Assembly: GCA_021324395.1 (NCBI GenBank)
Contig: JAJPJG010000018.1
Span: 1 to 64,000, forward strand
DNA from: Spartobacteria bacterium
GTDB lineage: Bacteria; Verrucomicrobiota; Verrucomicrobiia; Chthoniobacterales; Chthoniobacteraceae
Direction: 5' to 3'
DNA length: 64,000 bases
Within the stretch, counting starts at the first letter, position 1; each line of letters begins with the position of its first letter. Below the pieces are notes generated by a model. It searched no databases, had not been told where the DNA came from, and was given only the letters and a program-made list of their open reading frames with translations. The position numbers and the translations under genes were made by a program. Shown here piece by piece: positions 1 to 64,000 of the stretch.

Positions 1-261
1 GAGTTTGCCTTTTGAAACATCGCGCGGTTTCCGCTGCAACGTCGAATACGGCAGCATCGCGTATTCCGCCGTGATCCAGCCGCCGGTCACGTTCTGTTCT
101 TTCATCCAGCGTGGCACGCCCTCCTCGATCATCGCGGCGCAAATCACACGCGTATTACCAAACGCAACGAGCACGGAACCGGTCGCGTGCGGCGCGATAT
201 TTGGCGTGAAGGAAATTTGCCGCAATTGATCAGCGGCGCGGCCGTCGGGACGAAGATTCAT
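1..261 (-). CDS. rph: Ribonuclease PH, N-terminal part (runs off the left edge)
   Basis: Reading leftward from an ATG at 261, 87 codons are open to the window edge. The N-terminus [18 protein letters not shown] and the stretch [12 protein letters not shown]...[12 protein letters not shown] are the conserved opening of RNase PH, which trims tRNA 3' ends by phosphorolysis. TAEY.MLP is a core motif, and [15 protein letters not shown] forms the first beta strands. Only about a third of the usual ~240 residues is visible, so catalytic completeness cannot be judged. The gene is divergent from thrB. Its start codon lies in the left arm of an inverted repeat that fills the shared intergenic region. 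No Shine-Dalgarno is visible. Confidence 0.93.
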
Positions 262-378
262 TTAGGATTTAAGATTTAAGAATTAGCATTTACTTTCGCC
301 GCTCGCGCAAAAATCCGAGCAACGCCGCAATGCGGGCGGATTTTGTAAATCCAAAATGCCAAATCATAAATCCTAAAT
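260..378. repeat. Heptamer-based inverted repeat spanning the rph/thrB divergent intergenic region
   Basis: The left arm at 260-277 (ATTTAGGATTTAAGATTT) is matched by the right arm at 361-378 (AAATCATAAATCCTAAAT), its reverse complement apart from one central base. Each arm is built from ~7-bp words. The left arm overlaps the rph start codon and the right arm ends 2 bases before the thrB start codon, so both divergent genes carry nearly the same leader. It resembles the elements at 8664-8740 and 35719-35790. A role in transcription or translation control is inference. Confidence 0.65.
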
Positions 379-380
379 TC

Positions 381-1226
381 ATGGATTCCGTCACGATCCA
401 AGTTCCCGCAACGACCGCGAATCTCGGCCCCGGCTACGATTGCCTCGGCGTGGCTTTGCGCATTTACAATCGCGTGACCCTGCAGCGCAGCGAGCGCGAG
501 GAACAAAACGAAATGGCCGCTGCAGCCACACGTGCATTTTTCGAAATGGCGCGGACGCCTGCGTTCGGATTCGACTGGAAAGTCGAGGGCGATGTGCCGC
601 GCTCGCGCGGACTCGGCAGCAGCGTCACCGTGCGGCTCGGCATTTTGCACGGGCTCAACATGCTCGCCGACATTCCGCTTTCGTCGCAGCAACTTTTTGA
701 AATTTGCGCGCGACTTGAAGGCCATCCCGACAACGCCGCGCCTGCGGCCTTCGGCGGATTTACCGTCGCCGGCGGCGAAGAAATAGCGCGCTTTCCCGTC
801 GACGGCGATTTGCAATTTGTGCTGCTGATTCCCGATTTCGAAATCGCCACGCCCGAAGCGCGCAAGGTCTTGCCCGCGCAACTCGATCGCCTCGCAGCCG
901 CAAAAAGCTGCGCCAACGCATGCCGCATCACCGCCGCATTCGCTTCAAGCCGGTATAAGCAACTGCGCGGCGCATTCACCGATTTTTTACACCAGCCTTA
1001 TCGTGAAAAAGCACTGATCCCTTTTTTGTCCAACGTCATCGCAGCCGCCGAAAGCGCCGGCGCGCTCGGCGGATTTTTGAGCGGCTCGGGCTCGACGATT
1101 TGCTGTCTGACAATCGATAACGCCGCGAAAATCGCCGACGCGATGCTCGCCGCTTCCGGCGAAAAAAATGCGCGCATCGTCATCACAAATGCTGATAACG
1201 ACGGCGTCCGCATTTTGCAGACGTAA
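381..1226 (+). CDS. thrB: Homoserine kinase (GHMP family)
   Basis: 281 residues. ThrB phosphorylates L-homoserine with ATP in threonine biosynthesis, in the cytoplasm. The N-terminus VTIQVPATTANLGPGYDCLG is the typical ThrB opening. The GHMP phosphate-binding loop PRSRGLGSSVTV lies at about residues 72-84, and the C-terminal GHMP motif GGFLSGSGSTICC is present. The ATG at 381 is chosen because it directly precedes the conserved N-terminus; an upstream in-frame ATG at 330 would add an AT-rich-encoded tail derived from the repeat. lpxK follows after 6 bases, so it probably heads an operon with the envelope genes. Length is normal for the family. Confidence 0.93.
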   Translation: MDSVTIQVPATTANLGPGYDCLGVALRIYNRVTLQRSEREEQNEMAAAATRAFFEMARTPAFGFDWKVEGDVPRSRGLGSSVTVRLGILHGLNMLADIPLSSQQLFEICARLEGHPDNAAPAAFGGFTVAGGEEIARFPVDGDLQFVLLIPDFEIATPEARKVLPAQLDRLAAAKSCANACRITAAFASSRYKQLRGAFTDFLHQPYREKALIPFLSNVIAAAESAGALGGFLSGSGSTICCLTIDNAAKIADAMLAASGEKNARIVITNADNDGVRILQT

Positions 1227-1232
1227 TTCGAG

Positions 1233-2423
1233 ATGCGTCGCTGGTTCGAAGAATTTGAGCAATTCGCGATCGAGGTCATCCTCGGTAGACGCGGCGGCAA
1301 ACGCGCGGCGATTTTGCGCAGCGTATTGCATACGTTATCGCATGTTTACGCCGCGATCGTGCAGATGCGGCTCTGGCTTTTTCGCAAACGCATTTTCCGC
1401 GAGCGCCAACTTGGCTGCCTCGTGATCTCGATCGGCAACCTGACCGTCGGCGGCACCGGCAAGACGCCTGTCGTCGAAAAATTCGCACGGGCATTGCAAG
1501 CCGGCGGACGCCGCGTGGCGATTTTGAGTCGCGGCTACAAAAGCAAAAAGCTGCCGCTGTTAAAGCGCCTCGTTTACAACCTCACCAATCGCGAGCCTTA
1601 CAAACCGCGTATCGTCAGTGACGGCCAGGCTATTTTGCTCGATTCCCGCATGGCCGGCGACGAGCCCTACATGCTGGCGGTGAATTTAAAAAACGTCATC
1701 GTCCTCGTGGATAAAAACCGCGTCGCGAGCGGCCTTTATGCGATCGAAAAAATGGGCTGCGATACGCTGCTGCTCGATGACGGCATGCAGTTTTTGCATT
1801 TGAAACACCGGCTCGAAATCGTGCTCGTCGATCGCCAGGCGCCGTTCGGAAACGAATTCCTGCTACCGCGCGGCACTTTGCGCGAACCGCCAAAAAACTT
1901 GCGCCGCGCGAGCTACATTTTCATCACCAAAAGCACGCCGGAAAGTGACGCCGAGCTGATCGAGCGTATTCGCGAATACAATCGCACCGCCGAGATCATC
2001 GAATGCGCGCACCGCCCGCAATATCTCGAGCACGTGCAAACGGGCGAGCGCCTTCCGCTCGAGTGGTTGCGCGGAAAATACATCGGCGCATTCAGCGCGA
2101 TCGCATCGCCGGAGAGTTTCGAAAAGGCATTGCGCGAGCTCGGCGCGAATATCGAGCTTTCGCGCCATTTTGCCGACCACCATCGTTTCACCGAAAAGGA
2201 ACTTTCCAATTTCATGACGCGCTGCTCGAACCGCGACATCGACGCAATCATCACAACGGAAAAGGACAGCGTCCGCCTGCCGCGCATAGAGAAATGGGAA
2301 GTTCCGATGTATTTTTTGCGCGTCGAAATCGAAATCCTCACCGGCCACGAAAGCTGGCAAAGTTGCGTGGATCGCATTTGCAAGCCGCAGCCATTGATGC
2401 CGCCCGAGCGGTTTTTTGCGTAG
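1233..2423 (+). CDS. lpxK: Tetraacyldisaccharide 4'-kinase
   Basis: 396 residues. LpxK phosphorylates the 4' position of the lipid A disaccharide precursor at the inner membrane, so the organism makes LPS. The P-loop lies in [20 protein letters not shown] (about residues 66-85) and is followed by the family motif [11 protein letters not shown]. Further conserved parts are DEPYMLA and [14 protein letters not shown] hydrophobic N-terminal region near residues 25-60 fits monotopic membrane association. It is slightly longer than the usual 310-350 residues, mainly at the N-terminus. It sits 6 bases after thrB and 6 bases before the next gene, so it is probably cotranscribed with the glycosyltransferases. 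Confidence 0.95.
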
Positions 2424-2429
2424 CGTTTT

Positions 2430-2849
2430 ATGAAAAAAGAAATTCCCGAGTTCAGCGCGGATGTCCTTGCGGAGCGGCTTCACGAGGAAATCGCCATTAG
2501 CCAGCGCGCACCTTCGACATGTGAACCGGTGCGCATCGATCTCGAAAAAATCGGCAAAGAAAACCAGCGACGTTTTCGCGAAATCGAGCAACTACTTATT
2601 GAGGCAATCGCAAAAACGCAAGTTACAACACCCGGCCACTGGCTGCTGCATCGTCTAAATCGAAAGCAGCGCGATTTTAACCGCACCTCCCTCCACATTC
2701 TGACGCTGCTGTTCGAGTGCTATCGTGAACTCGTTTACAAATCCGAGGAGCATCTACGCGATGCCGACCTGCCCCGGCGCGTCGATGAGAACACGGAAAA
2801 AATCCATTTTCTTTTGCGCGAACTGACCGAACGCGGCGTCTTGAAATAG
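2430..2849 (+). CDS. Small protein of unknown function in the LPS operon
   Basis: 139 residues, no recognised catalytic motif, no signal peptide or membrane segment. It is rich in charged residues and predicted helical. The middle, HWLLHRLNRKQRDFNRTSLH, resembles the helical region that precedes the methyltransferase domain in some glycan-modifying O-methyltransferases and glycosyltransferases; this is a weak resemblance from memory. The C-terminal part (DLPRRVDENTEKIHFLLREL) looks like a coiled coil. It lies between lpxK (6-base gap) and a GT4 enzyme (3-base gap), so a role as partner or scaffold in glycan assembly is possible but unproven. Confidence 0.7.
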   Translation: MKKEIPEFSADVLAERLHEEIAISQRAPSTCEPVRIDLEKIGKENQRRFREIEQLLIEAIAKTQVTTPGHWLLHRLNRKQRDFNRTSLHILTLLFECYRELVYKSEEHLRDADLPRRVDENTEKIHFLLRELTERGVLK

Positions 2850-2852
2850 CGC

Positions 2853-3905
2853 ATGCGCATTCTCATCGCGACGACTCAAATGCCGTTCGTGCAAGGCGGC
2901 TCGGAAATAATGGCTGCGGAATTGCGTCGCGAGTTGCGCGCAGCCGGACACGAGGCGGAAATCGTCGCGATTCCGTTCCAAGGCTGGCCGCCCGAGCGCG
3001 TGCTCGATGCGATGCTCGCAACGCGCCTGCTCGATTTGACACAGAGCGCGCAGACGCCGGTCGATCTGATGATCGGCATAAAATTTCCGGCGTATCTCGC
3101 CGAACATCCGAACAAAGTGCTCTGGCTCGTGCATCAGCATCGCGCCGCTTACAATCTTTGGGAAAATGAGCACTGCGACCTCGCAAAAGATCCCGCGGGC
3201 GAATTGTTGCGCGAAACGATTCGTCGTGCAGATCTCAATGTGATTCCGCAGGCACGCGCAGTTTTTACAATTTCGAAAACGGTATCGCGGCGACTGCGTG
3301 AGCATCTGCAGATCGATTCGAAGCCTCTCTATCATCCGCCTATGAATGCGGAAAAATTCTTCTGTGCGGAAGCCAAAGATTACGTCTTTTTTCCGAGTCG
3401 ACTGGCGGGTTACAAGCGGCAAACGCTCGTTATCGAAGCGTTGGCGCATACGCGCGAACCTGTGCGCGTGCGTTTCGCCGGAGCAGCCGATTCGCCCGAC
3501 TTTCAAACGCATCTGCGTGCGATGTGTGAACAGCACGGGGTATCGAGTCGCATCGAGTGGCTCGGCGCTATCGATGATGAAAACAAACGCCAGCAATACG
3601 CACATGCACTCGGCGTCGTCTTTCCGCCACTCGATGAGGATTACGGCTACGTCACGCTCGAGGCAATGCTGTCATCGAAACCGGTGATCACGTGCTGCGA
3701 TTCCAGCGGGCCGCTCGAATTTGTCAGCGATCGGGAAAATGGATTCGTCGTCGAGCCTTCTCCACAATCGCTCGCAGCCGCACTCGACGAGCTTTGGCGA
3801 AATCGCGAAAGAAGCCGCGCGATGGGCATCGCCGGACGCTCGCGCTACGACGGTCTCGGGATTTCGTGGGCAAACGTGATCGCCGCATTATGCGACCAAA
3901 AATAA
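2853..3905 (+). CDS. Glycosyltransferase family 4 (GT-B fold)
   Basis: 350 residues. The N-terminus MRILIATTQMPFVQGGSE is the classic GT4 opening with the glycine-rich loop. The C-terminal donor-binding region contains FPPLDEDYGYVTLEAMLSSKPV, the conserved E-x7-E stretch that binds the nucleotide-sugar. It would transfer a sugar from an NDP donor to an acceptor; linkage and substrate cannot be read from sequence. Its place behind lpxK suggests the LPS core or a surface polysaccharide. The 3' end overlaps the next glycosyltransferase by 16 bases, which implies translational coupling. Confidence 0.9.
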   Translation: MRILIATTQMPFVQGGSEIMAAELRRELRAAGHEAEIVAIPFQGWPPERVLDAMLATRLLDLTQSAQTPVDLMIGIKFPAYLAEHPNKVLWLVHQHRAAYNLWENEHCDLAKDPAGELLRETIRRADLNVIPQARAVFTISKTVSRRLREHLQIDSKPLYHPPMNAEKFFCAEAKDYVFFPSRLAGYKRQTLVIEALAHTREPVRVRFAGAADSPDFQTHLRAMCEQHGVSSRIEWLGAIDDENKRQQYAHALGVVFPPLDEDYGYVTLEAMLSSKPVITCCDSSGPLEFVSDRENGFVVEPSPQSLAAALDELWRNRERSRAMGIAGRSRYDGLGISWANVIAALCDQK

Positions 3906-5212
3906 ATTGGTGTTCGCCATTGCCGCCTGCGAAATCGAGCATCGCGCACGACTACAGTGCGACTTTGCTGCCGTTGCTTCGCGAGCATGCGGATGTGACG
4001 GTTTGGTGCGAACAGCATCATGAAGTCGATGCGGAGTTCGCGGATGATGTGGAGTTTTTCACGCCGGAAAAATGTGATTGGCGCAAGCTGCACAGCGGAG
4101 TTCCGATTTACCAGATCGGTAACAACATCGAGTATCACGCCGGCATTTGGGAAATTGCGCGACGTTGTCCTGGCGTAATCGTATTGCATGACACGCGGCT
4201 CCAGCATCTCGTCGCAGGCATTCACCGTGAGCAGCGGAATGACCGCGCGAATTATCGGCGCATCAATTCGCGTTTTCACGGTGCGCTCGCGATGCACGTC
4301 GGCGATGTTTTTTGGGATCATGGCGCATCGACGGAATTCATCGCCGCGCAATTTCCGCTCACGGAAGCCGCACTCGAAAATGCGCTCGGCGGCGTCGTGC
4401 ACAGCCGCACAATATTTGAGCAACTCGCTGCAAAAAAACGCTGGCCGCTGCTTTATCTGCCACTGCCGTATCGCGCCGCACCACGCGCGCAACAGCGTGA
4501 AAAGTGCGCGCCATTTCGGATCGTGACGTTCGGTTACATCGGCCCAAATCGGCAAATCGACGTATTGCTGCGGGCGTTGCACGCGTATGAACGACGCGAA
4601 CAATTCCGACTCGATATCTACGGCGAGTTTTGGCGCGGCAATCGCATCCCGGAGTTGATCGCTGAGCTGGGACTCGATTCGATTGTGAAACTGCACGGTT
4701 TTGTTTCGACCGAAACGCTTAACGATGCGTTAGACAATGCATCGCTCGGCGTAAACTTACGCTGGCCATCCATGGGCGAGGCGTCCGCCACGCTCCTGCA
4801 CATGTGGTCGCGCGCTTTGCCCGCGCTCGTGACGCGCACCGGCTGGTATGCGGAGCAATCGGACGATGCCGTTTGCTTTATTGAGCCTAGAAATGAGATT
4901 CGCGATATTCATCGCAACCTCGATGCGCTGCTCGCGAATCCACTAGCATTCGCGGTCATCGGCGAAAACGGCCGGCGCATTCTTGAATGCGATCACGATC
5001 CGGCAAATTACGCACGAGCGATTACCGATTTCGCAGTCGAGTGTGCGCAGATGCAACCGCGTGTCGCCGCTTTTCAAATGACGCAACGCGCCGCCGCCGT
5101 GCTCGACGCTTGCGATGTATCGCCGGAAAATCCATTGCTGCAAAATGTCGCGCGAGAAATTGCGGCTCTTACGATTGCGGCAGCGCGCGACAAATCTCAG
5201 CAATCAACGTAG
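3890..5212 (+). CDS. Glycosyltransferase, GT4-like (second enzyme of the pair)
   Basis: 440 residues from the ATG at 3890. This start (MRPKINWCSPLPPAKSSIAHD) gives a sensible GT-B N-terminus; the frame is open further upstream, but that part is antisense-like and overlaps the preceding gene. IVTFGYIGPNRQIDVLLRAL marks the start of the donor domain. VKLHGFVSTETLNDALDNAS followed by GVNLRWPSMGEASATLLHMW is the usual GT4 C-terminal layout, although the canonical E-x7-E is replaced by a less typical stretch. The 3' end overlaps the convergent pyrD by 44 bases. Substrate unknown; likely the same surface glycan as its neighbour. Confidence 0.85.
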   Translation: MRPKINWCSPLPPAKSSIAHDYSATLLPLLREHADVTVWCEQHHEVDAEFADDVEFFTPEKCDWRKLHSGVPIYQIGNNIEYHAGIWEIARRCPGVIVLHDTRLQHLVAGIHREQRNDRANYRRINSRFHGALAMHVGDVFWDHGASTEFIAAQFPLTEAALENALGGVVHSRTIFEQLAAKKRWPLLYLPLPYRAAPRAQQREKCAPFRIVTFGYIGPNRQIDVLLRALHAYERREQFRLDIYGEFWRGNRIPELIAELGLDSIVKLHGFVSTETLNDALDNASLGVNLRWPSMGEASATLLHMWSRALPALVTRTGWYAEQSDDAVCFIEPRNEIRDIHRNLDALLANPLAFAVIGENGRRILECDHDPANYARAITDFAVECAQMQPRVAAFQMTQRAAAVLDACDVSPENPLLQNVAREIAALTIAAARDKSQQST

Positions 5213-6176
5213 CGCCGCGATAAATGAAGCCGGTGTAAATCTGCACCAGCGCTGCGCCAGCATCGAATTTCTCGCGCGCGGAATCGCCGCTCATCACGCC
5301 ACCCGATGCAATGATCGGCAGCGAAGTCTTGGACGAAATAAAACGCACGATTTCCGTCGCGCGCTGACGCAACGGCGCACCGCTCAAACCGCCTTGCTCG
5401 TCGCGTGCAACGCTCGAATGATCCAGCGTCGTGTTCGTCGCGATAATTCCCGCAAGTTTGTGCGTTTCGACGAGCCCGAGAATTTCCTCGATTTGCGCGA
5501 GCTCGAGATCGGGCGCGATTTTTAGCAGAAGTGGTTTGCGCGCGTTGTTTACCGTCTGCACTTCACGCAGCAGTTCGTCGAGTGCAGCGCGATCCTGCAA
5601 TTTGCGCAAACCCGGCGTGTTCGGTGAACTGACGTTCAAGACAAAGTAATCGCCGAAGGGAAAGAGCTTCTTGAATGACGCGAGATAGTCCGCGGTTGCC
5701 TCTTCGAGTGGTGTGATTTTTGATTTACCGAGATTGATTCCGACCGGAATTTTCGGCCAGCGGCCTGAGTCGCGCAGACTTTGCAGACGCGTGCCAATCG
5801 CACTCGCGCCGTCGTTGTTGAAACCCATTCGGTTGATCAACGCGTGTTGCTGCGGATAACGAAAAATACGCGGGCGCGGATTGCCCGGTTGCGGATGTGC
5901 GGTGATCGTCCCGGCCTCCACGAAGCCGAAACCAAGCGCTTCCCACGCCGGCAGTGCGATCGCGTTTTTGTCGAAGCCAGCGGCAAGGCCGATTGGATTT
6001 GGAAATTTCAGGCCGAAAACTTCGCGCGGCTTGTTGGTTTCGTCGCATGCGCCGAACATCCGGATCAACGGCAGCGGCGCGTGTTTCAGCATCACCATCG
6101 CGATGTGATGCGCTGTCTCTGCATCGAGTTGAAACAAGAGCGGACGAAGAATTTTTTCGTAAAGCAGAGCTTTCAT
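5169..6176 (-). CDS. pyrD: Dihydroorotate dehydrogenase (quinone), class 2
   Basis: 335 residues, the typical class 2 length. It oxidises dihydroorotate to orotate and passes electrons to quinone at the inner membrane, in pyrimidine synthesis. The N-terminal helix MKALLYEKILRPLLFQLDAE is the membrane-association region of class 2 enzymes. GLAAGFDKNA, FVEAGTITAHPQPGNPRPR and NRMGFNNDG form the FMN site; NVSSPNTPGLRKLQ carries the catalytic serine. The C-terminus contains IIASGGVMSGDSAREKFDAG. The ATG at 6176 is preferred over longer in-frame starts because it overlaps the mnmE stop by 4 bases (ATGA), a coupled arrangement. Confidence 0.95.
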   Translation of the reverse strand: MKALLYEKILRPLLFQLDAETAHHIAMVMLKHAPLPLIRMFGACDETNKPREVFGLKFPNPIGLAAGFDKNAIALPAWEALGFGFVEAGTITAHPQPGNPRPRIFRYPQQHALINRMGFNNDGASAIGTRLQSLRDSGRWPKIPVGINLGKSKITPLEEATADYLASFKKLFPFGDYFVLNVSSPNTPGLRKLQDRAALDELLREVQTVNNARKPLLLKIAPDLELAQIEEILGLVETHKLAGIIATNTTLDHSSVARDEQGGLSGAPLRQRATEIVRFISSKTSLPIIASGGVMSGDSAREKFDAGAALVQIYTGFIYRGATLIAEICRALPQS

Positions 6177-7516
6177 TTTCCGATGCAAAACGTGCTGAAA
6201 ATTTTGCCGAGCAAATCTTCGGTGTCCGCTTTTCCGACGACTTCGCCAACTGCATCGAGTGCAGCGCGGAGCTCGATCGAGACAAATTCCGCGGACAATC
6301 CATCGCAAAGCCCCTGCCGTGCAGCATCAGCAAATTGAGCGGCATGTTTTAAACACGCCTGATGACGTGCATTGATTGCGACGCTTGTGTCCGTGAGATT
6401 CATGCTGCCGCCCATGACCCGCTGAAAAATCATGTCAGCGAGCGTGTCGATTCCGTCATTCGTCTTGCACGAAATACGCATTGCTTCCGTTTCTTTCCAG
6501 CTCGTGTCCTCGCCGAGATCGCATTTGTTTAGAATGAATATCTCACGATGCGCAGTGCCGGTTTCCGATGCCCAAAGCACGTGCGAACGCGGCTGCGTCG
6601 CGTCGGCCAGATGCAGCACGAGATCGGCGCGCTCGATGCTTTTCAACGTGCGCGCGATGCCTTCGCGCTCGATTGCGTCGTCCGACTCGCGCATGCCGGC
6701 GGTATCGATGAGCCGCAGCGGAATGCCGTGTAGATTGATGACTTCCTCGATCGTGTCGCGGGTCGTGCCGGGAATCTCGCTGACGATCGCGCGCTCGCAG
6801 CCGAGCAGCACGTTGAGAAGGCTCGATTTGCCGACGTTCGGCGCGCCGTAGATCACCGTCCGCACGCCCTCGCGCAGGATTTTCCCCTGATCGGCTGTGC
6901 GCAGCAACGCGGCGATTTTTTCGCGTGCGCCGTCCAGCTTGTTTAACAATGCTTTACCCGTGTCAGGATCGATATCCTCATCGGGAAAATCGATGTATGC
7001 TTCGACGTGCGCGAGCAATTCGAGCAACTCCTCGCGAATCTCGCAGATGCGCGTGCCGAGCCGGCCCTCGAGCTGCTCGGTCGCGGCACGCAGCGCGAGA
7101 TCGGTTTGCGCACGGATCAAATCCATCACTGCTTCGGCTTGGGTCAGGTCCATTTTGCCGTTCAAAAACGCGCGCTGACTAAACTCGCCCGGCCCGGCGA
7201 TACGCGCGCCGCGGTCGAGCAGCAGTCGCAAAATGCGGCGCGTGACGAGGATTCCGCCGTGGCAGTTAATTTCGACAACATCCTCGCCCGTGTAACTCGC
7301 CGGCGCGCGATGGACGCTGAGCATCACATCATCGATCACCTGCGCACCGTCGGCGATTTTCCCAAGCTGCTGCACGCGCGATACGAGTTCTGACGTTTTT
7401 TTACGCGAACGAAAAACGGCGTCGGCGATTTCGATTGCGCGTTTTCCGCTGAGCCGGATCACGGCAATCGCGCCCTCGCCGAACGGCGTGGAAATCGCAG
7501 CAATCGTTTCGTCCAT
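6173..7516 (-). CDS. mnmE: tRNA modification GTPase MnmE
   Basis: 447 residues. With MnmG it makes the cmnm5 modification of wobble uridine in tRNA. The N-terminal tetrahydrofolate-binding domain begins MDETIAAISTPFGEGAIAVI. The inserted G domain has G1 GAPNVGKSSL near residue 222, G2 GTTRDTIEE, G3 DTAGMRES and G4 NKCD. The protein ends in CIGK, the conserved C-terminal motif whose cysteine is needed for modification. The start codon is immediately adjacent to the hisC stop (7517), and the stop overlaps pyrD, so hisC-mnmE-pyrD is one transcript. Confidence 0.97.
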   Translation of the reverse strand: MDETIAAISTPFGEGAIAVIRLSGKRAIEIADAVFRSRKKTSELVSRVQQLGKIADGAQVIDDVMLSVHRAPASYTGEDVVEINCHGGILVTRRILRLLLDRGARIAGPGEFSQRAFLNGKMDLTQAEAVMDLIRAQTDLALRAATEQLEGRLGTRICEIREELLELLAHVEAYIDFPDEDIDPDTGKALLNKLDGAREKIAALLRTADQGKILREGVRTVIYGAPNVGKSSLLNVLLGCERAIVSEIPGTTRDTIEEVINLHGIPLRLIDTAGMRESDDAIEREGIARTLKSIERADLVLHLADATQPRSHVLWASETGTAHREIFILNKCDLGEDTSWKETEAMRISCKTNDGIDTLADMIFQRVMGGSMNLTDTSVAINARHQACLKHAAQFADAARQGLCDGLSAEFVSIELRAALDAVGEVVGKADTEDLLGKIFSTFCIGK

Positions 7517-8635
7517 TTACGACGCGGCGTGCGCCGGCGCTTCGCTGAGCACCTTTTTCAGCTCGGCGATGAATCGCTCGTTCTGTTCCATGGTGCCGAT
7601 CGAAACGCGAATCCAATCGGGCAATTTGTAGCTCGCCATCGCACGCACGATGATGCCGCGCTGGAGGAGCGTCTTGAAAACGTCGACGCCGTTGCCAACT
7701 TTCACCAACACGAAATTCGCGTAGCTCGGCACAAACTCGAGTCCCATCGCCGTGAATTCTTTTTGGAGAAAATCGCGGCCACGGATTGTGATTTCGCGCG
7801 TCTTTCGCTGGTGTTCGTCGTCCTGCAAACCTGCGAGCGCGCCCGCTTGCGCGATTCCATTCGCGTTAAATGGCTGACGGGTTTTTTGTAGCACGTCGAT
7901 GATTGCTTTCGAGCCAAGACCGTAGCCGATGCGCAGGTTCGCGAGGCCTTGAATTTTTGAAAATGTGCGCAGCACAATGACGTTCTCGCGTCCTTCGCGG
8001 ATGAATTTCAGCACATCCGGTGGATTTTCCAGAAACTCATAATACGCCTCATCGAACACGACGATTACGTGCTCCGGAACGCGCGCCATGAAATGATCAA
8101 TTTCCTCTTGTGTGACAAGCGTCCCCGTCGGGTTATTCGGGTTCGCGATGAAAATTTCACGCGTATGCGGATTGATCGCGTTCGCCATTGCAACGAGGTC
8201 ATGCTTGTAACCGGGGTCGTCGATTTCCGTGGTATCCGCGTCGAAAAGCGTTGTCATTAGCTTGTAAACGACGAACGCATGTTTCGCAGTAATCACTTCG
8301 TCGCCGGGTTTCAAAAACGCATGGCCGATGAACTCGATGATTTCATTCGAGCCGTTGCCGAGGATGACGTTATCACGCGCGAGACCGACTTTTTCCGCGA
8401 TCGCTTCGCGCAAGTAGTAGCCACCGCCATCCGGATAAAAGTGCGCGCGTTCCAGTGCTTCGCGCATCGCCGTGAGCGCTTTTGGCGATGGCCCGAGCGG
8501 GTTTTCGTTAGAGGCGAGCTTGATGATTTCCGAGGGCTTGAGACCGAGCTCGCGCGCCACATCCTCGATCGGTTTGCCCGGTTCGTAAGACACGAGGTCG
8601 CAAAGCTGGCGGTTCGCTAAATTCCAAATCGACAT
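7517..8635 (-). CDS. hisC: Histidinol-phosphate aminotransferase
   Basis: 372 residues. A PLP enzyme of fold type I that transaminates imidazole-acetol phosphate in histidine synthesis; some members also act on aromatic amino acids. Visible are IKLASNENPLGPSPKAL, the ANPNNPTGT motif, VFDEAYYEF with the PLP-binding Asp/Tyr, and RTFSKIQGLANLRIGYG containing the Schiff-base lysine near residue 230. First gene of the hisC-mnmE-pyrD operon; the next start follows with no gap. It is not part of a his cluster here, so a general aromatic/His aminotransferase role is an alternative. Confidence 0.93.
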   Translation of the reverse strand: MSIWNLANRQLCDLVSYEPGKPIEDVARELGLKPSEIIKLASNENPLGPSPKALTAMREALERAHFYPDGGGYYLREAIAEKVGLARDNVILGNGSNEIIEFIGHAFLKPGDEVITAKHAFVVYKLMTTLFDADTTEIDDPGYKHDLVAMANAINPHTREIFIANPNNPTGTLVTQEEIDHFMARVPEHVIVVFDEAYYEFLENPPDVLKFIREGRENVIVLRTFSKIQGLANLRIGYGLGSKAIIDVLQKTRQPFNANGIAQAGALAGLQDDEHQRKTREITIRGRDFLQKEFTAMGLEFVPSYANFVLVKVGNGVDVFKTLLQRGIIVRAMASYKLPDWIRVSIGTMEQNERFIAELKKVLSEAPAHAAS

Positions 8636-8663
8636 AGGGGCGCGAAAACTAAACTAAAAATCG

Positions 8664-8740
8664 ATGAATGACGAATGACAAATCTCGGGCGCACACTTCC
8701 GGCTTGTTTCCTCATTCGACGTTCGTCATTCGTCATTCAT
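8664..8740. repeat. Heptamer-based inverted repeat upstream of the phosphoesterase gene
   Basis: The 16-bp arms 8664-8679 (ATGAATGACGAATGAC) and 8725-8740 (GTCATTCGTCATTCAT) are perfect reverse complements separated by 45 bases. Each arm is made of 7-bp words (CGTCATT repeated). The right arm ends 3 bases before the ATG at 8744, the same placement as at thrB. No uridine tract follows, so it is not a simple terminator for either gene. Confidence 0.75.
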
Positions 8741-8743
8741 TTC

Positions 8744-9184
8744 ATGCGAATCGCCGTCATTTCCGACACGCACGACCGGGTGCCGCCGCAACTCCCCGCA
8801 CTGATCGCCGAGGCCGATGAAATCTGGCATCTCGGCGACGTCTGTCACGAGTTTGTGCTCGACGAATTGCGCGCGATCGGACCGTCGATGAAAGTCGTGC
8901 GCGGCAATTGTGACTCTTGCATGGCATGGCCGCTGACACTTGTATTGGAACGCGCGAATTTCAAAATTCAGCTCGTCCACATTCCGCCTGCGCTAGCTCC
9001 ACCCGGCACCGATCTGCTCCTCCACGGTCACACCCATGTGCCGCGCGATGAGATGGTGGTTGCAACGCGATTTTTAAATCCCGGCTGCCTCACACGACCT
9101 AACCGCGGCGCGCCACGCAGCTTCGCCTGGTTGACGCTGGAGGAAGGAAAAAGGATTGCTTGGGAACTATGCGTTCTCCGCTAG
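8744..9184 (+). CDS. Calcineurin-like phosphoesterase, YfcE/MJ0936 family
   Basis: 146 residues. Binuclear metal phosphodiesterase: all metal-binding blocks are present, with ISDTHD (residues 6-11), HLGDVCHE, VRGNCDSC and LLHGHTHVPR in the expected order. Small members of this family hydrolyse phosphodiester substrates in vitro, but natural substrates are mostly unknown. The ATG at 8744 starts directly at the first beta strand (MRIAVISDTHD); an in-frame upstream start at 8675 would read through the inverted repeat. It is convergent with khpA, with one base between the stops. Confidence 0.9.
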   Translation: MRIAVISDTHDRVPPQLPALIAEADEIWHLGDVCHEFVLDELRAIGPSMKVVRGNCDSCMAWPLTLVLERANFKIQLVHIPPALAPPGTDLLLHGHTHVPRDEMVVATRFLNPGCLTRPNRGAPRSFAWLTLEEGKRIAWELCVLR

Positions 9185-9185
9185 T

Positions 9186-9452
9186 TCAGTGCGTTTGCGC
9201 GGATTTTTCCGCCGGCGCGCGATCCTCGATGATTTCCAGCGTCGCGCGCTGGTTGTGCCGCGATGCGGCAGCGTTAAGCAGATTGCGGATGGCCGCGATC
9301 GTGTGCCCGTGCTTGCCGATCACCTTCCCGACGTCGCTCTGGCGCAGGCGGAGATGAAAGATGATTTTCTTCGGGCCTTCATGCCGCGAGAGAACCATCT
9401 CATCGGGATACTCGATGAGTTGCTTGATGACGAACTCGAGGAATTCTTCCAC
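9186..9452 (-). CDS. khpA: KH-domain RNA-binding protein KhpA
   Basis: 88 residues consisting of a single KH domain with the GKHGHTI loop (consensus GxxG) inside DVGKVIGKHGHTIAAIRNLL. KhpA-type proteins bind RNA and are encoded beside rpsP in many bacteria, as here (50 bases after rpsP). The C-terminal tail EDRAPAEKSAQTH is a short charged extension. Cytoplasmic; the usual role is post-transcriptional control, sometimes with KhpB. Confidence 0.9.
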   Translation of the reverse strand: MEEFLEFVIKQLIEYPDEMVLSRHEGPKKIIFHLRLRQSDVGKVIGKHGHTIAAIRNLLNAAASRHNQRATLEIIEDRAPAEKSAQTH

Positions 9453-9502
9453 GGCGCGCGATGTTGGCGGGCAAACGCGATCACGTCAACCCGCCGCGAA
9501 AA

Positions 9503-9757
9503 TTAAGCAGCCGCGGCTGCTTTTTTTTGCTTTTTGATCAAGCTGCGAACGGTGTCGCTCGGCTGTGCGCCGCGCTCGATCCAATATTGCGCGCGATCGA
9601 GATCGACGCTCGCGTTCTCGCCTGTTTTTTTCGGGTCGTAAACGCCGATCTGCTCGATGAACTTGCCATCGCGCGGGCTGCGGCTGTCCGCGACCACCAC
9701 GCGGTAATACGGGTTGTTCAGCGAACCTTCGCGACGGAGTCTGATTGATACTGCCAT
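9503..9757 (-). CDS. rpsP: Small ribosomal subunit protein bS16
   Basis: 84 residues, normal for bS16. The N-terminus MAVSIRLRREGSLNNPYYRVVVADSRSP and IEQIGVYDP are diagnostic. The C-terminus is a lysine/alanine tail. It lies 12 bases after ffh and before khpA; this order matches the common ffh-rpsP-khpA part of the rimM-trmD operon, but rimM and trmD are not in the window. The leader before the ATG (CAAAGTTTAAC) has no Shine-Dalgarno. Confidence 0.97.
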   Translation of the reverse strand: MAVSIRLRREGSLNNPYYRVVVADSRSPRDGKFIEQIGVYDPKKTGENASVDLDRAQYWIERGAQPSDTVRSLIKKQKKAAAAA

Positions 9758-9769
9758 GTTAAACTTTGG

Positions 9770-11110
9770 TTAAAATTTGGGTATTCCTGGAAAACCGGCG
9801 CCGCGGGGTTGCGCCATCATCATTTTTCTTAATTTCCCCGCGTTCTTCATCAGCTTCCTCATTTGATTGAAGCGCGTCAGAAGATCATTCACTTCGGTCA
9901 CGGAAGTTCCGCTCCCGCGGGCGATTCGCTGGCGGCGCCGGGCGTTTAACACGTCCGGCTTCGCGCGCTCCTCGTTGGTCATCGAAAGCACGATGGCCTC
10001 GACCCGCTTGAGCTGTTTTTCGTCGACCGAAAAGCCCTTCAAGTTAGCCATCCCAGGCAACATGCCAAGTATATTTTCGAGCGGCCCGAGTTTGCGCATC
10101 ATTTTGAACTGCGCGAGAAAATCATTGAAATCGAAAGATGCGGTCCGCAGCTTCTTCTCCATCCGCGCGGCTTCCTCCTCGTCAATTGCCTCGGCGGCCT
10201 TTTCCACGAGCGAAACAACGTCGCCCATTCCGAGAATGCGGCCCGCGAGCCGATCGGGATAAAACGGCTCGAATTGATCGAGCTTTTCACCGACGCCGGC
10301 AAACTTGATCGGCCGTTGCGTGACTTCGCGCATCGAGAGCGCCGCACCGCCGCGTGCATCGCCGTCGAGCTTCGTTAAAACCAGACCGGTAATCTGCAGC
10401 GCGTCGTTAAAATGCGTCGCGACGCTTACCGCCTGCTGGCCGGTCGCGGCGTCCGCGACGAGCAAGACTTCCTGCGGCTGCAAAAATTCTTTCAACCGCT
10501 TGATCTCCTCGATCAACGCCTCGTCGATTTCCTGGCGGCCTGCGGTATCGAAGATCTGCACGTTCCCGTTCTGCGTTTCGGCCCATGCGATAGCTTGCTT
10601 CGCGCAGCGGATCACATCCGTCTCGCCCGGTTGCGGTGTGAAAACCGGCACGCCGACCTGCTTTGCGAGCGTCGCGAGTTGCTCAATCGCCGCCGGACGG
10701 TGCAAGTCACAAGCGATCAGCAACGGCGCGCGTCCCTGCTTTTTCAAAAGCCCCGCCAGCTTCGCCGACGACGTTGTTTTGCCCGCGCCGTTGAGGCCCA
10801 CCATCAAAATGCGCGCCGGTTTTTCCAAATTCACCGGAGCCTGATCGCCACCGAGCAGCGTCGTCAGCTCATCGTAAAAAATCTTCACGATCTGCTGCCC
10901 CGGCGTCACGCTCCGCAGCACATCTTCGCCGAGCGCCTTGTCCTTCACCCGCGCGATGAAATTCTTCGCGACGTTGTAATCGACATCCGCCTCCAGCAAC
11001 GCCATGCGCACCTCGCGCATTGCGTCGGTAACGTTCGTCTCGCTGATCGTCCCGTGACCGCGGAGATCCTTAAAAACGTCCTGAAGTTTGTCTGCGAGTT
11101 GTGAAAACAT
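9770..11110 (-). CDS. ffh: Signal recognition particle protein Ffh (SRP54)
   Basis: 446 residues. GTPase that binds signal sequences and 4.5S RNA to deliver nascent membrane proteins to FtsY. N domain at residues 1-85; G domain with GLNGAGKTTSSAKLAG at about residue 104, DTAGRQEIDEALI, and TKLDGDARGGAALS; methionine-rich M domain from about 300, with LGMLPGMANLKGF and the RNA-binding helix ARRRQRIARGSGTSVTEVN. It ends in a Met/Gly-rich tail. First gene of the ffh-rpsP-khpA operon; divergent from the DUF1573 gene. Confidence 0.97.
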   Translation of the reverse strand: MFSQLADKLQDVFKDLRGHGTISETNVTDAMREVRMALLEADVDYNVAKNFIARVKDKALGEDVLRSVTPGQQIVKIFYDELTTLLGGDQAPVNLEKPARILMVGLNGAGKTTSSAKLAGLLKKQGRAPLLIACDLHRPAAIEQLATLAKQVGVPVFTPQPGETDVIRCAKQAIAWAETQNGNVQIFDTAGRQEIDEALIEEIKRLKEFLQPQEVLLVADAATGQQAVSVATHFNDALQITGLVLTKLDGDARGGAALSMREVTQRPIKFAGVGEKLDQFEPFYPDRLAGRILGMGDVVSLVEKAAEAIDEEEAARMEKKLRTASFDFNDFLAQFKMMRKLGPLENILGMLPGMANLKGFSVDEKQLKRVEAIVLSMTNEERAKPDVLNARRRQRIARGSGTSVTEVNDLLTRFNQMRKLMKNAGKLRKMMMAQPRGAGFPGIPKF

Positions 11111-11203
11111 TTCGGTCGCGAATACTCACCGAAACGCGGCGAATGTCAAAAGACGAATCAGTTCCAGCATGACATCCGCCGCACGCTTCGGAATGATTGC
11201 GCG

Positions 11204-11854
11204 ATGATTTTCCGCGTCCTCATTGCCGTGCTCGGGCTCGCCGCATCAGCGCAGGCGCAGTTGAAGTTTCAAAGCGTGGAGCAATTCGTCGCCGTCTCGC
11301 CGGGTGAAGGCCGCGCGATTTCGCACTTCAATTTTACGAACGCGGGAAACTATCACGTGAAAATCCTCGGCACAGATACAACGTGCGGCTGCACCGCCGC
11401 GGTCACGGATAAGCGCGTTTATGCGCCGGGCGAAAAAGGCCAGATCGAGGTGACGTTCAAGACCGCGAATCGACACGGCATGTATGGCGAACCGATTGCC
11501 GTAAAAACCGACGACCCGCAGGTGAAAGAAATCAATTTGCACCTGCGCATCCTCGTGCGCGACGCGCTCGAGTTGCAACCGATGTTTCTTTACTGGGCCG
11601 CCGGCGAAGCACCCGGCGAAAAGAAAATCCACGTGAGTGTGACCGACGGCTTTGACGTAAAAGGACTGAATGCGAGCGCATCCGATGCGAACGCAACCGT
11701 GCGCGTCGAAACGCTGAAGCCGGGCCGCGAATACAACATCGCCGTCACGCCGCACGGGCACTCATTCAAATGCGCGGTGAACATCCAGCCGGAATACCTG
11801 CAACCCGGCAGCAATGCGCCGAAGGAATTTGTCGCGCGCCTCCGCGTCTATTGA
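11204..11854 (+). CDS. Secreted DUF1573-family protein
   Basis: 216 residues with a clear signal peptide (MIFRVLIAVLGLAASAQAQ, cleavage after AQA). The mature part is an Ig-like beta sandwich of the DUF1573 type: FNFTNAGNYHVKILGTDTTCGCTAAVTDK has the usual TNxG and CGCT motif, followed by PGEKGQIEVTFKT. Function of the family is unknown; the paired Cys may bind metal or form a disulphide. The stop and the start of the rhodanese gene overlap by one base (TGATG), so the product is probably made together with the next two membrane/periplasm-linked proteins. Confidence 0.85.
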   Translation: MIFRVLIAVLGLAASAQAQLKFQSVEQFVAVSPGEGRAISHFNFTNAGNYHVKILGTDTTCGCTAAVTDKRVYAPGEKGQIEVTFKTANRHGMYGEPIAVKTDDPQVKEINLHLRILVRDALELQPMFLYWAAGEAPGEKKIHVSVTDGFDVKGLNASASDANATVRVETLKPGREYNIAVTPHGHSFKCAVNIQPEYLQPGSNAPKEFVARLRVY

Positions 11855-12252
11855 TGCGCCGGCAAATTGTCGCGCTACTTTTGCTCGCGCTCGCGCCTGC
11901 GCTGCTCGCCGCTTTTTTCCATCCGAGGCGTCCATCGTGGCGCACCGACGAAATCACGGTCGCTGTCGCGCAGAGCTGGAAAGACGCGCTCTGGCTCGAT
12001 GCACGCCCGCGCGACGCGTTCGAGCACGCGCATGTTCCGGGCGCGCTTTTGCTCAATGAAGACGAGTGGAATGATCTCTTGCCGGCGGTGCTCGATGCGT
12101 GGAATCCGGATCGCAACGTGGTCGTCTATTGCAGCAGCTTGAGCTGCCAGGCGAGCCGCGATGTCGCGCGGCGCCTGCGCGAGGAGGCGCAGTTTTCGCG
12201 CGTGTTCGTGCTGCAAGGCGGCTGGGAAGCATGGGAGAAAACGCACCGATGA
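11854..12252 (+). CDS. Membrane-anchored or exported rhodanese-domain protein
   Basis: 132 residues. An N-terminal hydrophobic segment (IVALLLLALAPALLAAFF) acts as signal or anchor, then a rhodanese domain: ALWLDARPRDAFEHAHVPGA is the CH2A-like part and VVYCSSLSCQASRDVARRL carries the active-site cysteine near residue 92. Rhodaneses carry sulphane sulphur or act as redox/phosphatase-like modules. The start at 11854 is chosen for its one-base overlap with the preceding stop; the frame is open further upstream inside the DUF1573 gene. The stop overlaps the next start by 4 bases (ATGA). Confidence 0.88.
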   Translation: MRRQIVALLLLALAPALLAAFFHPRRPSWRTDEITVAVAQSWKDALWLDARPRDAFEHAHVPGALLLNEDEWNDLLPAVLDAWNPDRNVVVYCSSLSCQASRDVARRLREEAQFSRVFVLQGGWEAWEKTHR

Positions 12253-12659
12253 AATGCTTCGCGAGAATCCTCGGGATTGCGGTCGGCGCGGTATTTCTCA
12301 TCGCCGGCGCAATGAAAGCGTGGAACCCGGCGCAGTTCGCGAGTGATGTGCAAAATTACCGACTGCTCACGTGGACGTCGGTCGTAATGGTCGCGCTTTA
12401 TTTGCCGTGGCTGGAAATCGTGAGCGGCGCAGCCTTGGTTTTCGGCATCGCGCGGCGCGGCTCAATCGCGATCTGCACTGGACTGATGCTCGTTTTCATC
12501 GGCGCGCTTATTTCGGCAAAACTACGCGGCCTCGATATCGACTGCGGCTGCTTCGGCCATACCGGCCCGCACGGAATCACATGGCCGCTCCTGCGCGACG
12601 CGCTGCTGCTCGCCGCCCTGCTCTTCCTGCTCTTTCGCGAAACGCGAGCGCCGCGCTAA
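12249..12659 (+). CDS. MauE/DoxX-type membrane protein
   Basis: 136 residues with four predicted membrane helices (residues ~7-25, 45-70, 75-95, 110-130). Motifs FLIAGAMKAWNPAQFASDV in helix 1 and LDIDCGCFGH before the last helix are typical of the MauE/methylamine-utilisation branch of the DoxX superfamily, which acts in disulphide or quinone-linked redox processes. The CGC pair is a candidate redox site. Third gene of an overlapping trio with DUF1573 and rhodanese proteins, which suggests a periplasmic thiol or sulphur redox task (inference). Confidence 0.85.
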   Translation: MKCFARILGIAVGAVFLIAGAMKAWNPAQFASDVQNYRLLTWTSVVMVALYLPWLEIVSGAALVFGIARRGSIAICTGLMLVFIGALISAKLRGLDIDCGCFGHTGPHGITWPLLRDALLLAALLFLLFRETRAPR

Positions 12660-12682
12660 AGTCGTTGAAATTTTTAAAGCGA

Positions 12683-12710
12683 AATTTTCTCCGGAGGCAA
12701 AAAATTTTCG
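12683..12710 (+). terminator. Possible terminator hairpin after the DUF1573-rhodanese-MauE operon
   Basis: An AT-rich imperfect inverted repeat (CGAAATTTT ... AAAATTTTCG) with an inner CTCCGGAG palindrome lies just after the MauE stop. There is no uridine tract, so termination is only possible. It directly abuts the attC-like site at 12710. Confidence 0.3.
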
Positions 12711-12819
12711 CCTAACGAGAACAAGATCAGCTACCGGCGGCGCGATAGCTGCGTGGCAGGTTTGCTATGAGCAGCTACAGTAACGCGCGGAGCCTGTTAG
12801 CTACATCGCTTGGTTAGGC
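12710..12819 (-). other. attC-like recombination site 1 (110 bp)
   Basis: Bounded by GCCTAAC (12710-12716) and GTTAGGC (12813-12819). On the minus strand the R'' side is followed by GATGTAGCTAACAGGC, and the R' side is preceded by GCCGGTAGCTGATC. These two inner boxes pair as GAT/AGCTA/GGC with unpaired bases, as in the L boxes of attC. The last 16 bases on the minus strand (CTTGTTCTCGTTAGGC) are identical to those of site 2, which suggests a common integron lineage. Confidence 0.8.
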
Positions 12820-12845
12820 CTCATTCAGAAATCGGAATAAAGTGC

Positions 12846-14219
12846 TCACTTGGCATTGACCGCTATTGGTTTTATTCCATCGGCAGATTGATCCAGTGCC
12901 AGCGCGATGACTGTATCCACTTCGCTGACCTCACCCGGCTTCACCGAGATTTCGATGCCTTTGTTGGTTTGGCTAAAGCTCGCAACTTCTCCGCCCAGCA
13001 CCGAAGCACTCATAACCTTCGCGGGAATGGCGGGCAGGACAAGTTTGTCTCCCGGCCATTTGAGGACATGAATATAAATCGTCTTGTCGCGGTGCGTTGA
13101 TGCGCCGTAGTCGGCGGGCAGGAACGGCCCGCCACGAGTCGAGTAGATACTCGCGCCGTATTTGCCGAGCCACTCGCCGATTTCACGCAATCGCTGAACT
13201 TGTGGCGGATCAATCTGTCCATCGGGGCGCGGACCGACATTGAGCAATAAATTTCCATCCCGCCCCGCCACTTTGGCGAGCAATTGGATGCAGTCCTTGA
13301 GCGGCTTCGGTGATCTGTTTGGCTGGTAGCCCCACGCGCCAGCGAGCGTGGTGCAAAGTTCCCACGGATGTTCATTGTCAAAATTCCCCAGCGCCCCATC
13401 GCCTTCGCGCGAATGAAAATCCTCCGGCATATCGGCGCGACCATTGATGATGATCTGCGGCTGAAGTCGGCGAATCGCCGCGTAAACCTCGTCGTGCTGC
13501 CAACTGAAACCGCCTTTGTAGTGTTCTCCCTTTGGGCGTTTTTTCCAACCCGCCCCGGCGACCCAATCGCCGCCGAAGTTCAGCCAGTCCGTCTCGCCGC
13601 CGTCGAACCACAGCACATCAATCTGGCCGTAGTTGGACAAGAGCTCCTCCACCTGACGATGGTATTGCTCCCGCATCGCCTCGGCACTCTGACGCTGCAA
13701 GTCGGGAAAGAAAAATCCGGGGAAACGCCAGTCCAGTGGAGAATAATACAGCCCTACATGGAGTCCGGCTTTTCGGACGGCTGTGACATACTCTGCCACA
13801 AAGTCACGGTGGGCGGCGGTCTTCATGCTGGTGAAATCACTCGCCTTGCTGTCGAATAGGCTGAAGCCATCGTGGTGGCGGCTCGTCAGCACCATATACT
13901 TCATCCCCGCAGCCTTCGCCGTCGCCGCCCAGGAATCGGGATCAAAGTTCGGCTTAAACTGATCGGCCAGCTTCGCATATTCCTCGACGGGAATTTGCTC
14001 ATTCCATTGCACCCACTCGCCGCGCCCGGGAATGGCGTAAAGGCCGAAATGAATAAACATTCCGAAGCGAGCTTCGCGCCACCACTCCATGCGTGCCTCG
14101 TGCTGCTCTGCGGTTTCGGCGAAAGGCAGGGCTGAGGCGCGGACGGATGTGTGCGCGGCCACCATCATCAGAAAGACCAGCAAAATTGTTCGGACATTCG
14201 TAACAGGCAATTTTTTCAT
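12846..14219 (-). CDS. Secreted alpha-L-fucosidase, GH29, carried as a cassette
   Basis: 457 residues with a signal peptide (residues ~1-28, ...HTSVRA). GH29 enzymes remove terminal alpha-L-fucose with retention. Conserved parts are WWREARFGMFIHFGLYAIPG, MKYMVLTSRHHDGFSLFDSK (substrate-binding His pair), HVGLYYSPLDWRFP and IDVLWFDGGETDW, with the nucleophile Asp near residue 203; RPDGQIDPPQVQRL marks the end of the catalytic domain. A C-terminal beta domain follows. The gene begins 18 bases after site 2 and ends 27 bases before site 1 in its reading direction, so it is a ~1.5 kb cassette, larger than most. It is probably extracellular or periplasmic. Confidence 0.92.
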   Translation of the reverse strand: MKKLPVTNVRTILLVFLMMVAAHTSVRASALPFAETAEQHEARMEWWREARFGMFIHFGLYAIPGRGEWVQWNEQIPVEEYAKLADQFKPNFDPDSWAATAKAAGMKYMVLTSRHHDGFSLFDSKASDFTSMKTAAHRDFVAEYVTAVRKAGLHVGLYYSPLDWRFPGFFFPDLQRQSAEAMREQYHRQVEELLSNYGQIDVLWFDGGETDWLNFGGDWVAGAGWKKRPKGEHYKGGFSWQHDEVYAAIRRLQPQIIINGRADMPEDFHSREGDGALGNFDNEHPWELCTTLAGAWGYQPNRSPKPLKDCIQLLAKVAGRDGNLLLNVGPRPDGQIDPPQVQRLREIGEWLGKYGASIYSTRGGPFLPADYGASTHRDKTIYIHVLKWPGDKLVLPAIPAKVMSASVLGGEVASFSQTNKGIEISVKPGEVSEVDTVIALALDQSADGIKPIAVNAK

Positions 14220-14236
14220 AGAAACGCGGCGTAGGG

Positions 14237-14296
14237 GCCTAACGAGAACAAGAACAGCGACAGCCGGCGGCTGTTCGCTGCATCGATGGGTTAGGC
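14237..14296 (-). other. attC-like recombination site 2 (60 bp)
   Basis: Boxes GCCTAAC (14237-14243) and GTTAGGC (14290-14296). On the minus strand CAGCGAACAGCCG pairs with CGGCTGTCGCTG, leaving one extrahelical A; this is the classic attC fold, and 60 bp is the common attC size. The right box contains the stop codon of the membrane-protein cassette (14291-14293). Confidence 0.88.
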
Positions 14297-14590
14297 GTTT
14301 CCGGTTGCAATGGATGGGCGCTCATGCCGTGGCTCGGCTTCTGCACTGGTGCTGCGAAACGCGGCAAAGAGCGCGCCGTAAATGACTCCTATGACTGCCC
14401 ATAGCCAGAAAATCGAAGTGGCTAACTCTCGCTTGGCCCACGTCTCGAGGGCTGGCGGATAAAACATCGGCGCAAAGTATGTGACATTCGTGTGATTGGT
14501 GCTGCCGGTCAAATCCCACGGCGCGAATAGTGCCGAAAGCGCGATGGCTGCGACGGCGAGATAAGTGAGTGTCTTTTGTTTGGTGTTCAT
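14291..14590 (-). CDS. Small cassette-encoded membrane protein of unknown function
   Basis: 99 residues. Starts MNTKQKTLTYLAVAAIALS; two predicted membrane helices at ~8-25 and ~58-80 (SIFWLWAVIGVIYGALFAAF) surround a periplasmic loop with NYT-like NHTNVTYFAPMFYPP. The family resemblance (short two-helix proteins beginning MxTKQKTLT) is to proteins I recall from integron cassettes, with no known function. The TAA stop lies inside the GCCTAAC box of site 2. A longer in-frame start at 14791 would cross the upstream recombination site and is unlikely. No clear Shine-Dalgarno. Confidence 0.8.
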   Translation of the reverse strand: MNTKQKTLTYLAVAAIALSALFAPWDLTGSTNHTNVTYFAPMFYPPALETWAKRELATSIFWLWAVIGVIYGALFAAFRSTSAEAEPRHERPSIATGNA

Positions 14591-14684
14591 AGCTGCTGGT
14601 TTTGTTTTCTGGTTTTGGGTCGAGTTATTGGTTGCTTTCTTCACTTTCGTTACCCGGTGAGCGCGAGGAATGAAAAAAGCTAAG

Positions 14685-14719
14685 CCACCGCTGACTCGCG
14701 ACGTGAGCCGCGACAGCGG
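14685..14719 (-). repeat. Imperfect hairpin next to attC-like site 3
   Basis: CCACCGCTGACTCGCG and CGCGACAGCGG form an imperfect palindrome with a bulge. It directly adjoins the compact site 3 and lies in the leader of the two-helix protein gene. It may be part of a longer attC structure or a leader hairpin for the cassette gene; the sequence alone does not decide. Confidence 0.4.
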
Positions 14720-14763
14720 AACTAACAGCGCCAACGGCGGTTGGCTCCGGCGACTTGTTAGGT
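14720..14763 (-). other. attC-like recombination site 3 (compact, divergent)
   Basis: On the plus strand it runs from ACTAAC to GTTAGGT (14757-14763). Inside, CCAACGGCGGTTGG forms a hairpin, and GCGCC faces GGCGAC with an extra base, giving an asymmetric stem. At 44 bp it is shorter than the usual ~57 bp minimum, and the box at the gene B side (GTTAGTT on the minus strand) departs from GTTRRRY at one base. The stop of the preceding cassette gene ends exactly here. It could be degenerate or inactive. Confidence 0.55.
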
Positions 14764-15278
14764 TACTGGTCAATGTCAAATGGACACTCACGATGCTTAA
14801 TCATCTCAAAATGGTGACGTCGGCACAAGACACTGAACCGAACCGCGCCTCGACTGCAACCGTCGTGCTTGCATGGCCGCGTCAAATCCTCTGCTCCTAG
14901 CTTGTCATAAAACTCTGCATCAAGTCGCCGCATAATCTCATCCGGCGGCGGCGGGTCTGGTGCGCCAATCTTCGGAAGGAAAGCGTCGAAACGAACGTAG
15001 TAAATGAACGACTCAAACCGAATGTCATCATCGGGACGACCAGCCAATCTGTCAGCCCACTGGACACAATCAGTAATCGTGGGTCTATCCAGTGCCTCGC
15101 GCAAACCTTTGTGAGCTAAACCATCTGGCAAAATCGGATCATCCTGCCCGTCCTCATACTCTGGATTGACAAGGAACGCCTCGGTGTCCAGCGTCCATTG
15201 CTTAACGTCGCCGGGAAGATATAACCATGCGTCCGGCTGCTTCGCTGTCGCTTGGCGCAAAATGTCGCGTAGCGTCAC
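14763..15278 (-). CDS. Cassette protein with DUF7716-like domain and C-terminal Cys/His motif
   Basis: 171 residues from a GTG at 15278, 13 bases after site 4 in its reading direction. The N-terminal part (LYLPGDVKQWTLDTEAFLVN) and IYYVRFDAFLPKIG resemble the DUF7716 type seen in cassettes and immunity-like genes; this is recognised from memory. The C-terminal segment has C-x4-C-x9-C-x2-HH (PCKHDGCSRG then SVLCRRHHFEMI), a likely zinc knuckle. No signal or membrane segment. Function unknown. TAA lies just before the CCTAAC box of site 3. Confidence 0.8.
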   Translation of the reverse strand: MTLRDILRQATAKQPDAWLYLPGDVKQWTLDTEAFLVNPEYEDGQDDPILPDGLAHKGLREALDRPTITDCVQWADRLAGRPDDDIRFESFIYYVRFDAFLPKIGAPDPPPPDEIMRRLDAEFYDKLGAEDLTRPCKHDGCSRGAVRFSVLCRRHHFEMIKHRECPFDIDQ

Positions 15279-15291
15279 GGTGTGCGAAGTG

Positions 15292-15320
15292 GCCTAACTG
15301 TCGACTCTCGACAGTTAGGC
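15292..15320 (-). other. attC-like site 4: 29-bp perfect palindrome
   Basis: GCCTAACTGTCGA, CTC, TCGACAGTTAGGC: 13-bp perfect arms bounded by exact attC boxes (15292-15298 and 15314-15320). There is no L-box asymmetry or extrahelical base, so if it was an attC it is collapsed to a stem. It could also act as a terminator-like hairpin, although no uridine tract follows. The TAA stop of the frameshifted cassette gene is at 15315-15317 within the right box. Confidence 0.6.
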
Positions 15321-15667
15321 GTTGCGGTCGATCCAGAGTTCATAGTCGTTTCCCGATTTGTCAGCGCTCCGTTTCGGGAGTTCGGAGTCTGGAATTAGTG
15401 CCCATCCGCGGTCATTGAAGTCTTCGCTCTGGTCGCGAAAGTAGCGATATAAAAAATTGCCCGCGCGCAGTGCTGTGGCTCTGAAAAGAAGTGGGGCTTG
15501 GTTCGGTAGATGTCGTTGAGATCGAAGTTCAGATAGTCTCGCACCGACCGTTCTATGATGTCTCGGTGAAGCTGCTCGTCTCGGTATCGGACGTATCCGG
15601 TGACAGACCCGGCGAAAGGCAGCCGAGCATCTATTCGACTGGCTCCCCATAGTTTGACGCAAGGCAT
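15315..15667 (-). pseudogene. Frameshifted cassette gene of unknown function
   Basis: Two overlapping frames read as one protein. From the ATG at 15667, about 70 residues run MPCVKLWGASRIDARLPF ... YRTKPHFFSEPQHC. The continuation (NFLYRYFRDQSEDFNDRGW ... DYELWIDRNA, stop at 15315) is in another frame. The switch lies near 15455-15475, where minus-strand GCGCGCGGGC and a T6 tract are plausible slippage sites. The joined product would be ~117 residues. The stop inside the GCCTAAC box shows it was a normal cassette gene. Either a genuine loss-of-function or a sequencing error. Confidence 0.6.
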
Positions 15668-15740
15668 TGGAGTAAAAGAGGCTCTCGTTACTCGGGATGG
15701 CTAGCGACGCGTGACAAGAAGCATGCGAAGTTTCGCCCAA

Positions 15741-16004
15741 GCGGGTTGCTGCTTGTAAGAACTAGCGTGGTGAAAAGAACCCACGGCTTGAAAGCGTGCT
15801 GGAGAGAAGCGAAACTCACAAGCCGAAACTGCTCGACCAGTGCGACGCGTCCTGCGGCTCAAACATTACAGCCGCCGCACCGAAGCGAGTTATTGGGACC
15901 GACGGTAGATATTGAACCAACAAGGGTGACGATCCGAGTGATCCTGAGCAAGTCTCGCGGACGTGTATTGGGAGGCGGCACCGTTGTTCATCCTTGATGG
16001 TGCC
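15741..16004. other. Stretch without a recognisable gene
   Basis: Nothing convincing is coded between the frameshifted cassette and the 21-bp repeat. Short open frames exist on both strands but show no family features. No integron integrase or attI-like sequence is visible, although this is where it would be expected upstream of the first cassette. Confidence 0.5.
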
Positions 16005-16235
16005 GGGCATTTCCTTCCTCGGGCTGTGCATTTCTCTACAGTGGCTTGCCATTTCTTCGTTTCGGGTGGGCATTTCTCTACAGTTGCCGGGTATTTCGGC
16101 GTTTGGGTTGGGTATTTCTTTACACCGGTTTGCCATTTCGCCATTTGGGATGGGCATTTCTCTACACTTGCCAGCTGTTTCCCCGGCAAGGCCGGGTATT
16201 TCTCCACCAAGACCGGGCATTTCGGTAGATGAGCC
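16005..16235. repeat. 11 x 21-bp tandem repeat with 42-bp higher-order period
   Basis: Eleven consecutive 21-bp units from GGGCATTTCCTTCCTCGGGCT to GGGCATTTCGGTAGATGAGCC, without gaps. All share a central ATTTC or close variant. Odd and even units form two types: even units resemble GGGCATTTCTCTACAGTTGCC, odd units carry GTTTGGG-like ends, so the true period is 42 bp. Because 21 is divisible by three, several frames on both strands stay open. On the minus strand they give heptads beginning Glu-Met or Glu-Ile; on the plus strand, heptads with His-Phe. No start or neighbour supports a real protein. Confidence 0.85.
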
Positions 16236-16308
16236 GGGCTTCGATGGGAAAGGGCCGCGCTTTGCGCGAGTGCGCGGCGGTGTTTAACTCGCAGCAGCCG
16301 GTTTTCGC

Positions 16309-16437
16309 AAGGACAACTGCTACGACAACGCCATGATGGAGTCCTTCCGGGCTCCCCTCAAAACCGAATGCTTCGGCTCATTCATCCCAATGACAAAACA
16401 ACAAGCCAAACTCATGTTGCCGGGGGCTTCCCGCTGA
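16309..16437 (+). pseudogene. IS3-family transposase (OrfB) C-terminal fragment
   Basis: A 42-codon frame reads KDNCYDNAMMESFRAPLKTE followed by CFGSFIPMTKQQAKLML, then a stop. This matches the region around the catalytic glutamate of IS3-family DDE transposases (DNxxxEnxMxESF..LKTE). The rest of the transposase, the terminal repeats and target duplications are not visible, so it is a decayed remnant at the right side of the accessory island. Confidence 0.75.
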
Positions 16438-16518
16438 CGCCAGAGGGGGCCGCGAACCGGCAAAAGCAGTCAGGAATGCAGGCGTTTCCCCCGGCTGCTT
16501 CGCCGCTGGCGGAGCCGG

Positions 16519-17877
16519 TTACGGTTTCGGCGGGGCGCCGGCTTTGGCCGGGTCGAAATTGAATGTCCAGCGGGTCTCGACGCGTTTACCGCCGGCGGTG
16601 GCGTTCAGGATGACGGTGTAGTTTTTGTCGCGCAACGGCTGGGTGAATGTGTAGCTGACCGTCTTGGTTTTCGCGTCGTATTGCGCCGGAACCGGTCCGA
16701 AGCCGCTGACGCGCATCTGGACGCTGCCGGCCTCGACTTCGCCCATGGTGGCGAGGTTGGCTTTGATCGTCGGTTTGGGGTTGCTGATCGTCTCGCCTTC
16801 CATCGGCTGCGTGATCATCGAGGCGGCGGCGAGCTGCGCAACGGCGGGCGCCGGCGCGGGCGGGCCGGAGACGCCGCCGCCGATCATCTTCATCGCGTCG
16901 GTGTAAAAGATTTGCGGCTTGCCGGCATCGATGGCGTAGCGTCCGAGGAGGTCGTAGGGTGGCGTGCTGAAGCGGAGTTGCTGGCCGTAAACGGTGAACG
17001 CGGCTTCGTAGCCGGCCTGTTTCACCATGTCGCGCGCGCGCTGGTTCCAGACGCCGAACGGATACGCGAAGGCGTTGCACTTGATGCCGAGCTGTTTCTC
17101 CAGCACCTGCTTCGACTCGACCACTTCCTTGTGCAACCAGCCATCGACGCCGAGCGTCGCGACGTCGTTTTTCACCATGGCGGCGTGGGTTTTGTCCATG
17201 CCGACGCCGGGGACTTTCAAGCTGGAGTGCGAGTAGGTGTGGCACTGGATGTCGACGCCGGCGTCGCGCATTTCGCCGAGCTGGTCCCACGACATCGATT
17301 TGCCGCCGGTGTTGACGTAGTTGATGTAAATGAAAAGCGTGAATGGATAGCCGTATTTTTTCAAAATCGGCCACGCGTTTTCGTAAGCGGAGACCCAGCC
17401 GTCGTCGATGGTGATGATGCAGCTTTTCACCGGGATGTCTTTTTCGCCGCGGCGAAATGCGAGGAAATCCTGCATCGGAATCACGGTGAAACCGTTGTCC
17501 TTGATCGTCTGCATCTCCTTCTCGAACTCGGCGACGGAGATGGTCAGCGCCTTCATTTTGCTGTTGTCCTCGATGTTGTGATAGCAGAGGCAAATCGCAG
17601 CGGCGTTTTTGTTGACTGCGGGCGCTGCGGTCGGCATGGGCGTGGCCGCGGCTTTCGGTGCGCTGGCCGGATTCGGCGCGCCATTTGCGGCGGCGACTGC
17701 GGCGTTTTCCGGCTGTGTCGGCGGCGCGGCGGATTGCGTCGCGACCGAACCGTGTTTCGGCTTTTTAAACTTCGCGACGAGCTCGTTGATTTTTTTGCAG
17801 CCGGTAAACGACAGCGCGACGACGGTGCAGATCAGGACCAGGCTTTTGGTCGTTCCCTCAAAACGTGTGTGACTCAT
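16519..17877 (-). CDS. Polysaccharide deacetylase lipoprotein (NodB domain)
   Basis: 452 residues. A lipobox LSFTGC at residues ~22-27 indicates an outer- or inner-membrane lipoprotein. An Ala/Pro-rich linker (~50-90) precedes the NodB domain: ICLCYHNIEDNS, the catalytic/metal pair in CIITIDDGWVSAYENAW (about residue 157), and the zinc-binding H-x3-H in CHTYSHSSLK (about residue 212). The C-terminal ~110 residues after a Pro/Ala linker form an Ig-like beta domain. It would deacetylate N-acetylated glycans in the envelope. Encoded 48 bases after purB on the same strand. Confidence 0.9.
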   Translation of the reverse strand: MSHTRFEGTTKSLVLICTVVALSFTGCKKINELVAKFKKPKHGSVATQSAAPPTQPENAAVAAANGAPNPASAPKAAATPMPTAAPAVNKNAAAICLCYHNIEDNSKMKALTISVAEFEKEMQTIKDNGFTVIPMQDFLAFRRGEKDIPVKSCIITIDDGWVSAYENAWPILKKYGYPFTLFIYINYVNTGGKSMSWDQLGEMRDAGVDIQCHTYSHSSLKVPGVGMDKTHAAMVKNDVATLGVDGWLHKEVVESKQVLEKQLGIKCNAFAYPFGVWNQRARDMVKQAGYEAAFTVYGQQLRFSTPPYDLLGRYAIDAGKPQIFYTDAMKMIGGGVSGPPAPAPAVAQLAAASMITQPMEGETISNPKPTIKANLATMGEVEAGSVQMRVSGFGPVPAQYDAKTKTVSYTFTQPLRDKNYTVILNATAGGKRVETRWTFNFDPAKAGAPPKP

Positions 17878-17925
17878 TGGTAGTGTGTGGAAGATACAGA
17901 AAAAGTTTTCGATTCAAAGCGTGCT

Positions 17926-19218
17926 CTACAATCCGAGCTTCTCGAAGGTGTCGTCGATATGGCGGAAGTGGATGTCGAGCGAGCAGAGTTTGTCTATCTC
18001 CGCAGTAGACAAATGCTGCGCGATCTCCGGCTCCGCCTTGAGATTGTCCTGCAGTGATTGCTCGCCCTGCCATGTTTTCATCGCGGCTCGCTGCACGGCC
18101 TCGTAGGCGGTTTTGCGCTCGAGACCTTTGCGCGTGAGCTCGAGCAAAATGCTCTGCGAAAAATAAAGCCCGCGCGTTTTTTCCAAATTGCGCTGCATGT
18201 TTTCGGGATAAACGAGCAGGCGATCGACGAGCTTTGTGAGCGTGACGAGCATGTAATCAAGCAGCGTGCAGGAGTCCGGCAGAATAATGCGCTCGACGCT
18301 GCTGTGGCTGATGTCGCGCTCGTGCCAGAGCGCCACGTTTTCGAGCGCGGCGACGGCGTTGCCGCGAATGACGCGCGCGAGTCCGCTGAGACGCTCGCCG
18401 GTGATCGGGTTGCGCTTGTGCGGCATCGCAGAACTGCCTTTTTGACCGGCGGAAAAATATTCTTCGACTTCCAAAACTTCGGTGCGCTGCAAGTGGCGAA
18501 ATTCCGTGGCCCATCGATCGATGCTCGATGCAATCAACGCGAGCACGGTCATAAATTCCGCGTGCCGGTCTCGCTGCACGACCTGAGTCGAGAGTGTCGC
18601 GGGAATCAGGTTCAAATGTTTGCAAACGCTCGCTTCCACGCGCGGATCGAGATGCGCGTGCGTGCCGACTGCGCCGCTGAGTTTGCCGACGCGAATGCGC
18701 TGGCGCATTTCCAAAAGCCGCTGAATCGAGCGGCCGAACTCGTCATACATCAGCGCGAGTTTCAGGCCGAACGTGATCGGCTCCGCATGAATGCCGTGGC
18801 TGCGGCCGATCATCGGCGTGTATTTAAACTCGCGTGCTCGCTTCGCAATCGCGACGCGCAGGTGATTCAAGTCGTCGAGCAGAATCGCGCATGAGTCGTT
18901 CATCTGCACGGCGAGCGTCGTGTCGAGAATGTCGGAGGACGTCAGCCCTTGATGAATCCAGCGCGCCGCCGGCCCGACGTAGCTCGCGACGTTTTCCAAA
19001 AACGCGATGACGTCGTGGTTTGTGCGTTTCTCGATTTCGTTGATTTGCTCAAGCTCGAAGCGCGCTTTTTCGCGGATGGTGCGCGCGTCTTCGGCGGGAA
19101 TTTGTCCGAGGTCGGCGAGTGCTTCGCACGCGAGCACTTCGATTTCGAGCCAGGTTTCGAATTTGCGCTGCTCCGACCAGAGCTGGCGCATTTGCGGGAG
19201 CGAATATCGGTCAATCAC
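17926..19218 (-). CDS. purB: Adenylosuccinate lyase
   Basis: 430 residues, normal for the short PurB type. It cleaves SAICAR and adenylosuccinate in purine synthesis; a homotetramer. The fumarase/aspartase superfamily signature GSSAMPHKRNPITGERLSG lies near residues 262-280, and HQGLTSSDILDTTLAVQ and GRSHGIHAEPITFG supply the other active-site blocks, including the catalytic His. The start MIDRYSLPQMRQLWSEQ is typical. A strong terminator of the upstream small gene lies ~60 bases before its start, so it probably has its own promoter. Confidence 0.96.
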   Translation of the reverse strand: MIDRYSLPQMRQLWSEQRKFETWLEIEVLACEALADLGQIPAEDARTIREKARFELEQINEIEKRTNHDVIAFLENVASYVGPAARWIHQGLTSSDILDTTLAVQMNDSCAILLDDLNHLRVAIAKRAREFKYTPMIGRSHGIHAEPITFGLKLALMYDEFGRSIQRLLEMRQRIRVGKLSGAVGTHAHLDPRVEASVCKHLNLIPATLSTQVVQRDRHAEFMTVLALIASSIDRWATEFRHLQRTEVLEVEEYFSAGQKGSSAMPHKRNPITGERLSGLARVIRGNAVAALENVALWHERDISHSSVERIILPDSCTLLDYMLVTLTKLVDRLLVYPENMQRNLEKTRGLYFSQSILLELTRKGLERKTAYEAVQRAAMKTWQGEQSLQDNLKAEPEIAQHLSTAEIDKLCSLDIHFRHIDDTFEKLGL

Positions 19219-19278
19219 AGGCCGGAGAGAATTCGCGAACTCTCCGGCATTGAAAAGGCGAAACTGCCCGCATCTTCA

Positions 19279-19322
19279 CAAAAAAACGGAGGCTCGGGGA
19301 AAACTTTCCGAACCTCCGTTTT
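19279..19322 (-). terminator. Rho-independent terminator after the small gene at 19345
   Basis: On the minus strand AAAACGGAGG, a loop of about 20 bases containing a smaller stem, CCTCCGTTTTTTT. The perfect 10-bp stem with a T tract lies 23 bases after the stop at 19345. Confidence 0.85.
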
Positions 19323-19344
19323 GTGTGAAATGTTGAGTTTGCTT

Positions 19345-19527
19345 TTAGCAGACGCGAGCGCGGATTTTACGTCCGCCCGTCTGCAAGCGCACCTGGCCGC
19401 TCTCGAGGAGATCGGCAACGGCGGCGACGGTTTCGCGGTTATTTTTACTGCAGCTGCTAACGGCGAGGATGAGATCGCCAAGGCTGTAGTGACTTGCGCG
19501 GCTGACTTTGCGTTGATGTTTTTTCAT
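19345..19527 (-). CDS. Small basic protein of unknown function
   Basis: 60 residues from the ATG at 19527, preceded by CCGGAGCAGCCTT with a GGAG Shine-Dalgarno. It starts MKKHQRKVSRASHYSLGDLI and ends in a very basic tail (GGRKIRARVC). The middle, CSKNNRETVAAVADLLESG, looks like a helix-turn-helix or short helical bundle. No signal peptide. It has its own strong terminator, so it is a real monocistronic gene. A nucleic-acid-binding or regulatory role is possible from charge and size, but unproven. Confidence 0.75.
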   Translation of the reverse strand: MKKHQRKVSRASHYSLGDLILAVSSCSKNNRETVAAVADLLESGQVRLQTGGRKIRARVC

Positions 19528-19687
19528 AAGGCTGCTCCGGTTCTGGGTTGAGCATTGAAATAGCAATGGCCGTGCCAGCTCATGAAGACATTTCCTTTCA
19601 CAGTAGATTAGACGGGATTTGGCGAAAAAAGTTCACCGCAATTTCCGCTCAAAAATCGACAAAAGTGTCAAAGCACGGACACCGACC

Positions 19688-20347
19688 TCAGGGCGATAGC
19701 CGCTCGAGCTTCCACATGCCATCCGGCTGCCGCGAATATTGAATGCGATCGTGCAGACGATTCGGACGCCCCTGCCAAAACTCGATCGTCTCCGGCTTCA
19801 GCACGAAACCACCCCACGTCGGCGGCAGCGGCACTTCAGCGCCGCGATAACGCTCAGTGACCTCGTCGAGCCGCGCTTCGAGCCAGTCGCGATCCGGCAC
19901 GACGCTGCTCTGCGTGGAAGCCCACGCGCCAAGCTGGCTGCCAACCGGGCGCGAATGAAAATAAGCGTCCGATTCCTCGCGCGAAACTCTTTCGAGAGCG
20001 CCCGCGATGCAGACCTGGCGCTCGAGCGGCGCCCAGAAAAAATTCAGCGCCGCACGTGGATTCGCCTCGAGTTGCCGACCTTTGCGGCTCGCGTAATTTG
20101 TAAAAAACAAAAACCCGCGCTCGTCGAAACCTTTCAGCAACATCACACGCGCAGTCGGTTTTCCATCCGGCGTGCATGTCGCGAGCGTCATCGCGTTTGC
20201 CTCGGCCGGTTGCACCGCAACTGCTTCCTCGAACCATTTCCCAAATTGCCGCATCGGATCGGAATCGACGTCCGCTTTGCGCAAGCCGCGCAGCGTGTAT
20301 TCTTTTCGCAGCGCCGCGACGTCGATCGTCGAAAGTTTTGCGCTCAT
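19688..20347 (-). CDS. pdxH: Pyridoxamine 5'-phosphate oxidase
   Basis: 219 residues. FMN enzyme that makes pyridoxal 5'-phosphate from PNP or PMP. Recognised blocks: AMTLATCTPDGKPTARVMLLKGFDERGF, FFTNYASRKGRQLEANPRA (FMN phosphate binding), FFWAPLERQVCIAG, SRPVGSQLGAWAS, and the C-terminal family signature near WGGFVLKPETIEFWQGRPNRLHDR followed by W..ERLSP. The start overlaps the stop of the upstream secreted protein by 4 bases (ATGA). Confidence 0.96.
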   Translation of the reverse strand: MSAKLSTIDVAALRKEYTLRGLRKADVDSDPMRQFGKWFEEAVAVQPAEANAMTLATCTPDGKPTARVMLLKGFDERGFLFFTNYASRKGRQLEANPRAALNFFWAPLERQVCIAGALERVSREESDAYFHSRPVGSQLGAWASTQSSVVPDRDWLEARLDEVTERYRGAEVPLPPTWGGFVLKPETIEFWQGRPNRLHDRIQYSRQPDGMWKLERLSP

Positions 20348-21315
20348 TGATGGCGGCTTTGCAGTTCGTTGTAGGTAATCGGATGGCCGGTCTGCGCAGC
20401 GACGCGATCGGCCTGGAGATCGATTTTCAGATCGCGTCCAAACACGCGCCGATACGCACGATGAATCTCCTCCGGCGTGAACGTCGCGAGCCGCGGATCA
20501 TTCAAAAATGATTTGATCGTGCCCGCGTAAGCGTTGCCCGTGAGTTGTCCGTCGCGCCAGCGCGTGAATTCGCGGCAAAGCGCGTTGTAACGGTCGAACG
20601 CGAGTTGCTCCGGATCGCGTCGCGCGGATGCGGCATCGCGGCCGAGTTGCTCCGTCACGATTTTTCCATTGATACTCAGCGTGTCGCCGATGAGCGACAT
20701 GCCGACCGGCTTGAAAGGGCTGTATTGATTTTGCAGTGCGAGAAACGCGTTCGTCTTTTCCGTGGTGCCGAAATCGGGATCTTCGTAACGCGCCGCGCTC
20801 TCAATGACGTTGCGCAAATCGCCTTGCTCGACCGGCAGCTTCGTCAGCGCCGTTTGCAAAAATTCACGGCGAGCGTGCCGCTGGCCTTCCGTAAAATCAC
20901 CCGGCATCGGCTTCGTCAAATAATCGCCCGCAATTTCCAACACAAGCCGCTGCACCGCGTCATCAGCGGGCGCGACCGGCGCGGCTGTCGCATTTGTGCG
21001 CAGCAAATATTCCGCGATCTGGCGCGGAAACAGACACTGCAGAATCTCGAATTTCTCCGGAGCTTCGGCGCGAACTTGATCGAGTCGCGCGATCTGCTCG
21101 GTCGTGAGCCGGTCACCGAGCGTCTGCGTCGTGTATTGCGGCTCGAGGTAAAGTGATACGTCGTGCGCCGCATTCGTGCGGAGTTCGATGTTAAGAGGAC
21201 CGGCCTGTCGTAAAGTCGCGATGCTCATCGGCAAGTCCGCCGCACGCATGGACAAAACTCCCACTGCAAAAATGAAAAGTGCGCTACGCCACATGCGCGT
21301 TATGGTTTTTCGCAT
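20344..21315 (-). CDS. Secreted protein of unknown function
   Basis: 323 residues with a signal peptide (ALFIFAVGVLSMRAA, cleavage around residue 25). The mature part has no motif I can assign; it is mostly helical with charged stretches (EGQRHARREFLQTALTKLP; GDTLSINGKIVTEQLGRDA). Probably periplasmic. It lies between the U32 peptidase gene (32-base gap) and pdxH (4-base overlap), so it is cotranscribed with them; the functional link is unclear. Confidence 0.75.
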   Translation of the reverse strand: MRKTITRMWRSALFIFAVGVLSMRAADLPMSIATLRQAGPLNIELRTNAAHDVSLYLEPQYTTQTLGDRLTTEQIARLDQVRAEAPEKFEILQCLFPRQIAEYLLRTNATAAPVAPADDAVQRLVLEIAGDYLTKPMPGDFTEGQRHARREFLQTALTKLPVEQGDLRNVIESAARYEDPDFGTTEKTNAFLALQNQYSPFKPVGMSLIGDTLSINGKIVTEQLGRDAASARRDPEQLAFDRYNALCREFTRWRDGQLTGNAYAGTIKSFLNDPRLATFTPEEIHRAYRRVFGRDLKIDLQADRVAAQTGHPITYNELQSRHQ

Positions 21316-21347
21316 TCGTCAAAATGCGTCAAGCGCAAACGCGCAAA

Positions 21348-23735
21348 TCAATAAGTTCCGCGCGTTACGCCGAGCTGCGACTGCGCCTTGAGTTGCCGCC
21401 ACAAGCCCTCTCCGCCGCATTCGCCTCGCAGGAGCGCTTGATAAGCGCCGATGATTTGCCGCGTCTCGTCCGCCGTTTCCTCCAGCAGCTCGATGCGAAA
21501 ACAGTGCAGTCCTGCACGTTTCAAATCGGAGAAAAAGCGCGCGCCGGTTTGCGCTACGGCATTAAACAACGTGTTCCGGCAGCCGACATCCGCGCGCAGC
21601 GGATGCTCGATTCCGACGCGGTCACGCAAATGCACGCGATGCTTTTCGCACGGGCGTCCGCAGTCGAGAAAAGAGGTGCCGTCCGACATGAATGCCGCAA
21701 ATACGCAGTGCTCCATGTGAAACATCGGCATGTGCTGGTGAATCGTTAGTTCGAACCACCCGCCCGGAGCGCGCGCGAGCAGCGCAAGCACTTGATCGAT
21801 GTTTAAATCGTAGGAAATCGTAAGCCGATCGAATCCGCGCTCGATGAAATGTCGCGCCGTCAGCGGATTCGCGACGTTTAGCGAAAAATCGCCGACTTTG
21901 CGCAGCGGACTTTCGCGAAAAAAATCAATCGCGCCGAGATTGCGAATCAGCACGCCGTCGGGCGCGGCATTCTCGATCAATTTGAAAAAGCCCTGCTCAC
22001 CCGCCTTTTGAATGCGCGGCGTCGCGAGGAAAATTCTCGCGTTTGCGCGGCGCACCGTTTCGACCGCGTCTTTGTAGCGACGGATATCCTCGAAATCGAC
22101 GTAGAGCGTTTCCACGCCGCACGCGAGCGCCGCTTCGATTTGCTCCTGCGTGCGGCAGAGAACGAAAAGCTCCGTTGCTTTCGCTTCCTCGTTTTGTTGA
22201 ATCGGGCAAATCTCGGAAACCGGTTTTTCGATTTCGCGGCGTGTTATTTTCCGTTCCGCTTGGAGTCGAAAAACAAGCTCCCGACGCAAACGGTTCAGTT
22301 CACCGATCGGCAAAATTACTTCGCCTTCGAGCTCGTTGCGCAATTCGCCGAGCATAAAAACACTGTCGCCAAAACGCCCGAGATGTTCGCGCAATTTTTC
22401 CGTTGTTAACGGTGCAGTGCGCGCAACGACGAGCGGGATTTGCGAATTCACGCGCAATCCATTTGCTTCGATGACAAGCGACTCGCTTGCGCTTCCTGCA
22501 ACGCACAAATCGACGCGGACTTTTTTTCGCGGCGGGATTTTGCCGCTGAAAGATTCGCGCAGCCGTTTGTTTAAAACCGGATCATCCGTTTTCCAAACGC
22601 GATCGCCGGCCGTGAGCTGCGAAAAATCAATGTGCCGGTGCTTGAAAAACAAGCGGCTGCCCTTGACCTCGAAAATGCGCCCGCCCTGCTCGTGGTTCGT
22701 GTCGCCACCGGTGTCGAAGACGATTCCGTCGCCGGGCGCGAGCGCGATTTTTGCGTCGATCTCGACGAAATCTTTTCCGACATGCGCGATCGTGCCGGCG
22801 AATGGTCCGCGTTTTTTGCCGAAGCGTGCGGAGACGAGCCGCTGGTGATTGACGCCGTGCATCCAGCCGCTGAACAGGCCGCGCGAAAAGGTCATCTCGA
22901 GATGGTAGCGATCGGTGTCGGAAACAGCGTTCTCGTGATGCGCGAGGGCAGCGTCTATGGCTTTGCGGTAAACCTGCGTGACCGCCGCCACATATTCGGG
23001 CGACTTCAGCCGGCCTTCGATTTTGAAACTGACGACGCCGAGCTCGATGAGCCGCGGAATTTCATCAACCGCCGCGAGGTCCTGCGGCGAAAGCAGGTAG
23101 CGCCGTTTGCCGAGATCGCGTAGCGCGCCATCGACAATCAATTCGTAAGGCATACGGCACGCCTGCGCGCATTCGCCGCGGTTTGCGCTGCGCTGGCCGA
23201 GCGACTCGCTTGTTAAACACTGGCCGGAATACGCAACGCACAATGCACCGTGAACAAAAACCTCCAGCGGCATTGCACGATCGAATTTCTCCAGTTCGCG
23301 CAGCGACAGCTCGCGCGCGAGCACCACACGCTCGATGCCGAGTTCCTGCGCAAAACGCGCGCCTTCCGGCGAGGTGATCGTCATTTGCGTGGACGCGTGA
23401 ATCGGCAAATCCGGCGTGATTTCCCGCGCGAGCCGCACGAGGCCGACATCCTGCACGATCAATGCATCGACTTGCGCTCTGCTTAACAATCGCAACTGCT
23501 CCGCCGCGGCGTCAAGTTCGTCGGTAAACACGAGCGTGTTGAACGCGACGTAAGCTTTCACGCCGTGCGTGTGGCAAAAATCAACGACACGCGGCAACTC
23601 CTCCTCGGAAAAATTGTCCGCGCGCATTCTTGCGTTGAATCGCGGCAGCCCAAAATAGATTGCGTCCGCGCCGTTTGCGACGGCGGCGCGGGCGCAATCC
23701 CAGTTTCCGGCGGGCGCGAGAAGTTCGGGTTCCAT
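21348..23735 (-). CDS. U32-family protein, RlhA/YhcA-like (long form)
   Basis: 795 residues from the ATG at 23735 (MEPELLAPAGNWDCARAA, the standard U32 N-terminus); the longer open frame upstream adds a non-homologous tail. The U32 signature EVFVHGALCVAYSGQC with GQRSANRGECAQACR lies near residues 170-205. These cysteines bind an Fe-S cluster in the prephenate-dependent tRNA/rRNA hydroxylases of this group (RlhA, TrhP). Residues from ~600 repeat a TIM-barrel-like half (CRTQEQIEAALACGVETLYV) and carry further Cys, as in long RlhA-type members. RNA hydroxylation is more likely than proteolysis. First gene of an operon ending in pdxH. Confidence 0.88.
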   Translation of the reverse strand: MEPELLAPAGNWDCARAAVANGADAIYFGLPRFNARMRADNFSEEELPRVVDFCHTHGVKAYVAFNTLVFTDELDAAAEQLRLLSRAQVDALIVQDVGLVRLAREITPDLPIHASTQMTITSPEGARFAQELGIERVVLARELSLRELEKFDRAMPLEVFVHGALCVAYSGQCLTSESLGQRSANRGECAQACRMPYELIVDGALRDLGKRRYLLSPQDLAAVDEIPRLIELGVVSFKIEGRLKSPEYVAAVTQVYRKAIDAALAHHENAVSDTDRYHLEMTFSRGLFSGWMHGVNHQRLVSARFGKKRGPFAGTIAHVGKDFVEIDAKIALAPGDGIVFDTGGDTNHEQGGRIFEVKGSRLFFKHRHIDFSQLTAGDRVWKTDDPVLNKRLRESFSGKIPPRKKVRVDLCVAGSASESLVIEANGLRVNSQIPLVVARTAPLTTEKLREHLGRFGDSVFMLGELRNELEGEVILPIGELNRLRRELVFRLQAERKITRREIEKPVSEICPIQQNEEAKATELFVLCRTQEQIEAALACGVETLYVDFEDIRRYKDAVETVRRANARIFLATPRIQKAGEQGFFKLIENAAPDGVLIRNLGAIDFFRESPLRKVGDFSLNVANPLTARHFIERGFDRLTISYDLNIDQVLALLARAPGGWFELTIHQHMPMFHMEHCVFAAFMSDGTSFLDCGRPCEKHRVHLRDRVGIEHPLRADVGCRNTLFNAVAQTGARFFSDLKRAGLHCFRIELLEETADETRQIIGAYQALLRGECGGEGLWRQLKAQSQLGVTRGTY

Positions 23736-23896
23736 GGGCGGGCGGTGAAGGTAACACAGTTTCGCACCAGCGCGAGATTCGACGCGCCATACGCAAACTT
23801 GCGAACGCGTTTCCAGCGCTCTTTCTCTGTGGCAGAAAGGCTTTGGCGTGAACGGCACATAGCCTGCTTTGTCAAGCGCGGGAACTTTTCCCGTGA

Positions 23897-25057
23897 ATGC
23901 TTAAAGAAGACGTTGATTCCCTACTCTCCTCGATGATCGAAAGCGCCGACGGCGTTTCCGATCTGTTTTTCGTTGTCGGTAAACCGCCCCAAGTCGAGGT
24001 CTTCGGAAAATTGAAAGCGTATCCCGACGACTCGCCCGCAGCGATGCTGTCACCTAACAAAACTGAGGAATTGTCGGTCTTTTTAATGAATGGCGTCGAG
24101 CGCTTGCACCGCGATCTCGCGACGCTCGGTGCGTGCGATTGCAGTTACGCGATTCCCGGCTTCGCGCGCTTTCGCGTGAATATCTTCAAGCAAAACGGCA
24201 ATCACGCGATCGTGATGCGCAAGCTGAACTCGGCGATTCCGACTATGGAAAAGCTCGGGTTGCAGCCGGTTTTTAGTGAAATCATCAAAGAGAAAAACGG
24301 CATCATCTTCGTCACCGGCGCGACCGGCAGCGGCAAAACGACTACACTCGCCGCGATGCTGAATGAGCTGAACCAGACGCAGGAATTTCACATCGTCACG
24401 CTCGAGGATCCGATTGAATTCATGCATCCGCACGCGAAGGCGACGTTCAGCCAGCGCGAACTCGGACGCGATTTTTCGGAATTTGCGCAGGGCCTGCGAT
24501 CCGCACTGCGACAGGCGCCGAAGGTGATTCTCGTCGGCGAAATTCGCGACCGCGAGACGATGGAAATCGCGCTCACCGCCGCGGAGACCGGGCACGTTGT
24601 TTACAGCACGTTGCACACGATAAACGCCGGCCAATCCATCAACCGCATCCTTGGCATGTTCACGAAAGATGAAGAACAGCAAGTGCGCGAGCGCCTCGCC
24701 GACACGCTGCGCTACATCGTCAGCCAGCGGCTCATCAGCAAGGTCGGCGGCGGCCGCATCATGATCAACGAAATCCTTGGCAGCAATCTCCGCACGCGCG
24801 AGACGCTGTTGCTCGGCGAGTCCGATGGCAAGACATTCGCGGATATCATCGAGGCGAGCAATCCGTATGGCTGGCAGACATTCGACCAGGCGCTGATCGA
24901 CGCGTTTTCAAAAGGGCTGATCACCGAGGAAACCGCGCGCATTTTTGCGACGAGCAAAAGCAAAGTCAGCCACGGCCTCGATGCGGCGAAGAAGATTTTG
25001 CGTCCGGAAGATAACGCCATTCCATCCGGCTTTAAGCTCATGTCACATGGTGGCTAA
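23897..25057 (+). CDS. Type IV pilus retraction ATPase, PilT/PilU-like
   Basis: 386 residues. Walker A GATGSGKTTTLAAML at about residue 140, Asp box VTLEDPIEFMH, Walker B VILVGEIRDRETMEIA and His box GHVVYSTLHTINA are all present. The N-terminal PAS-like domain starts MLKEDVDSLLSSMIESADGVSDLF. Hexameric cytoplasmic motor that disassembles pili for twitching motility. The C-terminus lacks an obvious AIRNLIRE motif, so PilU-like function is possible. Monocistronic here; pilC and a pseudopilin gene lie elsewhere in the window. Confidence 0.92.
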   Translation: MLKEDVDSLLSSMIESADGVSDLFFVVGKPPQVEVFGKLKAYPDDSPAAMLSPNKTEELSVFLMNGVERLHRDLATLGACDCSYAIPGFARFRVNIFKQNGNHAIVMRKLNSAIPTMEKLGLQPVFSEIIKEKNGIIFVTGATGSGKTTTLAAMLNELNQTQEFHIVTLEDPIEFMHPHAKATFSQRELGRDFSEFAQGLRSALRQAPKVILVGEIRDRETMEIALTAAETGHVVYSTLHTINAGQSINRILGMFTKDEEQQVRERLADTLRYIVSQRLISKVGGGRIMINEILGSNLRTRETLLLGESDGKTFADIIEASNPYGWQTFDQALIDAFSKGLITEETARIFATSKSKVSHGLDAAKKILRPEDNAIPSGFKLMSHGG

Positions 25058-25092
25058 AGCCGAATGGAGCGGCGAAATTTTCGTCGTTCGTA

Positions 25093-26664
25093 TTACTCGG
25101 CTAATTCGGCGAGTCCCATCGAAAGCTCCGCATCGCTCGCTTTCGCTGTCGCCATCTTCGCGCAACTGATCAGCACACCGGCGACGATGAGATAGCTCAC
25201 GGCGACAACCGGCGTTTGCGCGATGCCGATTTTTTCTCCGTGCATAAATCCGAAGAACGTCAGCACCGAGCCGGCGAACGCGAAGCCGGAAGCCTTGAGG
25301 AAATTGCGATCGATGATGCAAACGGCAATCGCGCCGAGAATCAGGCCGCCGAGGATCGAGCCGCCGCCCATGATTTTCAAACCATCGTATAACAGGCCGT
25401 TGCCAGCCATTTTTCCGACGAGCTCGGATGAAACCTCGAATATGCCAACCGATGCGAGCACCTGGCCAATGCATGTGACGGTCCAGTTCGCGAGGTGCGG
25501 CGTGAGCGAGAGGACGATTGCAGGCGCGTGGCTTTTCGGCGTTTCCTGAAATGCCTGCGAGCCGATGAGCATGCCGATGTAGAGCAGGATCGGCAGGATC
25601 GCGACCTTCGGGATGAACGCAAGCATCACGGAAATCGTGCCGAACCAGCAGAGCAGAATCACCATCAGGCCGGTTGCGGCAGAATAACCGATGCGGCCGC
25701 CCATTGCTTTCCAGCCGGGATGACCGATGTAAACCGCATTGATGAATGGGTTGCCCATCATGCAACCGATCAGGCTGACGACGCCGTCTGCGGTCAGCAC
25801 GCGCGTTGTCGGAAAGCTGTCGCCGGCGACTGCGGCGCTTTCGACGTTATCCATCGCCTCGACGAGATCGTAAATGCCGAACGGAATCGCAGTGACGAGG
25901 ATCGTGCCGAGGAATTCAAAGCCTCCGAACGTATGTTTAAACGCAGGTAACGGAATGTGAAAACCGAAATTTGTCACGGAATCGGCGAGGCCTTTCACGT
26001 TCAATCCGCCGTAGCCGAATCCGAACGCGTTGGAAGCCCACGCGATCACGGTTCCGACCGCGATGGCGACAAGCCCGGCGGGAATGCCACGATATTTCAC
26101 GCCGCCAAACCAGCTCAGCAAAATAATCGCGAAGCACGTGAATCCAATCACCGGCGTCATGAGCATCTCAAGCGCCGGTTTCATCGAAATGAACGTGATC
26201 GACACCCCCGCGAGCGTGCCGAGCAGCGCAGCGCGCGGCGTGATTTTCCGAATGATCGGCGCGATAAATCCGCCCGCCATTAACACGAAGCTCTGGACGA
26301 AAACCCATGTCAGTCCGGCTTCCCAGCCTTTGATCGGATCGCCCGTTTTCAGCGCAATCGGCAGCATGATTACAAACACAACGATGAACATGTGCGGCAC
26401 GCTAATTCCCGACGGCAGCGCGCACACATCGTCGCGTCCGGTTTTCTTCGCGAGCCTGTAGGCGAGCCACGCGTAGTAAAATGTCGAGAGGCACATCATC
26501 AGCCCCGTGGCCGGCAGGATGCGCCCGAAGACGAGATCGTCGGGCATTTTCAAAACGAACCGCAGGAGCGCGGTCAGCGTGAGCAGGTTGACGAGGATGT
26601 TTGTGCCGAAGCCGAAGAAGGCGTTCCAGTCTCCGGGCGACCATAGTTTGGGTTTTGTATTCAT
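25093..26664 (-). CDS. NCS2-type (xanthine/uracil/AzgA-like) permease
   Basis: 523 residues with about 12-14 predicted membrane helices. GLMMCLSTFYYAWLAYRLAK near the N-terminus and GCMMGNPFINAVYIGHPGWK in the middle resemble the conserved helices of nucleobase-cation symporters. Substrate is not readable. The gene follows the amidohydrolase at 26687 after 22 bases, so it may import that enzyme's substrate, such as biuret or a ureide (inference). Inner membrane. Confidence 0.8.
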   Translation of the reverse strand: MNTKPKLWSPGDWNAFFGFGTNILVNLLTLTALLRFVLKMPDDLVFGRILPATGLMMCLSTFYYAWLAYRLAKKTGRDDVCALPSGISVPHMFIVVFVIMLPIALKTGDPIKGWEAGLTWVFVQSFVLMAGGFIAPIIRKITPRAALLGTLAGVSITFISMKPALEMLMTPVIGFTCFAIILLSWFGGVKYRGIPAGLVAIAVGTVIAWASNAFGFGYGGLNVKGLADSVTNFGFHIPLPAFKHTFGGFEFLGTILVTAIPFGIYDLVEAMDNVESAAVAGDSFPTTRVLTADGVVSLIGCMMGNPFINAVYIGHPGWKAMGGRIGYSAATGLMVILLCWFGTISVMLAFIPKVAILPILLYIGMLIGSQAFQETPKSHAPAIVLSLTPHLANWTVTCIGQVLASVGIFEVSSELVGKMAGNGLLYDGLKIMGGGSILGGLILGAIAVCIIDRNFLKASGFAFAGSVLTFFGFMHGEKIGIAQTPVVAVSYLIVAGVLISCAKMATAKASDAELSMGLAELAE

Positions 26665-26686
26665 GTTTGGGTGTATTTGCTTTTGT

Positions 26687-27367
26687 TTAACTGAGCGCTG
26701 AGAGGATTTTCGCCGAATGCGTGACCCATCCGAAGATGCCGCCTTGCGCCTTGATCATCTTCAGCCCCGCTTCGTGGAACTCGGGAAAATACGAACCAAC
26801 GCAGTCTTCGGGCACGAGGCATTCGTAGCCGCGGTCGTTGGCTTCGCGGACGGTGGTGTTGACGCAGACTTCGGTTGTCACACCTGTGACGACGAGCTGT
26901 TCAATGCCGCGATTTTGCAGGATCGCATGCAGGTCCGTCGCAAAAAAAGCGCCCTTGCCCGGTTTGTCGATCACCGGCTCGCCCGACTGCGGATAAAGCT
27001 CCGCGATGATGTCGTGCCCGTCTTCGCCGCGAACCAAAATGCGGCCCATCGGCCCGAGGTCGCCTATCGTTTTCTCGCTGCGACCGCGCGCTTTTTTCGC
27101 CGGCGGAAGATCCGCGAGATCGCCGCGATGTCCTTCGCGCGTATGCAACACCTGCAACCCGGCGCCACGCCAGGCGGCGAGCAACGCTTTGTTCGGCTCG
27201 ATTGTCCGCCGCAATTGCGACACGTCATTGCCGAGCATCTCGCCGAAACCGCCCGGCTCGAGAAAATCGCGCTGCATGTCGATGATCAGGAGCGCACATT
27301 TCTGCGGCACGAAATCGAACGCGTAAGGTTCCGCGTCGATGCTTTTGGTTCCATTCGGTTGCGTCAT
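26687..27367 (-). CDS. Isochorismatase-like amidohydrolase (biuret/ureidoacrylate hydrolase type)
   Basis: 226 residues. Cysteine hydrolase of the isochorismatase superfamily with an intact triad: Asp in ALLIIDMQRDF, Lys in VIDKPGKGAFFATDL and Cys in VVTGVTTEVCVNTTVREAN. The stretches HTREGHRGDLADLPPAKK and GRILVRGEDGHDII resemble biuret hydrolase and RutB more than nicotinamidases. It probably hydrolyses a small ureide or amide to ammonium and an acid. Upstream of, and probably cotranscribed with, the NCS2 permease, suggesting a nitrogen-scavenging pair. Confidence 0.85.
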   Translation of the reverse strand: MTQPNGTKSIDAEPYAFDFVPQKCALLIIDMQRDFLEPGGFGEMLGNDVSQLRRTIEPNKALLAAWRGAGLQVLHTREGHRGDLADLPPAKKARGRSEKTIGDLGPMGRILVRGEDGHDIIAELYPQSGEPVIDKPGKGAFFATDLHAILQNRGIEQLVVTGVTTEVCVNTTVREANDRGYECLVPEDCVGSYFPEFHEAGLKMIKAQGGIFGWVTHSAKILSALS

Positions 27368-27584
27368 GGCTCGAAGTCGAACGCTCCCTTAGCGTGCACC
27401 GTGCCATGAATTTTAACGCACGCGGATTGCGCTGCTTGCTAGCGACTTAAAAATGTTGCCGCATCTGTGGAAGCGAAGTTCGCCGCGTTTGCCGCTGTTT
27501 CAATTGTTGCAGCGCGACACATTTGAAGCAGCGCAAACCGACAACGCCGCGCGAATCCCTTTTTGCACAAAAAGAGGAGTTCGA

Positions 27585-27836
27585 ATGAAAATGAAAATCG
27601 TGTTGCTGGCCGTCAGCCTTCCCGTCACCGCCTTTGCAGGCGCGGACACAATCACCGTTTCGCCACCGCAAGGACCGGCTATTACCGCATTTAAACCCGC
27701 GGAAAAATCGACGATCGCCGTCTATTCACGCGGGCACACGGTCGGCTCGCAGTTTCAGGAGCAGCCGCAAACGCAGCAGAGATTGATGTCCGTCGGAAAC
27801 GGCATTGCGGTCACCGTCGAGGTTCCAAATCCGTAA
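27585..27836 (+). CDS. Small secreted protein of unknown function
   Basis: 83 residues with a signal peptide (MKMKIVLLAVSLPVTAFAGA). The ATG at 27585 is fixed by a good Shine-Dalgarno (GAGGAG, 7 bases before). The mature ~65 residues are rich in Gln, Pro and Thr (SQFQEQPQTQQRLMS), without cysteines or a known domain. Monocistronic, convergent with pepA. Probably periplasmic or extracellular. Confidence 0.75.
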   Translation: MKMKIVLLAVSLPVTAFAGADTITVSPPQGPAITAFKPAEKSTIAVYSRGHTVGSQFQEQPQTQQRLMSVGNGIAVTVEVPNP

Positions 27837-27842
27837 CGCCGC

Positions 27843-29249
27843 TTAGCGCCACTGCTCGATCAATTCGAGCAAGGTGCGGACGCCGAAACCGGTCGCGCCG
27901 CGCGCAAAATCGCCGCGGTCCTTCGTGATGTTCGCGACGTGCGCGATGTCGAGATGCGCCCATGGCGTTTCCTCCGCGAACGCTTTCAAAAACGCCGCCG
28001 CGGTGCATGCGCCGCCGAGGCGTCCGCCGCTATTCTTGATCAATGCGATGTCGCTTTTGATCTGGTCGGTGTATTCGTCGAAGAGCGGCATCGGCCAGAG
28101 GCGTTCGCCGGTTTTTTCGGATGCGGATAGGAGCGCATTTCTTAAATCGTCATCGGTCGCCCACAAACCGGCGGCGTAATCGCCGAGCGCGACTCCGCAC
28201 GCGCCGGTGAGCGTGGCGAGGTCGATGATCGCGGCGGCGCGTAGATCTTTCCGCGCGTAAGCGATCGCATCGGCGAGCACCACGCGGCCCTCGGCGTCGG
28301 TGTTGACGATCTCGATGTGTTTGCCGTCGTAAGTCGTGACGATATCGCCAGGCCGATATGCTGCGGAGGATGGCATGTTTTCGGCGGCGGCGATCACCCC
28401 GACGACGTTGCGTTTTACGCCGAGTTCCGCCAGTCCCAGCATCGCGCCGAGCACGGCCATGCCACCCGATTTGTCGAAGATCATCTCTTCCATGCCTGAC
28501 GCCGACTTGATCGAAATGCCGCCGGTATCGAACGTGATCGCCTTGCCGACGAGTGCGATCGGTTTTTGCGAAACCGGCCCGCCGCGATGCTCGAGCACGA
28601 TGAGCCGCGGCGAATTCGCGCTCCCTTTGCCGACAGCGAGGATGCCGCCGAATTTGCCCGCATGCAGCGCGCGCTCGTCGAAAATCTTCACGCGCAATTT
28701 CGCGCGTTTCGCCAGCTTCTGCGCTTCCTGCGCGAGCGTTGCGGGGAAAATCACGTTGCCCGGTTCGTTGCCGATGCTGCGCGCGTAGTTCGTCGCCTCC
28801 GCCAGCGCGGCACCGCGTGCGCCGGCGCGTTTGGCGGCGGCGAGATCGCTTTTGGTTACGACCAAAGCCAGCGACGCCATCGCGGTAGTTTTCTTTTCCT
28901 TGAACTTCTCGAAGCGATAATCGGCCAGCAGCGCGCCTTCGATGGCGCTCGCGACAAACTGCTGCCAACCGTTCAGGTCGAACACTGCGCTGCCGATGCC
29001 GCGTTTCTTCAAATGCATGATCGCCGCTCCCGCTGCGGAACGCACTGTGTGCGCGGTCACCTTGTCTCGGTCGCCGAGGCCGACGAACAAATACGGCGGC
29101 ATATACGTCGGCAGCAGCGTGTTTGGCGCTCCGAACCAGTCGCCTTCCGATGACTCCAGCGGCGTCTTGTCGCGTTCTTCTTTCGTCAGAAAGCGGATAA
29201 ACGTCTCCGTGCGCCCGACGTCCGAATAGGTGCGGAAACTGATCTTCAC
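27843..29249 (-). CDS. pepA: Leucyl aminopeptidase, M17 family
   Basis: 468 residues. Two-metal aminopeptidase; the signature NTDAEGRVVLADAIAYA lies at ~316, and KAITFDTGGISIKSASGMEEM, DKSGGMAVLG, and LATLTGACGVALGDYAAGLW supply metal-binding and catalytic residues. The N-terminal domain is the usual less-conserved macro-like region. The start is a GTG at 29249 that overlaps the serA stop by 3 bases (GTGA, coupled); the open frame upstream lies inside serA and is not used. Cytoplasmic hexamer in peptide turnover. Confidence 0.93.
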   Translation of the reverse strand: MKISFRTYSDVGRTETFIRFLTKEERDKTPLESSEGDWFGAPNTLLPTYMPPYLFVGLGDRDKVTAHTVRSAAGAAIMHLKKRGIGSAVFDLNGWQQFVASAIEGALLADYRFEKFKEKKTTAMASLALVVTKSDLAAAKRAGARGAALAEATNYARSIGNEPGNVIFPATLAQEAQKLAKRAKLRVKIFDERALHAGKFGGILAVGKGSANSPRLIVLEHRGGPVSQKPIALVGKAITFDTGGISIKSASGMEEMIFDKSGGMAVLGAMLGLAELGVKRNVVGVIAAAENMPSSAAYRPGDIVTTYDGKHIEIVNTDAEGRVVLADAIAYARKDLRAAAIIDLATLTGACGVALGDYAAGLWATDDDLRNALLSASEKTGERLWPMPLFDEYTDQIKSDIALIKNSGGRLGGACTAAAFLKAFAEETPWAHLDIAHVANITKDRGDFARGATGFGVRTLLELIEQWR

Positions 29250-30844
29250 AACTGCACGACGCGCGCGGTGTGAATGTCCTCCACCGCGAGCAGCTTCTCC
29301 AGCAGCTCGGGTTGCGGGCGCGTGTCGAGGTTGAGCACCGTGAGCGCTTCGCCGCCAATCGTATCGCGGCTCAGCGACATGCCGGCGATGTTCACCTTGT
29401 GGTCGCCCATCATCGAGCCGACCAGCCCGACGATGCCCGGCCGGTCGCGATTCTCGAGGAGCAAAATGACGCCGCTCGGCGTCGCCTCGACCATCCGGCT
29501 GTTGACGCGCACGATGCGCGGTTCGTTCTTTGCGCCGAAGAATGTGCCGCCGACAGACACCTTCGAGTCGCCGCTGAATACAGCGACGTGCAGCCACTCG
29601 TTAAAGTCCGTCTGCTCGCTGGACTTGATTTCCTCGACTTCCAGGCCGAGCGACGCGGCTTTCGACCGCGCGTTGACGCTGTTGACTTCCTCGCCGCCGG
29701 CGTGCTTGAGGAAACCGGTGAGCACCGCGCGCGTGATCGCGTCGGTGGGCAGTTCGTTCGCCTTGCCGCCGTAGGTAATGACGATGCGGTCGTTGCGGTT
29801 CGGCGCGAGCTGTGCGACGAAGCGACCGAGCTTGTCGCCGAGCGCGAGATACGGTTTCACCACCGCGAACGTCTTCGCGTCGATGCTCGGCATGTTGACC
29901 GCGTTGCGGATTTCCCCTTCCAGCAACGCGGCGCGAATCGCCTGCGCGATCTCGATGCCGACGCTCTCCTGCGCCTCGGCGGTCGATGCGCCGAGATGCG
30001 GCGTTAACACGATGTTTGGCAAATCACGCAGCGCGAAATCCGCCGGCGGCGGTTCCGTCTCGTAAACATCCAGCGCCGCCGCGGCGACCTGTTTGCTCTT
30101 GAGCGCATCGAGCAGCGCCGCTTCGTCGATGAGCCCGCCGCGCGCGCAATTCACGATGCGCACGCCCTTCTTCATTTTCGCGATCGCCGCCGCGTCGATC
30201 ATGTGATGCGTCTCCGGCGTCGCCGGCATGTGCAGCGTGATGAAATCGGCGCGCGGCCAGATCTCCGCGAGATCCTCGATCAGCTCCACCTGCAAACTGC
30301 GTGCGCGCGTTTGCGAGAGATACGGATCGTAAGCGATCACACGCATGCCGAACGCCATCGCCCGGCGCGCAACCTCCGTGCCGATGCGGCCCATACCGAG
30401 GATGGCCAGCGTCTTGTTGTAAAGCTCCACGCCTTCAAAGCTCTTGCGGTCCCACTTGCCGGCCTTCACCGTCGCATGCGCCTGCGGGATGTGGCGCGCG
30501 AGCGACACGAGCAGCGAAAACGCGTGCTCCGCCGTCGAGATCGTATTCCCGCCCGGCGTATTCATCACGATGATCCCGCGTTTGGTCGCCGCCTCGACAT
30601 CGACGTTATCCACGCCGACACCGGCGCGTCCGATGACTTTCAAATTAGTCGCCGCTTCGATGAGTTTCGCGGTCGCCTTCGTCTGCGAGCGCACGACCAG
30701 CGCGGAGAATTGCGGGATGATCTCAATGAGCGCGTCTTCTTTGAGCCCGGTCTTGACGGTAACATCGAGCTCGCCATTGCCGCGCAATTCATTCACGCCG
30801 CTTTCGGACACAGGATCAGCAACAAGGACTTTAGGAATTTCCAT
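29246..30844 (-). CDS. serA: D-3-phosphoglycerate dehydrogenase, long type 1 form
   Basis: 532 residues, the long form with intervening and ACT domains. It oxidises 3-phosphoglycerate in the first step of serine synthesis. NAD-binding LAILGMGRIGTEVARRAMA, catalytic block NCARGGLIDEAALLDAL and the His in LTPHLGASTAEAQ are all clear. The C-terminal ACT domain (LLENRDRPGIVGLVGSMMGD) is the site of serine feedback in this type. The ATG at 30844 begins MEIPKVLVADPVSESG, the usual start. Followed by pepA through a 4-base overlap. Confidence 0.96.
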   Translation of the reverse strand: MEIPKVLVADPVSESGVNELRGNGELDVTVKTGLKEDALIEIIPQFSALVVRSQTKATAKLIEAATNLKVIGRAGVGVDNVDVEAATKRGIIVMNTPGGNTISTAEHAFSLLVSLARHIPQAHATVKAGKWDRKSFEGVELYNKTLAILGMGRIGTEVARRAMAFGMRVIAYDPYLSQTRARSLQVELIEDLAEIWPRADFITLHMPATPETHHMIDAAAIAKMKKGVRIVNCARGGLIDEAALLDALKSKQVAAAALDVYETEPPPADFALRDLPNIVLTPHLGASTAEAQESVGIEIAQAIRAALLEGEIRNAVNMPSIDAKTFAVVKPYLALGDKLGRFVAQLAPNRNDRIVITYGGKANELPTDAITRAVLTGFLKHAGGEEVNSVNARSKAASLGLEVEEIKSSEQTDFNEWLHVAVFSGDSKVSVGGTFFGAKNEPRIVRVNSRMVEATPSGVILLLENRDRPGIVGLVGSMMGDHKVNIAGMSLSRDTIGGEALTVLNLDTRPQPELLEKLLAVEDIHTARVVQL

Positions 30845-30883
30845 GGGAACGGGGACGTTAGTTTTCGCGCGCCCGAGCGTCAA

Positions 30884-30942
30884 GAATTGCTGATTGCCAT
30901 TCGAGACCTCGCCGGGTGTGCGCTCAATTCTGCATTCTGCAT
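30884..30942. repeat. Degenerate heptamer element upstream of serA
   Basis: GAATTGCTGATTGCC near 30884 and CAATTCTGCATTCTGCAT (30925-30942) are both built from 7-bp words (ATTCTGC twice). The halves are not clean inverted copies of each other, so this is a weaker member of the element family seen at 260, 8664, 35719 and 56003. Confidence 0.4.
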
Positions 30943-30973
30943 CGGGATTCCGACTCCCCCTTCCAGCTCCAGC

Positions 30974-31141
30974 GCGAAAGCCCCCATCAATCCCGACGGC
31001 CCCCTCCGGCCTCAGCGGGAGGTCCCCGGCAACTCCGACGACCCCTTCCGGCTTCAGCCGGAAGCCCCCGTCAATCCCGACGACCCATTTCCCGTCCAGC
31101 CGGAAGCCCCCGTCGGTCCCGACGACCCCTTTCCGGTGGCG
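30974..31141. repeat. 4 x 42-bp tandem repeat upstream of serA
   Basis: Four exact-length 42-bp units (30974, 31016, 31058, 31100). Typical words are CCGGAAGCCCCCGTC, AATCCCGACGACCC and TTCCGGCTTCAG. The unit is a multiple of three and would encode PEAPVNPDDPFPVQ-type repeats in one plus-strand frame, but this frame has no credible start and runs antisense to serA on one side. Probably non-coding or a relic. Period equals twice the 21-bp unit of the repeat at 16005. Confidence 0.85.
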
Positions 31142-31342
31142 GAGAAGTGGGTCGTCGGCGCTGTTTGGTATTTAAACTGGACAATTTCACCACCATTCCG
31201 GTCACAAATCTGCCATTTGCGCAAAAATCGCCAAATTTTCAGCACTTCGCGTGATTTAGCCGTTCAGGGTGCTGACGGGGGAACGTTCTTTCACCATACT
31301 GCGCGCTTCGAGCCAATGTGCTGCCCGGATGGTTTTCCCTCG
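31142..31342. other. Intergenic stretch without recognisable features
   Basis: Between the 42-bp repeat and the stop of the Pro/Ala-rich protein gene I see no gene, terminator or promoter that stands out. It follows two units after serA's divergent start and would hold the 3' region of the gene at 31343. Confidence 0.4.
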
Positions 31343-32869
31343 CTACGGCGTGGTAATCTCGCGGACGTAGACGTTAATCTGGCCATCTGCGCCGCGGCGC
31401 ACGTCGGTGACCTGAAATGGCCGCGCTTCGTCGCGCGCGAAGGTGCTGCCCTCGGGCGGAGGCTGCGCGCCGACGGGGAACTCGACGATGACACGGGTGC
31501 TCCCCTGCCCGCGCACGAGTCCGGAGGTTGCGCCTTGCGGACGCAGCACGGCGCGGTTTTCGCCGGAGGCGGTGACGACGAATTGTCCGCGCAAATAGAC
31601 GCGTTCGCCGCCGACTCCGCCGTCGGCGAGCTGCGGCGCATCGCCCGGATCGACAACGCGGCCGCGCGGGATCTGGCCGGGCGGGTAAACGCGCCATGAG
31701 CCGGGGACGTTTTGCTGGAGGTTCGGCGCAGGTGCGGATTGCAGGAATGGCGTGAGCGGGACGCCCTGCGGCGAGACGGGCAGCGGCGTGGCAGCGGTAA
31801 TTTGCGGCGGAGCCTGTCGCGGCGAGATGGCGGGAGCGGGCCGGGGTGAATTCATCGCGAGTGCGAAGCTCGGCGCGGGCACGGCTTTCACGATCGCAGG
31901 CGTCTGCGCGGTTTTGGCGATTGCGGGTGTCGCCGCGCCTTTCGGCGTGGTTTTGGCGAGCGGTTTAGGCGTGGGCGATTCGACCGGCACTTCCGGCGCA
32001 GGCGCGGCGTCCATCCGAACGAGTTCCTCGTAGGAAGGTGTCGCCGATGCGGCTGCGACCGGTGCCTGCATCGCGCTCGCTTCCGGCGCGGTCTTCTTTT
32101 TGTAATCGGCGAAGGTCTTGAGCGCTTCCTCAAGGGCCTGCGTCTTCACGATCGGCAATCCATTTTCGAGATTGAGCGTCGGCGGCGGCTCGAGGCTGAA
32201 GGTGCCCGAGCCTTGTTTCAGCGCGTAGGTGCCGTAGAGCAGCGGCACGACGGTGAACTGCAGGCTGCCGTTAAACAATCGCTCGATGTGGACGATTGCG
32301 GCGAGGTCGAGTGTGCGCTCGAGTTTCACGTCGAGTCCGGTCTGGAGCATCTTGCGCAGCACCGGCACGTTCTTTTGCTCCGCGGTGTAAACGTGCTCGA
32401 TGAGCACCTGCGGAAAGTCGACCGACTGCGCGACCGCGACGACGCCGGACGGGAAGACGTCGTCCGGTTTCAGCTCGTAATTGTCGAGGATGTTGAAACG
32501 GCCGACGACATACGGGACGAGTTTTTTCGTGGCCGAATAATTGCCGAGATAATCGCGCAGCAACTGGTCGTTTTCATTCTGCAACTGCAACCGCGAGTAA
32601 ACCGAGTAGCGCTCGTAGAGCTTCTGCGCGCTGAGGAATTCGCCCGCCGGCGCGGCGGTGAGCTCGAAGCGTTTCGGCGCTTCGATTTTGTGCAGCTTCT
32701 TTAAAATCCTGTAGCTGTCCGGTCGCTCCGGATGGCCAAAGATGTAGAAGCTGCCGAGCCAGCACGCGAACGCAAAACCGGTCAGCAGCAAAATGAAAAT
32801 GGTCCACGCGAAGAGATGGTCGCGGCGCGGCGGCGCGTCGAATTCGCGCGTGAGAAGATCGTCTTCCAT
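31343..32869 (-). CDS. Membrane-anchored Pro/Ala-rich protein of unknown function
   Basis: 508 residues. One N-terminal membrane helix (FAWTIFILLLTGFAFACWLG, about residues 18-40), then a globular region to ~250 (VVGRFNILDNYELKPDDVFP; VDFPQVLIEHVYTAEQKNVP), then a long Pro/Ala/Thr-rich region (~265-400), and a C-terminal beta-rich part (GERVYLRGQFVVTASGENRAV). This layout suggests an envelope-spanning scaffold. No family assigned. It follows the ErpA/IscA-type gene by 22 bases. Confidence 0.75.
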   Translation of the reverse strand: MEDDLLTREFDAPPRRDHLFAWTIFILLLTGFAFACWLGSFYIFGHPERPDSYRILKKLHKIEAPKRFELTAAPAGEFLSAQKLYERYSVYSRLQLQNENDQLLRDYLGNYSATKKLVPYVVGRFNILDNYELKPDDVFPSGVVAVAQSVDFPQVLIEHVYTAEQKNVPVLRKMLQTGLDVKLERTLDLAAIVHIERLFNGSLQFTVVPLLYGTYALKQGSGTFSLEPPPTLNLENGLPIVKTQALEEALKTFADYKKKTAPEASAMQAPVAAASATPSYEELVRMDAAPAPEVPVESPTPKPLAKTTPKGAATPAIAKTAQTPAIVKAVPAPSFALAMNSPRPAPAISPRQAPPQITAATPLPVSPQGVPLTPFLQSAPAPNLQQNVPGSWRVYPPGQIPRGRVVDPGDAPQLADGGVGGERVYLRGQFVVTASGENRAVLRPQGATSGLVRGQGSTRVIVEFPVGAQPPPEGSTFARDEARPFQVTDVRRGADGQINVYVREITTP

Positions 32870-32891
32870 TTACAATGCGACAGCCGCCGGG

Positions 32892-33233
32892 CTAGTGCTG
32901 ATGCGCCTCGCCGCTCTCGAATGAAGTCCCGCAGCCGCAGCTGCGCGATGCGTTCGGGTTGTTGATGCGAAAGCCCGCGCCGCTGAGTCCGTCGGTAAAA
33001 TCGATCGTCGAGCCGTTGAGATATTTCGCGCTGAATTCATCGACGAACACCTGCACGCCTTCACGCTCGATCACCTCGTCGCCTTCCTTTTGGAAATCGA
33101 GCGCCATTCCGTATTGCATCCCGGCGCAGCCGCCGGCCTCGACGAAAATGCGCAGGCCTTTGTTTGCGCTGTCGGGATGCTCGGCGATTAGGATTTGCAA
33201 ATGTTTAGCAGCAGTGTCCGTAACGGTGATCAT
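32892..33233 (-). CDS. A-type iron-sulphur carrier (ErpA/IscA/HesB family)
   Basis: 113 residues. The three conserved cysteines are present, in VEAGGCAGMQYG and SCGCGTSF, with the domain start MITVTDTAAKHLQILI. Transfers Fe-S clusters to apoproteins in the cytoplasm. The ATG at 33233 is chosen as it begins the conserved domain; a longer form adds MTPPAASDNLHQP. The C-terminal tail ends GEAHQH. ErpA versus IscA versus SufA cannot be decided; no isc/suf genes are adjacent. Confidence 0.9.
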   Translation of the reverse strand: MITVTDTAAKHLQILIAEHPDSANKGLRIFVEAGGCAGMQYGMALDFQKEGDEVIEREGVQVFVDEFSAKYLNGSTIDFTDGLSGAGFRINNPNASRSCGCGTSFESGEAHQH

Positions 33234-33479
33234 GGGCTGGTGCAAATTATCGGATGCAGCCGGTGGAGTCAAACCGGCGCGGGAAATTGGCTTGGCTGCT
33301 GCGCAGCGGCGCGTTAACAGACGTTTCGCCGATGAAAATGCCCCACGAAATCGAGATCCGCAAAGATGTCAAAACGAAAACCGCCCCAATTACTTTGAGC
33401 AAAACGGGTGGTGTTTTTCCGATTGTTTTAAATTGAGCAGGCTTGGCAAGTCGCGGACTTGGCCTACACTGCGCGCCGC

Positions 33480-34043
33480 ATGATTTACACGTTTGTCGAT
33501 TTGCGCACGACCGGATTCGTTGTCGGGATTTTGCTGATCGTGCTGCACGGCGTGGCGATTTTGCACGGAGCGACCGTGCGCGGCTGGCTGAAGACGTTTC
33601 CCCGCTCAAAGACAATGGGGACGGTGCTGCTCGCGATCGATGCGATTTGGGCGTTTATGATGATGGCGAACATGGATCTCGGCGAGTTCAGCAGTTACCG
33701 CAAAGCGCTGCTGGTTTTGATTCCAGTCGCCGCGATTCTCACACTGAAATTTGTCGACGAATTTCTCGCGGTGCGTTCGCTCGGGATGCTGATGCTGCTC
33801 GCGGCGGAGCCGTTACTGGAAGCGGCTTTTTTACGTCCGGAAAAAACGCGGCTGTTGCTGGTCGTGCTCGCTTACGCGTGGGCGGTGCTCGGGATGTTTT
33901 ACGTCGGCACGCCTTACGTTTTACGCAACCAGATCGATTGGTTGCAAAAGTCCGATACGCGCTGGCGGGTGGCGACGTTTGCCGGGCTGCTCTATGGCGT
34001 CGCGGTGCTTATTTCTGCTGCGACACAATATCGTTCAGCTTAA
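33480..34043 (+). CDS. Multi-spanning membrane protein of unknown function
   Basis: 187 residues, about five or six predicted membrane helices (TTGFVVGILLIVLHGVAIL; TVLLAIDAIWAFMMMANM; ALLVLIPVAAILTLKFV; LLLVVLAYAWAVLGMFYV). No motif I recognise; a Verrucomicrobia-type conserved hypothetical is my guess. The 3' end overlaps the convergent pilC by 35 bases, an unusually long shared coding end. Start at 33480 removes a short unlikely extension. Confidence 0.75.
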   Translation: MIYTFVDLRTTGFVVGILLIVLHGVAILHGATVRGWLKTFPRSKTMGTVLLAIDAIWAFMMMANMDLGEFSSYRKALLVLIPVAAILTLKFVDEFLAVRSLGMLMLLAAEPLLEAAFLRPEKTRLLLVVLAYAWAVLGMFYVGTPYVLRNQIDWLQKSDTRWRVATFAGLLYGVAVLISAATQYRSA

Positions 34044-35226
34044 AGATCGGCAGGAACATCGCGATGACGATGCCGCCGACGATCACGCCGAGCACAACGA
34101 TAAGCAACGGCTCGATCAACGATGTGAGCGCGTCGAGCAATGCCTCGATTTCCTCGTCCCAAAAGTCGGCCATTTTTTCGAGCATCACGTCGATTTTGCC
34201 CGTCGCCTCGCCTGCCGCGACCATGCGCAGAAGCATCGGCGGAAAGATTGCCTGCTTCGTCAGCGCGGTCGTGAGCTGATCGCCTTTTTCGACATCGACG
34301 GCCACGGCTTTGATGGCGTGCTCGATCATCATGTTGCCGGATGTTTCACCGACGATGTCCATGACTTCGAGGATCGGCACGCCGGAACGGATGAGCTGCG
34401 CGAATGTGCGAGCGAAGCGGGTCATGCAGATTTTGTGGATGAGCGGTCCGAAAATCGGGAGCTTGAGTTTCCATTTATCCCATACTTCGCGTCCCTGTTT
34501 CGTCTGCAAAATGTAGCGGATGCCGAAAATCACGCCGCCGATGATGGCGACGAGAAAATACCAGTTGCCGCGGATAAAGTCGCTCAGATCGATGAGGAAT
34601 TGCGTCGGCGCCGGGAGCTTCGCGCCGAAGTCGGCGAAGATTTGGCCGAACACAGGCACGACGCGGACGATCAAAAATGTTGTGATCGCCATCGCGATGC
34701 AAATGACGATGACCGGATACGTCATTGCGGATTTGACTTTCTTTTTCAGTCGCGCGGCAGCCTCGAGGAAGCCGGCGAGACGGTCGAGAATCTCCGCAAT
34801 GAGACCGCCGGATTCGCCCGCTTTGACCATCGCTGTGTAGAGGCGATTGAAAACTTTCGGGTGCTTCGAGATCGCGTCGTGAAACGAATCGCCGCCTTGC
34901 ACACGCGCGCTGAGGTCGCCGATGACGCGCTTGAGGCCGATTTGTTTTTTTGGATCGCACTGCTCGTAAAGCGCGGTGAGCGCGCTCACGAGCGGCAGGC
35001 CGGCGTCGATCATGGTCGCAAGCTGGCGCGTAAAAAGAACAAGGTCCGTTTCGTTCACGCTGCCGAGCCGGCGCGTGGTTTTGCTCCCGGCTTTTTGCTG
35101 GATGGAGAGCACCATCAAGCCGCGCGTCATCAACGTGTTGATGGCGTTGTCTTCGTTGATCGCGTCCTGGACGCCGGCGACCGTTTTTCCGGCGGCGTCT
35201 CGGGCTTGGTAGGCAAATGTCAGCAT
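34009..35226 (-). CDS. pilC: Type IV pilus/type II secretion inner-membrane protein PilC (GspF family)
   Basis: 405 residues with the two T2SF repeats: LVLFTRQLATMIDAGLPLV (first) and KICMTRFARTFAQLIRSGVP (second). Three membrane helices: ~170-195, ~225-245 and the C-terminal ~375-400 (PLLIVVLGVIVGGIVIAMFLP). The N-terminus FAYQARDAAGKTVAG is typical. Platform protein of the pilus or secretion machine; works with PilB/PilT-type ATPases. The adjacent genes are unrelated. Divergent from rpsO. Confidence 0.93.
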   Translation of the reverse strand: MLTFAYQARDAAGKTVAGVQDAINEDNAINTLMTRGLMVLSIQQKAGSKTTRRLGSVNETDLVLFTRQLATMIDAGLPLVSALTALYEQCDPKKQIGLKRVIGDLSARVQGGDSFHDAISKHPKVFNRLYTAMVKAGESGGLIAEILDRLAGFLEAAARLKKKVKSAMTYPVIVICIAMAITTFLIVRVVPVFGQIFADFGAKLPAPTQFLIDLSDFIRGNWYFLVAIIGGVIFGIRYILQTKQGREVWDKWKLKLPIFGPLIHKICMTRFARTFAQLIRSGVPILEVMDIVGETSGNMMIEHAIKAVAVDVEKGDQLTTALTKQAIFPPMLLRMVAAGEATGKIDVMLEKMADFWDEEIEALLDALTSLIEPLLIVVLGVIVGGIVIAMFLPIFKLNDIVSQQK

Positions 35227-35346
35227 GGCAGTCGCATCTGCAAAAGCACGTGCGATGCCACTACTCGATTAGTATGCGAGTAAATTCTTGCGATAAACTG
35301 CTTGCCAACACCGAAAAGCTGGCGATACTTCGCAGTTCCAAATTTT

Positions 35347-35610
35347 ATGGCAACCGCAGAGACGACCAAAGACATTTCGAGCTTTCAGATGCACGAGAAA
35401 GATACCGGCAGCGCCGACGTGCAAATCGCTCTTTTGACGCAACGGATTAACCAGCTCACCGACCACCTCAAATCGCACGCGAAAGATCATAGCTCGCGCC
35501 GCGGTTTGCTGAAAATGGTCGCCAGGCGCCGCAGCCTTCTCGACTACCTGAAGCGCACGGAGGCCGACCGCTACAAAGCGGTTCTCGAAAAGCTGAACCT
35601 GCGCAAGTAA
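35347..35610 (+). CDS. rpsO: Small ribosomal subunit protein uS15
   Basis: 87 residues. [35 protein letters not shown] and [23 protein letters not shown] are diagnostic of uS15, which binds 16S rRNA. The ATG at 35347 precedes [10 protein letters not shown]; the leader is AT-rich without Shine-Dalgarno. Followed by terminator hairpins and pnp, the common rpsO-pnp order. Confidence 0.97.
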
Positions 35611-35617
35611 CGAATTT

Positions 35618-35670
35618 CGGCCCCGGACGTTTCCGGGGCCGATTTATTTCCGCCGGTCATTCACCGGCGG
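35618..35670 (+). terminator. Two consecutive GC-rich hairpins after rpsO
   Basis: Hairpin 1: CGGCCCCGGA (35618-35627) with TCCGGGGCCG (35632-35641), followed by ATTTATTTC. Hairpin 2: CCGCCGGT (35650-35657) with ACCGGCGG (35663-35670). The first is a probable terminator or attenuator; in rpsO-pnp operons the intercistronic hairpin is also an RNase processing site. Confidence 0.7.
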
Positions 35671-35718
35671 ATCAAACCAAAACCACAACAAAGCCGGCAC
35701 CGCACGCGGCAAATTAGG

Positions 35719-35790
35719 AATTAAGAATTATGAATTAAGAAGTTCGCTCAATGCGCCGACTTTTTAATTCTTAATTCATAATTCTTAATT
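35719..35790. repeat. Heptamer-based inverted repeat in the pnp leader
   Basis: Arms at 35719-35740 (AATTAAGAATTATGAATTAAGA is one arm) and 35769-35790 are perfect 22-bp reverse complements. Words of 7 bp (AATTCTT, AATTCAT) recur in each. It lies 27 bases upstream of the pnp ATG in an AT-rich stretch. Same architecture as the elements at 260 and 8664. Confidence 0.75.
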
Positions 35791-35817
35791 TTTGCCTGCG
35801 GTGTCGCATTTATACAC

Positions 35818-37944
35818 ATGCATCACACCGTATCGAGCCTCGTTGGCTCCCATGAAATCACCATCGAAACTGGCAAACTCGCCAAACTCGCCGATGGTGC
35901 AGTCACAGTCCGCAGCGGCGACACGATCATTCTTGTCAGCGCTGTCTCCGCAACCGCAATCAAGGAAGGCCAGGATTTTTTTCCGCTGACCGTTGATTAC
36001 CGCGAAAAAGCAGCCGCAGTCGGCAAAATCCCAGGCGGCTATTTCAAGCGCGAAGGTCGCCCGAGTGAAAAGGAAATCCTCACCGCACGCATGACCGACC
36101 GTCCGCTGCGCCCGCTCTTCCCGAAAGGCTATCTTTATGACACGCAAATCATGGGCGTGTTGCTCAGCGCCGATGGCGAGCATGACCCGGACATTCTTTT
36201 CATCAATGGCGCGAGCGCGGCACTGATGGTCAGCGATATTCCGTTTAACGGACCGGTTGGCGCAGTGCGCGTCGGCCGCATTAACGGCCAGTTCGTCGTG
36301 AACCCGACGCATTCCGAGCGCGAAAACAGCGATTTGAATTTGGTTTACGTCGGCACGAAAAACGATGTCGTCATGATCGAAGGCGAAGCGGATGAATTGC
36401 CCGAGGAGGAATTCGTCAAGGCGCTGGAGTTTGCGCAAACGCAGGTGCAGGCGCTGATCGCCGCGCAGGAGGAACTCGCGCAGAAAGCCCCGAAGCCGAA
36501 ACGCCAGGCGCCGCTTTTCGTCGTGAAAGACGAACTGCTCGAGATCGCGTATCAAGTCGCCGGCGACCGCATCGAAGCCGCGCTTTACACGCCGAGCAAA
36601 GTCGCGCGTCAAAAAGCCGTCGAAGTTTTGAAGACCGAAGTCAAAGATGCGATCCTCGCTAAACATCCGGCGGCCACTCCATTCGAGATTTCGTCGGCAT
36701 TCGATTATCTGCAGAAAAAAGCGTTCCGTGTTTCCATCCTCGACCGCAAACAGCGCATGGATGGCCGTGGACTCGATGATATTCGTCAGTTGCACGCAGA
36801 AGTCGGTCTGCTCCCGCGCTCGCACGGTTCGGCGCTGTTCCAACGCGGCGAAACACAAGCGGTCGCGCTCGCGACGCTTGCACCTGCCGACGAAGGCCAG
36901 ATGCTTGACGCTTATACCGGCGGTGAAAGCGAAAAACGCTTCATCCTGCATTATAACTTCCCGCCATTCAGCGTCGGCGAAACCGGCCGCACAGGCGGAC
37001 TCTACCGCCGTGAAATCGGCCACGGCGCTCTTGCCGAGCGCTCGATCCTCGCCGTCATCCCGCCGGAAGATAAGTTCCCCTACGCCATCCGCGTCAGCAG
37101 CGAAGTCATGGAGTCAAACGGCTCGACCTCGATGGCGAGCGTCTGCTCCGGCGTCCTCGCGTTGATGGACGCAGGCGTGCCAATCAGGAAACCCGTAGCC
37201 GGCATCTCCGCCGGACTCGTCACTGAATTTAGCGCCGATGGCCGTCTCGAGCGTTACATCATGCTTACCGATATCATCGGCAGCGAAGATCACTTCGGCG
37301 ATATGGACTGGAAACTTTGCGGCACCGACACGGGCGTCACCGGCTTCCAGCTCGACCTGAAACTTCCCGGCATCAGCCTCAAAATCATGACCGAGGCCGT
37401 CTATCGCGCCCGCGACGCGCGCATGAAAGTGCTCGACGTCATGAACGCAGCGCTCAACCAGCCCCGAGCGCAGCTCAGCAAATACGCGCCGCGCATCGAG
37501 ACGCTGCAAATCCCGGTAGACAAAATCGGCATGCTCATCGGCCCCGGCGGCAAAACGATCAAAGGCATCACCGCAGAGACCGGCGCGGAGATTAACATCG
37601 AAGACAACGGCTCCGTGCACATCTACTCGAACAACGGCGAAAGCCTCGAGCGCGCGAAGCAAATCATCGCCGGCATGTTTAAGGAAATCGAGATCGGCGA
37701 GATGTATCACGGTCGCGTCGTCTCCACGAAAGAATTCGGCGCATTCGTCGAAGTCATGCCCGGCAAGGAAGGCCTCGTCCACATCTCCGAGCTTGCCGAT
37801 TTCCGCGTCGGCAAGACTGAGGACGTCGTGAAAAACGGAGACATGGTTTGGGTCAAGTGCATCGGCATTGATGACAAAGGCCGCGTCAAACTCTCGCGCA
37901 AGGCCGCGATGAAAGAACGCAACGAAGTCGCCCAGCAAGTCTAA
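35818..37944 (+). CDS. pnp: Polyribonucleotide nucleotidyltransferase (PNPase)
   Basis: 708 residues. 3'-5' phosphorolytic exoribonuclease of the RNA degradosome. Two RNase PH-like cores (first ends about residue 210; second starts [18 protein letters not shown]), a helical linker, KH domain ([21 protein letters not shown], from ~568) and C-terminal S1 domain ([20 protein letters not shown], from ~627). [19 protein letters not shown] carries the active-site Asp region (usually GTxTGITALQLDIK, here a conservative variant). Follows rpsO and ends in a strong terminator. Confidence 0.97.
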
Positions 37945-37967
37945 GCTCCAAATCCAGCTACAATCCG

Positions 37968-38003
37968 AAATCGCCGCTTTCGAAAGGAAGCGGCGATTTT
38001 TTT
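37968..38003 (+). terminator. Rho-independent terminator after pnp
   Basis: AAATCGCCGCTT, an 8-base loop, AAGCGGCGATTT followed by a T tract (TTTTTTT). A perfect 12-bp stem 23 bases after the pnp stop; it also faces the convergent giant gene. Confidence 0.95.
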
Positions 38004-38015
38004 GATGGGCAGCCC

Positions 38016-41000
38016 TTACTGAATAGTAATAACCTGGTTCGGCGTAAGATCACCAAACCACTGCACACCTTCCTGCACCATCTGCCATTGGAAGTTATAG
38101 TTACCCGGCGTAGCAGGTGCTTTCACCGTGAAATTAAACGTATAACTGCTGCCGGATGGAACGCTAGTGCCAGCCGGCAGATAGACGCGTGCTTTACCCC
38201 ACGTAGTATTGCTTGCAAGATTTTGCGAGCCGAGCCGATACGAAGTATCAGGCGTCCATGTTGCCGTGCCGGTGTTCAGCATCGTGACAGAGACATTGTA
38301 GGTCTGTCCGGCAGTCATCGTAGCAGGCACACTCTGACTAACAAAGCTGGCTGCGTTCTTCGGCAATCCGGCGACGTTCACAACTACATTCGACGGCAGC
38401 GCTCCGAACCATTCGACGCCATCCTGCACCATCTGCCATTGGAAGTTATAGTTGCCATTCGTAGCAGGAGCTTTCACCGTAAAATTAAAGGTGTAGCTGC
38501 CACCCGGAGCAACGCTGGTTCCGATCGGCAGGTAGACGCGTGCTTTACCCCACGTAGTGTTGCTTGCCAGGTTTTGTGAACCAAGCCGATAGGATTGATC
38601 CGGTGTCCATGTAGTCGTGCCGACGTTTTGCATCGTCACCGACACATTATAAGTCTGGCCCGGAATCATACTCGTTGGAACTGATTGCGAGACAAATGCC
38701 GCATCATTTGGGGCGGGCAGAACATTGATCTGCATATTTTTTGTGAGATCGCCAAACCACGCCACGGACTCATGAACCATTCGCCATTGGAAGTTATAGG
38801 ATCCCGGTGTTGCCGGTGCAGTGATCGTGATTGGAATTGTAACTGTCGAACCGGGGCTCACCGAGCCCGGTAGATACGCGCGTGCACTACCCCATCCTTT
38901 GTTGTCCTGCGGATTCTGTGAACCAAGACGGTAATTCGAAGCTATAGTCCAGGTATTCAAGCCAACGTTTTTCATTGTCATCGAAACACTATATTTTCTA
39001 CCCGCATACATCGTAGCAGGAACCTGCTGTGATACAAAAAGCGCAGCGTCGCTGACGACCTTCACCGGGACTAAAACATCGGGAGCCTGTGGACCGAACC
39101 AAGCCACACCATCCTGCACCATACGCCATTGAAAGTCATAGTTGCCCGCGGTCGCAGGTGCAGTCACGGTAAATGTGAATGTCGCGAGGTCCCCCTGCGA
39201 TGCCGTTCCAGTAAGCTTCACGCGATTGAAACCCCAACGAATATTATCCTGCGCCGCCTGCGATCCGAGTCTGTATTTGCTCGCATCAGACCACGTATTC
39301 GTTCCCATGTTTCGCATGGTCACCGTGACGGTATAGCTCTGTCCTGCGATCATTGTTGATGGCACTGACTGCGAGATGAAAGCCGCAGAGTTAGCCGGAG
39401 CAGAGCTGACATTCAGCGAGGTCGCGGTAGTTGGGTTTCCAAATGCCTGGCCCGCATTCGCCATGATCCACTGGAAATTATAAGCCGATGGCGCGAAAGG
39501 CGCCGTAATGGTGAAGTTAAAAATAGTCGATGCGCCCGGTGCCACGGAAGATGTGAGCGGCACTGATGTAACATTCCAGTTGGATTTTACGGAATCATTG
39601 AAAGGAATCAGCGAGTAGCCGGTCGACCACGTATTAGTTCCCGTATTTTTCATCGTTACTGAGACATTGTAGGTAAGTCCGCCCACAATTGTATTCGGGA
39701 TAGATTGGTTGACGAAATAAGCAAAGTCCGGCGGTGGCGTTACGCTGACTACGCTGAGTGTGCTCTGGCTGCCGAACGCTTGTCCAAGATCAGCCATTTT
39801 CCATTGGAAATTGTAGTTGCCCGATGTTGCCGGGTTAGTTGGGGGAGTTACCGGGAAGTTAAACGTGACGCTATCTCCCGTCGCTACGGTATTCGGCAGA
39901 GCTACGCTTGTAACTCCCCATGTGCCCAAGCCGTCCGCGGGAACCAGAACATAGTTGCCAGGTGTCCACGTATTAGTTCCCATGTTTCGCATCGTAACCG
40001 AAACATTGTAGGTTTGCCCCGCGACCATCGTGCTCGGAAGCGACTGCGCAATATACGCAGATGCATCCGGCAAAGGTTGCGCAACCGTCAGCGTGCTAGA
40101 GCTAACGACACCAAATCCGGTCGAATTTTGTGCCATCGACCACTGAAAGTCATAGGAACCTGGTGTGAGAGGTGCGGTAATGTTAAACGTAAAGGTCGCC
40201 ATCTGGCCTGGCGCTACCGAAGAAGGCACTGAGACTGGAGTTACACTCCACGTCGACTTGATCGTATCATTCAAAGGAATCAACGAATAAGCATTGTCAG
40301 ACGTCCACGTATTTGTCCCCATGTTCAGCATAGTTACGGAAACCGTATAAGTTTGCCCGCCAACAATTGTATCTGGAATGGATTGGCTGACAAAATAAGC
40401 GAAGTTGCCCGGCGGTGTTACACTAATACTAGTGTTCGGCGTTTGAGGTCCAAAGGTCTGGCCGGCATCCGAAAGCTGCCATTGGAAGTTATAGGTGCCG
40501 GAAGTCGATGGAGTAGTCGGTGGAGCAACTGCAAAGTTAATAGTTACACTATCGCCGGTGGCGACATTGTTTGGAATTGCGACGCTTGTGACGCCCCAAA
40601 TATTTGAGCCATCTACCGTAACTAATGAGTAGCTTCCCGGCGCCCAAGTATTCGTTCCCATGTTTCGCATCGTGACTGAAACATTGGAACTCTGCCCTGC
40701 GGTCATTGTAGCAGGAACAGACTGGGAGATAAATGCAGCGGAATCGCCCGGTGGCTGGGTTACAGTGAGAGCTATGTTTGGGCTGGTTAATCCAAACTGC
40801 GCGTTATTTTGAGCCATTACCCATTGGAAGCTGTAGGGGCCTGCGGCGAACGGCGCCGTAATGTTAAAGTTAAAGGTGGCAGTGTTACCCGGAGCGACTG
40901 ATGCGGGAACAGATACCGGCGACACATTCCATGTAGAAGCGATCGCATTACTAAATGGAATGAGTGAATAGCTATCCGATGTCCACGTATTCGTGCCCGT

Positions 41001-42938
41001 ATTTTTCATCGTCACCGAAACAGAATAAGTCTGGCCGCCGATGATTGTATTCGGAATGGATTGGCTGACAAACTCCGCGAAGTCTGGTGGAGCGGAGACG
41101 TTCACGACTACATTCGTTGTTGGTGTGCCAAAAGCCTGGCCATTTTGCGCCATTTGCCATTGGAAGTTGTAGCTACCCGATGCGGTAGGAGCAGTCGCCG
41201 TAAAGTTAAAGGTCACGGTTTGACCGGGCGCTACGCTATACGGCAACGGCACGCTTGTAACTCCCCACGTGTTTGTGCCATCGGCGGGAATCAAGGAATA
41301 GTTATCCGTTGTCCATGTGACGTTGCCGGTGTTCATGATCGTGATTGACACGTTCTGCTGCTGTGCAAATTGCGTATCGACGGGCGGAGTTTGCGAACTA
41401 AGTGCCGAGCTAACTCCATTCGTGACGACCAATAGCGGGACATTCGGAGTGAGCGCGCCAAAGTATCCGACATCGTCCTGCGACATACCCCACTGAAAGT
41501 TGTAGTTACCAGGTGTGAGCGGAGCGGTGATGGCGAAGTTAAAGATCGCATTTTTCCCCGGCATGATAATCGAAGTCGGATAGATGGAATTTCCGCCGAA
41601 GCTGGTATTCTCAGCCGGATTTTGCGATGCTAACCTGTAGTTCGATGCAACCATCCACGGCGTGGTGCCTGTATTTAGCATCGCGATGGATACATTTTGG
41701 CTCGAACCGACGATCATCATCGTCGACGGAATTGTCTGCGAAACAAAGGCTGCGTTGTTGAAAGCCGGATTAGTCGGGTATAGAGGAACGGCTAGAAAGA
41801 ATGTGCCGAGATCATTGTCGCCGCCGACATACGTTGTGCCGTAGAGATAACCATCCGGGCCTTGCACAAGTGGTGCGTCGGGATAGTTGCCGTCAGCGCC
41901 GCTGAATGAGTAAAGTAATGTATAGCTTCCAGCTGTGGAGATTGAGAAGACGGTGCCTGCATCCCCGGTGCCGCCTTCCGGCGTGGTGCCGTAAAGGTTT
42001 CCGTCTACACCTTGTATCAAGGCTGCAGATGGATAGCGGCCATTCGTTGAGTCGAATGAATACAAGGTCGAAAGAGAGCCGCTGGTAGTAAGACTAAACA
42101 CCACGCCATAGTTATTGGTTCCACCGCCATAAGTAGTCCCATAGAGTTTTCCGTCGGCGGCAATGAGTAAGCCGGCATAGGAATACGCACCGGTGGTTGT
42201 GCCGTTGAAGCTTCCCAGAGTTAGAAAAGTAGCGCCGCCGGTTGACATCTTAAATACACTTCCGTAGCCGCTGGCACCGCCTTCGGATGTGGTGCCGTAA
42301 AGGTAGCCGTCCTTGCCTTGCACGAGATTTCCATATGGATAAGCGCCATTTGAGCCGATGAATGATTTGATTTTCGTATACACCCCGGCCTTGCTGATTC
42401 GATAGATTACGCCGAGATTGCTCGCGCCGCCGACGGACGTGGTTCCATACAAATAACCATCCGCACCTTCGATCAGTCCGCCAAGCGGTGAAGCACCGTT
42501 CGTCTTGTCGAATGAATAGAGTGCCGTTACCTGTCCGGCAGGCGTCATTTTGAAGATGGTGCCGTAGTTATTCGCGCCACCGTAGTAGGTCGTGCCGTAG
42601 AAATTGCCGTCGCTCGCGAGCAGCAATCCTGCCTCAGGACTGCCGCCAGTGGTGTAGTCAAAGTAATAGAGCGTTGCGATGTTGCCGCTCGTATCCGCTT
42701 TAAAAATCGTGCCGTAGCCGGTGCCATCAGTTCCGCCTTCGGTTGTTCCGTAAAAATAGCCGTCCGCACCGAGAATGAGTTTCCCGCCAATGGGATAGCT
42801 GCCGTTTGGCGAGGAAAACGAATTGAGTGGGACGACGGATTCCGCCTTGGCCACAAAGCCGATTGATAGAAAGAACAAAAGGCAAAACGCGAGTTGCGTG
42901 AACGCAGCAAGACGAAGTCTCTTGGATGAGAAATGCAT
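38016..42938 (-). CDS. Giant secreted repeat protein: GloVer repeats plus tandem NBR1-type Ig domains
   Basis: 1640 residues with a signal peptide (cleavage near AKA, residue 32). Residues ~34-395 hold seven GloVer (TIGR03803-type) repeats marked by GxxYGTTxxGG, probably a beta-propeller-like head. From ~400 to the end there are eleven Ig-like domains of the NBR1/FW type, each ~100-110 residues, with FVSQSVPxTMxxGQxYxVSV, MxNxGTNTW, and YNFQWxM blocks. Each has conserved tryptophans (NTGTxTW, FQW). Likely an outer-membrane or extracellular adhesion or binding protein. The coding sequence is visibly less GC-rich than the flanks, which may mean acquisition or relaxed composition. No sortase or autotransporter signal at the C-terminus. 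Confidence 0.85.
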   Translation of the reverse strand: MHFSSKRLRLAAFTQLAFCLLFFLSIGFVAKAESVVPLNSFSSPNGSYPIGGKLILGADGYFYGTTEGGTDGTGYGTIFKADTSGNIATLYYFDYTTGGSPEAGLLLASDGNFYGTTYYGGANNYGTIFKMTPAGQVTALYSFDKTNGASPLGGLIEGADGYLYGTTSVGGASNLGVIYRISKAGVYTKIKSFIGSNGAYPYGNLVQGKDGYLYGTTSEGGASGYGSVFKMSTGGATFLTLGSFNGTTTGAYSYAGLLIAADGKLYGTTYGGGTNNYGVVFSLTTSGSLSTLYSFDSTNGRYPSAALIQGVDGNLYGTTPEGGTGDAGTVFSISTAGSYTLLYSFSGADGNYPDAPLVQGPDGYLYGTTYVGGDNDLGTFFLAVPLYPTNPAFNNAAFVSQTIPSTMMIVGSSQNVSIAMLNTGTTPWMVASNYRLASQNPAENTSFGGNSIYPTSIIMPGKNAIFNFAITAPLTPGNYNFQWGMSQDDVGYFGALTPNVPLLVVTNGVSSALSSQTPPVDTQFAQQQNVSITIMNTGNVTWTTDNYSLIPADGTNTWGVTSVPLPYSVAPGQTVTFNFTATAPTASGSYNFQWQMAQNGQAFGTPTTNVVVNVSAPPDFAEFVSQSIPNTIIGGQTYSVSVTMKNTGTNTWTSDSYSLIPFSNAIASTWNVSPVSVPASVAPGNTATFNFNITAPFAAGPYSFQWVMAQNNAQFGLTSPNIALTVTQPPGDSAAFISQSVPATMTAGQSSNVSVTMRNMGTNTWAPGSYSLVTVDGSNIWGVTSVAIPNNVATGDSVTINFAVAPPTTPSTSGTYNFQWQLSDAGQTFGPQTPNTSISVTPPGNFAYFVSQSIPDTIVGGQTYTVSVTMLNMGTNTWTSDNAYSLIPLNDTIKSTWSVTPVSVPSSVAPGQMATFTFNITAPLTPGSYDFQWSMAQNSTGFGVVSSSTLTVAQPLPDASAYIAQSLPSTMVAGQTYNVSVTMRNMGTNTWTPGNYVLVPADGLGTWGVTSVALPNTVATGDSVTFNFPVTPPTNPATSGNYNFQWKMADLGQAFGSQSTLSVVSVTPPPDFAYFVNQSIPNTIVGGLTYNVSVTMKNTGTNTWSTGYSLIPFNDSVKSNWNVTSVPLTSSVAPGASTIFNFTITAPFAPSAYNFQWIMANAGQAFGNPTTATSLNVSSAPANSAAFISQSVPSTMIAGQSYTVTVTMRNMGTNTWSDASKYRLGSQAAQDNIRWGFNRVKLTGTASQGDLATFTFTVTAPATAGNYDFQWRMVQDGVAWFGPQAPDVLVPVKVVSDAALFVSQQVPATMYAGRKYSVSMTMKNVGLNTWTIASNYRLGSQNPQDNKGWGSARAYLPGSVSPGSTVTIPITITAPATPGSYNFQWRMVHESVAWFGDLTKNMQINVLPAPNDAAFVSQSVPTSMIPGQTYNVSVTMQNVGTTTWTPDQSYRLGSQNLASNTTWGKARVYLPIGTSVAPGGSYTFNFTVKAPATNGNYNFQWQMVQDGVEWFGALPSNVVVNVAGLPKNAASFVSQSVPATMTAGQTYNVSVTMLNTGTATWTPDTSYRLGSQNLASNTTWGKARVYLPAGTSVPSGSSYTFNFTVKAPATPGNYNFQWQMVQEGVQWFGDLTPNQVITIQ

Positions 42939-42980
42939 GAGGATTTTTCCCGGGAACGTGATTTTTGGCCCTAAAAAGTT

Positions 42981-42993
42981 GCTACGTCGTAGC
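42981..42993. promoter_or_regulatory. Small palindrome upstream of the giant gene (possible operator)
   Basis: GCTACGTCGTAGC is a 6-1-6 perfect palindrome about 45 bases upstream of the start. On the minus strand a TTGACT lies ~20 bases upstream of it, giving a weak -35 like element with TACGAC as a poor -10. Operator or promoter use is speculative. Confidence 0.3.
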
Positions 42994-43092
42994 GAACGCT
43001 TCGTTTATAGTCAATATAATAATTCGAAATGGCAATAATCGTCCATTTTGTCTCCAACCCTGTTTTCCACGCCCTCCGTTGATGCGCAGCCG

Positions 43093-43608
43093 CTAGTTTT
43101 TGTAGCGCCGGATTTCCGTCAACTGGCTGTTGTTATCCTGATGAAACATGAAAAACCCGCTCGGATCCGGGAACACCGGATCGGGCAGTGCATCGGAGTC
43201 CGTCACCGCGACGTCCGTCGTCTTTAAAACGCCATTTGCAAAAAAGAATTTCCGTAAAAACGTGTTCGCGCTGCTGTCGATCATTTTCAGGATCACCGCG
43301 CTCGCCGTGACGCGATACACTTGGGGCGTGTCATTGAAATCCGCTACCTGGAACTCCGTGGAGAGCCGCTGTTTGCCGGATGCCAGCAGCCACAGCAGCC
43401 GATAGCCGGTGTTTTTTCCGCCCTGGCTGTAAAGCACGATCGTCGCCGAGTCGCCCGCAGTGTCGTTACCAAAATTCGCCGCGTAACTGTAATCCGAAGC
43501 GAAGCTCGCCGGCGTGACGCTGAAAGCCCATTTGAGCGTTTGTGCGCCCGCGGTGCGCCCCAGGCAGGCGAGGAATATGGCGACCAGGAAAAAACAACGA
43601 GTTTTCAT
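43093..43608 (-). CDS. Small secreted protein of unknown function
   Basis: 171 residues with a signal peptide (FFLVAIFLACLGRTAGAQ). The mature part is beta-rich (DSATIVLYSQGGKNTGYRLLW; YRVTASAVILKMIDSS) and ends PSGFFMFHQDNNSQLTEIRRYKN. No family recognised. Same strand and upstream of the giant gene, separated by 154 bases. Confidence 0.7.
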   Translation of the reverse strand: MKTRCFFLVAIFLACLGRTAGAQTLKWAFSVTPASFASDYSYAANFGNDTAGDSATIVLYSQGGKNTGYRLLWLLASGKQRLSTEFQVADFNDTPQVYRVTASAVILKMIDSSANTFLRKFFFANGVLKTTDVAVTDSDALPDPVFPDPSGFFMFHQDNNSQLTEIRRYKN

Positions 43609-43708
43609 ATTTCTAATTTTTATAAGCCGACGAAGTTATCGCGTGTGCGCCTTTTCGCAACCGGTTTTCGATAAATCGCAGGCCGATGTCGCTGCAATTC
43701 GTCCCGAT

Positions 43709-44056
43709 CTACTTTCCTGGTGGTGGCAGGAAATTGAAGCTGTCGCCGATCTGATGGGAGTCGTAGTCGGTTTTGTCCACCCAGACGGTGTAGGTTTTTC
43801 TGTCGGTGTCGCTGTAAACCTCGAAGGTGTATTCGCCATCGAGATTGCGCTCGCGCAGTCCGCCTTTGCCGATGGTGACCTGTTCCTCGGGCTGCGGGGT
43901 AAAGTGTTTGGCGGTGATTTTGCCGGTGATGCGTTTGCCGGTGACATGGCTGGACATGCTGATGATGCCATAGATGAGGAAGCCGAGGACGAACACTGCG
44001 GCAATGACCGCAATGGCGATGTCGCGCGCGGTGGTGCTTTTGACAACGACGGGCAT
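43709..44056 (-). CDS. Small membrane protein with a C-terminal beta domain
   Basis: 115 residues. One N-terminal membrane helix (AIAVIAAVFVLGFLIYGIIS), then a soluble domain with HVTGKRITGKITAKHFTPQP and EEQVTIGKGGLRERN. It resembles small DUF7489-type proteins in my memory, but that assignment is weak. Function unknown. It follows the AI-2E transporter gene with a 3-base gap, so the two are probably cotranscribed. Confidence 0.7.
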   Translation of the reverse strand: MPVVVKSTTARDIAIAVIAAVFVLGFLIYGIISMSSHVTGKRITGKITAKHFTPQPEEQVTIGKGGLRERNLDGEYTFEVYSDTDRKTYTVWVDKTDYDSHQIGDSFNFLPPPGK

Positions 44057-44059
44057 CCG

Positions 44060-45259
44060 CTACGGGATTTCGACGGTGACGGTGCCGCCGGCTTCCACGG
44101 GCACCTCGACGTGACGGCGGACGAGCGAGCGCTCCCAGACGTAGCGTTTTAACAAAACCTTCAGCGTGGCTGTCAACGGCACGGCGAGCAGCGCTCCGAG
44201 CGGGCCGCCGATGAGCAAGCTCCAGCCGATGACGGAGAGGATGATGGTGACGGGATGCAGTCCGACGGATTTCCCGACGATGCGTGGCGCGATGAAGAGG
44301 CCGTCGAGATTTGAGACGACGACGAAGATGATGGTGACGATGAGCGGGTGCGTCCATTCGTGCGGCCAATGGAACGCCGCGATGAGCACAGCGGGTATCC
44401 AGCAAATAAAGATGCCGATGTATGGGATGAGCTGGAGGATGGCGACCATCAGGCCAATGACCGGAGCGAACGGCAGCCCCAGGATGGAGAGCGCGATACC
44501 GATCATGATACCGTCGATGGTGGTGACGAGGATTTGCCCGCGAAAAAACGCGATGAGATAGGAGTTGATCTCCGTGAGGCAGGAGACAACTTCGTCCTTA
44601 AACGCGGAGGAGCGCAGCGGAAGGTAGTCGGACCATTGTTTCGAAATGGCGGCGGCGTCTTTTAAAAAGAAGAACAAATAGATCGGCACAACGACAAGTC
44701 CGATGAGGAAGCCGAACGCGCCGAGCACACCCTCGAGTCCGCCGCGAAGCCACGACCAGATTTTCGCCGGAATCTCCGGCAATTGCTGCTGCACCCATTC
44801 ACCGGCTTGCTGCAGGCCTTGCTGGACGTATTGGTTTTCTGCGTAGCGCTCCTGGAAACGCGCGATGAAGTTCTGCACCAGCTGGCGTGCAGTCGCGACA
44901 AGATTCGGCACCTGCCCGGCGAACTCGAGACTCTCACGATAAATCTGCGGGATGATCCATAGCAAAAGCGCGGTCATCGGCAAGAAAACGAGCGCAAACA
45001 CGTAAAACACCGCTTTCATCCGTGATACACCGAGCCGGCAGATGCGGTCGACGACCGGATCGAGCAAATACGCCAGCACCGCGGATATCGCAACCGGCAG
45101 CAGCAGCGGCTGCAGGTAACCGAGCGCGTGGCCGATCACGACCATGAGATAGACAAACAGGCGCGCGATCGCGAACAGCGACAGCGCCGTGAGCGCAGCC
45201 CACATCATGCGCTGTTGCCACGGAGTTGGAGGAATAAGACCGGCGGGCCAGCTCGCCAT
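44060..45259 (-). CDS. AI-2E family transporter (PerM/YdiK/TqsA-like permease)
   Basis: 399 residues, eight predicted membrane helices. PVAISAVLAYLLDPVVDRI near the N-terminus, FFFLKDAAAIS after the central hydrophobic region, and GLPFAPVIGLMVAILQLIPYIG in the C-terminal half are typical. The family exports small molecules or acts as a Na+/H+ antiporter in some members; substrate here unknown. The ATG at 45259 is one base after the icd stop (45261 boundary) and gives MASWPAGLIPPTPWQQ. Inner membrane. Confidence 0.88.
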   Translation of the reverse strand: MASWPAGLIPPTPWQQRMMWAALTALSLFAIARLFVYLMVVIGHALGYLQPLLLPVAISAVLAYLLDPVVDRICRLGVSRMKAVFYVFALVFLPMTALLLWIIPQIYRESLEFAGQVPNLVATARQLVQNFIARFQERYAENQYVQQGLQQAGEWVQQQLPEIPAKIWSWLRGGLEGVLGAFGFLIGLVVVPIYLFFFLKDAAAISKQWSDYLPLRSSAFKDEVVSCLTEINSYLIAFFRGQILVTTIDGIMIGIALSILGLPFAPVIGLMVAILQLIPYIGIFICWIPAVLIAAFHWPHEWTHPLIVTIIFVVVSNLDGLFIAPRIVGKSVGLHPVTIILSVIGWSLLIGGPLGALLAVPLTATLKVLLKRYVWERSLVRRHVEVPVEAGGTVTVEIP

Positions 45260-45260
45260 T

Positions 45261-46514
45261 TTACATGTGCTGAATGATGTTCTCGCCGAACTCGGAGCAC
45301 TTGATTTCGGTCGCGCCGTCCATGAGGCGTGCAAAATCGTAGGTGACGCGCTTGCTGCCGATCGCGCCGTTGAGGCCTTTCAAAATCAAATCGGCGGCTT
45401 CGATCCAGCCCATGTAGCGAAGCATCATTTCGCCGCTGAGCACGACCGAGCCGGGATTGACAACGTCTTTATTAGCGTATTTCGGCGCGGTGCCGTGCGT
45501 GGCTTCGAAAATGGCGTGACCGCTGATGTAGTTGATGTTTCCGCCGGGCGCGATGCCGATGCCGCCAACCTGCGCGGCGAGCGCGTCGCTGAGGTAGTCG
45601 CCGTTTAAATTGAGCGTCGCGATTACGTCGAAATCGCCGGGACGCGTGAGCACCTGCTGGAGCGTGATATCGGCAATCGCGTCTTTGATGACGATGCCGT
45701 TCGGCAATTTGCACCACGGTCCGCCATCGATCTCGACCGCGCCGAACTCGCTTTTCGCCAGCTCGTAGCCCCAATCGCGAAACGCGCCTTCGGTGTATTT
45801 CATGATGTTGCCCTTGTGGACGAACGTCACCGATTTTTTGCCCTGGTCGATTGCGTATTGAATCGCTGCGCGAACGAGACGTTGCGTGCCGGGCTTGGAC
45901 ACCGGCTTGATACCAATGCCGACGGATGAAATTTCATCAGCGCCAAAACGGATTTTTTTAAATTCTTTCGGAAAGTTTTCTTTTAAGAATTCGATCGTCT
46001 TCAGCGCCGGTTCAGTGCCTGCCTGAAAGTCGATGCCCGCATAAATGTCTTCCGTGTTCTCGCGGAAAATAACCATGTCCACTTTCTCCGGATGTTTAAC
46101 CGGCGATGGAACTCCGCTAAAATACTGCACAGGTCGCAAACAAACGTAGAGATCGAGCAGTTGGCGCAGCGCGACGTTGAGCGAACGAATGCCTCCGCCG
46201 ACCGGCGTAGTCAGCGGGCCTTTGATGCCGACGAGATAATCCTTGAACGCCTCGACTGTGTCGTCCGGCAGCCAGTTGTCGAATTTGTTTTTCGCCAGCT
46301 CGCCTGCGAAGACTTCAAACCACGCGATCTTTCGCGAGCCGCCGTAAGCCTTCTCCACTGATGCGTTAAATACGCGTTCGCTCGCAGCCCAGATGTCCGG
46401 CCCCGTGCCATCGCCGCGGATGAAAGGAACAATCGGGTTCGCCGGCACGTTGAGCTTGCCGTTGCTGATGGAAATGCGTTCGCCTGCGGGCGGTGTGATG
46501 TCTTTGTAAGCCAT
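45261..46514 (-). CDS. icd: Isocitrate dehydrogenase (NADP-dependent)
   Basis: 417 residues, the usual length of bacterial Icd. Converts isocitrate to 2-oxoglutarate in the TCA cycle. [24 protein letters not shown] holds the substrate-binding, phosphorylatable serine; [11 protein letters not shown] and [19 protein letters not shown] carry metal- and substrate-binding residues; [12 protein letters not shown] is the cofactor loop. The coenzyme-specific region (K...Y..) suggests NADP. Upstream small gene is in the same orientation. Confidence 0.96.
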
Positions 46515-46580
46515 GGTGAAAAGCGGCCATTAGAGCAAAACCGAAACCGGCGGTCTAATGCTTTTGCGCGCGAACGCGGC

Positions 46581-46808
46581 TCAGAGCCTGCGAAAGGTCA
46601 CCTTGATTTCCGGATTCTCGATTTCAACCGACCAGCCATTCAGCTTTGCGAACTCCTGGATGGCGGAAATAAAATGCGCCTTTTCCTCGTGAAGATATGG
46701 CCATAACACAATCAGATCCCTCTCCCGCACGACAAACTTGTCATTGCCGTTGAGTCCGGTGTTAATCTTGCCGATGAGTGAATTGATACCATCGGCGCGC
46801 GAACTCAT
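46581..46808 (-). CDS. Small protein of unknown function upstream of icd
   Basis: 75 residues, charged, no signal peptide. Starts MSSRADGINSLIGKINTG and ends IENPEIKVTFRRL. No motif recognised. It lies between the ATP synthase terminator and icd on the same strand. Probably real by length and orientation, but evidence is modest. Confidence 0.5.
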   Translation of the reverse strand: MSSRADGINSLIGKINTGLNGNDKFVVRERDLIVLWPYLHEEKAHFISAIQEFAKLNGWSVEIENPEIKVTFRRL

Positions 46809-46854
46809 GTGCAGTGACCTTCGACCCGCAACCCGACAATGTCCACGTAAAAAG

Positions 46855-46883
46855 CAAAAACGGCCGCAATACGCGACCGTTTC
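46855..46883 (-). terminator. Terminator of the ATP synthase operon
   Basis: On the minus strand AAACGGTCGC, a 5-base loop, GCGGCCGTTTTTG, about 20 bases after the atpC stop; one pair is a wobble and the T tract is five long. Confidence 0.75.
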
Positions 46884-46902
46884 ACTTTTTTAACTAATTG
46901 AG

Positions 46903-47309
46903 TTAGTGCTGCCGGCGTTTTACGTGAAGCTGCGCGAGCGATTTTTGCAGCGTGGCTTGCACGGCAGCCACTTCCTCGTGGCCGATGTTCGGATGCTTCA
47001 TCGCTTCCTCGGCACGGCGAATCGCTTCCTGCGCGGCGGCCTCGTCGATCGCCTTTTCCTCGATCGCCATGTCGGTAAGCACGGAAACGCGCTCCTGCGT
47101 GACTTCGACAAAACCTTCACCGACCGCGAGGTAAATGTTCTGGCCGTTTTTGGTCACTTTCAGCTCGCCTGGTTTGATCGCGGTGAGCAGCGGAATGTGT
47201 CGCGGCAAAATGCCGAGCTCGCCCTCGATGCCGGGCACGACAACCATCTCGACGTCGTCGGAATAAACCTTGGCGTCGGGCGTGGTGATCTCGAGTTTCA
47301 GCGTGGCCA

Positions 47310-47310
<1 letters not shown>
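46903..47310 (-). CDS. atpC: ATP synthase F1 epsilon subunit
   Basis: 135 residues, normal. Begins MATLKLEITTPDAKVYSDDVEMVVVPG, the standard beta-sandwich domain; the C-terminal two-helix part contains AIRRAEEAMKHPNIG. Part of the rotor stalk; inhibits ATP hydrolysis. The start overlaps the atpD stop by one base (TAATG). Last gene of the operon, followed by a terminator. Confidence 0.95.
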
Positions 47311-48743
<1,433 letters not shown>

Positions 48744-49613
48744 TTAACCCAGCGCCATTTGTGCGGTGGTGATTTCGAGCAGTTCCGTAGTGATCGCCGC
48801 CTGGCGAATTTTGTTGTATTCGAGGGTGAGATCTTTGATGAGTTGCTTCGCGTTGTCCGTCGCATTTTTCATCGCGACCATTCGCGCGCTGTGCTCGGAC
48901 GCGCGTGAGTCGAGGATCATCTGGAAAACCTGGAAATGGACGTAGTGCGGCAGGATTCCGCTGAGAACGTCGAGCGCATTTGGTTCGAAAATGTATTCCG
49001 TCGAGCCCTCGCCCGCGACCGCTGCGGCTTCCTCTTTCGAGCCGATTTCCGACGGATGAATTGGCAGCAAAGTTTTAACGGTTGGCTTTTGCGTTAGTGT
49101 GTTAACAAAATGCGTGTAAAGCACGCTGACTTTGTCCACTTCGCGCGAGATGAATTTCTCGATGACGAATTTTGAAATCGGTTTTGTGTCGAGCAAGCCG
49201 GGCGAATCTTTCACTTCGAAATCGGCGAGCAACTGCCGTTTTGTGCGCGCGATGAATTGCACGCCCTTCCGTCCGGCCCCGACGAAAACCGTTTTTTCGG
49301 AATCGAACTGGTTTACTTCACGAAGCAAGTTTGTGTTCAGCGCGCCGCAAAGGCCTTTGTCGGTGCTGACGATGAGCACGAGCTCTTTTTTAACCGGACG
49401 CACTTCCAGAAATTCACTCAGCGCCGGATCGGTGCGGCCGCTCAAAGACACGAGCACTTTGTTCATCAAATCGGCATACGGCCGGCCCGCAAGCGCGGCG
49501 GATTGTGCCTTGCGCATTTTCGCGGCGGCAACCATCTGCATCGCCTTGGTGATCTGCGCCGTGTTTTTGATCGACTTGATCCGGCGGCGAATGTCTCGTG
49601 TGTTTGCAGCCAT
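48744..49613 (-). CDS. atpG: ATP synthase F1 gamma subunit
   Basis: 289 residues. Central rotor shaft: N-terminal coiled coil IRRRIKSIKNTAQITKAMQMVAAAKM and C-terminal helix MKNATDNAKQLIKDLTLEYNKIRQA are diagnostic, with SDKGLCGALN in the middle. Follows atpA by 31 bases, precedes atpD by 9. No Shine-Dalgarno before the ATG (GTTTAACAA). Confidence 0.97.
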   Translation of the reverse strand: MAANTRDIRRRIKSIKNTAQITKAMQMVAAAKMRKAQSAALAGRPYADLMNKVLVSLSGRTDPALSEFLEVRPVKKELVLIVSTDKGLCGALNTNLLREVNQFDSEKTVFVGAGRKGVQFIARTKRQLLADFEVKDSPGLLDTKPISKFVIEKFISREVDKVSVLYTHFVNTLTQKPTVKTLLPIHPSEIGSKEEAAAVAGEGSTEYIFEPNALDVLSGILPHYVHFQVFQMILDSRASEHSARMVAMKNATDNAKQLIKDLTLEYNKIRQAAITTELLEITTAQMALG

Positions 49614-49644
49614 TTGTTAAACGCTCGTCAAATTCGGGTTTTGC

Positions 49645-51171
49645 TTAGCGCCAGGTCGATTTAAATTCGTCCACCGTCGATTTTAGAGATGCGGCGAGAG
49701 TGTCGTCGATCGCTTTTTTCTCTCGAATGATTGCCAGCACAGCCTCTTTGCGTGTGGTCAAGAAGTCGGTGAGCTTGCTTTGGAATTCTTTCACGCGATC
49801 CACCGGCACTTCGTCGAAGTAGCCGTTCTGCATCGCCCAAAGGACCGCGACCTGCACTTCAACCGCAATCGGGTTGTATTGAATCTGTTTGAACAACTCG
49901 ACGATGCGTTGACCGCGATCGAGCTGCGCTTTTGTCTTCGCATCGAGATCGCTGCCGAACTGCGCGAATGCGGCGAGTTCGCGGAACTGCGCGAGGTCGC
50001 CTTTGATTTTACCGGCGACTTGCTTCATCGCTTTGATTTGCGCGGCGGAACCGACGCGGCTGACCGAAAGACCGACCGAAATCGCTGGACGGACGCCTTG
50101 GTAAAACAAGTCGGTTTCGAGATAAATCTGGCCGTCGGTGATCGAAATCACATTCGTCGGAATGTAGGCCGACACGTCGCCGGCTTGCGTTTCAATGATC
50201 GGCAGCGCTGTTAACGATCCGTTGCCGTTCTGTTCGTTCACGCGAGCGCTGCGCTCGAGCAAACGCGAATGCAAATAAAACACGTCGCCCGGATACGCTT
50301 CGCGGCCCGACGGGCGTTTGAGCACAAGCGAAACCTGACGATATGCGACCGCGTGCTTCGACAAATCATCGTAAACGATAAGCGCGTCCATGCCGTTATC
50401 CATGAACCATTCGCCCATCGCCGCGCCCGCAAACGGCGCGAGATATTGGTTTGTCGCACTGTCGGATGCCGGCGCTGAAATGATGATCGTGTAAGGCATC
50501 GCGCCCGCTTCCTCGAGCACTGCGATGCTGCGCGCGATGTTGGAATTTTTCTGTCCGACACCAACGTAAATGCAATAGAGCGGACGGAAATCGGGCTTGC
50601 CTTCGTTCGCTTTGTTAATGCGCGCCTGGTTGATGATCGTATCGATCGCGATCGTCGTTTTGCCCGTTGCGCGGTCGCCGATGATCAGTTCGCGCTGACC
50701 GCGGCCAATTGGAATCATCGCATCCACCGACATGATGCCGGTCTGCACCGGTTGGCTAACCGATTTACGCTTAATGATGCCGGGCGCAATTTTTTCAATC
50801 GGATAGCTCTTGTCGCTTTTCACTGGTCCTTTGCCATCGATTGGCTGGCCAAGCGTGTTAACAACACGGCCGAGCAGGCCTTTGCCCACGGGCACGGAAA
50901 GCAGACGACCGGTCGTTTTCACTTCGGTGCCTTCTTTCACCTCGGTAAAATCGCCGAGCAAAATGCAGCCGACTTCGGTCTCCTCGAGGTTCAGCGCGAG
51001 GCCGTAAAGTCCGCCGGGAAACTCGACCATCTCATTGAGCATGACGTCGCTCAAACCTTCGATTTTTGCGACGCCGTCACCGGCTTCGCGGACGATGCCG
51101 GTGTTCGATTTTGTTGTCGTCGTTTTCAGTCCGGCGATTTGCGTTTCGAGTTCTTGGAGAATAGTGCTCAT
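49645..51171 (-). CDS. atpA: ATP synthase F1 alpha subunit
   Basis: 508 residues. Non-catalytic nucleotide-binding subunit: Walker [16 protein letters not shown] near residue 168, [17 protein letters not shown], and the alpha/beta signature [17 protein letters not shown] with the essential Arg. N-terminus and C-terminal helical bundle are complete. 24 bases after atpH. Confidence 0.98.
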
Positions 51172-51195
51172 GGCGTTTTGGTTGAGTTAAAAAAA

Positions 51196-51597
51196 TTAAA
51201 CTGTGGTGAGTTCCTGTTCGAGGCGGTTGATGCGGCCTTGCACACTGCCGTCCCAGACATCGCTGCCGATGCGGATGCGCAGCCCGCCGATCAAGGTCGG
51301 GTTGACTTTGAAATCAGTAGTTAAATCGCTGCCGTATTTCGTTTTCAAATCGTTAACCACGCGGCTGCTCGTGTCGGAATTGAGCGGCACCGCGCTTTCA
51401 ATCAACGCGTGATGCTTCTCCGTTTCGAGACGAATGAGACGCTGGTAATTTTTCAAAATATCGAGGTAATGCCGTGGTTTGGTAGCGACAATTTGTTGCA
51501 CAAGGATGCGCACTTTATTTGGGTCGAGCTTGCCATCGACAAAGCTGGCCTTGAGCACCTCTTTCGTGATTTTGCGAACTTCCTTGTTCAATTTCAT
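51196..51597 (-). CDS. atpH: ATP synthase F1 delta subunit (short form)
   Basis: 133 residues against the usual ~175-185. The C-terminal part is clear: DFKVNPTLIGGLRIRIGSDV followed by DGSVQGRINRLEQEL. The N-terminal six-helix bundle that binds alpha is shortened by roughly 40 residues, and only 5 bases separate it from the atpF stop, so no upstream extension exists. Peripheral stalk connector; whether it is functional in this form is an open point, though the rest of the operon is intact. Confidence 0.9.
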   Translation of the reverse strand: MKLNKEVRKITKEVLKASFVDGKLDPNKVRILVQQIVATKPRHYLDILKNYQRLIRLETEKHHALIESAVPLNSDTSSRVVNDLKTKYGSDLTTDFKVNPTLIGGLRIRIGSDVWDGSVQGRINRLEQELTTV

Positions 51598-51602
51598 GGC
51601 GT

Positions 51603-52154
51603 TTAAACGGCAACTTGCTGCGCGGTTTCCTCCGAGATGCGGCGCTGGTCGTCATCGGTCAGAACTTTGCCCGTGACTTTCGACGTCGTGTCGAGAACGA
51701 GACGTCCGACTTCGCGTTTCAATTCCGAAAGCATTCGGTCGTGCTCGAGCTCCGTGGCTTCACGCGCTTTTGCGATGATCCCCTCGGCTTCCGAGATTGC
51801 CTGCTGCGTGCGCCGTTCGGCGACTGCGCTTGCGCTTGCGCGCGCTTCATCAATCATCCGCTGCGCCTCGGTATTCGCCTTGTCCAAAATTTCCTGGTAA
51901 CGCTTCTCGGCCTCGGCGAGCTCGCGCTTGATTTTTTCCGCATTCGCGAGTCCTTCCGCGATGCGCTGGCGGCGTTCCTCGAGAATGGTAACGATCGGTT
52001 TATAAGCGAATTTCTGCAGCAGAAACGCGACGATCGCGAAGCTAATGCATTGCGAAAGAAACAGCGGCCATTCGAAGCCGAACGCCTGCGCCGTTTCCTT
52101 GGCGGAATCGACAATGCCGCCGCCGGCCTGTGCGAGGAAGAAAATCGAAATCAT
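51603..52154 (-). CDS. atpF: ATP synthase F0 b subunit
   Basis: 183 residues. One N-terminal membrane helix (WPLFLSQCISFAIVAFLLQKF, residues ~28-50) and a long charged coiled coil (IKRELAEAEKRYQEILDKAN). Peripheral stalk. A short N-terminal extension precedes the helix (MISIFFLAQAGGGIVDSA). The leader is poly-A/T without a Shine-Dalgarno. Confidence 0.93.
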   Translation of the reverse strand: MISIFFLAQAGGGIVDSAKETAQAFGFEWPLFLSQCISFAIVAFLLQKFAYKPIVTILEERRQRIAEGLANAEKIKRELAEAEKRYQEILDKANTEAQRMIDEARASASAVAERRTQQAISEAEGIIAKAREATELEHDRMLSELKREVGRLVLDTTSKVTGKVLTDDDQRRISEETAQQVAV

Positions 52155-52181
52155 TTTTAAAAAAAATCAAAAGTGGCAGGA

Positions 52182-52209
52182 AGCGCGGGACCGTCGCCGG
52201 CCCCGCGCT
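52182..52209 (-). promoter_or_regulatory. Intercistronic hairpin between atpE and atpF
   Basis: On the minus strand AGCGCGGGGCCGG faces CCGTCCCGCGCT, with two short mismatches, about 10 bases after atpE's stop. A run of T (GATTTTTTTTAAAA) follows later, 15-25 bases on. It could terminate some transcripts or shield the 3' end of the c-subunit mRNA, giving more c than b protein (inference). Confidence 0.6.
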
Positions 52210-52214
52210 TGCAA

Positions 52215-52424
52215 TTAATGAGCGAGGTAGATCGCGAAGAAGACAATGCCTTCCGCGAACGCCGTGCTGAGAATCGCCTGCACGAGGATCTGCGTGGCAG
52301 CCCCCGGGTTGCGACCCACTGCTTCGGACGCTTTCATGCCGATAAAACCCACGCCGAGCGCAGCGCCGAGCGCCGCGAGACCGATGTGAATGTTACCGCC
52401 GATTTCTGCTAGTAATGGTGCCAT
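52215..52424 (-). CDS. atpE: ATP synthase F0 c subunit
   Basis: 69 residues, two membrane helices joined by a polar loop with RNPGAA. The ion-binding carboxylate is the Glu in LSTAFAEGIVFFAIYL. The residue after Glu is Gly and there is no typical Ser/Thr Na+ ligand, so proton use is more likely. Forms the membrane rotor ring. Hairpins lie both before (52445-52481) and after (52182-52209) it. Confidence 0.95.
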   Translation of the reverse strand: MAPLLAEIGGNIHIGLAALGAALGVGFIGMKASEAVGRNPGAATQILVQAILSTAFAEGIVFFAIYLAH

Positions 52425-52444
52425 ATGTTTGTTTGTTGTTGATC

Positions 52445-52481
52445 CGCCGGTCGTCGCTGACTTTGCACGATCCGACCGGCG
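52445..52481 (-). promoter_or_regulatory. Intercistronic hairpin between atpB and atpE
   Basis: CGCCGGTCG (52445-52453) and CGACCGGCG (52473-52481) form a perfect 9-bp stem with a 19-base loop, about 12 bases after the atpB stop. No T tract. Likely processing or stability element in the operon mRNA. Confidence 0.6.
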
Positions 52482-52493
52482 AAAGTTTCTAAA

Positions 52494-53438
52494 TCAGTGG
52501 TGCCCTTTTTCTTCGTGTTGACAAATCAGGAGGGTAAAAACAGCCGTTAGCAGCATGAAGACAAGCGCCTGCACGATGCCGACGAGCAATTCCAGAAAAT
52601 AAAACGGAATCGGGATCAGCGGCGAAGTCACCATGCGCAGCCATGGCGGGTTTTGGATGAGTGTCGCCATTGCCTCGAGCATGTTTTCGCCGGCGTAGAC
52701 ATTGCCGAAAAGCCGGAAGCTTAGCGAAACAGGACGGAATAAAATCGAGACGACTTCGAGCACGCCGACGATGAGAAAGACGACGATCATCAGCACCTTG
52801 AGCAGACCGGTCGTGTTGCCTTTCGGTCCGAAAATGTGAAGGATAAATCCGCCTGGGCCATTCTCTTGTAACGCCCATACAATCCAGCACGCGAAGAAAA
52901 TAATCGCCATCGCGAACGTCATGTTCAGATCAGCGTTCACACCGCGAAGCAGCGGCTTGTCCACATGCGCAATGCTCAACGAACCTTCACCCGGCCCCCA
53001 GCCGAGGGTGCCGACACCAGGAATGAGGCCGAACCAGTTTGTAAACAGAATGAAAATGAAGATCGTGGCAAAAAACCAAAACGTCTTCCGCACGAGATGA
53101 TGCCCGATCACTCCTTCGAGAAACGTATAAAGCCCCTCGACGAGCCATTCCCAAAAATTCTGCGCACCTTCCGGCACGTCCTGGATGTTGCGCGTCGCAA
53201 TACGCGCGAAAATGATAATGCCAAGAGCCACAATCCACGTCACGACCATCGAATTTGTAATCGCAAAACCATGGCCAAATTCGACGAGCTTCACCGCATG
53301 GAGCGAAATCCCGTGCTCCGCTTTTTCGGCCTGTTCCCCGGCTTCCGCCGCGGACGAAATCGCGGGCAGCGCAAAACAGATGGCCGATGCCATAAGTGGC
53401 ATCACGAGACGACGAAGCTGTTTGAAAGTAATGATCAT
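52494..53438 (-). CDS. atpB: ATP synthase F0 a subunit, with a signal-peptide-like N-terminus
   Basis: 314 residues, longer than the usual ~230-270. The conserved Arg is in VSLSFRLFGNVYAGENML and the last helices contain VQALVFMLLTAVFTLLI. The N-terminus (MPLMASAICFALPAISSAAEA) reads as a cleavable signal peptide, then a charged region (QAEKAEHGISLHAV). Such extended a subunits occur in some phyla. The ATG at 53438 is chosen over a longer in-frame one at 53522. First gene of atpBEFHAGDC; no atpI is seen. Confidence 0.93.
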   Translation of the reverse strand: MIITFKQLRRLVMPLMASAICFALPAISSAAEAGEQAEKAEHGISLHAVKLVEFGHGFAITNSMVVTWIVALGIIIFARIATRNIQDVPEGAQNFWEWLVEGLYTFLEGVIGHHLVRKTFWFFATIFIFILFTNWFGLIPGVGTLGWGPGEGSLSIAHVDKPLLRGVNADLNMTFAMAIIFFACWIVWALQENGPGGFILHIFGPKGNTTGLLKVLMIVVFLIVGVLEVVSILFRPVSLSFRLFGNVYAGENMLEAMATLIQNPPWLRMVTSPLIPIPFYFLELLVGIVQALVFMLLTAVFTLLICQHEEKGHH

Positions 53439-53587
53439 CACCAAAAAGCTCAGTGTTTTTGAACTACGCGCAAAAGGGGATTCGCGACCGTGTAAAAGCT
53501 GAGGGCGGAAATAAAAAACCACAAGCCAAAGTTACGCAAGCACTATTTGTGAAAAATTTCACAAACTTTGCTCTGTTAAATACGCGC

Positions 53588-54679
53588 TTACGGATTGTTT
53601 TCAGGCGCTTCGGTAGCCGCAATCGGTGTCGCGTGCAGGATCGGCTCGTTGTCGTCGGCAAAACTATCCGTATACAATTTTCCATCAATCACCGCGCTGC
53701 TCGCGTCCGTGCGGCCGTAGGTTGATTTTTGGTTCGCTGTTTGTCCTCCTTCGTTTGCGACGTAGAAACCGTTGCCATTTGGCACAACGGCGATTTCGGC
53801 GAGCGCGCCGGTGCGATTGTTACCAAATGGCGCAAGCTCCAGTTCTTCCCATGGCACCGTGAGCGTGCCGATGACGCGCATATTGAGATCGAGAATGGAA
53901 ATTTCGCGCGCGACGTTTCGTGTGACAAAGGCGCGGTTACCGTCGAACGCGATCGCCATCGGCGATTTGATTTCCGCCGAAGTCAAATTCGCGCCGCTGC
54001 GGTCCACGCGAAAAATTTTGTCGGCTTCTACATCGGCGATCCAGATGCGGCCTTTCGGGTCGACCGCGACACCACGCGGACTCATCGCATGCGGAATCGC
54101 GAGTTGACCGTCGCCATTGAAACCGGACGGCACCGCACCGGTGATCGTCGCGCCGCGGGTTTGCAAAACAAAACGTTTCAACGTGTGTGCATCGCGCTCC
54201 GTCGCATAAACCACGAGACTCCCCGCTTCGCGCGTCACCGCGACGCCGTCGCAAACCTGCATCTGAATCGTGCACTCGTTCAGACGCAAATCGGCGTCAT
54301 AAATTTCAATCGTCGCGCCGCATGCGAGATAAACGCGGCCTTCTTCATCCACGGAAATCGCTTTCGCACGAAGATTCGGCAACACCGCCACGGTCGCATT
54401 TTCATAATCTGCAATGCGCAAATCGATTTTACGCACTTCTCCCGATCCGTTAAAACTTTGGTGGTAAGCCGCGTAGAGAAAATGGCCGTCCGCCGAGAGC
54501 GCCAACCCGCGATTGTGCCGCGGAAAAACACGTTGCGAGCGGCCAAACGCAGCCTGGCTGTTATCGATGAGATATTGCACCGACCATTTGTAAGCCTCGG
54601 CGGCGGATAAATGCGCGACCGCGAGCAAACCGAGCAAAAGCACGGCGCGACGCGGAAAAACGAAGTGAGCTGGGGACAT
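53588..54679 (-). CDS. Secreted NHL/SMP-30-like beta-propeller protein
   Basis: 363 residues from the ATG at 54679, which gives a signal peptide (AVLLLGLLAVAHLSAAEA). The mature protein has repeated propeller blades: RAKAISVDEEGRVYLACGAT, PRGVAVDPKGRIWIADVEAD, KSPMAIAFDGNRAFVTRN, LAEIAVVPNGNGFYVANEGG. A periplasmic binding or lactonase-like function is possible; no metal-binding triad is obvious. The ATG at 54730 would add 17 residues. It follows the tandem glycosyltransferase by 68 bases. Confidence 0.8.
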   Translation of the reverse strand: MSPAHFVFPRRAVLLLGLLAVAHLSAAEAYKWSVQYLIDNSQAAFGRSQRVFPRHNRGLALSADGHFLYAAYHQSFNGSGEVRKIDLRIADYENATVAVLPNLRAKAISVDEEGRVYLACGATIEIYDADLRLNECTIQMQVCDGVAVTREAGSLVVYATERDAHTLKRFVLQTRGATITGAVPSGFNGDGQLAIPHAMSPRGVAVDPKGRIWIADVEADKIFRVDRSGANLTSAEIKSPMAIAFDGNRAFVTRNVAREISILDLNMRVIGTLTVPWEELELAPFGNNRTGALAEIAVVPNGNGFYVANEGGQTANQKSTYGRTDASSAVIDGKLYTDSFADDNEPILHATPIAATEAPENNP

Positions 54680-54747
54680 TGCGTTCGGGGCGATCGCGAA
54701 TGCGATTGCTGTGCGAGCGTGCAATTTCATGCGCGCTGTGTCAACGC

Positions 54748-57252
54748 TCACCCCAGCCCGAGGCGGCGCAATGCGAGTGTGGGATCGGCTTTGAGCGCGG
54801 CGAATGGCGGACGCACACGGCCGCAACGGACGAGCAGGTGCTTGAGTTCACGCGTGGTTACAGCGATGGAAAATTTCGTGGTAACGACTTCACGCGCTTT
54901 TTTGCCGAGGCGCAATGCTAGTTCGCGGTCGCTCAACAACGTGTGTAACGCGTCGGCAAAGGCGGCGACGTCGTTTTCTTTAACGAGCATGCCGGTTTCA
55001 TTTTCCAAAACCATTTCCGGCACGCCTGCCAAGCGCATTGAAACGACGGGCAGGCCGCATGCCATGGCTTCCATGATTACGGTCGGTAAATTATCCATTC
55101 CCCCGTCTTTCTCGCGCGCACAGGCCAACGCGAATACGCGCGCACCACGCAGAAAGCGCATCACCTCGTCCTCGCTGCGCGCGCCTTCGAGCGCGACGAC
55201 TTGATCGAGTTCGAGTCGTGCGATTTGGTCAACGAGCGACTGCTCAAGCGGGCCGTCTCCGATAATTCGGCAGTAATAAGAATCGCCGCGTTCGCGCAAC
55301 CCCGCACACGCATCGACCAGCATCGGAAATCCTTTTTTCTCGATGAGCCGTCCGACCGATACGATTTTCGGAATACCTTCCTCGATGATGTTCGCCGGCA
55401 CGAATTTCTCGACGTGAATGCCGTTGTAAACGCGATGGATCTTGCGCGCGTGGCGCGGGAATTTTTTGCGCAGCATATCGCGCGAGTAGTTGGCGACGGT
55501 CACGACTAAGCGCGCCTCGCGAACGATATCGTCGAGTGAAACGGGAAAGTCTGTCTCGACGAAAATGTCGTTCGCGTGACCCGTGAACGAGTAGCCGATG
55601 CCCCAGAATTTTTTCAGCCAATATGCCGTGCGCGCTGCGATGCCGGCGAAATGCACATGCACGTGCCGAATGCCGCGCCGCTTGAGTTCCAACCCGAGCC
55701 AGGCCGCTTCGTAGAGGCGCGTTTTGTCGCCGCGGTCGCCCCACGTGTTAAATACCTCCCAAATCTTCGACGAGATTTTGTGCTCCGCCCGCAACGCGCG
55801 CACCTGCTTCGTCAGCTCGTCGCCTTGCGGCAAATACGTGACACTTTGCGCGAGCTCGCCCGATGCGGATGTCATCTCTTCGCCTAGCCGGATGGAAAAA
55901 ACCGCTGGAGCCATTTTCTGCCGGCGCATTTCTTCCACTTCGCGGGTGCAGAATGTTTGTGTAAATGATGGAAAACGCTCGAATAAGTAGGCGAAGGAGG
56001 ATGATTGCTGATTGCTGATTGCTGATTGCTGATTGTCCTTCGCTGCGCCGTCAGTTTGGCTCCGGTCAATTGGCAATTCGCAATCTGCTATTGGCAATTT
56101 TCCCATCGCCACCGCCTCGTCGTAATAACTCTCCAGCTTCCTGATCTGCGTCTCGTGCTCAAAATTCTCCCCAACCGCTTCGCTTGCCGCGCGACCCAAT
56201 GCAAAGAGCCGCTCGGGCGATGACGTCAGCTCGATCATCGCGTTAAAAAGCGCTTCGTCGTCGCGCTCCGGCACGAGCAATCCGGTGCGTCCGTTTTCCA
56301 CAGCCTCGGGAATGCCGCCGTGCAAAGTCGCCAGCACGGGCAGGCCCGTGGACATCGCCTCAAGCATCGAGTTTGGCACGCCTTCCTGGTTTTGATCCTC
56401 GGTGATTTCGCTCGGATGCACGAAGACGTGCGACTGGGCGTAAAGCTCACACAGTTCCGTCTGCCCGAGAAATCCGCGCAGCGTCACCGCGCCGGTGAGG
56501 CCGAGTTCCCAGATGAATTGTTCCAGCTCTTTGCGCATTGGCCCCTCGCCCGCGATGCTGAAATGCGCCTCGGGAAAACGCTTGCGGAATTGCGCGAATG
56601 CCCGAAGCGCCGTGCGCAATCCTTTTTTCGGAATCAACCGGCATGCCTGCACGAAACGCCATGCGCGATTCGCGGGAGCGGTGCGCGTTTTAAAAGGAAA
56701 ATCCTCGAGCGGAATGCCGGTGCGATTGATCCGGATTTTATCCGGCGGACAACCGAGCGCGATTAGCCGGTCGCGCAGCGAAAACGAACGCGCGAGCACC
56801 AGCGGCGTCACTTGCAGCAACTCGCGGAGTTGTGCCTCGTATTCCGGCTTGTCCGCGCGCGTCTGCACGTCCATGCCGTGGAAAGAGACGATGCACGGCT
56901 TTTCCCAGCCTTTGATGAATGGCAGCAGATGCACGCCGGTGTGACCGAAATAAATGTGCATCACGTCCGCGTCGCGCCGGCGAAAGATCTTCATCATCCC
57001 CTGGAATTCACCACGGTAATAGAGCGCCGGCAGCTTGCGCACGTGCTTGAGCCAAAAGCGCCGGATGAAATTCTTGCGCGGCTTGCGCGGCATCAGCTCG
57101 ATGTCATCAAACGGAAACCTGTCCGCATTGATCCGCTCCTTAGTCACCACAAACGTCCTGTAACGCCGCAGCCCCGTTACCTGACGGTAAATGTGCAGCA
57201 TCTCGGGTTTGAGGAAAGTCGTGCAGTAGCTCGCGACGATCGGTTTCGGCAT
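54748..57252 (-). CDS. Tandem glycosyltransferase: two complete GT4 modules fused by a repeat-encoded linker
   Basis: 834 residues. Module 1 (~1-375): ASYCTTFLKPEMLHIYRQV, FHGMDVQTRADKPEY, and the donor motif HPSEITEDQNQEGVPNSMLE. Module 2 (~420-834): SYLFERFPSFTQTF-type start (FAYLFERFPSFTQTF), VSVGRLIEKKGFPMLVDAC and the donor motif GGMDNLPTVIMEAMACGLPV. Between them, residues ~383-418 are encoded by heptanucleotide repeats (56003-56100) and read as NQQSAIS repeats. Each module has GT-B fold marks. Probably makes two successive linkages of one surface glycan. ATG at 57252 begins MPKPIVASYC. Confidence 0.9.
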   Translation of the reverse strand: MPKPIVASYCTTFLKPEMLHIYRQVTGLRRYRTFVVTKERINADRFPFDDIELMPRKPRKNFIRRFWLKHVRKLPALYYRGEFQGMMKIFRRRDADVMHIYFGHTGVHLLPFIKGWEKPCIVSFHGMDVQTRADKPEYEAQLRELLQVTPLVLARSFSLRDRLIALGCPPDKIRINRTGIPLEDFPFKTRTAPANRAWRFVQACRLIPKKGLRTALRAFAQFRKRFPEAHFSIAGEGPMRKELEQFIWELGLTGAVTLRGFLGQTELCELYAQSHVFVHPSEITEDQNQEGVPNSMLEAMSTGLPVLATLHGGIPEAVENGRTGLLVPERDDEALFNAMIELTSSPERLFALGRAASEAVGENFEHETQIRKLESYYDEAVAMGKLPIADCELPIDRSQTDGAAKDNQQSAISNQQSSSFAYLFERFPSFTQTFCTREVEEMRRQKMAPAVFSIRLGEEMTSASGELAQSVTYLPQGDELTKQVRALRAEHKISSKIWEVFNTWGDRGDKTRLYEAAWLGLELKRRGIRHVHVHFAGIAARTAYWLKKFWGIGYSFTGHANDIFVETDFPVSLDDIVREARLVVTVANYSRDMLRKKFPRHARKIHRVYNGIHVEKFVPANIIEEGIPKIVSVGRLIEKKGFPMLVDACAGLRERGDSYYCRIIGDGPLEQSLVDQIARLELDQVVALEGARSEDEVMRFLRGARVFALACAREKDGGMDNLPTVIMEAMACGLPVVSMRLAGVPEMVLENETGMLVKENDVAAFADALHTLLSDRELALRLGKKAREVVTTKFSIAVTTRELKHLLVRCGRVRPPFAALKADPTLALRRLGLG
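56003..56100. repeat. In-frame heptamer element inside the glycosyltransferase gene
   Basis: GATTGCT occurs four times in a row (56003-56030), then once more as GATTGTC. After a ~29-base spacer, CAATTGGCAATTCGCAATC and TGCTATTGGCAATTT carry the related words in inverted orientation (56067-56100). The architecture matches the intergenic elements at 260, 8664 and 35719, but here it lies in a coding frame and forms the linker. Confidence 0.75.
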
Positions 57253-57300
57253 GGGGAGGTGGACTGTGACGCAGCATGCGTCGCTTGCCAAGCAGTTCGA

Positions 57301-59106
57301 CTACGGCGTCGTCACCCGGGCGCGCCAGAACCGCATTCCGCCGGGCTGCGACGTGCCGGAGATCGTCATGTTCTGCCAAATCGCACTCGCGGTTTGCGGC
57401 GTAGCCCAAGGCGACCACGTCGTCAGGTTTGTCGAGCTTTCGAGCACCAGCGGAACACCGAGCGGCGCGAGCAGATTCACCGTCGCGTTGCCTGCGGCGG
57501 GATCGACTGATTGCAGCCGTAGCGGCGGCAACTCGAGCGCGGCAGCGAGCCACTGCGGCTCATCCCACGGACTCAGCTCGTATTGAAAAAAACCGGGCAA
57601 CCTGCGGCTCCACGCCTGCTCGTTGTGATTCGCGCCGCATTCTGGATGGAACAGCAGCTCCGTGTTTACCGCGTAGCCGAGTCGCAGATAGATATTGTAA
57701 AGGTTCATCGCATCATTCCAATACGTCGCCGAATCGCTTACCGATGCGGAATTTTCCGCCGACCCGATATCGAGATAGATCTGCAGCGGCAATTTCGGCG
57801 CGGTGGAAAGTGAGTTCGCCATATAATTTGGCGCAGCCCAGAGCGCCGGCGAAAAAATGCCGATGCGTCCGAACACGCCGCTCGATTCGCGTCCGATGTA
57901 AGCCGAGACAAGCCCGCCCATCGAAGAGCCGGCGATGATGTTGTTCTTCGGGTTCGCCGTTTGCCCCGGCTGGTTCAGCGTGCGGTAATTGTAATCGAGC
58001 GTCGGCAGCACGTTATCGCGCAGGAACTGATTGTATTTATCCGCGATGCCGCTGTAGCCCGAAACAATATCGCCCGGCGGCTCGTATTCCTTTAACCGAT
58101 CGCTGCCGTAGTCGTTGCCATTATCGACCGCCACGATGATGGCTTCGCGCATCCGGCCTTGCGATGTCTCGTAGCTCGCGATGCGATCCGCATCCCACGT
58201 TCCAAAGGTGCCTCCGGGGAAAAAGACGTTCTGTCCGTCGTGGAAATAGACGACCGGATAGCGCTTCCACGTGTTGTTGTCGTAGCCGCGCGGCAGCCAG
58301 ATGTGAATGTTGCGTCCCGGAATGCCCGTCACCGTCGAGCCCACCGCGCGATTCTCCACGCGCGGCGCGCTCACGGTGGCTGGCGGGCGATAGTTGAAAA
58401 CCTGCCCGTCCTGAACCTGCAACACATCAAGCGGCGTGCGGTAATTGAAAGGCGCGGAGAGTCCTTGATACGGCATCGGCACTGATGGCGCGGCACCTTG
58501 CGCGGTATTCGAAGGCGGCGCTGGCGCATTGTCGTATTGGCTCTGATCGTTGTGAAAAACAAACTCGATCTCGTCGCCAGGCGCAGCGATCCCGCGAATC
58601 TCCCACACCTGCTCGCCCGCAATGCGCCCCGCACCGATCGGAATCATTGCGGCATCCGTCCATGAGCTGCCGGTGGTGTTATCGCGATAAAGGATAAATA
58701 CCTTGCTCCAACTGCTCGTGTAGCGAATTCGCTTCGCCACATACGGCGGCCCGTCCGCCGTAGGCGCCGTCAGCGTCAACACGCTTGAAAGCGCCACACT
58801 CGTTCCGGAACAGTGGCCGACATTATCGCCCGGATGTTTTACAAACTGATACTGCAGCGTCGCACCGCTCTCGACAGCGATGTTGCCCCACCAGACATTG
58901 CCGCTGAACCACGCGAGCTTCACTCCCGGTGTCATCATTCCGCCCGAACTCAGGTCGCGATGAGTGCCGACAACAAACACTTCATTCCCAAAGCCGACAT
59001 CGCTCACGATGTAAACCGGCACCACTGATTTCCCCGGATGCGCCGCGCGCGCGGCAAAAGCGGTCATGCACAAAACAAACAACACCGCAAAAGGTCGGGG
59101 GAGCAT
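57301..59106 (-). CDS. Secreted esterase (esterase D/PF00756-type) with N-terminal starch-binding-like domain
   Basis: 601 residues with a signal peptide (FAVLFVLCMTAFAARA). N-terminal ~25-120 resembles CBM20-type starch-binding domains: GFGNEVFVVGTHRDLSSGG, NVWWGNIAVESGATLQYQFV. The central alpha/beta-hydrolase esterase domain contains RYPVVYFHDGQNVFFPGG and the nucleophile elbow GSSMGGLVSAYIG. C-terminal ~100 residues are another beta domain with SSTNLTTWSPWATPQ. It may deacylate polysaccharide esters outside the cell. Same strand as the tandem glycosyltransferase, 48 bases upstream. Confidence 0.82.
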   Translation of the reverse strand: MLPRPFAVLFVLCMTAFAARAAHPGKSVVPVYIVSDVGFGNEVFVVGTHRDLSSGGMMTPGVKLAWFSGNVWWGNIAVESGATLQYQFVKHPGDNVGHCSGTSVALSSVLTLTAPTADGPPYVAKRIRYTSSWSKVFILYRDNTTGSSWTDAAMIPIGAGRIAGEQVWEIRGIAAPGDEIEFVFHNDQSQYDNAPAPPSNTAQGAAPSVPMPYQGLSAPFNYRTPLDVLQVQDGQVFNYRPPATVSAPRVENRAVGSTVTGIPGRNIHIWLPRGYDNNTWKRYPVVYFHDGQNVFFPGGTFGTWDADRIASYETSQGRMREAIIVAVDNGNDYGSDRLKEYEPPGDIVSGYSGIADKYNQFLRDNVLPTLDYNYRTLNQPGQTANPKNNIIAGSSMGGLVSAYIGRESSGVFGRIGIFSPALWAAPNYMANSLSTAPKLPLQIYLDIGSAENSASVSDSATYWNDAMNLYNIYLRLGYAVNTELLFHPECGANHNEQAWSRRLPGFFQYELSPWDEPQWLAAALELPPLRLQSVDPAAGNATVNLLAPLGVPLVLESSTNLTTWSPWATPQTASAIWQNMTISGTSQPGGMRFWRARVTTP

Positions 59107-59174
59107 TCCTGCAATTCAGCGAAGAAGCAGCAAGCGTCAATGCCCGCCGCGCAAAACCGTTCAAGTTCTTCGCG

Positions 59175-60371
59175 TCAATCGTCGTTTTTTTCCATCCAGC
59201 CCAGCACCGACTCGACCTGTTCGCGCCCGGTGCGGATGAGAAAATCGGGCGTGCGGCCATAACTTTTCATCCCGAGCGTAAAATAGCCGGGTTCTGGATG
59301 GAGCAGCGTCTCGGGACTGTGACTGTTTCCGGAAAGATAATCGCTCTCGCTGTCGCCGAGCAGCGCGGCGGCGAGATTGTAAACGCTCTCCGTCGCGCAG
59401 CAGAGCCTGGTTTGCAGCTCGCGGGCGAGTTCCAGATCGGGACGAAAACCGACGGCGGCAATAATGCGGTCGACAGTGACCGTTTCGTTACTTGCAAAAT
59501 CGCATAGTGTAATCGTGACGCCATCTTCATTTTGGTGAAGCGCAAGCACTGTGCTGTCGCGGCGAAAATCGATCTTCTCCGATTCGGCGAGATCATTCAC
59601 TTCGGCGGCGAGTCGGTCGCGGATCGGAAGCGGGTCGTTTTCGATGCGACGGCACGGCGGCATCATGCCGCGCCGCGTTGCCCAGATGATTTCGGTATCA
59701 ACTGCTTCTTCGCGCAATTTCGCGAGATCGCGAATCGCGGTGGCAGCGGAATGACCGGAACCAACGACGAGCACGCGGCGATCCTCGAATATCCAGCGCT
59801 GGCGGCCAAGAATATCAGCGACACCGTAAGTGATCAGCGGCTTGCAAGCAGCCTCGCCGATTGCCGGCATTCCACCGTCACCGAGATGATTTGGCGTCGA
59901 AAATGTGCCGGTGCAATCGAACACAGCATCTGCTTCCTCCGCCCATTCGCGACCGCCGCGGCGCAATAGCAAACGAAACGGCGTTTCCCTCCGCGAGGCT
60001 TCGTCCTTTTTTTCATGCTTCAAAACATCGCAACGTCCGATGGCAACGACCTCGGCATTAGTGTGGACGATTTCCTCGCCAAGCGTGTCGGCGAGCGGCG
60101 CGAGATATTGCGCGACGAATTCCGTGCCGGTCAGAATCGCGTCGGGATCCGGCAAAGCATGTCCGCGCTTTTTTAAGCGTTCGATGCCGCGAAGCGACAC
60201 ATTCATGCCAAACGGCGAAAACATGCGCACATGCCCCCAGCGCCGCACCGCGTCCCCTGCTTCGCCGCGCTCGAAGACGCTGACCCGATGACCGTGCGCC
60301 ATGGCAGCAAGGGCCGCTTCGAGCCCGATCGGACCGGCTCCCACAATCGCGATGTGTTTGCGCAATTTCAT
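59175..60371 (-). CDS. FAD/NAD(P)-binding oxidoreductase of unknown substrate
   Basis: 398 residues. The FAD-binding Rossmann motif HIAIVGAGPIGLEAALAAMA is at the N-terminus and a second dinucleotide site VLVVGSGHSAATAIRD is near residue 190. IIAAVGFRPDLELA is the usual ATG/GFRP-type block. It resembles flavin monooxygenase-like or thioredoxin-reductase-like proteins; no neighbours help. The ATG at 60371 is chosen because it begins the Rossmann fold; the longer frame has an unconserved 111-residue extension. Confidence 0.82.
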   Translation of the reverse strand: MKLRKHIAIVGAGPIGLEAALAAMAHGHRVSVFERGEAGDAVRRWGHVRMFSPFGMNVSLRGIERLKKRGHALPDPDAILTGTEFVAQYLAPLADTLGEEIVHTNAEVVAIGRCDVLKHEKKDEASRRETPFRLLLRRGGREWAEEADAVFDCTGTFSTPNHLGDGGMPAIGEAACKPLITYGVADILGRQRWIFEDRRVLVVGSGHSAATAIRDLAKLREEAVDTEIIWATRRGMMPPCRRIENDPLPIRDRLAAEVNDLAESEKIDFRRDSTVLALHQNEDGVTITLCDFASNETVTVDRIIAAVGFRPDLELARELQTRLCCATESVYNLAAALLGDSESDYLSGNSHSPETLLHPEPGYFTLGMKSYGRTPDFLIRTGREQVESVLGWMEKNDD

Positions 60372-60532
60372 CGGCAATACCTCAGCGCAAGTAGCGGCAA
60401 TCTGATTTCGTCCAGCACAACTGGTGGAACCGTAGCGCAGAATTCGGATGAATGCACAGCGAACTTTCCGGCGGTTAGGTGCGTTTTTGCGAAAATGAGA
60501 AAGCCAGCCGCGTGCCGGAACACGAACTTTGG

Positions 60533-60561
60533 TTGACAGTAAATTATAAAAACTGTAATTG
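60533..60561 (+). promoter_or_regulatory. Candidate sigma-70 type promoter
   Basis: TTGACA at 60533-60538, a 17-base AT-rich spacer and TAATTG at 60556-60561 (weak -10). It lies 58 bases upstream of the small gene at 60619 in a region of AT-rich sequence. The match to -35 is exact; the -10 is poor. Confidence 0.35.
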
Positions 60562-60618
60562 TCACTGCGATCCGCGCAATGGCGTGTGCCGCTGCGTAGA
60601 GTTTGAAGGCAAATCACA

Positions 60619-60837
60619 ATGAACCACAAATATAGGGCAATATGCTGGCTGTGCCTGACGGTCATGACGACCGCCGGCCTGAAATACGTGCCAACGTATC
60701 TCATCGAGCAACGAAAACTCGATCAGCAAGATCGCATTCTCGATCTCAAGGAGCGCGTATATTTAAAGGCAAATGGAGTGCCGACGGTTTCCAATCCGGC
60801 GCCGGCTAATTACAAGCCAAACTCGCAGTTACTTTAA
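60619..60837 (+). CDS. Small protein with an N-terminal membrane segment
   Basis: 72 residues; ICWLCLTVMTTAGLKYVPTYL is a possible membrane helix, then a charged helical stretch (EQRKLDQQDRILDLKERVYL) with a proline-rich tail. Function unknown. A promoter-like sequence precedes it. It is convergent with the pseudopilin gene. Confidence 0.55.
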   Translation: MNHKYRAICWLCLTVMTTAGLKYVPTYLIEQRKLDQQDRILDLKERVYLKANGVPTVSNPAPANYKPNSQLL

Positions 60838-60863
60838 GCAGCCTGCGTGCCATCGTTTCACGG

Positions 60864-61256
60864 TTAACGATAAGTCGACCAAAATTCGTCATCGACGATT
60901 CCCGACAAATCCTCCGCTGTTTTCGCGGGAACTTTCGGCTGTGAATCAACGGTAAACGGTCCGTATGGATGCCCGAACGCATCCTTGCCATTCGTCCGAT
61001 ACGCGTCGGTGCTTGGATCGAGATATTTTTTCAAATCCTGAAACGTCGGATTGAAGCCCGGTTGCTTTTCTGTTTCCAAAGCATAGCGGTGTAGCGCCGC
61101 ATCGAGCGTTTTCAAGTCGTGCAGCACATGTTGCGACTGCGCTTTGCGGTGATGAATGATGAAAACGGGAATGATAACTACGATCATCAGCGCGACGATG
61201 AGCAGGATGACGATGATTTCGATGAGGGTAAAGGCGCGGCGCCGGGGAGCAGACAT
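60864..61256 (-). CDS. Type II/IV pseudopilin (prepilin-type N-terminus)
   Basis: 130 residues. The prepilin cleavage/methylation motif RRRAFTLIEIIVILLIVALM at the N-terminus is unambiguous, with Glu at +5 of the mature protein. The soluble part is short (ALETEKQPGFNPTFQDLKKY), closer to GspG-like pseudopilins. It would be processed by a prepilin peptidase (not in window). It follows the anti-sigma-like gene by ~50 bases on the same strand. Confidence 0.88.
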   Translation of the reverse strand: MSAPRRRAFTLIEIIVILLIVALMIVVIIPVFIIHHRKAQSQHVLHDLKTLDAALHRYALETEKQPGFNPTFQDLKKYLDPSTDAYRTNGKDAFGHPYGPFTVDSQPKVPAKTAEDLSGIVDDEFWSTYR

Positions 61257-61308
61257 CGCGCTTTATTCAGCAGGCTTGCACGCGGAGCGCAATGAAATTG
61301 CGCGCCAA

Positions 61309-61581
61309 TCAATCCTCCGCCGCGTGCGGATGCGGATTGAGTCCTTTTTCCTTGAGGCTGTCCCGGATTTTTTCCAGCAATCGCTGCTTGGTTTCGGGAT
61401 CCGGTGCGTGCGGGCGCAGGCTGAGGGCAAAAACCGAGTTTAACTTCCGGCATTCATTCACGAACTGCTCCGCTCGTTCGCCAAATTCGCGCCGCGCCGC
61501 GATGAACTCGTCCATCTCCTCCGCCTCAAGAGCCCCGACCACGTATAGTCGTGCTTTGTTTTCGAACTCCTCAAAATTCAT
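61309..61581 (-). CDS. Short anti-sigma-factor-like protein
   Basis: 90 residues; FEEFENKARLYVVGALEAEE is the common N-terminal pattern of anti-sigma factors that partner ECF sigma factors. No H-x3-C-x2-C zinc motif and no membrane helix are visible, so it would be a soluble, incomplete or specialised form. It overlaps the sigma factor gene by 11 bases, typical of a sigma/anti-sigma pair. Confidence 0.7.
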   Translation of the reverse strand: MNFEEFENKARLYVVGALEAEEMDEFIAARREFGERAEQFVNECRKLNSVFALSLRPHAPDPETKQRLLEKIRDSLKEKGLNPHPHAAED

Positions 61582-62164
61582 GTTCTAATCCTTTTAGGGC
61601 TTCGGCGATTTTTTTAAGTCCAAGTTCAAGGCGGGTCTTTATGGTTCCCAATGGGATATTCGTATGAGCGGCGATTTCGCGCTGACTCATGCCTTTAAAA
61701 AATGCCAGCTCGATAGCCTGCTTTTGCGGCGGCGGCAGCGAATTCATGATTTTGAAAAGCAAATGCCGCGTGTCGGAAGCCTCGATGTCGTGGTCGGAAG
61801 TGTTGTGAACCCAAGCCTCCGGCTGCTGCTCGGTCTCGTGCTGGAGCCGCTCCTCGGCGCGCGCATACGCCTGGCGTTTGCGCAACCGATCGATCGAGCG
61901 CCGGCGCGTGAGTGTGACCATCCAGCCGAGCGGCTTGCCCTTTTTCGCGGAAAAATTGTGCGCCTGGTTCCATATCTCCATGTAGATTTCCTGTAGTAAA
62001 TCGTCTGCCTCGGATTCGTTGTGAATGATCCGCATGATGAGCGCCTTCAAAATGCCGCTATAACGGTCGTATAACGCAGTGAGCGCTTGCGGCTTCCGCT
62101 TTTGAATTGCGGCCATGAGCTTTTCATCCGATGGCTCATCGGGCGATATTTCGGAAGCAGTCAT
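61571..62164 (-). CDS. ECF-family RNA polymerase sigma factor
   Basis: 197 residues. Region 2: RYSGILKALIMRIIHNESEADDLLQEIYMEIWNQA; region 4 HTH: LAFFKGMSQREIAAHTNIPLGTIKTRLELGLKK. It resembles the SigK-type ECF group. The ATG at 62164 is preferred because AAGGG lies 10 bases before; a GTG at 62230 would add 22 residues. The following gene is its probable anti-sigma, with an 11-base overlap. Confidence 0.93.
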   Translation of the reverse strand: MTASEISPDEPSDEKLMAAIQKRKPQALTALYDRYSGILKALIMRIIHNESEADDLLQEIYMEIWNQAHNFSAKKGKPLGWMVTLTRRRSIDRLRKRQAYARAEERLQHETEQQPEAWVHNTSDHDIEASDTRHLLFKIMNSLPPPQKQAIELAFFKGMSQREIAAHTNIPLGTIKTRLELGLKKIAEALKGLEHEF

Positions 62165-62242
62165 TGTAGCGCCCTTCGCTATAACCAGCGATGCCTCACC
62201 ATGTGAATCCTTTTTTGTCAGGCCCGACACAATGAGCCGCGC

Positions 62243-62653
62243 TCAGTGATGATGGAAATGGTGAAAACCCCCGGCGACGAAAACAGTTGGATACGGATAA
62301 TACGGATACGGAGCGTAATAAACGCGCCTCGCGTAATACTCCGGCGTTGCGAGCAAATAATCGATAACCTCGGGGCTTACGCCGGCGTGGCGCAGTTGCA
62401 CGACATCGCTGCTGCTGAGTCGATAAACCGGTGCAGTCGCATCGAGATAACGAATGATGAACTGCGGCGACAACCCGCGCTGCGAAAGCTCCACAATGTC
62501 ATTCAGCGACAACCAATCGCCATGCAGCATTTTGTCCTCCACCATCGCCGAGACGCCGTGACGCTGCAGCGCGACGCGATCCCGTTCGCCAATGCCAGCG
62601 CACCCGGCGCAGAATAAAACGATTGCCGGAAAAAGAAAGCGCGCCCATTTCAT
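62243..62653 (-). CDS. Small lipoprotein of unknown function
   Basis: 136 residues with a lipobox FCAGCAG at ~14-19. After cleavage the body contains LSLNDIVELSQRGLSPQFIIRYL and SSSDVVQLRHAGVSPEVIDYL, two related helical repeats. The C-terminus is Tyr/Pro then His-rich (VAGGFHHFHHH). Same strand, 12 bases upstream of the sigma gene's alternate start, so it may share its transcript. Confidence 0.8.
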   Translation of the reverse strand: MKWARFLFPAIVLFCAGCAGIGERDRVALQRHGVSAMVEDKMLHGDWLSLNDIVELSQRGLSPQFIIRYLDATAPVYRLSSSDVVQLRHAGVSPEVIDYLLATPEYYARRVYYAPYPYYPYPTVFVAGGFHHFHHH

Positions 62654-62772
62654 CCGGAAACGTTACACGCTTCGTTCCGACATTTCAAACTAACCGGCCG
62701 CGCCGGTTAACGGAAACTAATTGCACTGAAAGGTGCCTGCAATGTGCCTTTCCCTATGCTGATCCTCCCTTT

Positions 62773-64000
62773 GTGAGCGCATTCTCCCACTCCTCGCGCG
62801 CCATTTCGCGCGGCGAACGCATTCTGTTTTGGTGCTTGTTCGCCGTGCTTGTGCTGCTGCGCATCCGATACGCCTACACCTATCGCATCGACTCCGACGA
62901 ACCGCAGCATCTTCACATCGTCTGGGCTTGGACGGTCGGTCAGGTGCAATACCGCGACGTGTTCGACAACCACGCTCCGTTGTTCCACATCCTTTGTGTG
63001 CCGCTTTTGCGGCTTTTTGGCGAGCGACCGGACATCGTGATTCCGATGCGGCTCGCGATGCTTCCGCTGTTCGCGATCTGCCTGTGGTGCGTTTGCAAAA
63101 TCGGCGCACGCTTGTATTCACCGCGTGTCGGGCTTTGGTCGGCAGTCATTGCAGGCTTCATGCCGCGTTTTTTTCAAACGTCGACGGAATATCGCACCGA
63201 CGATTTGTGGGCCATGTTGTGGCTTGTTGCGGTCGCGATTTTAGTCACACAAAAACTCACGGCTAAACGCATCGCGAGCGCGGCATTTGTGCTCGGGTTG
63301 ACATTTTCCGTCTCGATGAAAACGACGCTTTTGCTCGTGTCGCTGCTTGCCTCGGGTGCGGCTGTCGCCATTTTCGCGATGTGGAAGGAAGGTTTGCGTT
63401 TCGATCTGCGTCGCGTGCTGGTGGGCCTTGCAGCGACGAGCGCTATCCTCATTGTTCCAGCGATTTTGATCGCATTTTTCTGCTATAAAGACGCGTTGTC
63501 GGCCTGTTACTACTGCGTTATTCAGCATAATATCGTCCCGGGCCTCAAGCGTTGGTCGAATCTCAAGCTCCACAGCCTGCTTTTCGCAATCGAACTGCCG
63601 CTGGTGCTGAGCGCTGCGTATTTTCTTTTCCGCAAAAGCCGCGCGCCGTTCCCGATTCGCTTCGCACGCACGGTCACATTTTTGATTCCGCTGATTTATT
63701 ACATCACGCTTTTCAGCTTTTGGCCGGACATCACGCGTGAAGATTATTTGCCATACTGCCCGCTCGCCGCACTCATTTTAGTGCCACCGCTCATCTTCAT
63801 CGCAGACTGGCTCGCGCAGCGTTTCGCAAGGGCTCCGCTGCAGCAGATGATTCCATTCGCTGCCGCTGCGTTCGAAATGGCAATGATCATCGTCACAAAC
63901 AAACCGTGGCACAATGATACACGACGTGATATCGTCATTTTTGCGGAAGCACTCCAGCTCACGCGTCCCGGCGAATACGTGATGGATGGAAAAGCGGGCG
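62773..64000 (+). CDS. Integral membrane glycosyltransferase/PMT-like protein (partial; runs off the right edge)
   Basis: Over 400 residues open from a GTG at 62773 to the edge. Begins VSAFSHSSRAISRGERILFW; multiple membrane helices. YRIDSDEPQHLHIVWAWTVG with the acidic DE pair in the first periplasmic loop, VFDNHAPLFHIL, and YRTDDLWAMLWL fit the ArnT/PMT/dolichyl-phosphate-mannose glycosyltransferase superfamily (GT39/GT83-like), which use polyprenyl-phosphate sugars. The C-terminus is outside the window. It would act at the periplasmic face, on LPS, lipid or protein. No Shine-Dalgarno; the region diverges from the lipoprotein. Confidence 0.82.
   Translation, partial: MSAFSHSSRAISRGERILFWCLFAVLVLLRIRYAYTYRIDSDEPQHLHIVWAWTVGQVQYRDVFDNHAPLFHILCVPLLRLFGERPDIVIPMRLAMLPLFAICLWCVCKIGARLYSPRVGLWSAVIAGFMPRFFQTSTEYRTDDLWAMLWLVAVAILVTQKLTAKRIASAAFVLGLTFSVSMKTTLLLVSLLASGAAVAIFAMWKEGLRFDLRRVLVGLAATSAILIVPAILIAFFCYKDALSACYYCVIQHNIVPGLKRWSNLKLHSLLFAIELPLVLSAAYFLFRKSRAPFPIRFARTVTFLIPLIYYITLFSFWPDITREDYLPYCPLAALILVPPLIFIADWLAQRFARAPLQQMIPFAAAAFEMAMIIVTNKPWHNDTRRDIVIFAEALQLTRPGEYVMDGKAG

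Follow-up and report, generated by a model that had tools for sequence, protein, structure and literature searches.

The cassette cluster described here, which lies between ffh and a polysaccharide deacetylase gene in a genome of the order Chthoniobacterales, is very probably (about 0.85) a CALIN and a satellite of the integron resident on another contig of that genome, whose attC families it shares and whose integrase would act on it in trans. A CALIN is defined by at least two attC sites less than 4 kb apart with no intI nearby (IntegronFinder; PMC8618304, PMC9024848). Sites 1 and 2 of the cluster, called as attC by a model built here, are 1.4 kb apart, and no match to a recombinase was found on their contig. 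The CALIN itself is a known kind of element, an ordinary satellite of an integron. The first-pass annotation was thus right in reading integron-type cassettes and a CALIN on a Verrucomicrobiota chromosome, and the sites match the families of the resident array.

The source genome is a 3.68-Mb draft of 58 contigs, 91.5% complete. A relative from the same family, G029, corresponds to the public MAG contig JANXWQ010000366.1, labeled Chthoniobacter sp., with shared sequence at each of five places compared; the window is assigned to Chthoniobacterales, Verrucomicrobiota, on this basis. The window, the whole stretch of 64,000 nucleotides that was analyzed, is on contig C24; its relevant features are as follows.

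9770-11110, minus strand: flanking ffh, a conserved neighbor of the deacetylase gene in relatives (synteny)
12710-12819, minus strand: attC site 1, 110 bp, with a long terminal structure and intact R'' and R', downstream of the fucosidase gene
12846-14219, minus strand: cassette gene D, alpha-L-fucosidase (GH29), 457 aa (Pfam PF01120, 281.6 bits)
14237-14296, minus strand: attC site 2, 60 bp, with intact R'' and R' and the stop codon of gene C within R'' (82.0 bits, model R1)
14291-14590, minus strand: cassette gene C, about 99 aa, probably a membrane protein (open reading frame; start uncertain, the frame reaching 14791)
about 14669-14765, minus strand: attC site 3, R'' intact and R' degraded (90% identical over 94 bases to C27:19797-19890)
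14763-15278, minus strand: cassette gene B, DUF7716 protein, 171 aa (PF24832, 68.1 bits)
15292-15320, no strand assigned: hairpin whose end boxes are attC-like, at the terminus of gene A, here called site 4 (perfect 13 bp, 3-base loop)
15315-15667, minus strand: gene A, probably one frameshifted gene (frame 15395-15667, then a frame ending at 15315)
16519-17877, minus strand: flanking polysaccharide deacetylase gene on the opposite side of the insertion (PF01522 and synteny)

The intact attC sites

The window has just three copies of the motif GCCTAAC (12710, 14237, and 15292) and three of GTTAGGC (12813, 14290, and 15314), at exactly the positions first claimed; three such box pairs appeared in none of 200 first-order Markov simulations of the window (mean 0.0). 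In both site 1 and site 2 these boxes conform to the R''/R' consensus, RYYYAAC and GTTRRRY, and the two sites share their final 16 bases (GCCTAACGAGAACAAG), as had been noted. Read in gene direction, the plan of a site is R'', a spacer, L'' with two extra bases six apart, a terminal hairpin, L', a second spacer, and R'. Both sites have the L''/L' pair with extrahelical bases on the L'' arm, which bears out for site 2 the earlier description of a fold with an extrahelical base. Site 2 has a T-T mismatch at one lower L pair, a part left unpaired by the energy model; the fold of this site (z -3.5) nevertheless beats all but one of 200 shuffles, while the fold energy of site 1 is not outstanding against shuffled sequences.

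Site 1 is 81% identical to C27:20222-20338, with boxes and L stem as in the other sites of that contig, and site 2 is 88% identical to C27:17199-17258. The covariance search advised by the first-pass annotation was carried out with an attC model built from this genome's own sites, which finds its own kind. It recovered site 2 strongly (82.0 bits, E 1.3e-21, with site 2 itself among the training sequences), site 1 only partially (31.1 bits) because of its long terminal structure, and site 4 through its end boxes alone (15.8 bits, E 0.05). In the attC alignment, paired positions covary, with compensating substitutions in the L stem, and the asymmetry is that expected of attC; manual trimming of the terminal structures in five long sites favors the terminal stem but leaves the L-stem pairs unaffected.

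Site 3 and the hairpin at site 4

Each of four genes had been said to end at an attC-like site. Two of these sites are intact, one is degraded and had been misplaced, and one is a mere hairpin, so the list of four attC sites was rejected as it stood. The third, drawn as a pair at 14720/14757, is a real attC, but its true span is about 14669-14765; the arm at 14720 is internal to the site, and the drawn pair had joined R'' to an internal repeat. Site 3 is 86-90% identical to members of the C27 array, and its R' position reads ATTCCTC against GTTAGCC in the C27 relative, failing the GTTRRRY crossover box. Across 57 genomes searched, the sole other match to its sequence was a partial one of 28 bases. 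When read through in one frame, attC sites, including window 14669-14765 and C27:19793-19891, yield recurring pseudo-peptides (SPEPTAVGA.SSA.A.HV..RRWLSFF and MQRTAAG..), which could pass for conserved protein tails in annotations.

Site 4 folds very stably (z -8.5) and is non-random, yet by structure it is not an attC: neither the fold nor the model match includes L boxes, extrahelical bases, or an unpaired spacer. Its pattern occurs once in the genome, and the only two hairpins like it in 57 genomes are short and different, with a reversed control pattern being commoner, so that there is no sign of a family. The hairpin stands at a gene end like a site, and we would guess that it may be a collapsed attC.

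Cassette genes

The named genes are open, gene A excepted. As first drawn (15315-15740), gene A has a better N-terminal reading in another frame, 15395-15667, and this three-frame reading suggests that it is probably one gene broken by a frameshift; no relatives were found in the loci fetched, so the frameshift is inferred only. Together, gene A and site 4 fit the cassette plan poorly. The genes that end at 15315 and 14291 do have their stop codons inside a box, and the genes reported to start 13-18 bases past the previous site do so at 13 and 17 bases. Gene C has no clear family, and the DUF7716 gene B has matches in 2 of 197 genomes of the order, the source genome included. Defense functions were considered and rejected for genes A-C and for five cassettes of C27, none of which has a PADLOC match.

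The resident integron and dispersed sites

The first-pass annotation described an array without integrase and proposed a genome search for intI. Its description holds locally for C24; genome-wide it does not, for a whole-genome search with the NCBI integron-integrase family found intI at C27:21658-22596 (485 bits against a cut-off of 265). The nearest solved structure to this integrase is that of the Vibrio cholerae integron integrase (2a3v), and the catalytic residues and integron-specific region are kept in the alignment. Nine attC sites of the same families as those of the window lie at 16.6-21.0 kb of C27, on the start side of intI and pointing away from it, and attI would be expected within the stretch of about 120 bases that separates intI from the first cassette gene. 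The arrangement resembles that of sedentary chromosomal integrons in that intI diverges from an array of similar attC sites, but the array is small and at least as many related sites are scattered in the genome. About 1 kb from intI is a repeat reading frame (KVGRHFAKV..; locus L017, 8598-9107) similar to one in the window.

The covariance model detected at least 12 further sites of the attC family on six contigs other than C27 and C24. C11 has five, grouped in two clusters separated by about 23 kb; C53 has three; and C35, C52, C49, and C15 have one apiece. This count is a lower bound, with only part of the candidates scored genome-wide, and it places more sites of the family outside the main array than inside it. 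Apart from the one on C52, a 16-kb contig, the dispersed sites are well inside long contigs. A pattern search found near-identical attC sites on C27 and C11; those on C49 and C15 are without R boxes, and other dispersed sites are degraded. Related sites score, at lower values, in 20 of 56 other genomes searched.

Two other recombinases of the genome were observed. A second tyrosine recombinase at C28:18871-19779 (locus L018, about 8872-9780) scores 261 bits, just under the cut-off of 265, with no attC-like pairs found in the first 30 kb of the contig; a relative, G005, has a similar near-cut-off protein. The single attC-like site on C35 (locus L126, 6187-7665 and 7529-7588) has a poor R'' box; it overlaps an open frame of 493 residues at that frame's upstream end, and the frame contains a different tyrosine recombinase.

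Integrons have been reported previously in Verrucomicrobiota (PMC8618304), and a literature search found, within the library covered, no paper naming both "integron" and "Chthoniobacter". Of 338 Verrucomicrobiota genomes sampled, 96 encode an integron integrase with E no higher than 1e-90, and several of them carry between three and five copies.

Insertion and origin of the cluster

Relatives in the family and order have the gene order rpsP, ffh, polysaccharide deacetylase gene, purB, and where both genes are seen the gap between ffh and the deacetylase gene is about 30 to 330 bases, against 5.4 kb in the window. The first-pass annotation had named ordinary adjacency of the four genes in relatives, without the palindromes, as grounds against a cassette array; in the synteny comparison ffh adjoins the deacetylase gene, and none of genes A-D (0 of 4) is present between them. 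The 5.4-kb insert holds a plus-strand DUF1573-rhodanese-MauE set, the cassettes, a repeat region, and a transposase fragment, and its junctions show no clean secondary-site signature. The repeat region, adjoining the cassette cluster, comprises imperfect 42-base tandem repeats at 15816-16232 that read as a GEMPxxxxEMA-like repeat protein; between it and the deacetylase gene, at about 16310-16420, is an IS3-type transposase-like fragment (DNCYDNAMMESFRAPLKTECF), judged by eye only. An Rfam scan of the window returned nothing at gathering thresholds.

Published routes to a CALIN are off-target insertion, loss of intI, and rearrangement (PMC8618304). The second of these would apply if the cluster were the relic of an older, separate integron at this locus that had lost its own intI and had acquired C27-like attC sites by cassette exchange or shared ancestry. 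The decayed appearance of site 3 and gene A accords with such a history, but C24 has no integrase remnant and, in relatives, the ffh-deacetylase interval holds no integron; we consider such a history improbable. A misjoin of a C27 array fragment into C24 during assembly or binning is far less probable still. The genome is a draft, attC sites are repetitive, and drafts are known to inflate CALIN counts (PMC9024848); against this, the genes of both flanks (rpsP-ffh and deacetylase-purB) are neighbors in relatives, which is what a correctly joined contig would show on either side of the insert, and the C27 array stops inside its contig rather than at an edge. It is scarcely credible that the sites are no more than common hairpins (terminators, say, or dispersed palindromic repeats) that follow ordinary genes, and this was rejected as the whole explanation. 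Site 4 by itself would suit such a reading, being a simple hairpin; sites 1-3, in contrast, are matched by sites next to a genuine intI, and their asymmetry is conserved and their pairs covary.

A satellite of the C27 integron is the reading we prefer, and the cluster would have arrived either by off-target insertion of cassettes or because the main array was rearranged. That so many sites of one family are scattered favors dispersal from the resident integron; the junctions are no proof of it. Like other CALINs, the cluster has closely spaced attC sites, no intI nearby, and cassette genes in one direction. It differs from them in that one of its three attC sites lacks the R' box, a hairpin with attC-like ends stands in place of a fourth, and a cognate intI is present on another contig of the genome.

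By this mechanism, the C27 integrase would act in trans on the bottom-strand hairpins of sites 1 and 2. Cleavage at G/TTAGGC would release the intervening fucosidase gene as a circle of about 1527 bp, which could re-insert at attI or at another attC. Genes B and C, which border site 3, would be stranded because its crossover box is gone, and they are predicted to be stuck as single cassettes.

The extrahelical base

Two extrahelical bases, T and G on the bottom strand, have been described as conserved in attC sites, the G being non-essential for IntI1 (PMC2727003). On the bottom (recombining) strand of sites 1 and 2 the first extrahelical base is C and so departs from this G. A structural finder, which gave zero matches in shuffled sequence, shows C at this position in all eight sites of the source genome with six-base spacing. 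Order-wide the base is C in 22 of 27 sites and G in 5, although some of these loci were fetched with the home-built model and may favor the pattern, and sites from the same genome do not count as independent; the loci from other phyla have G in 12 of 13 sites and C in one. The finder detected zero sites in loci from other classes of Verrucomicrobiota, on which the census is therefore uninformative. Compared with the T-N6-G sites of Proteobacteria and the T-N6-C variants studied with IntI1 (PMC3053210, PMC2727003), the sites here likewise have two extrahelical bases six apart on the same arm and keep the T, but C replaces G as the prevailing natural state in the order, not as an engineered or rare variant.

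It is doubtful, if conceivable, that in Chthoniobacterales one integrase serves cassettes dispersed genome-wide through a lineage-specific recognition code in which the extrahelical base is fixed as C rather than G. A change in the integrase matching the altered base was sought and rejected, the contact residues (K, R, K, Y, and W) being identical to those reported for IntI1. Since C is well tolerated by IntI1 in laboratory work (PMC3053210, PMC2727003), drift is no less likely than a new code.

Implications

The cluster and the C27 array document a chromosomal integron with satellite cassettes in a mostly uncultured order of Verrucomicrobiota, a phylum in which strong integron integrases are common among sampled genomes. 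The excess of sites outside the array makes this genome a natural case for asking how CALINs originate, and the shift in the extrahelical base makes it simple to test how strict integrases are in their reading of attC hairpins.
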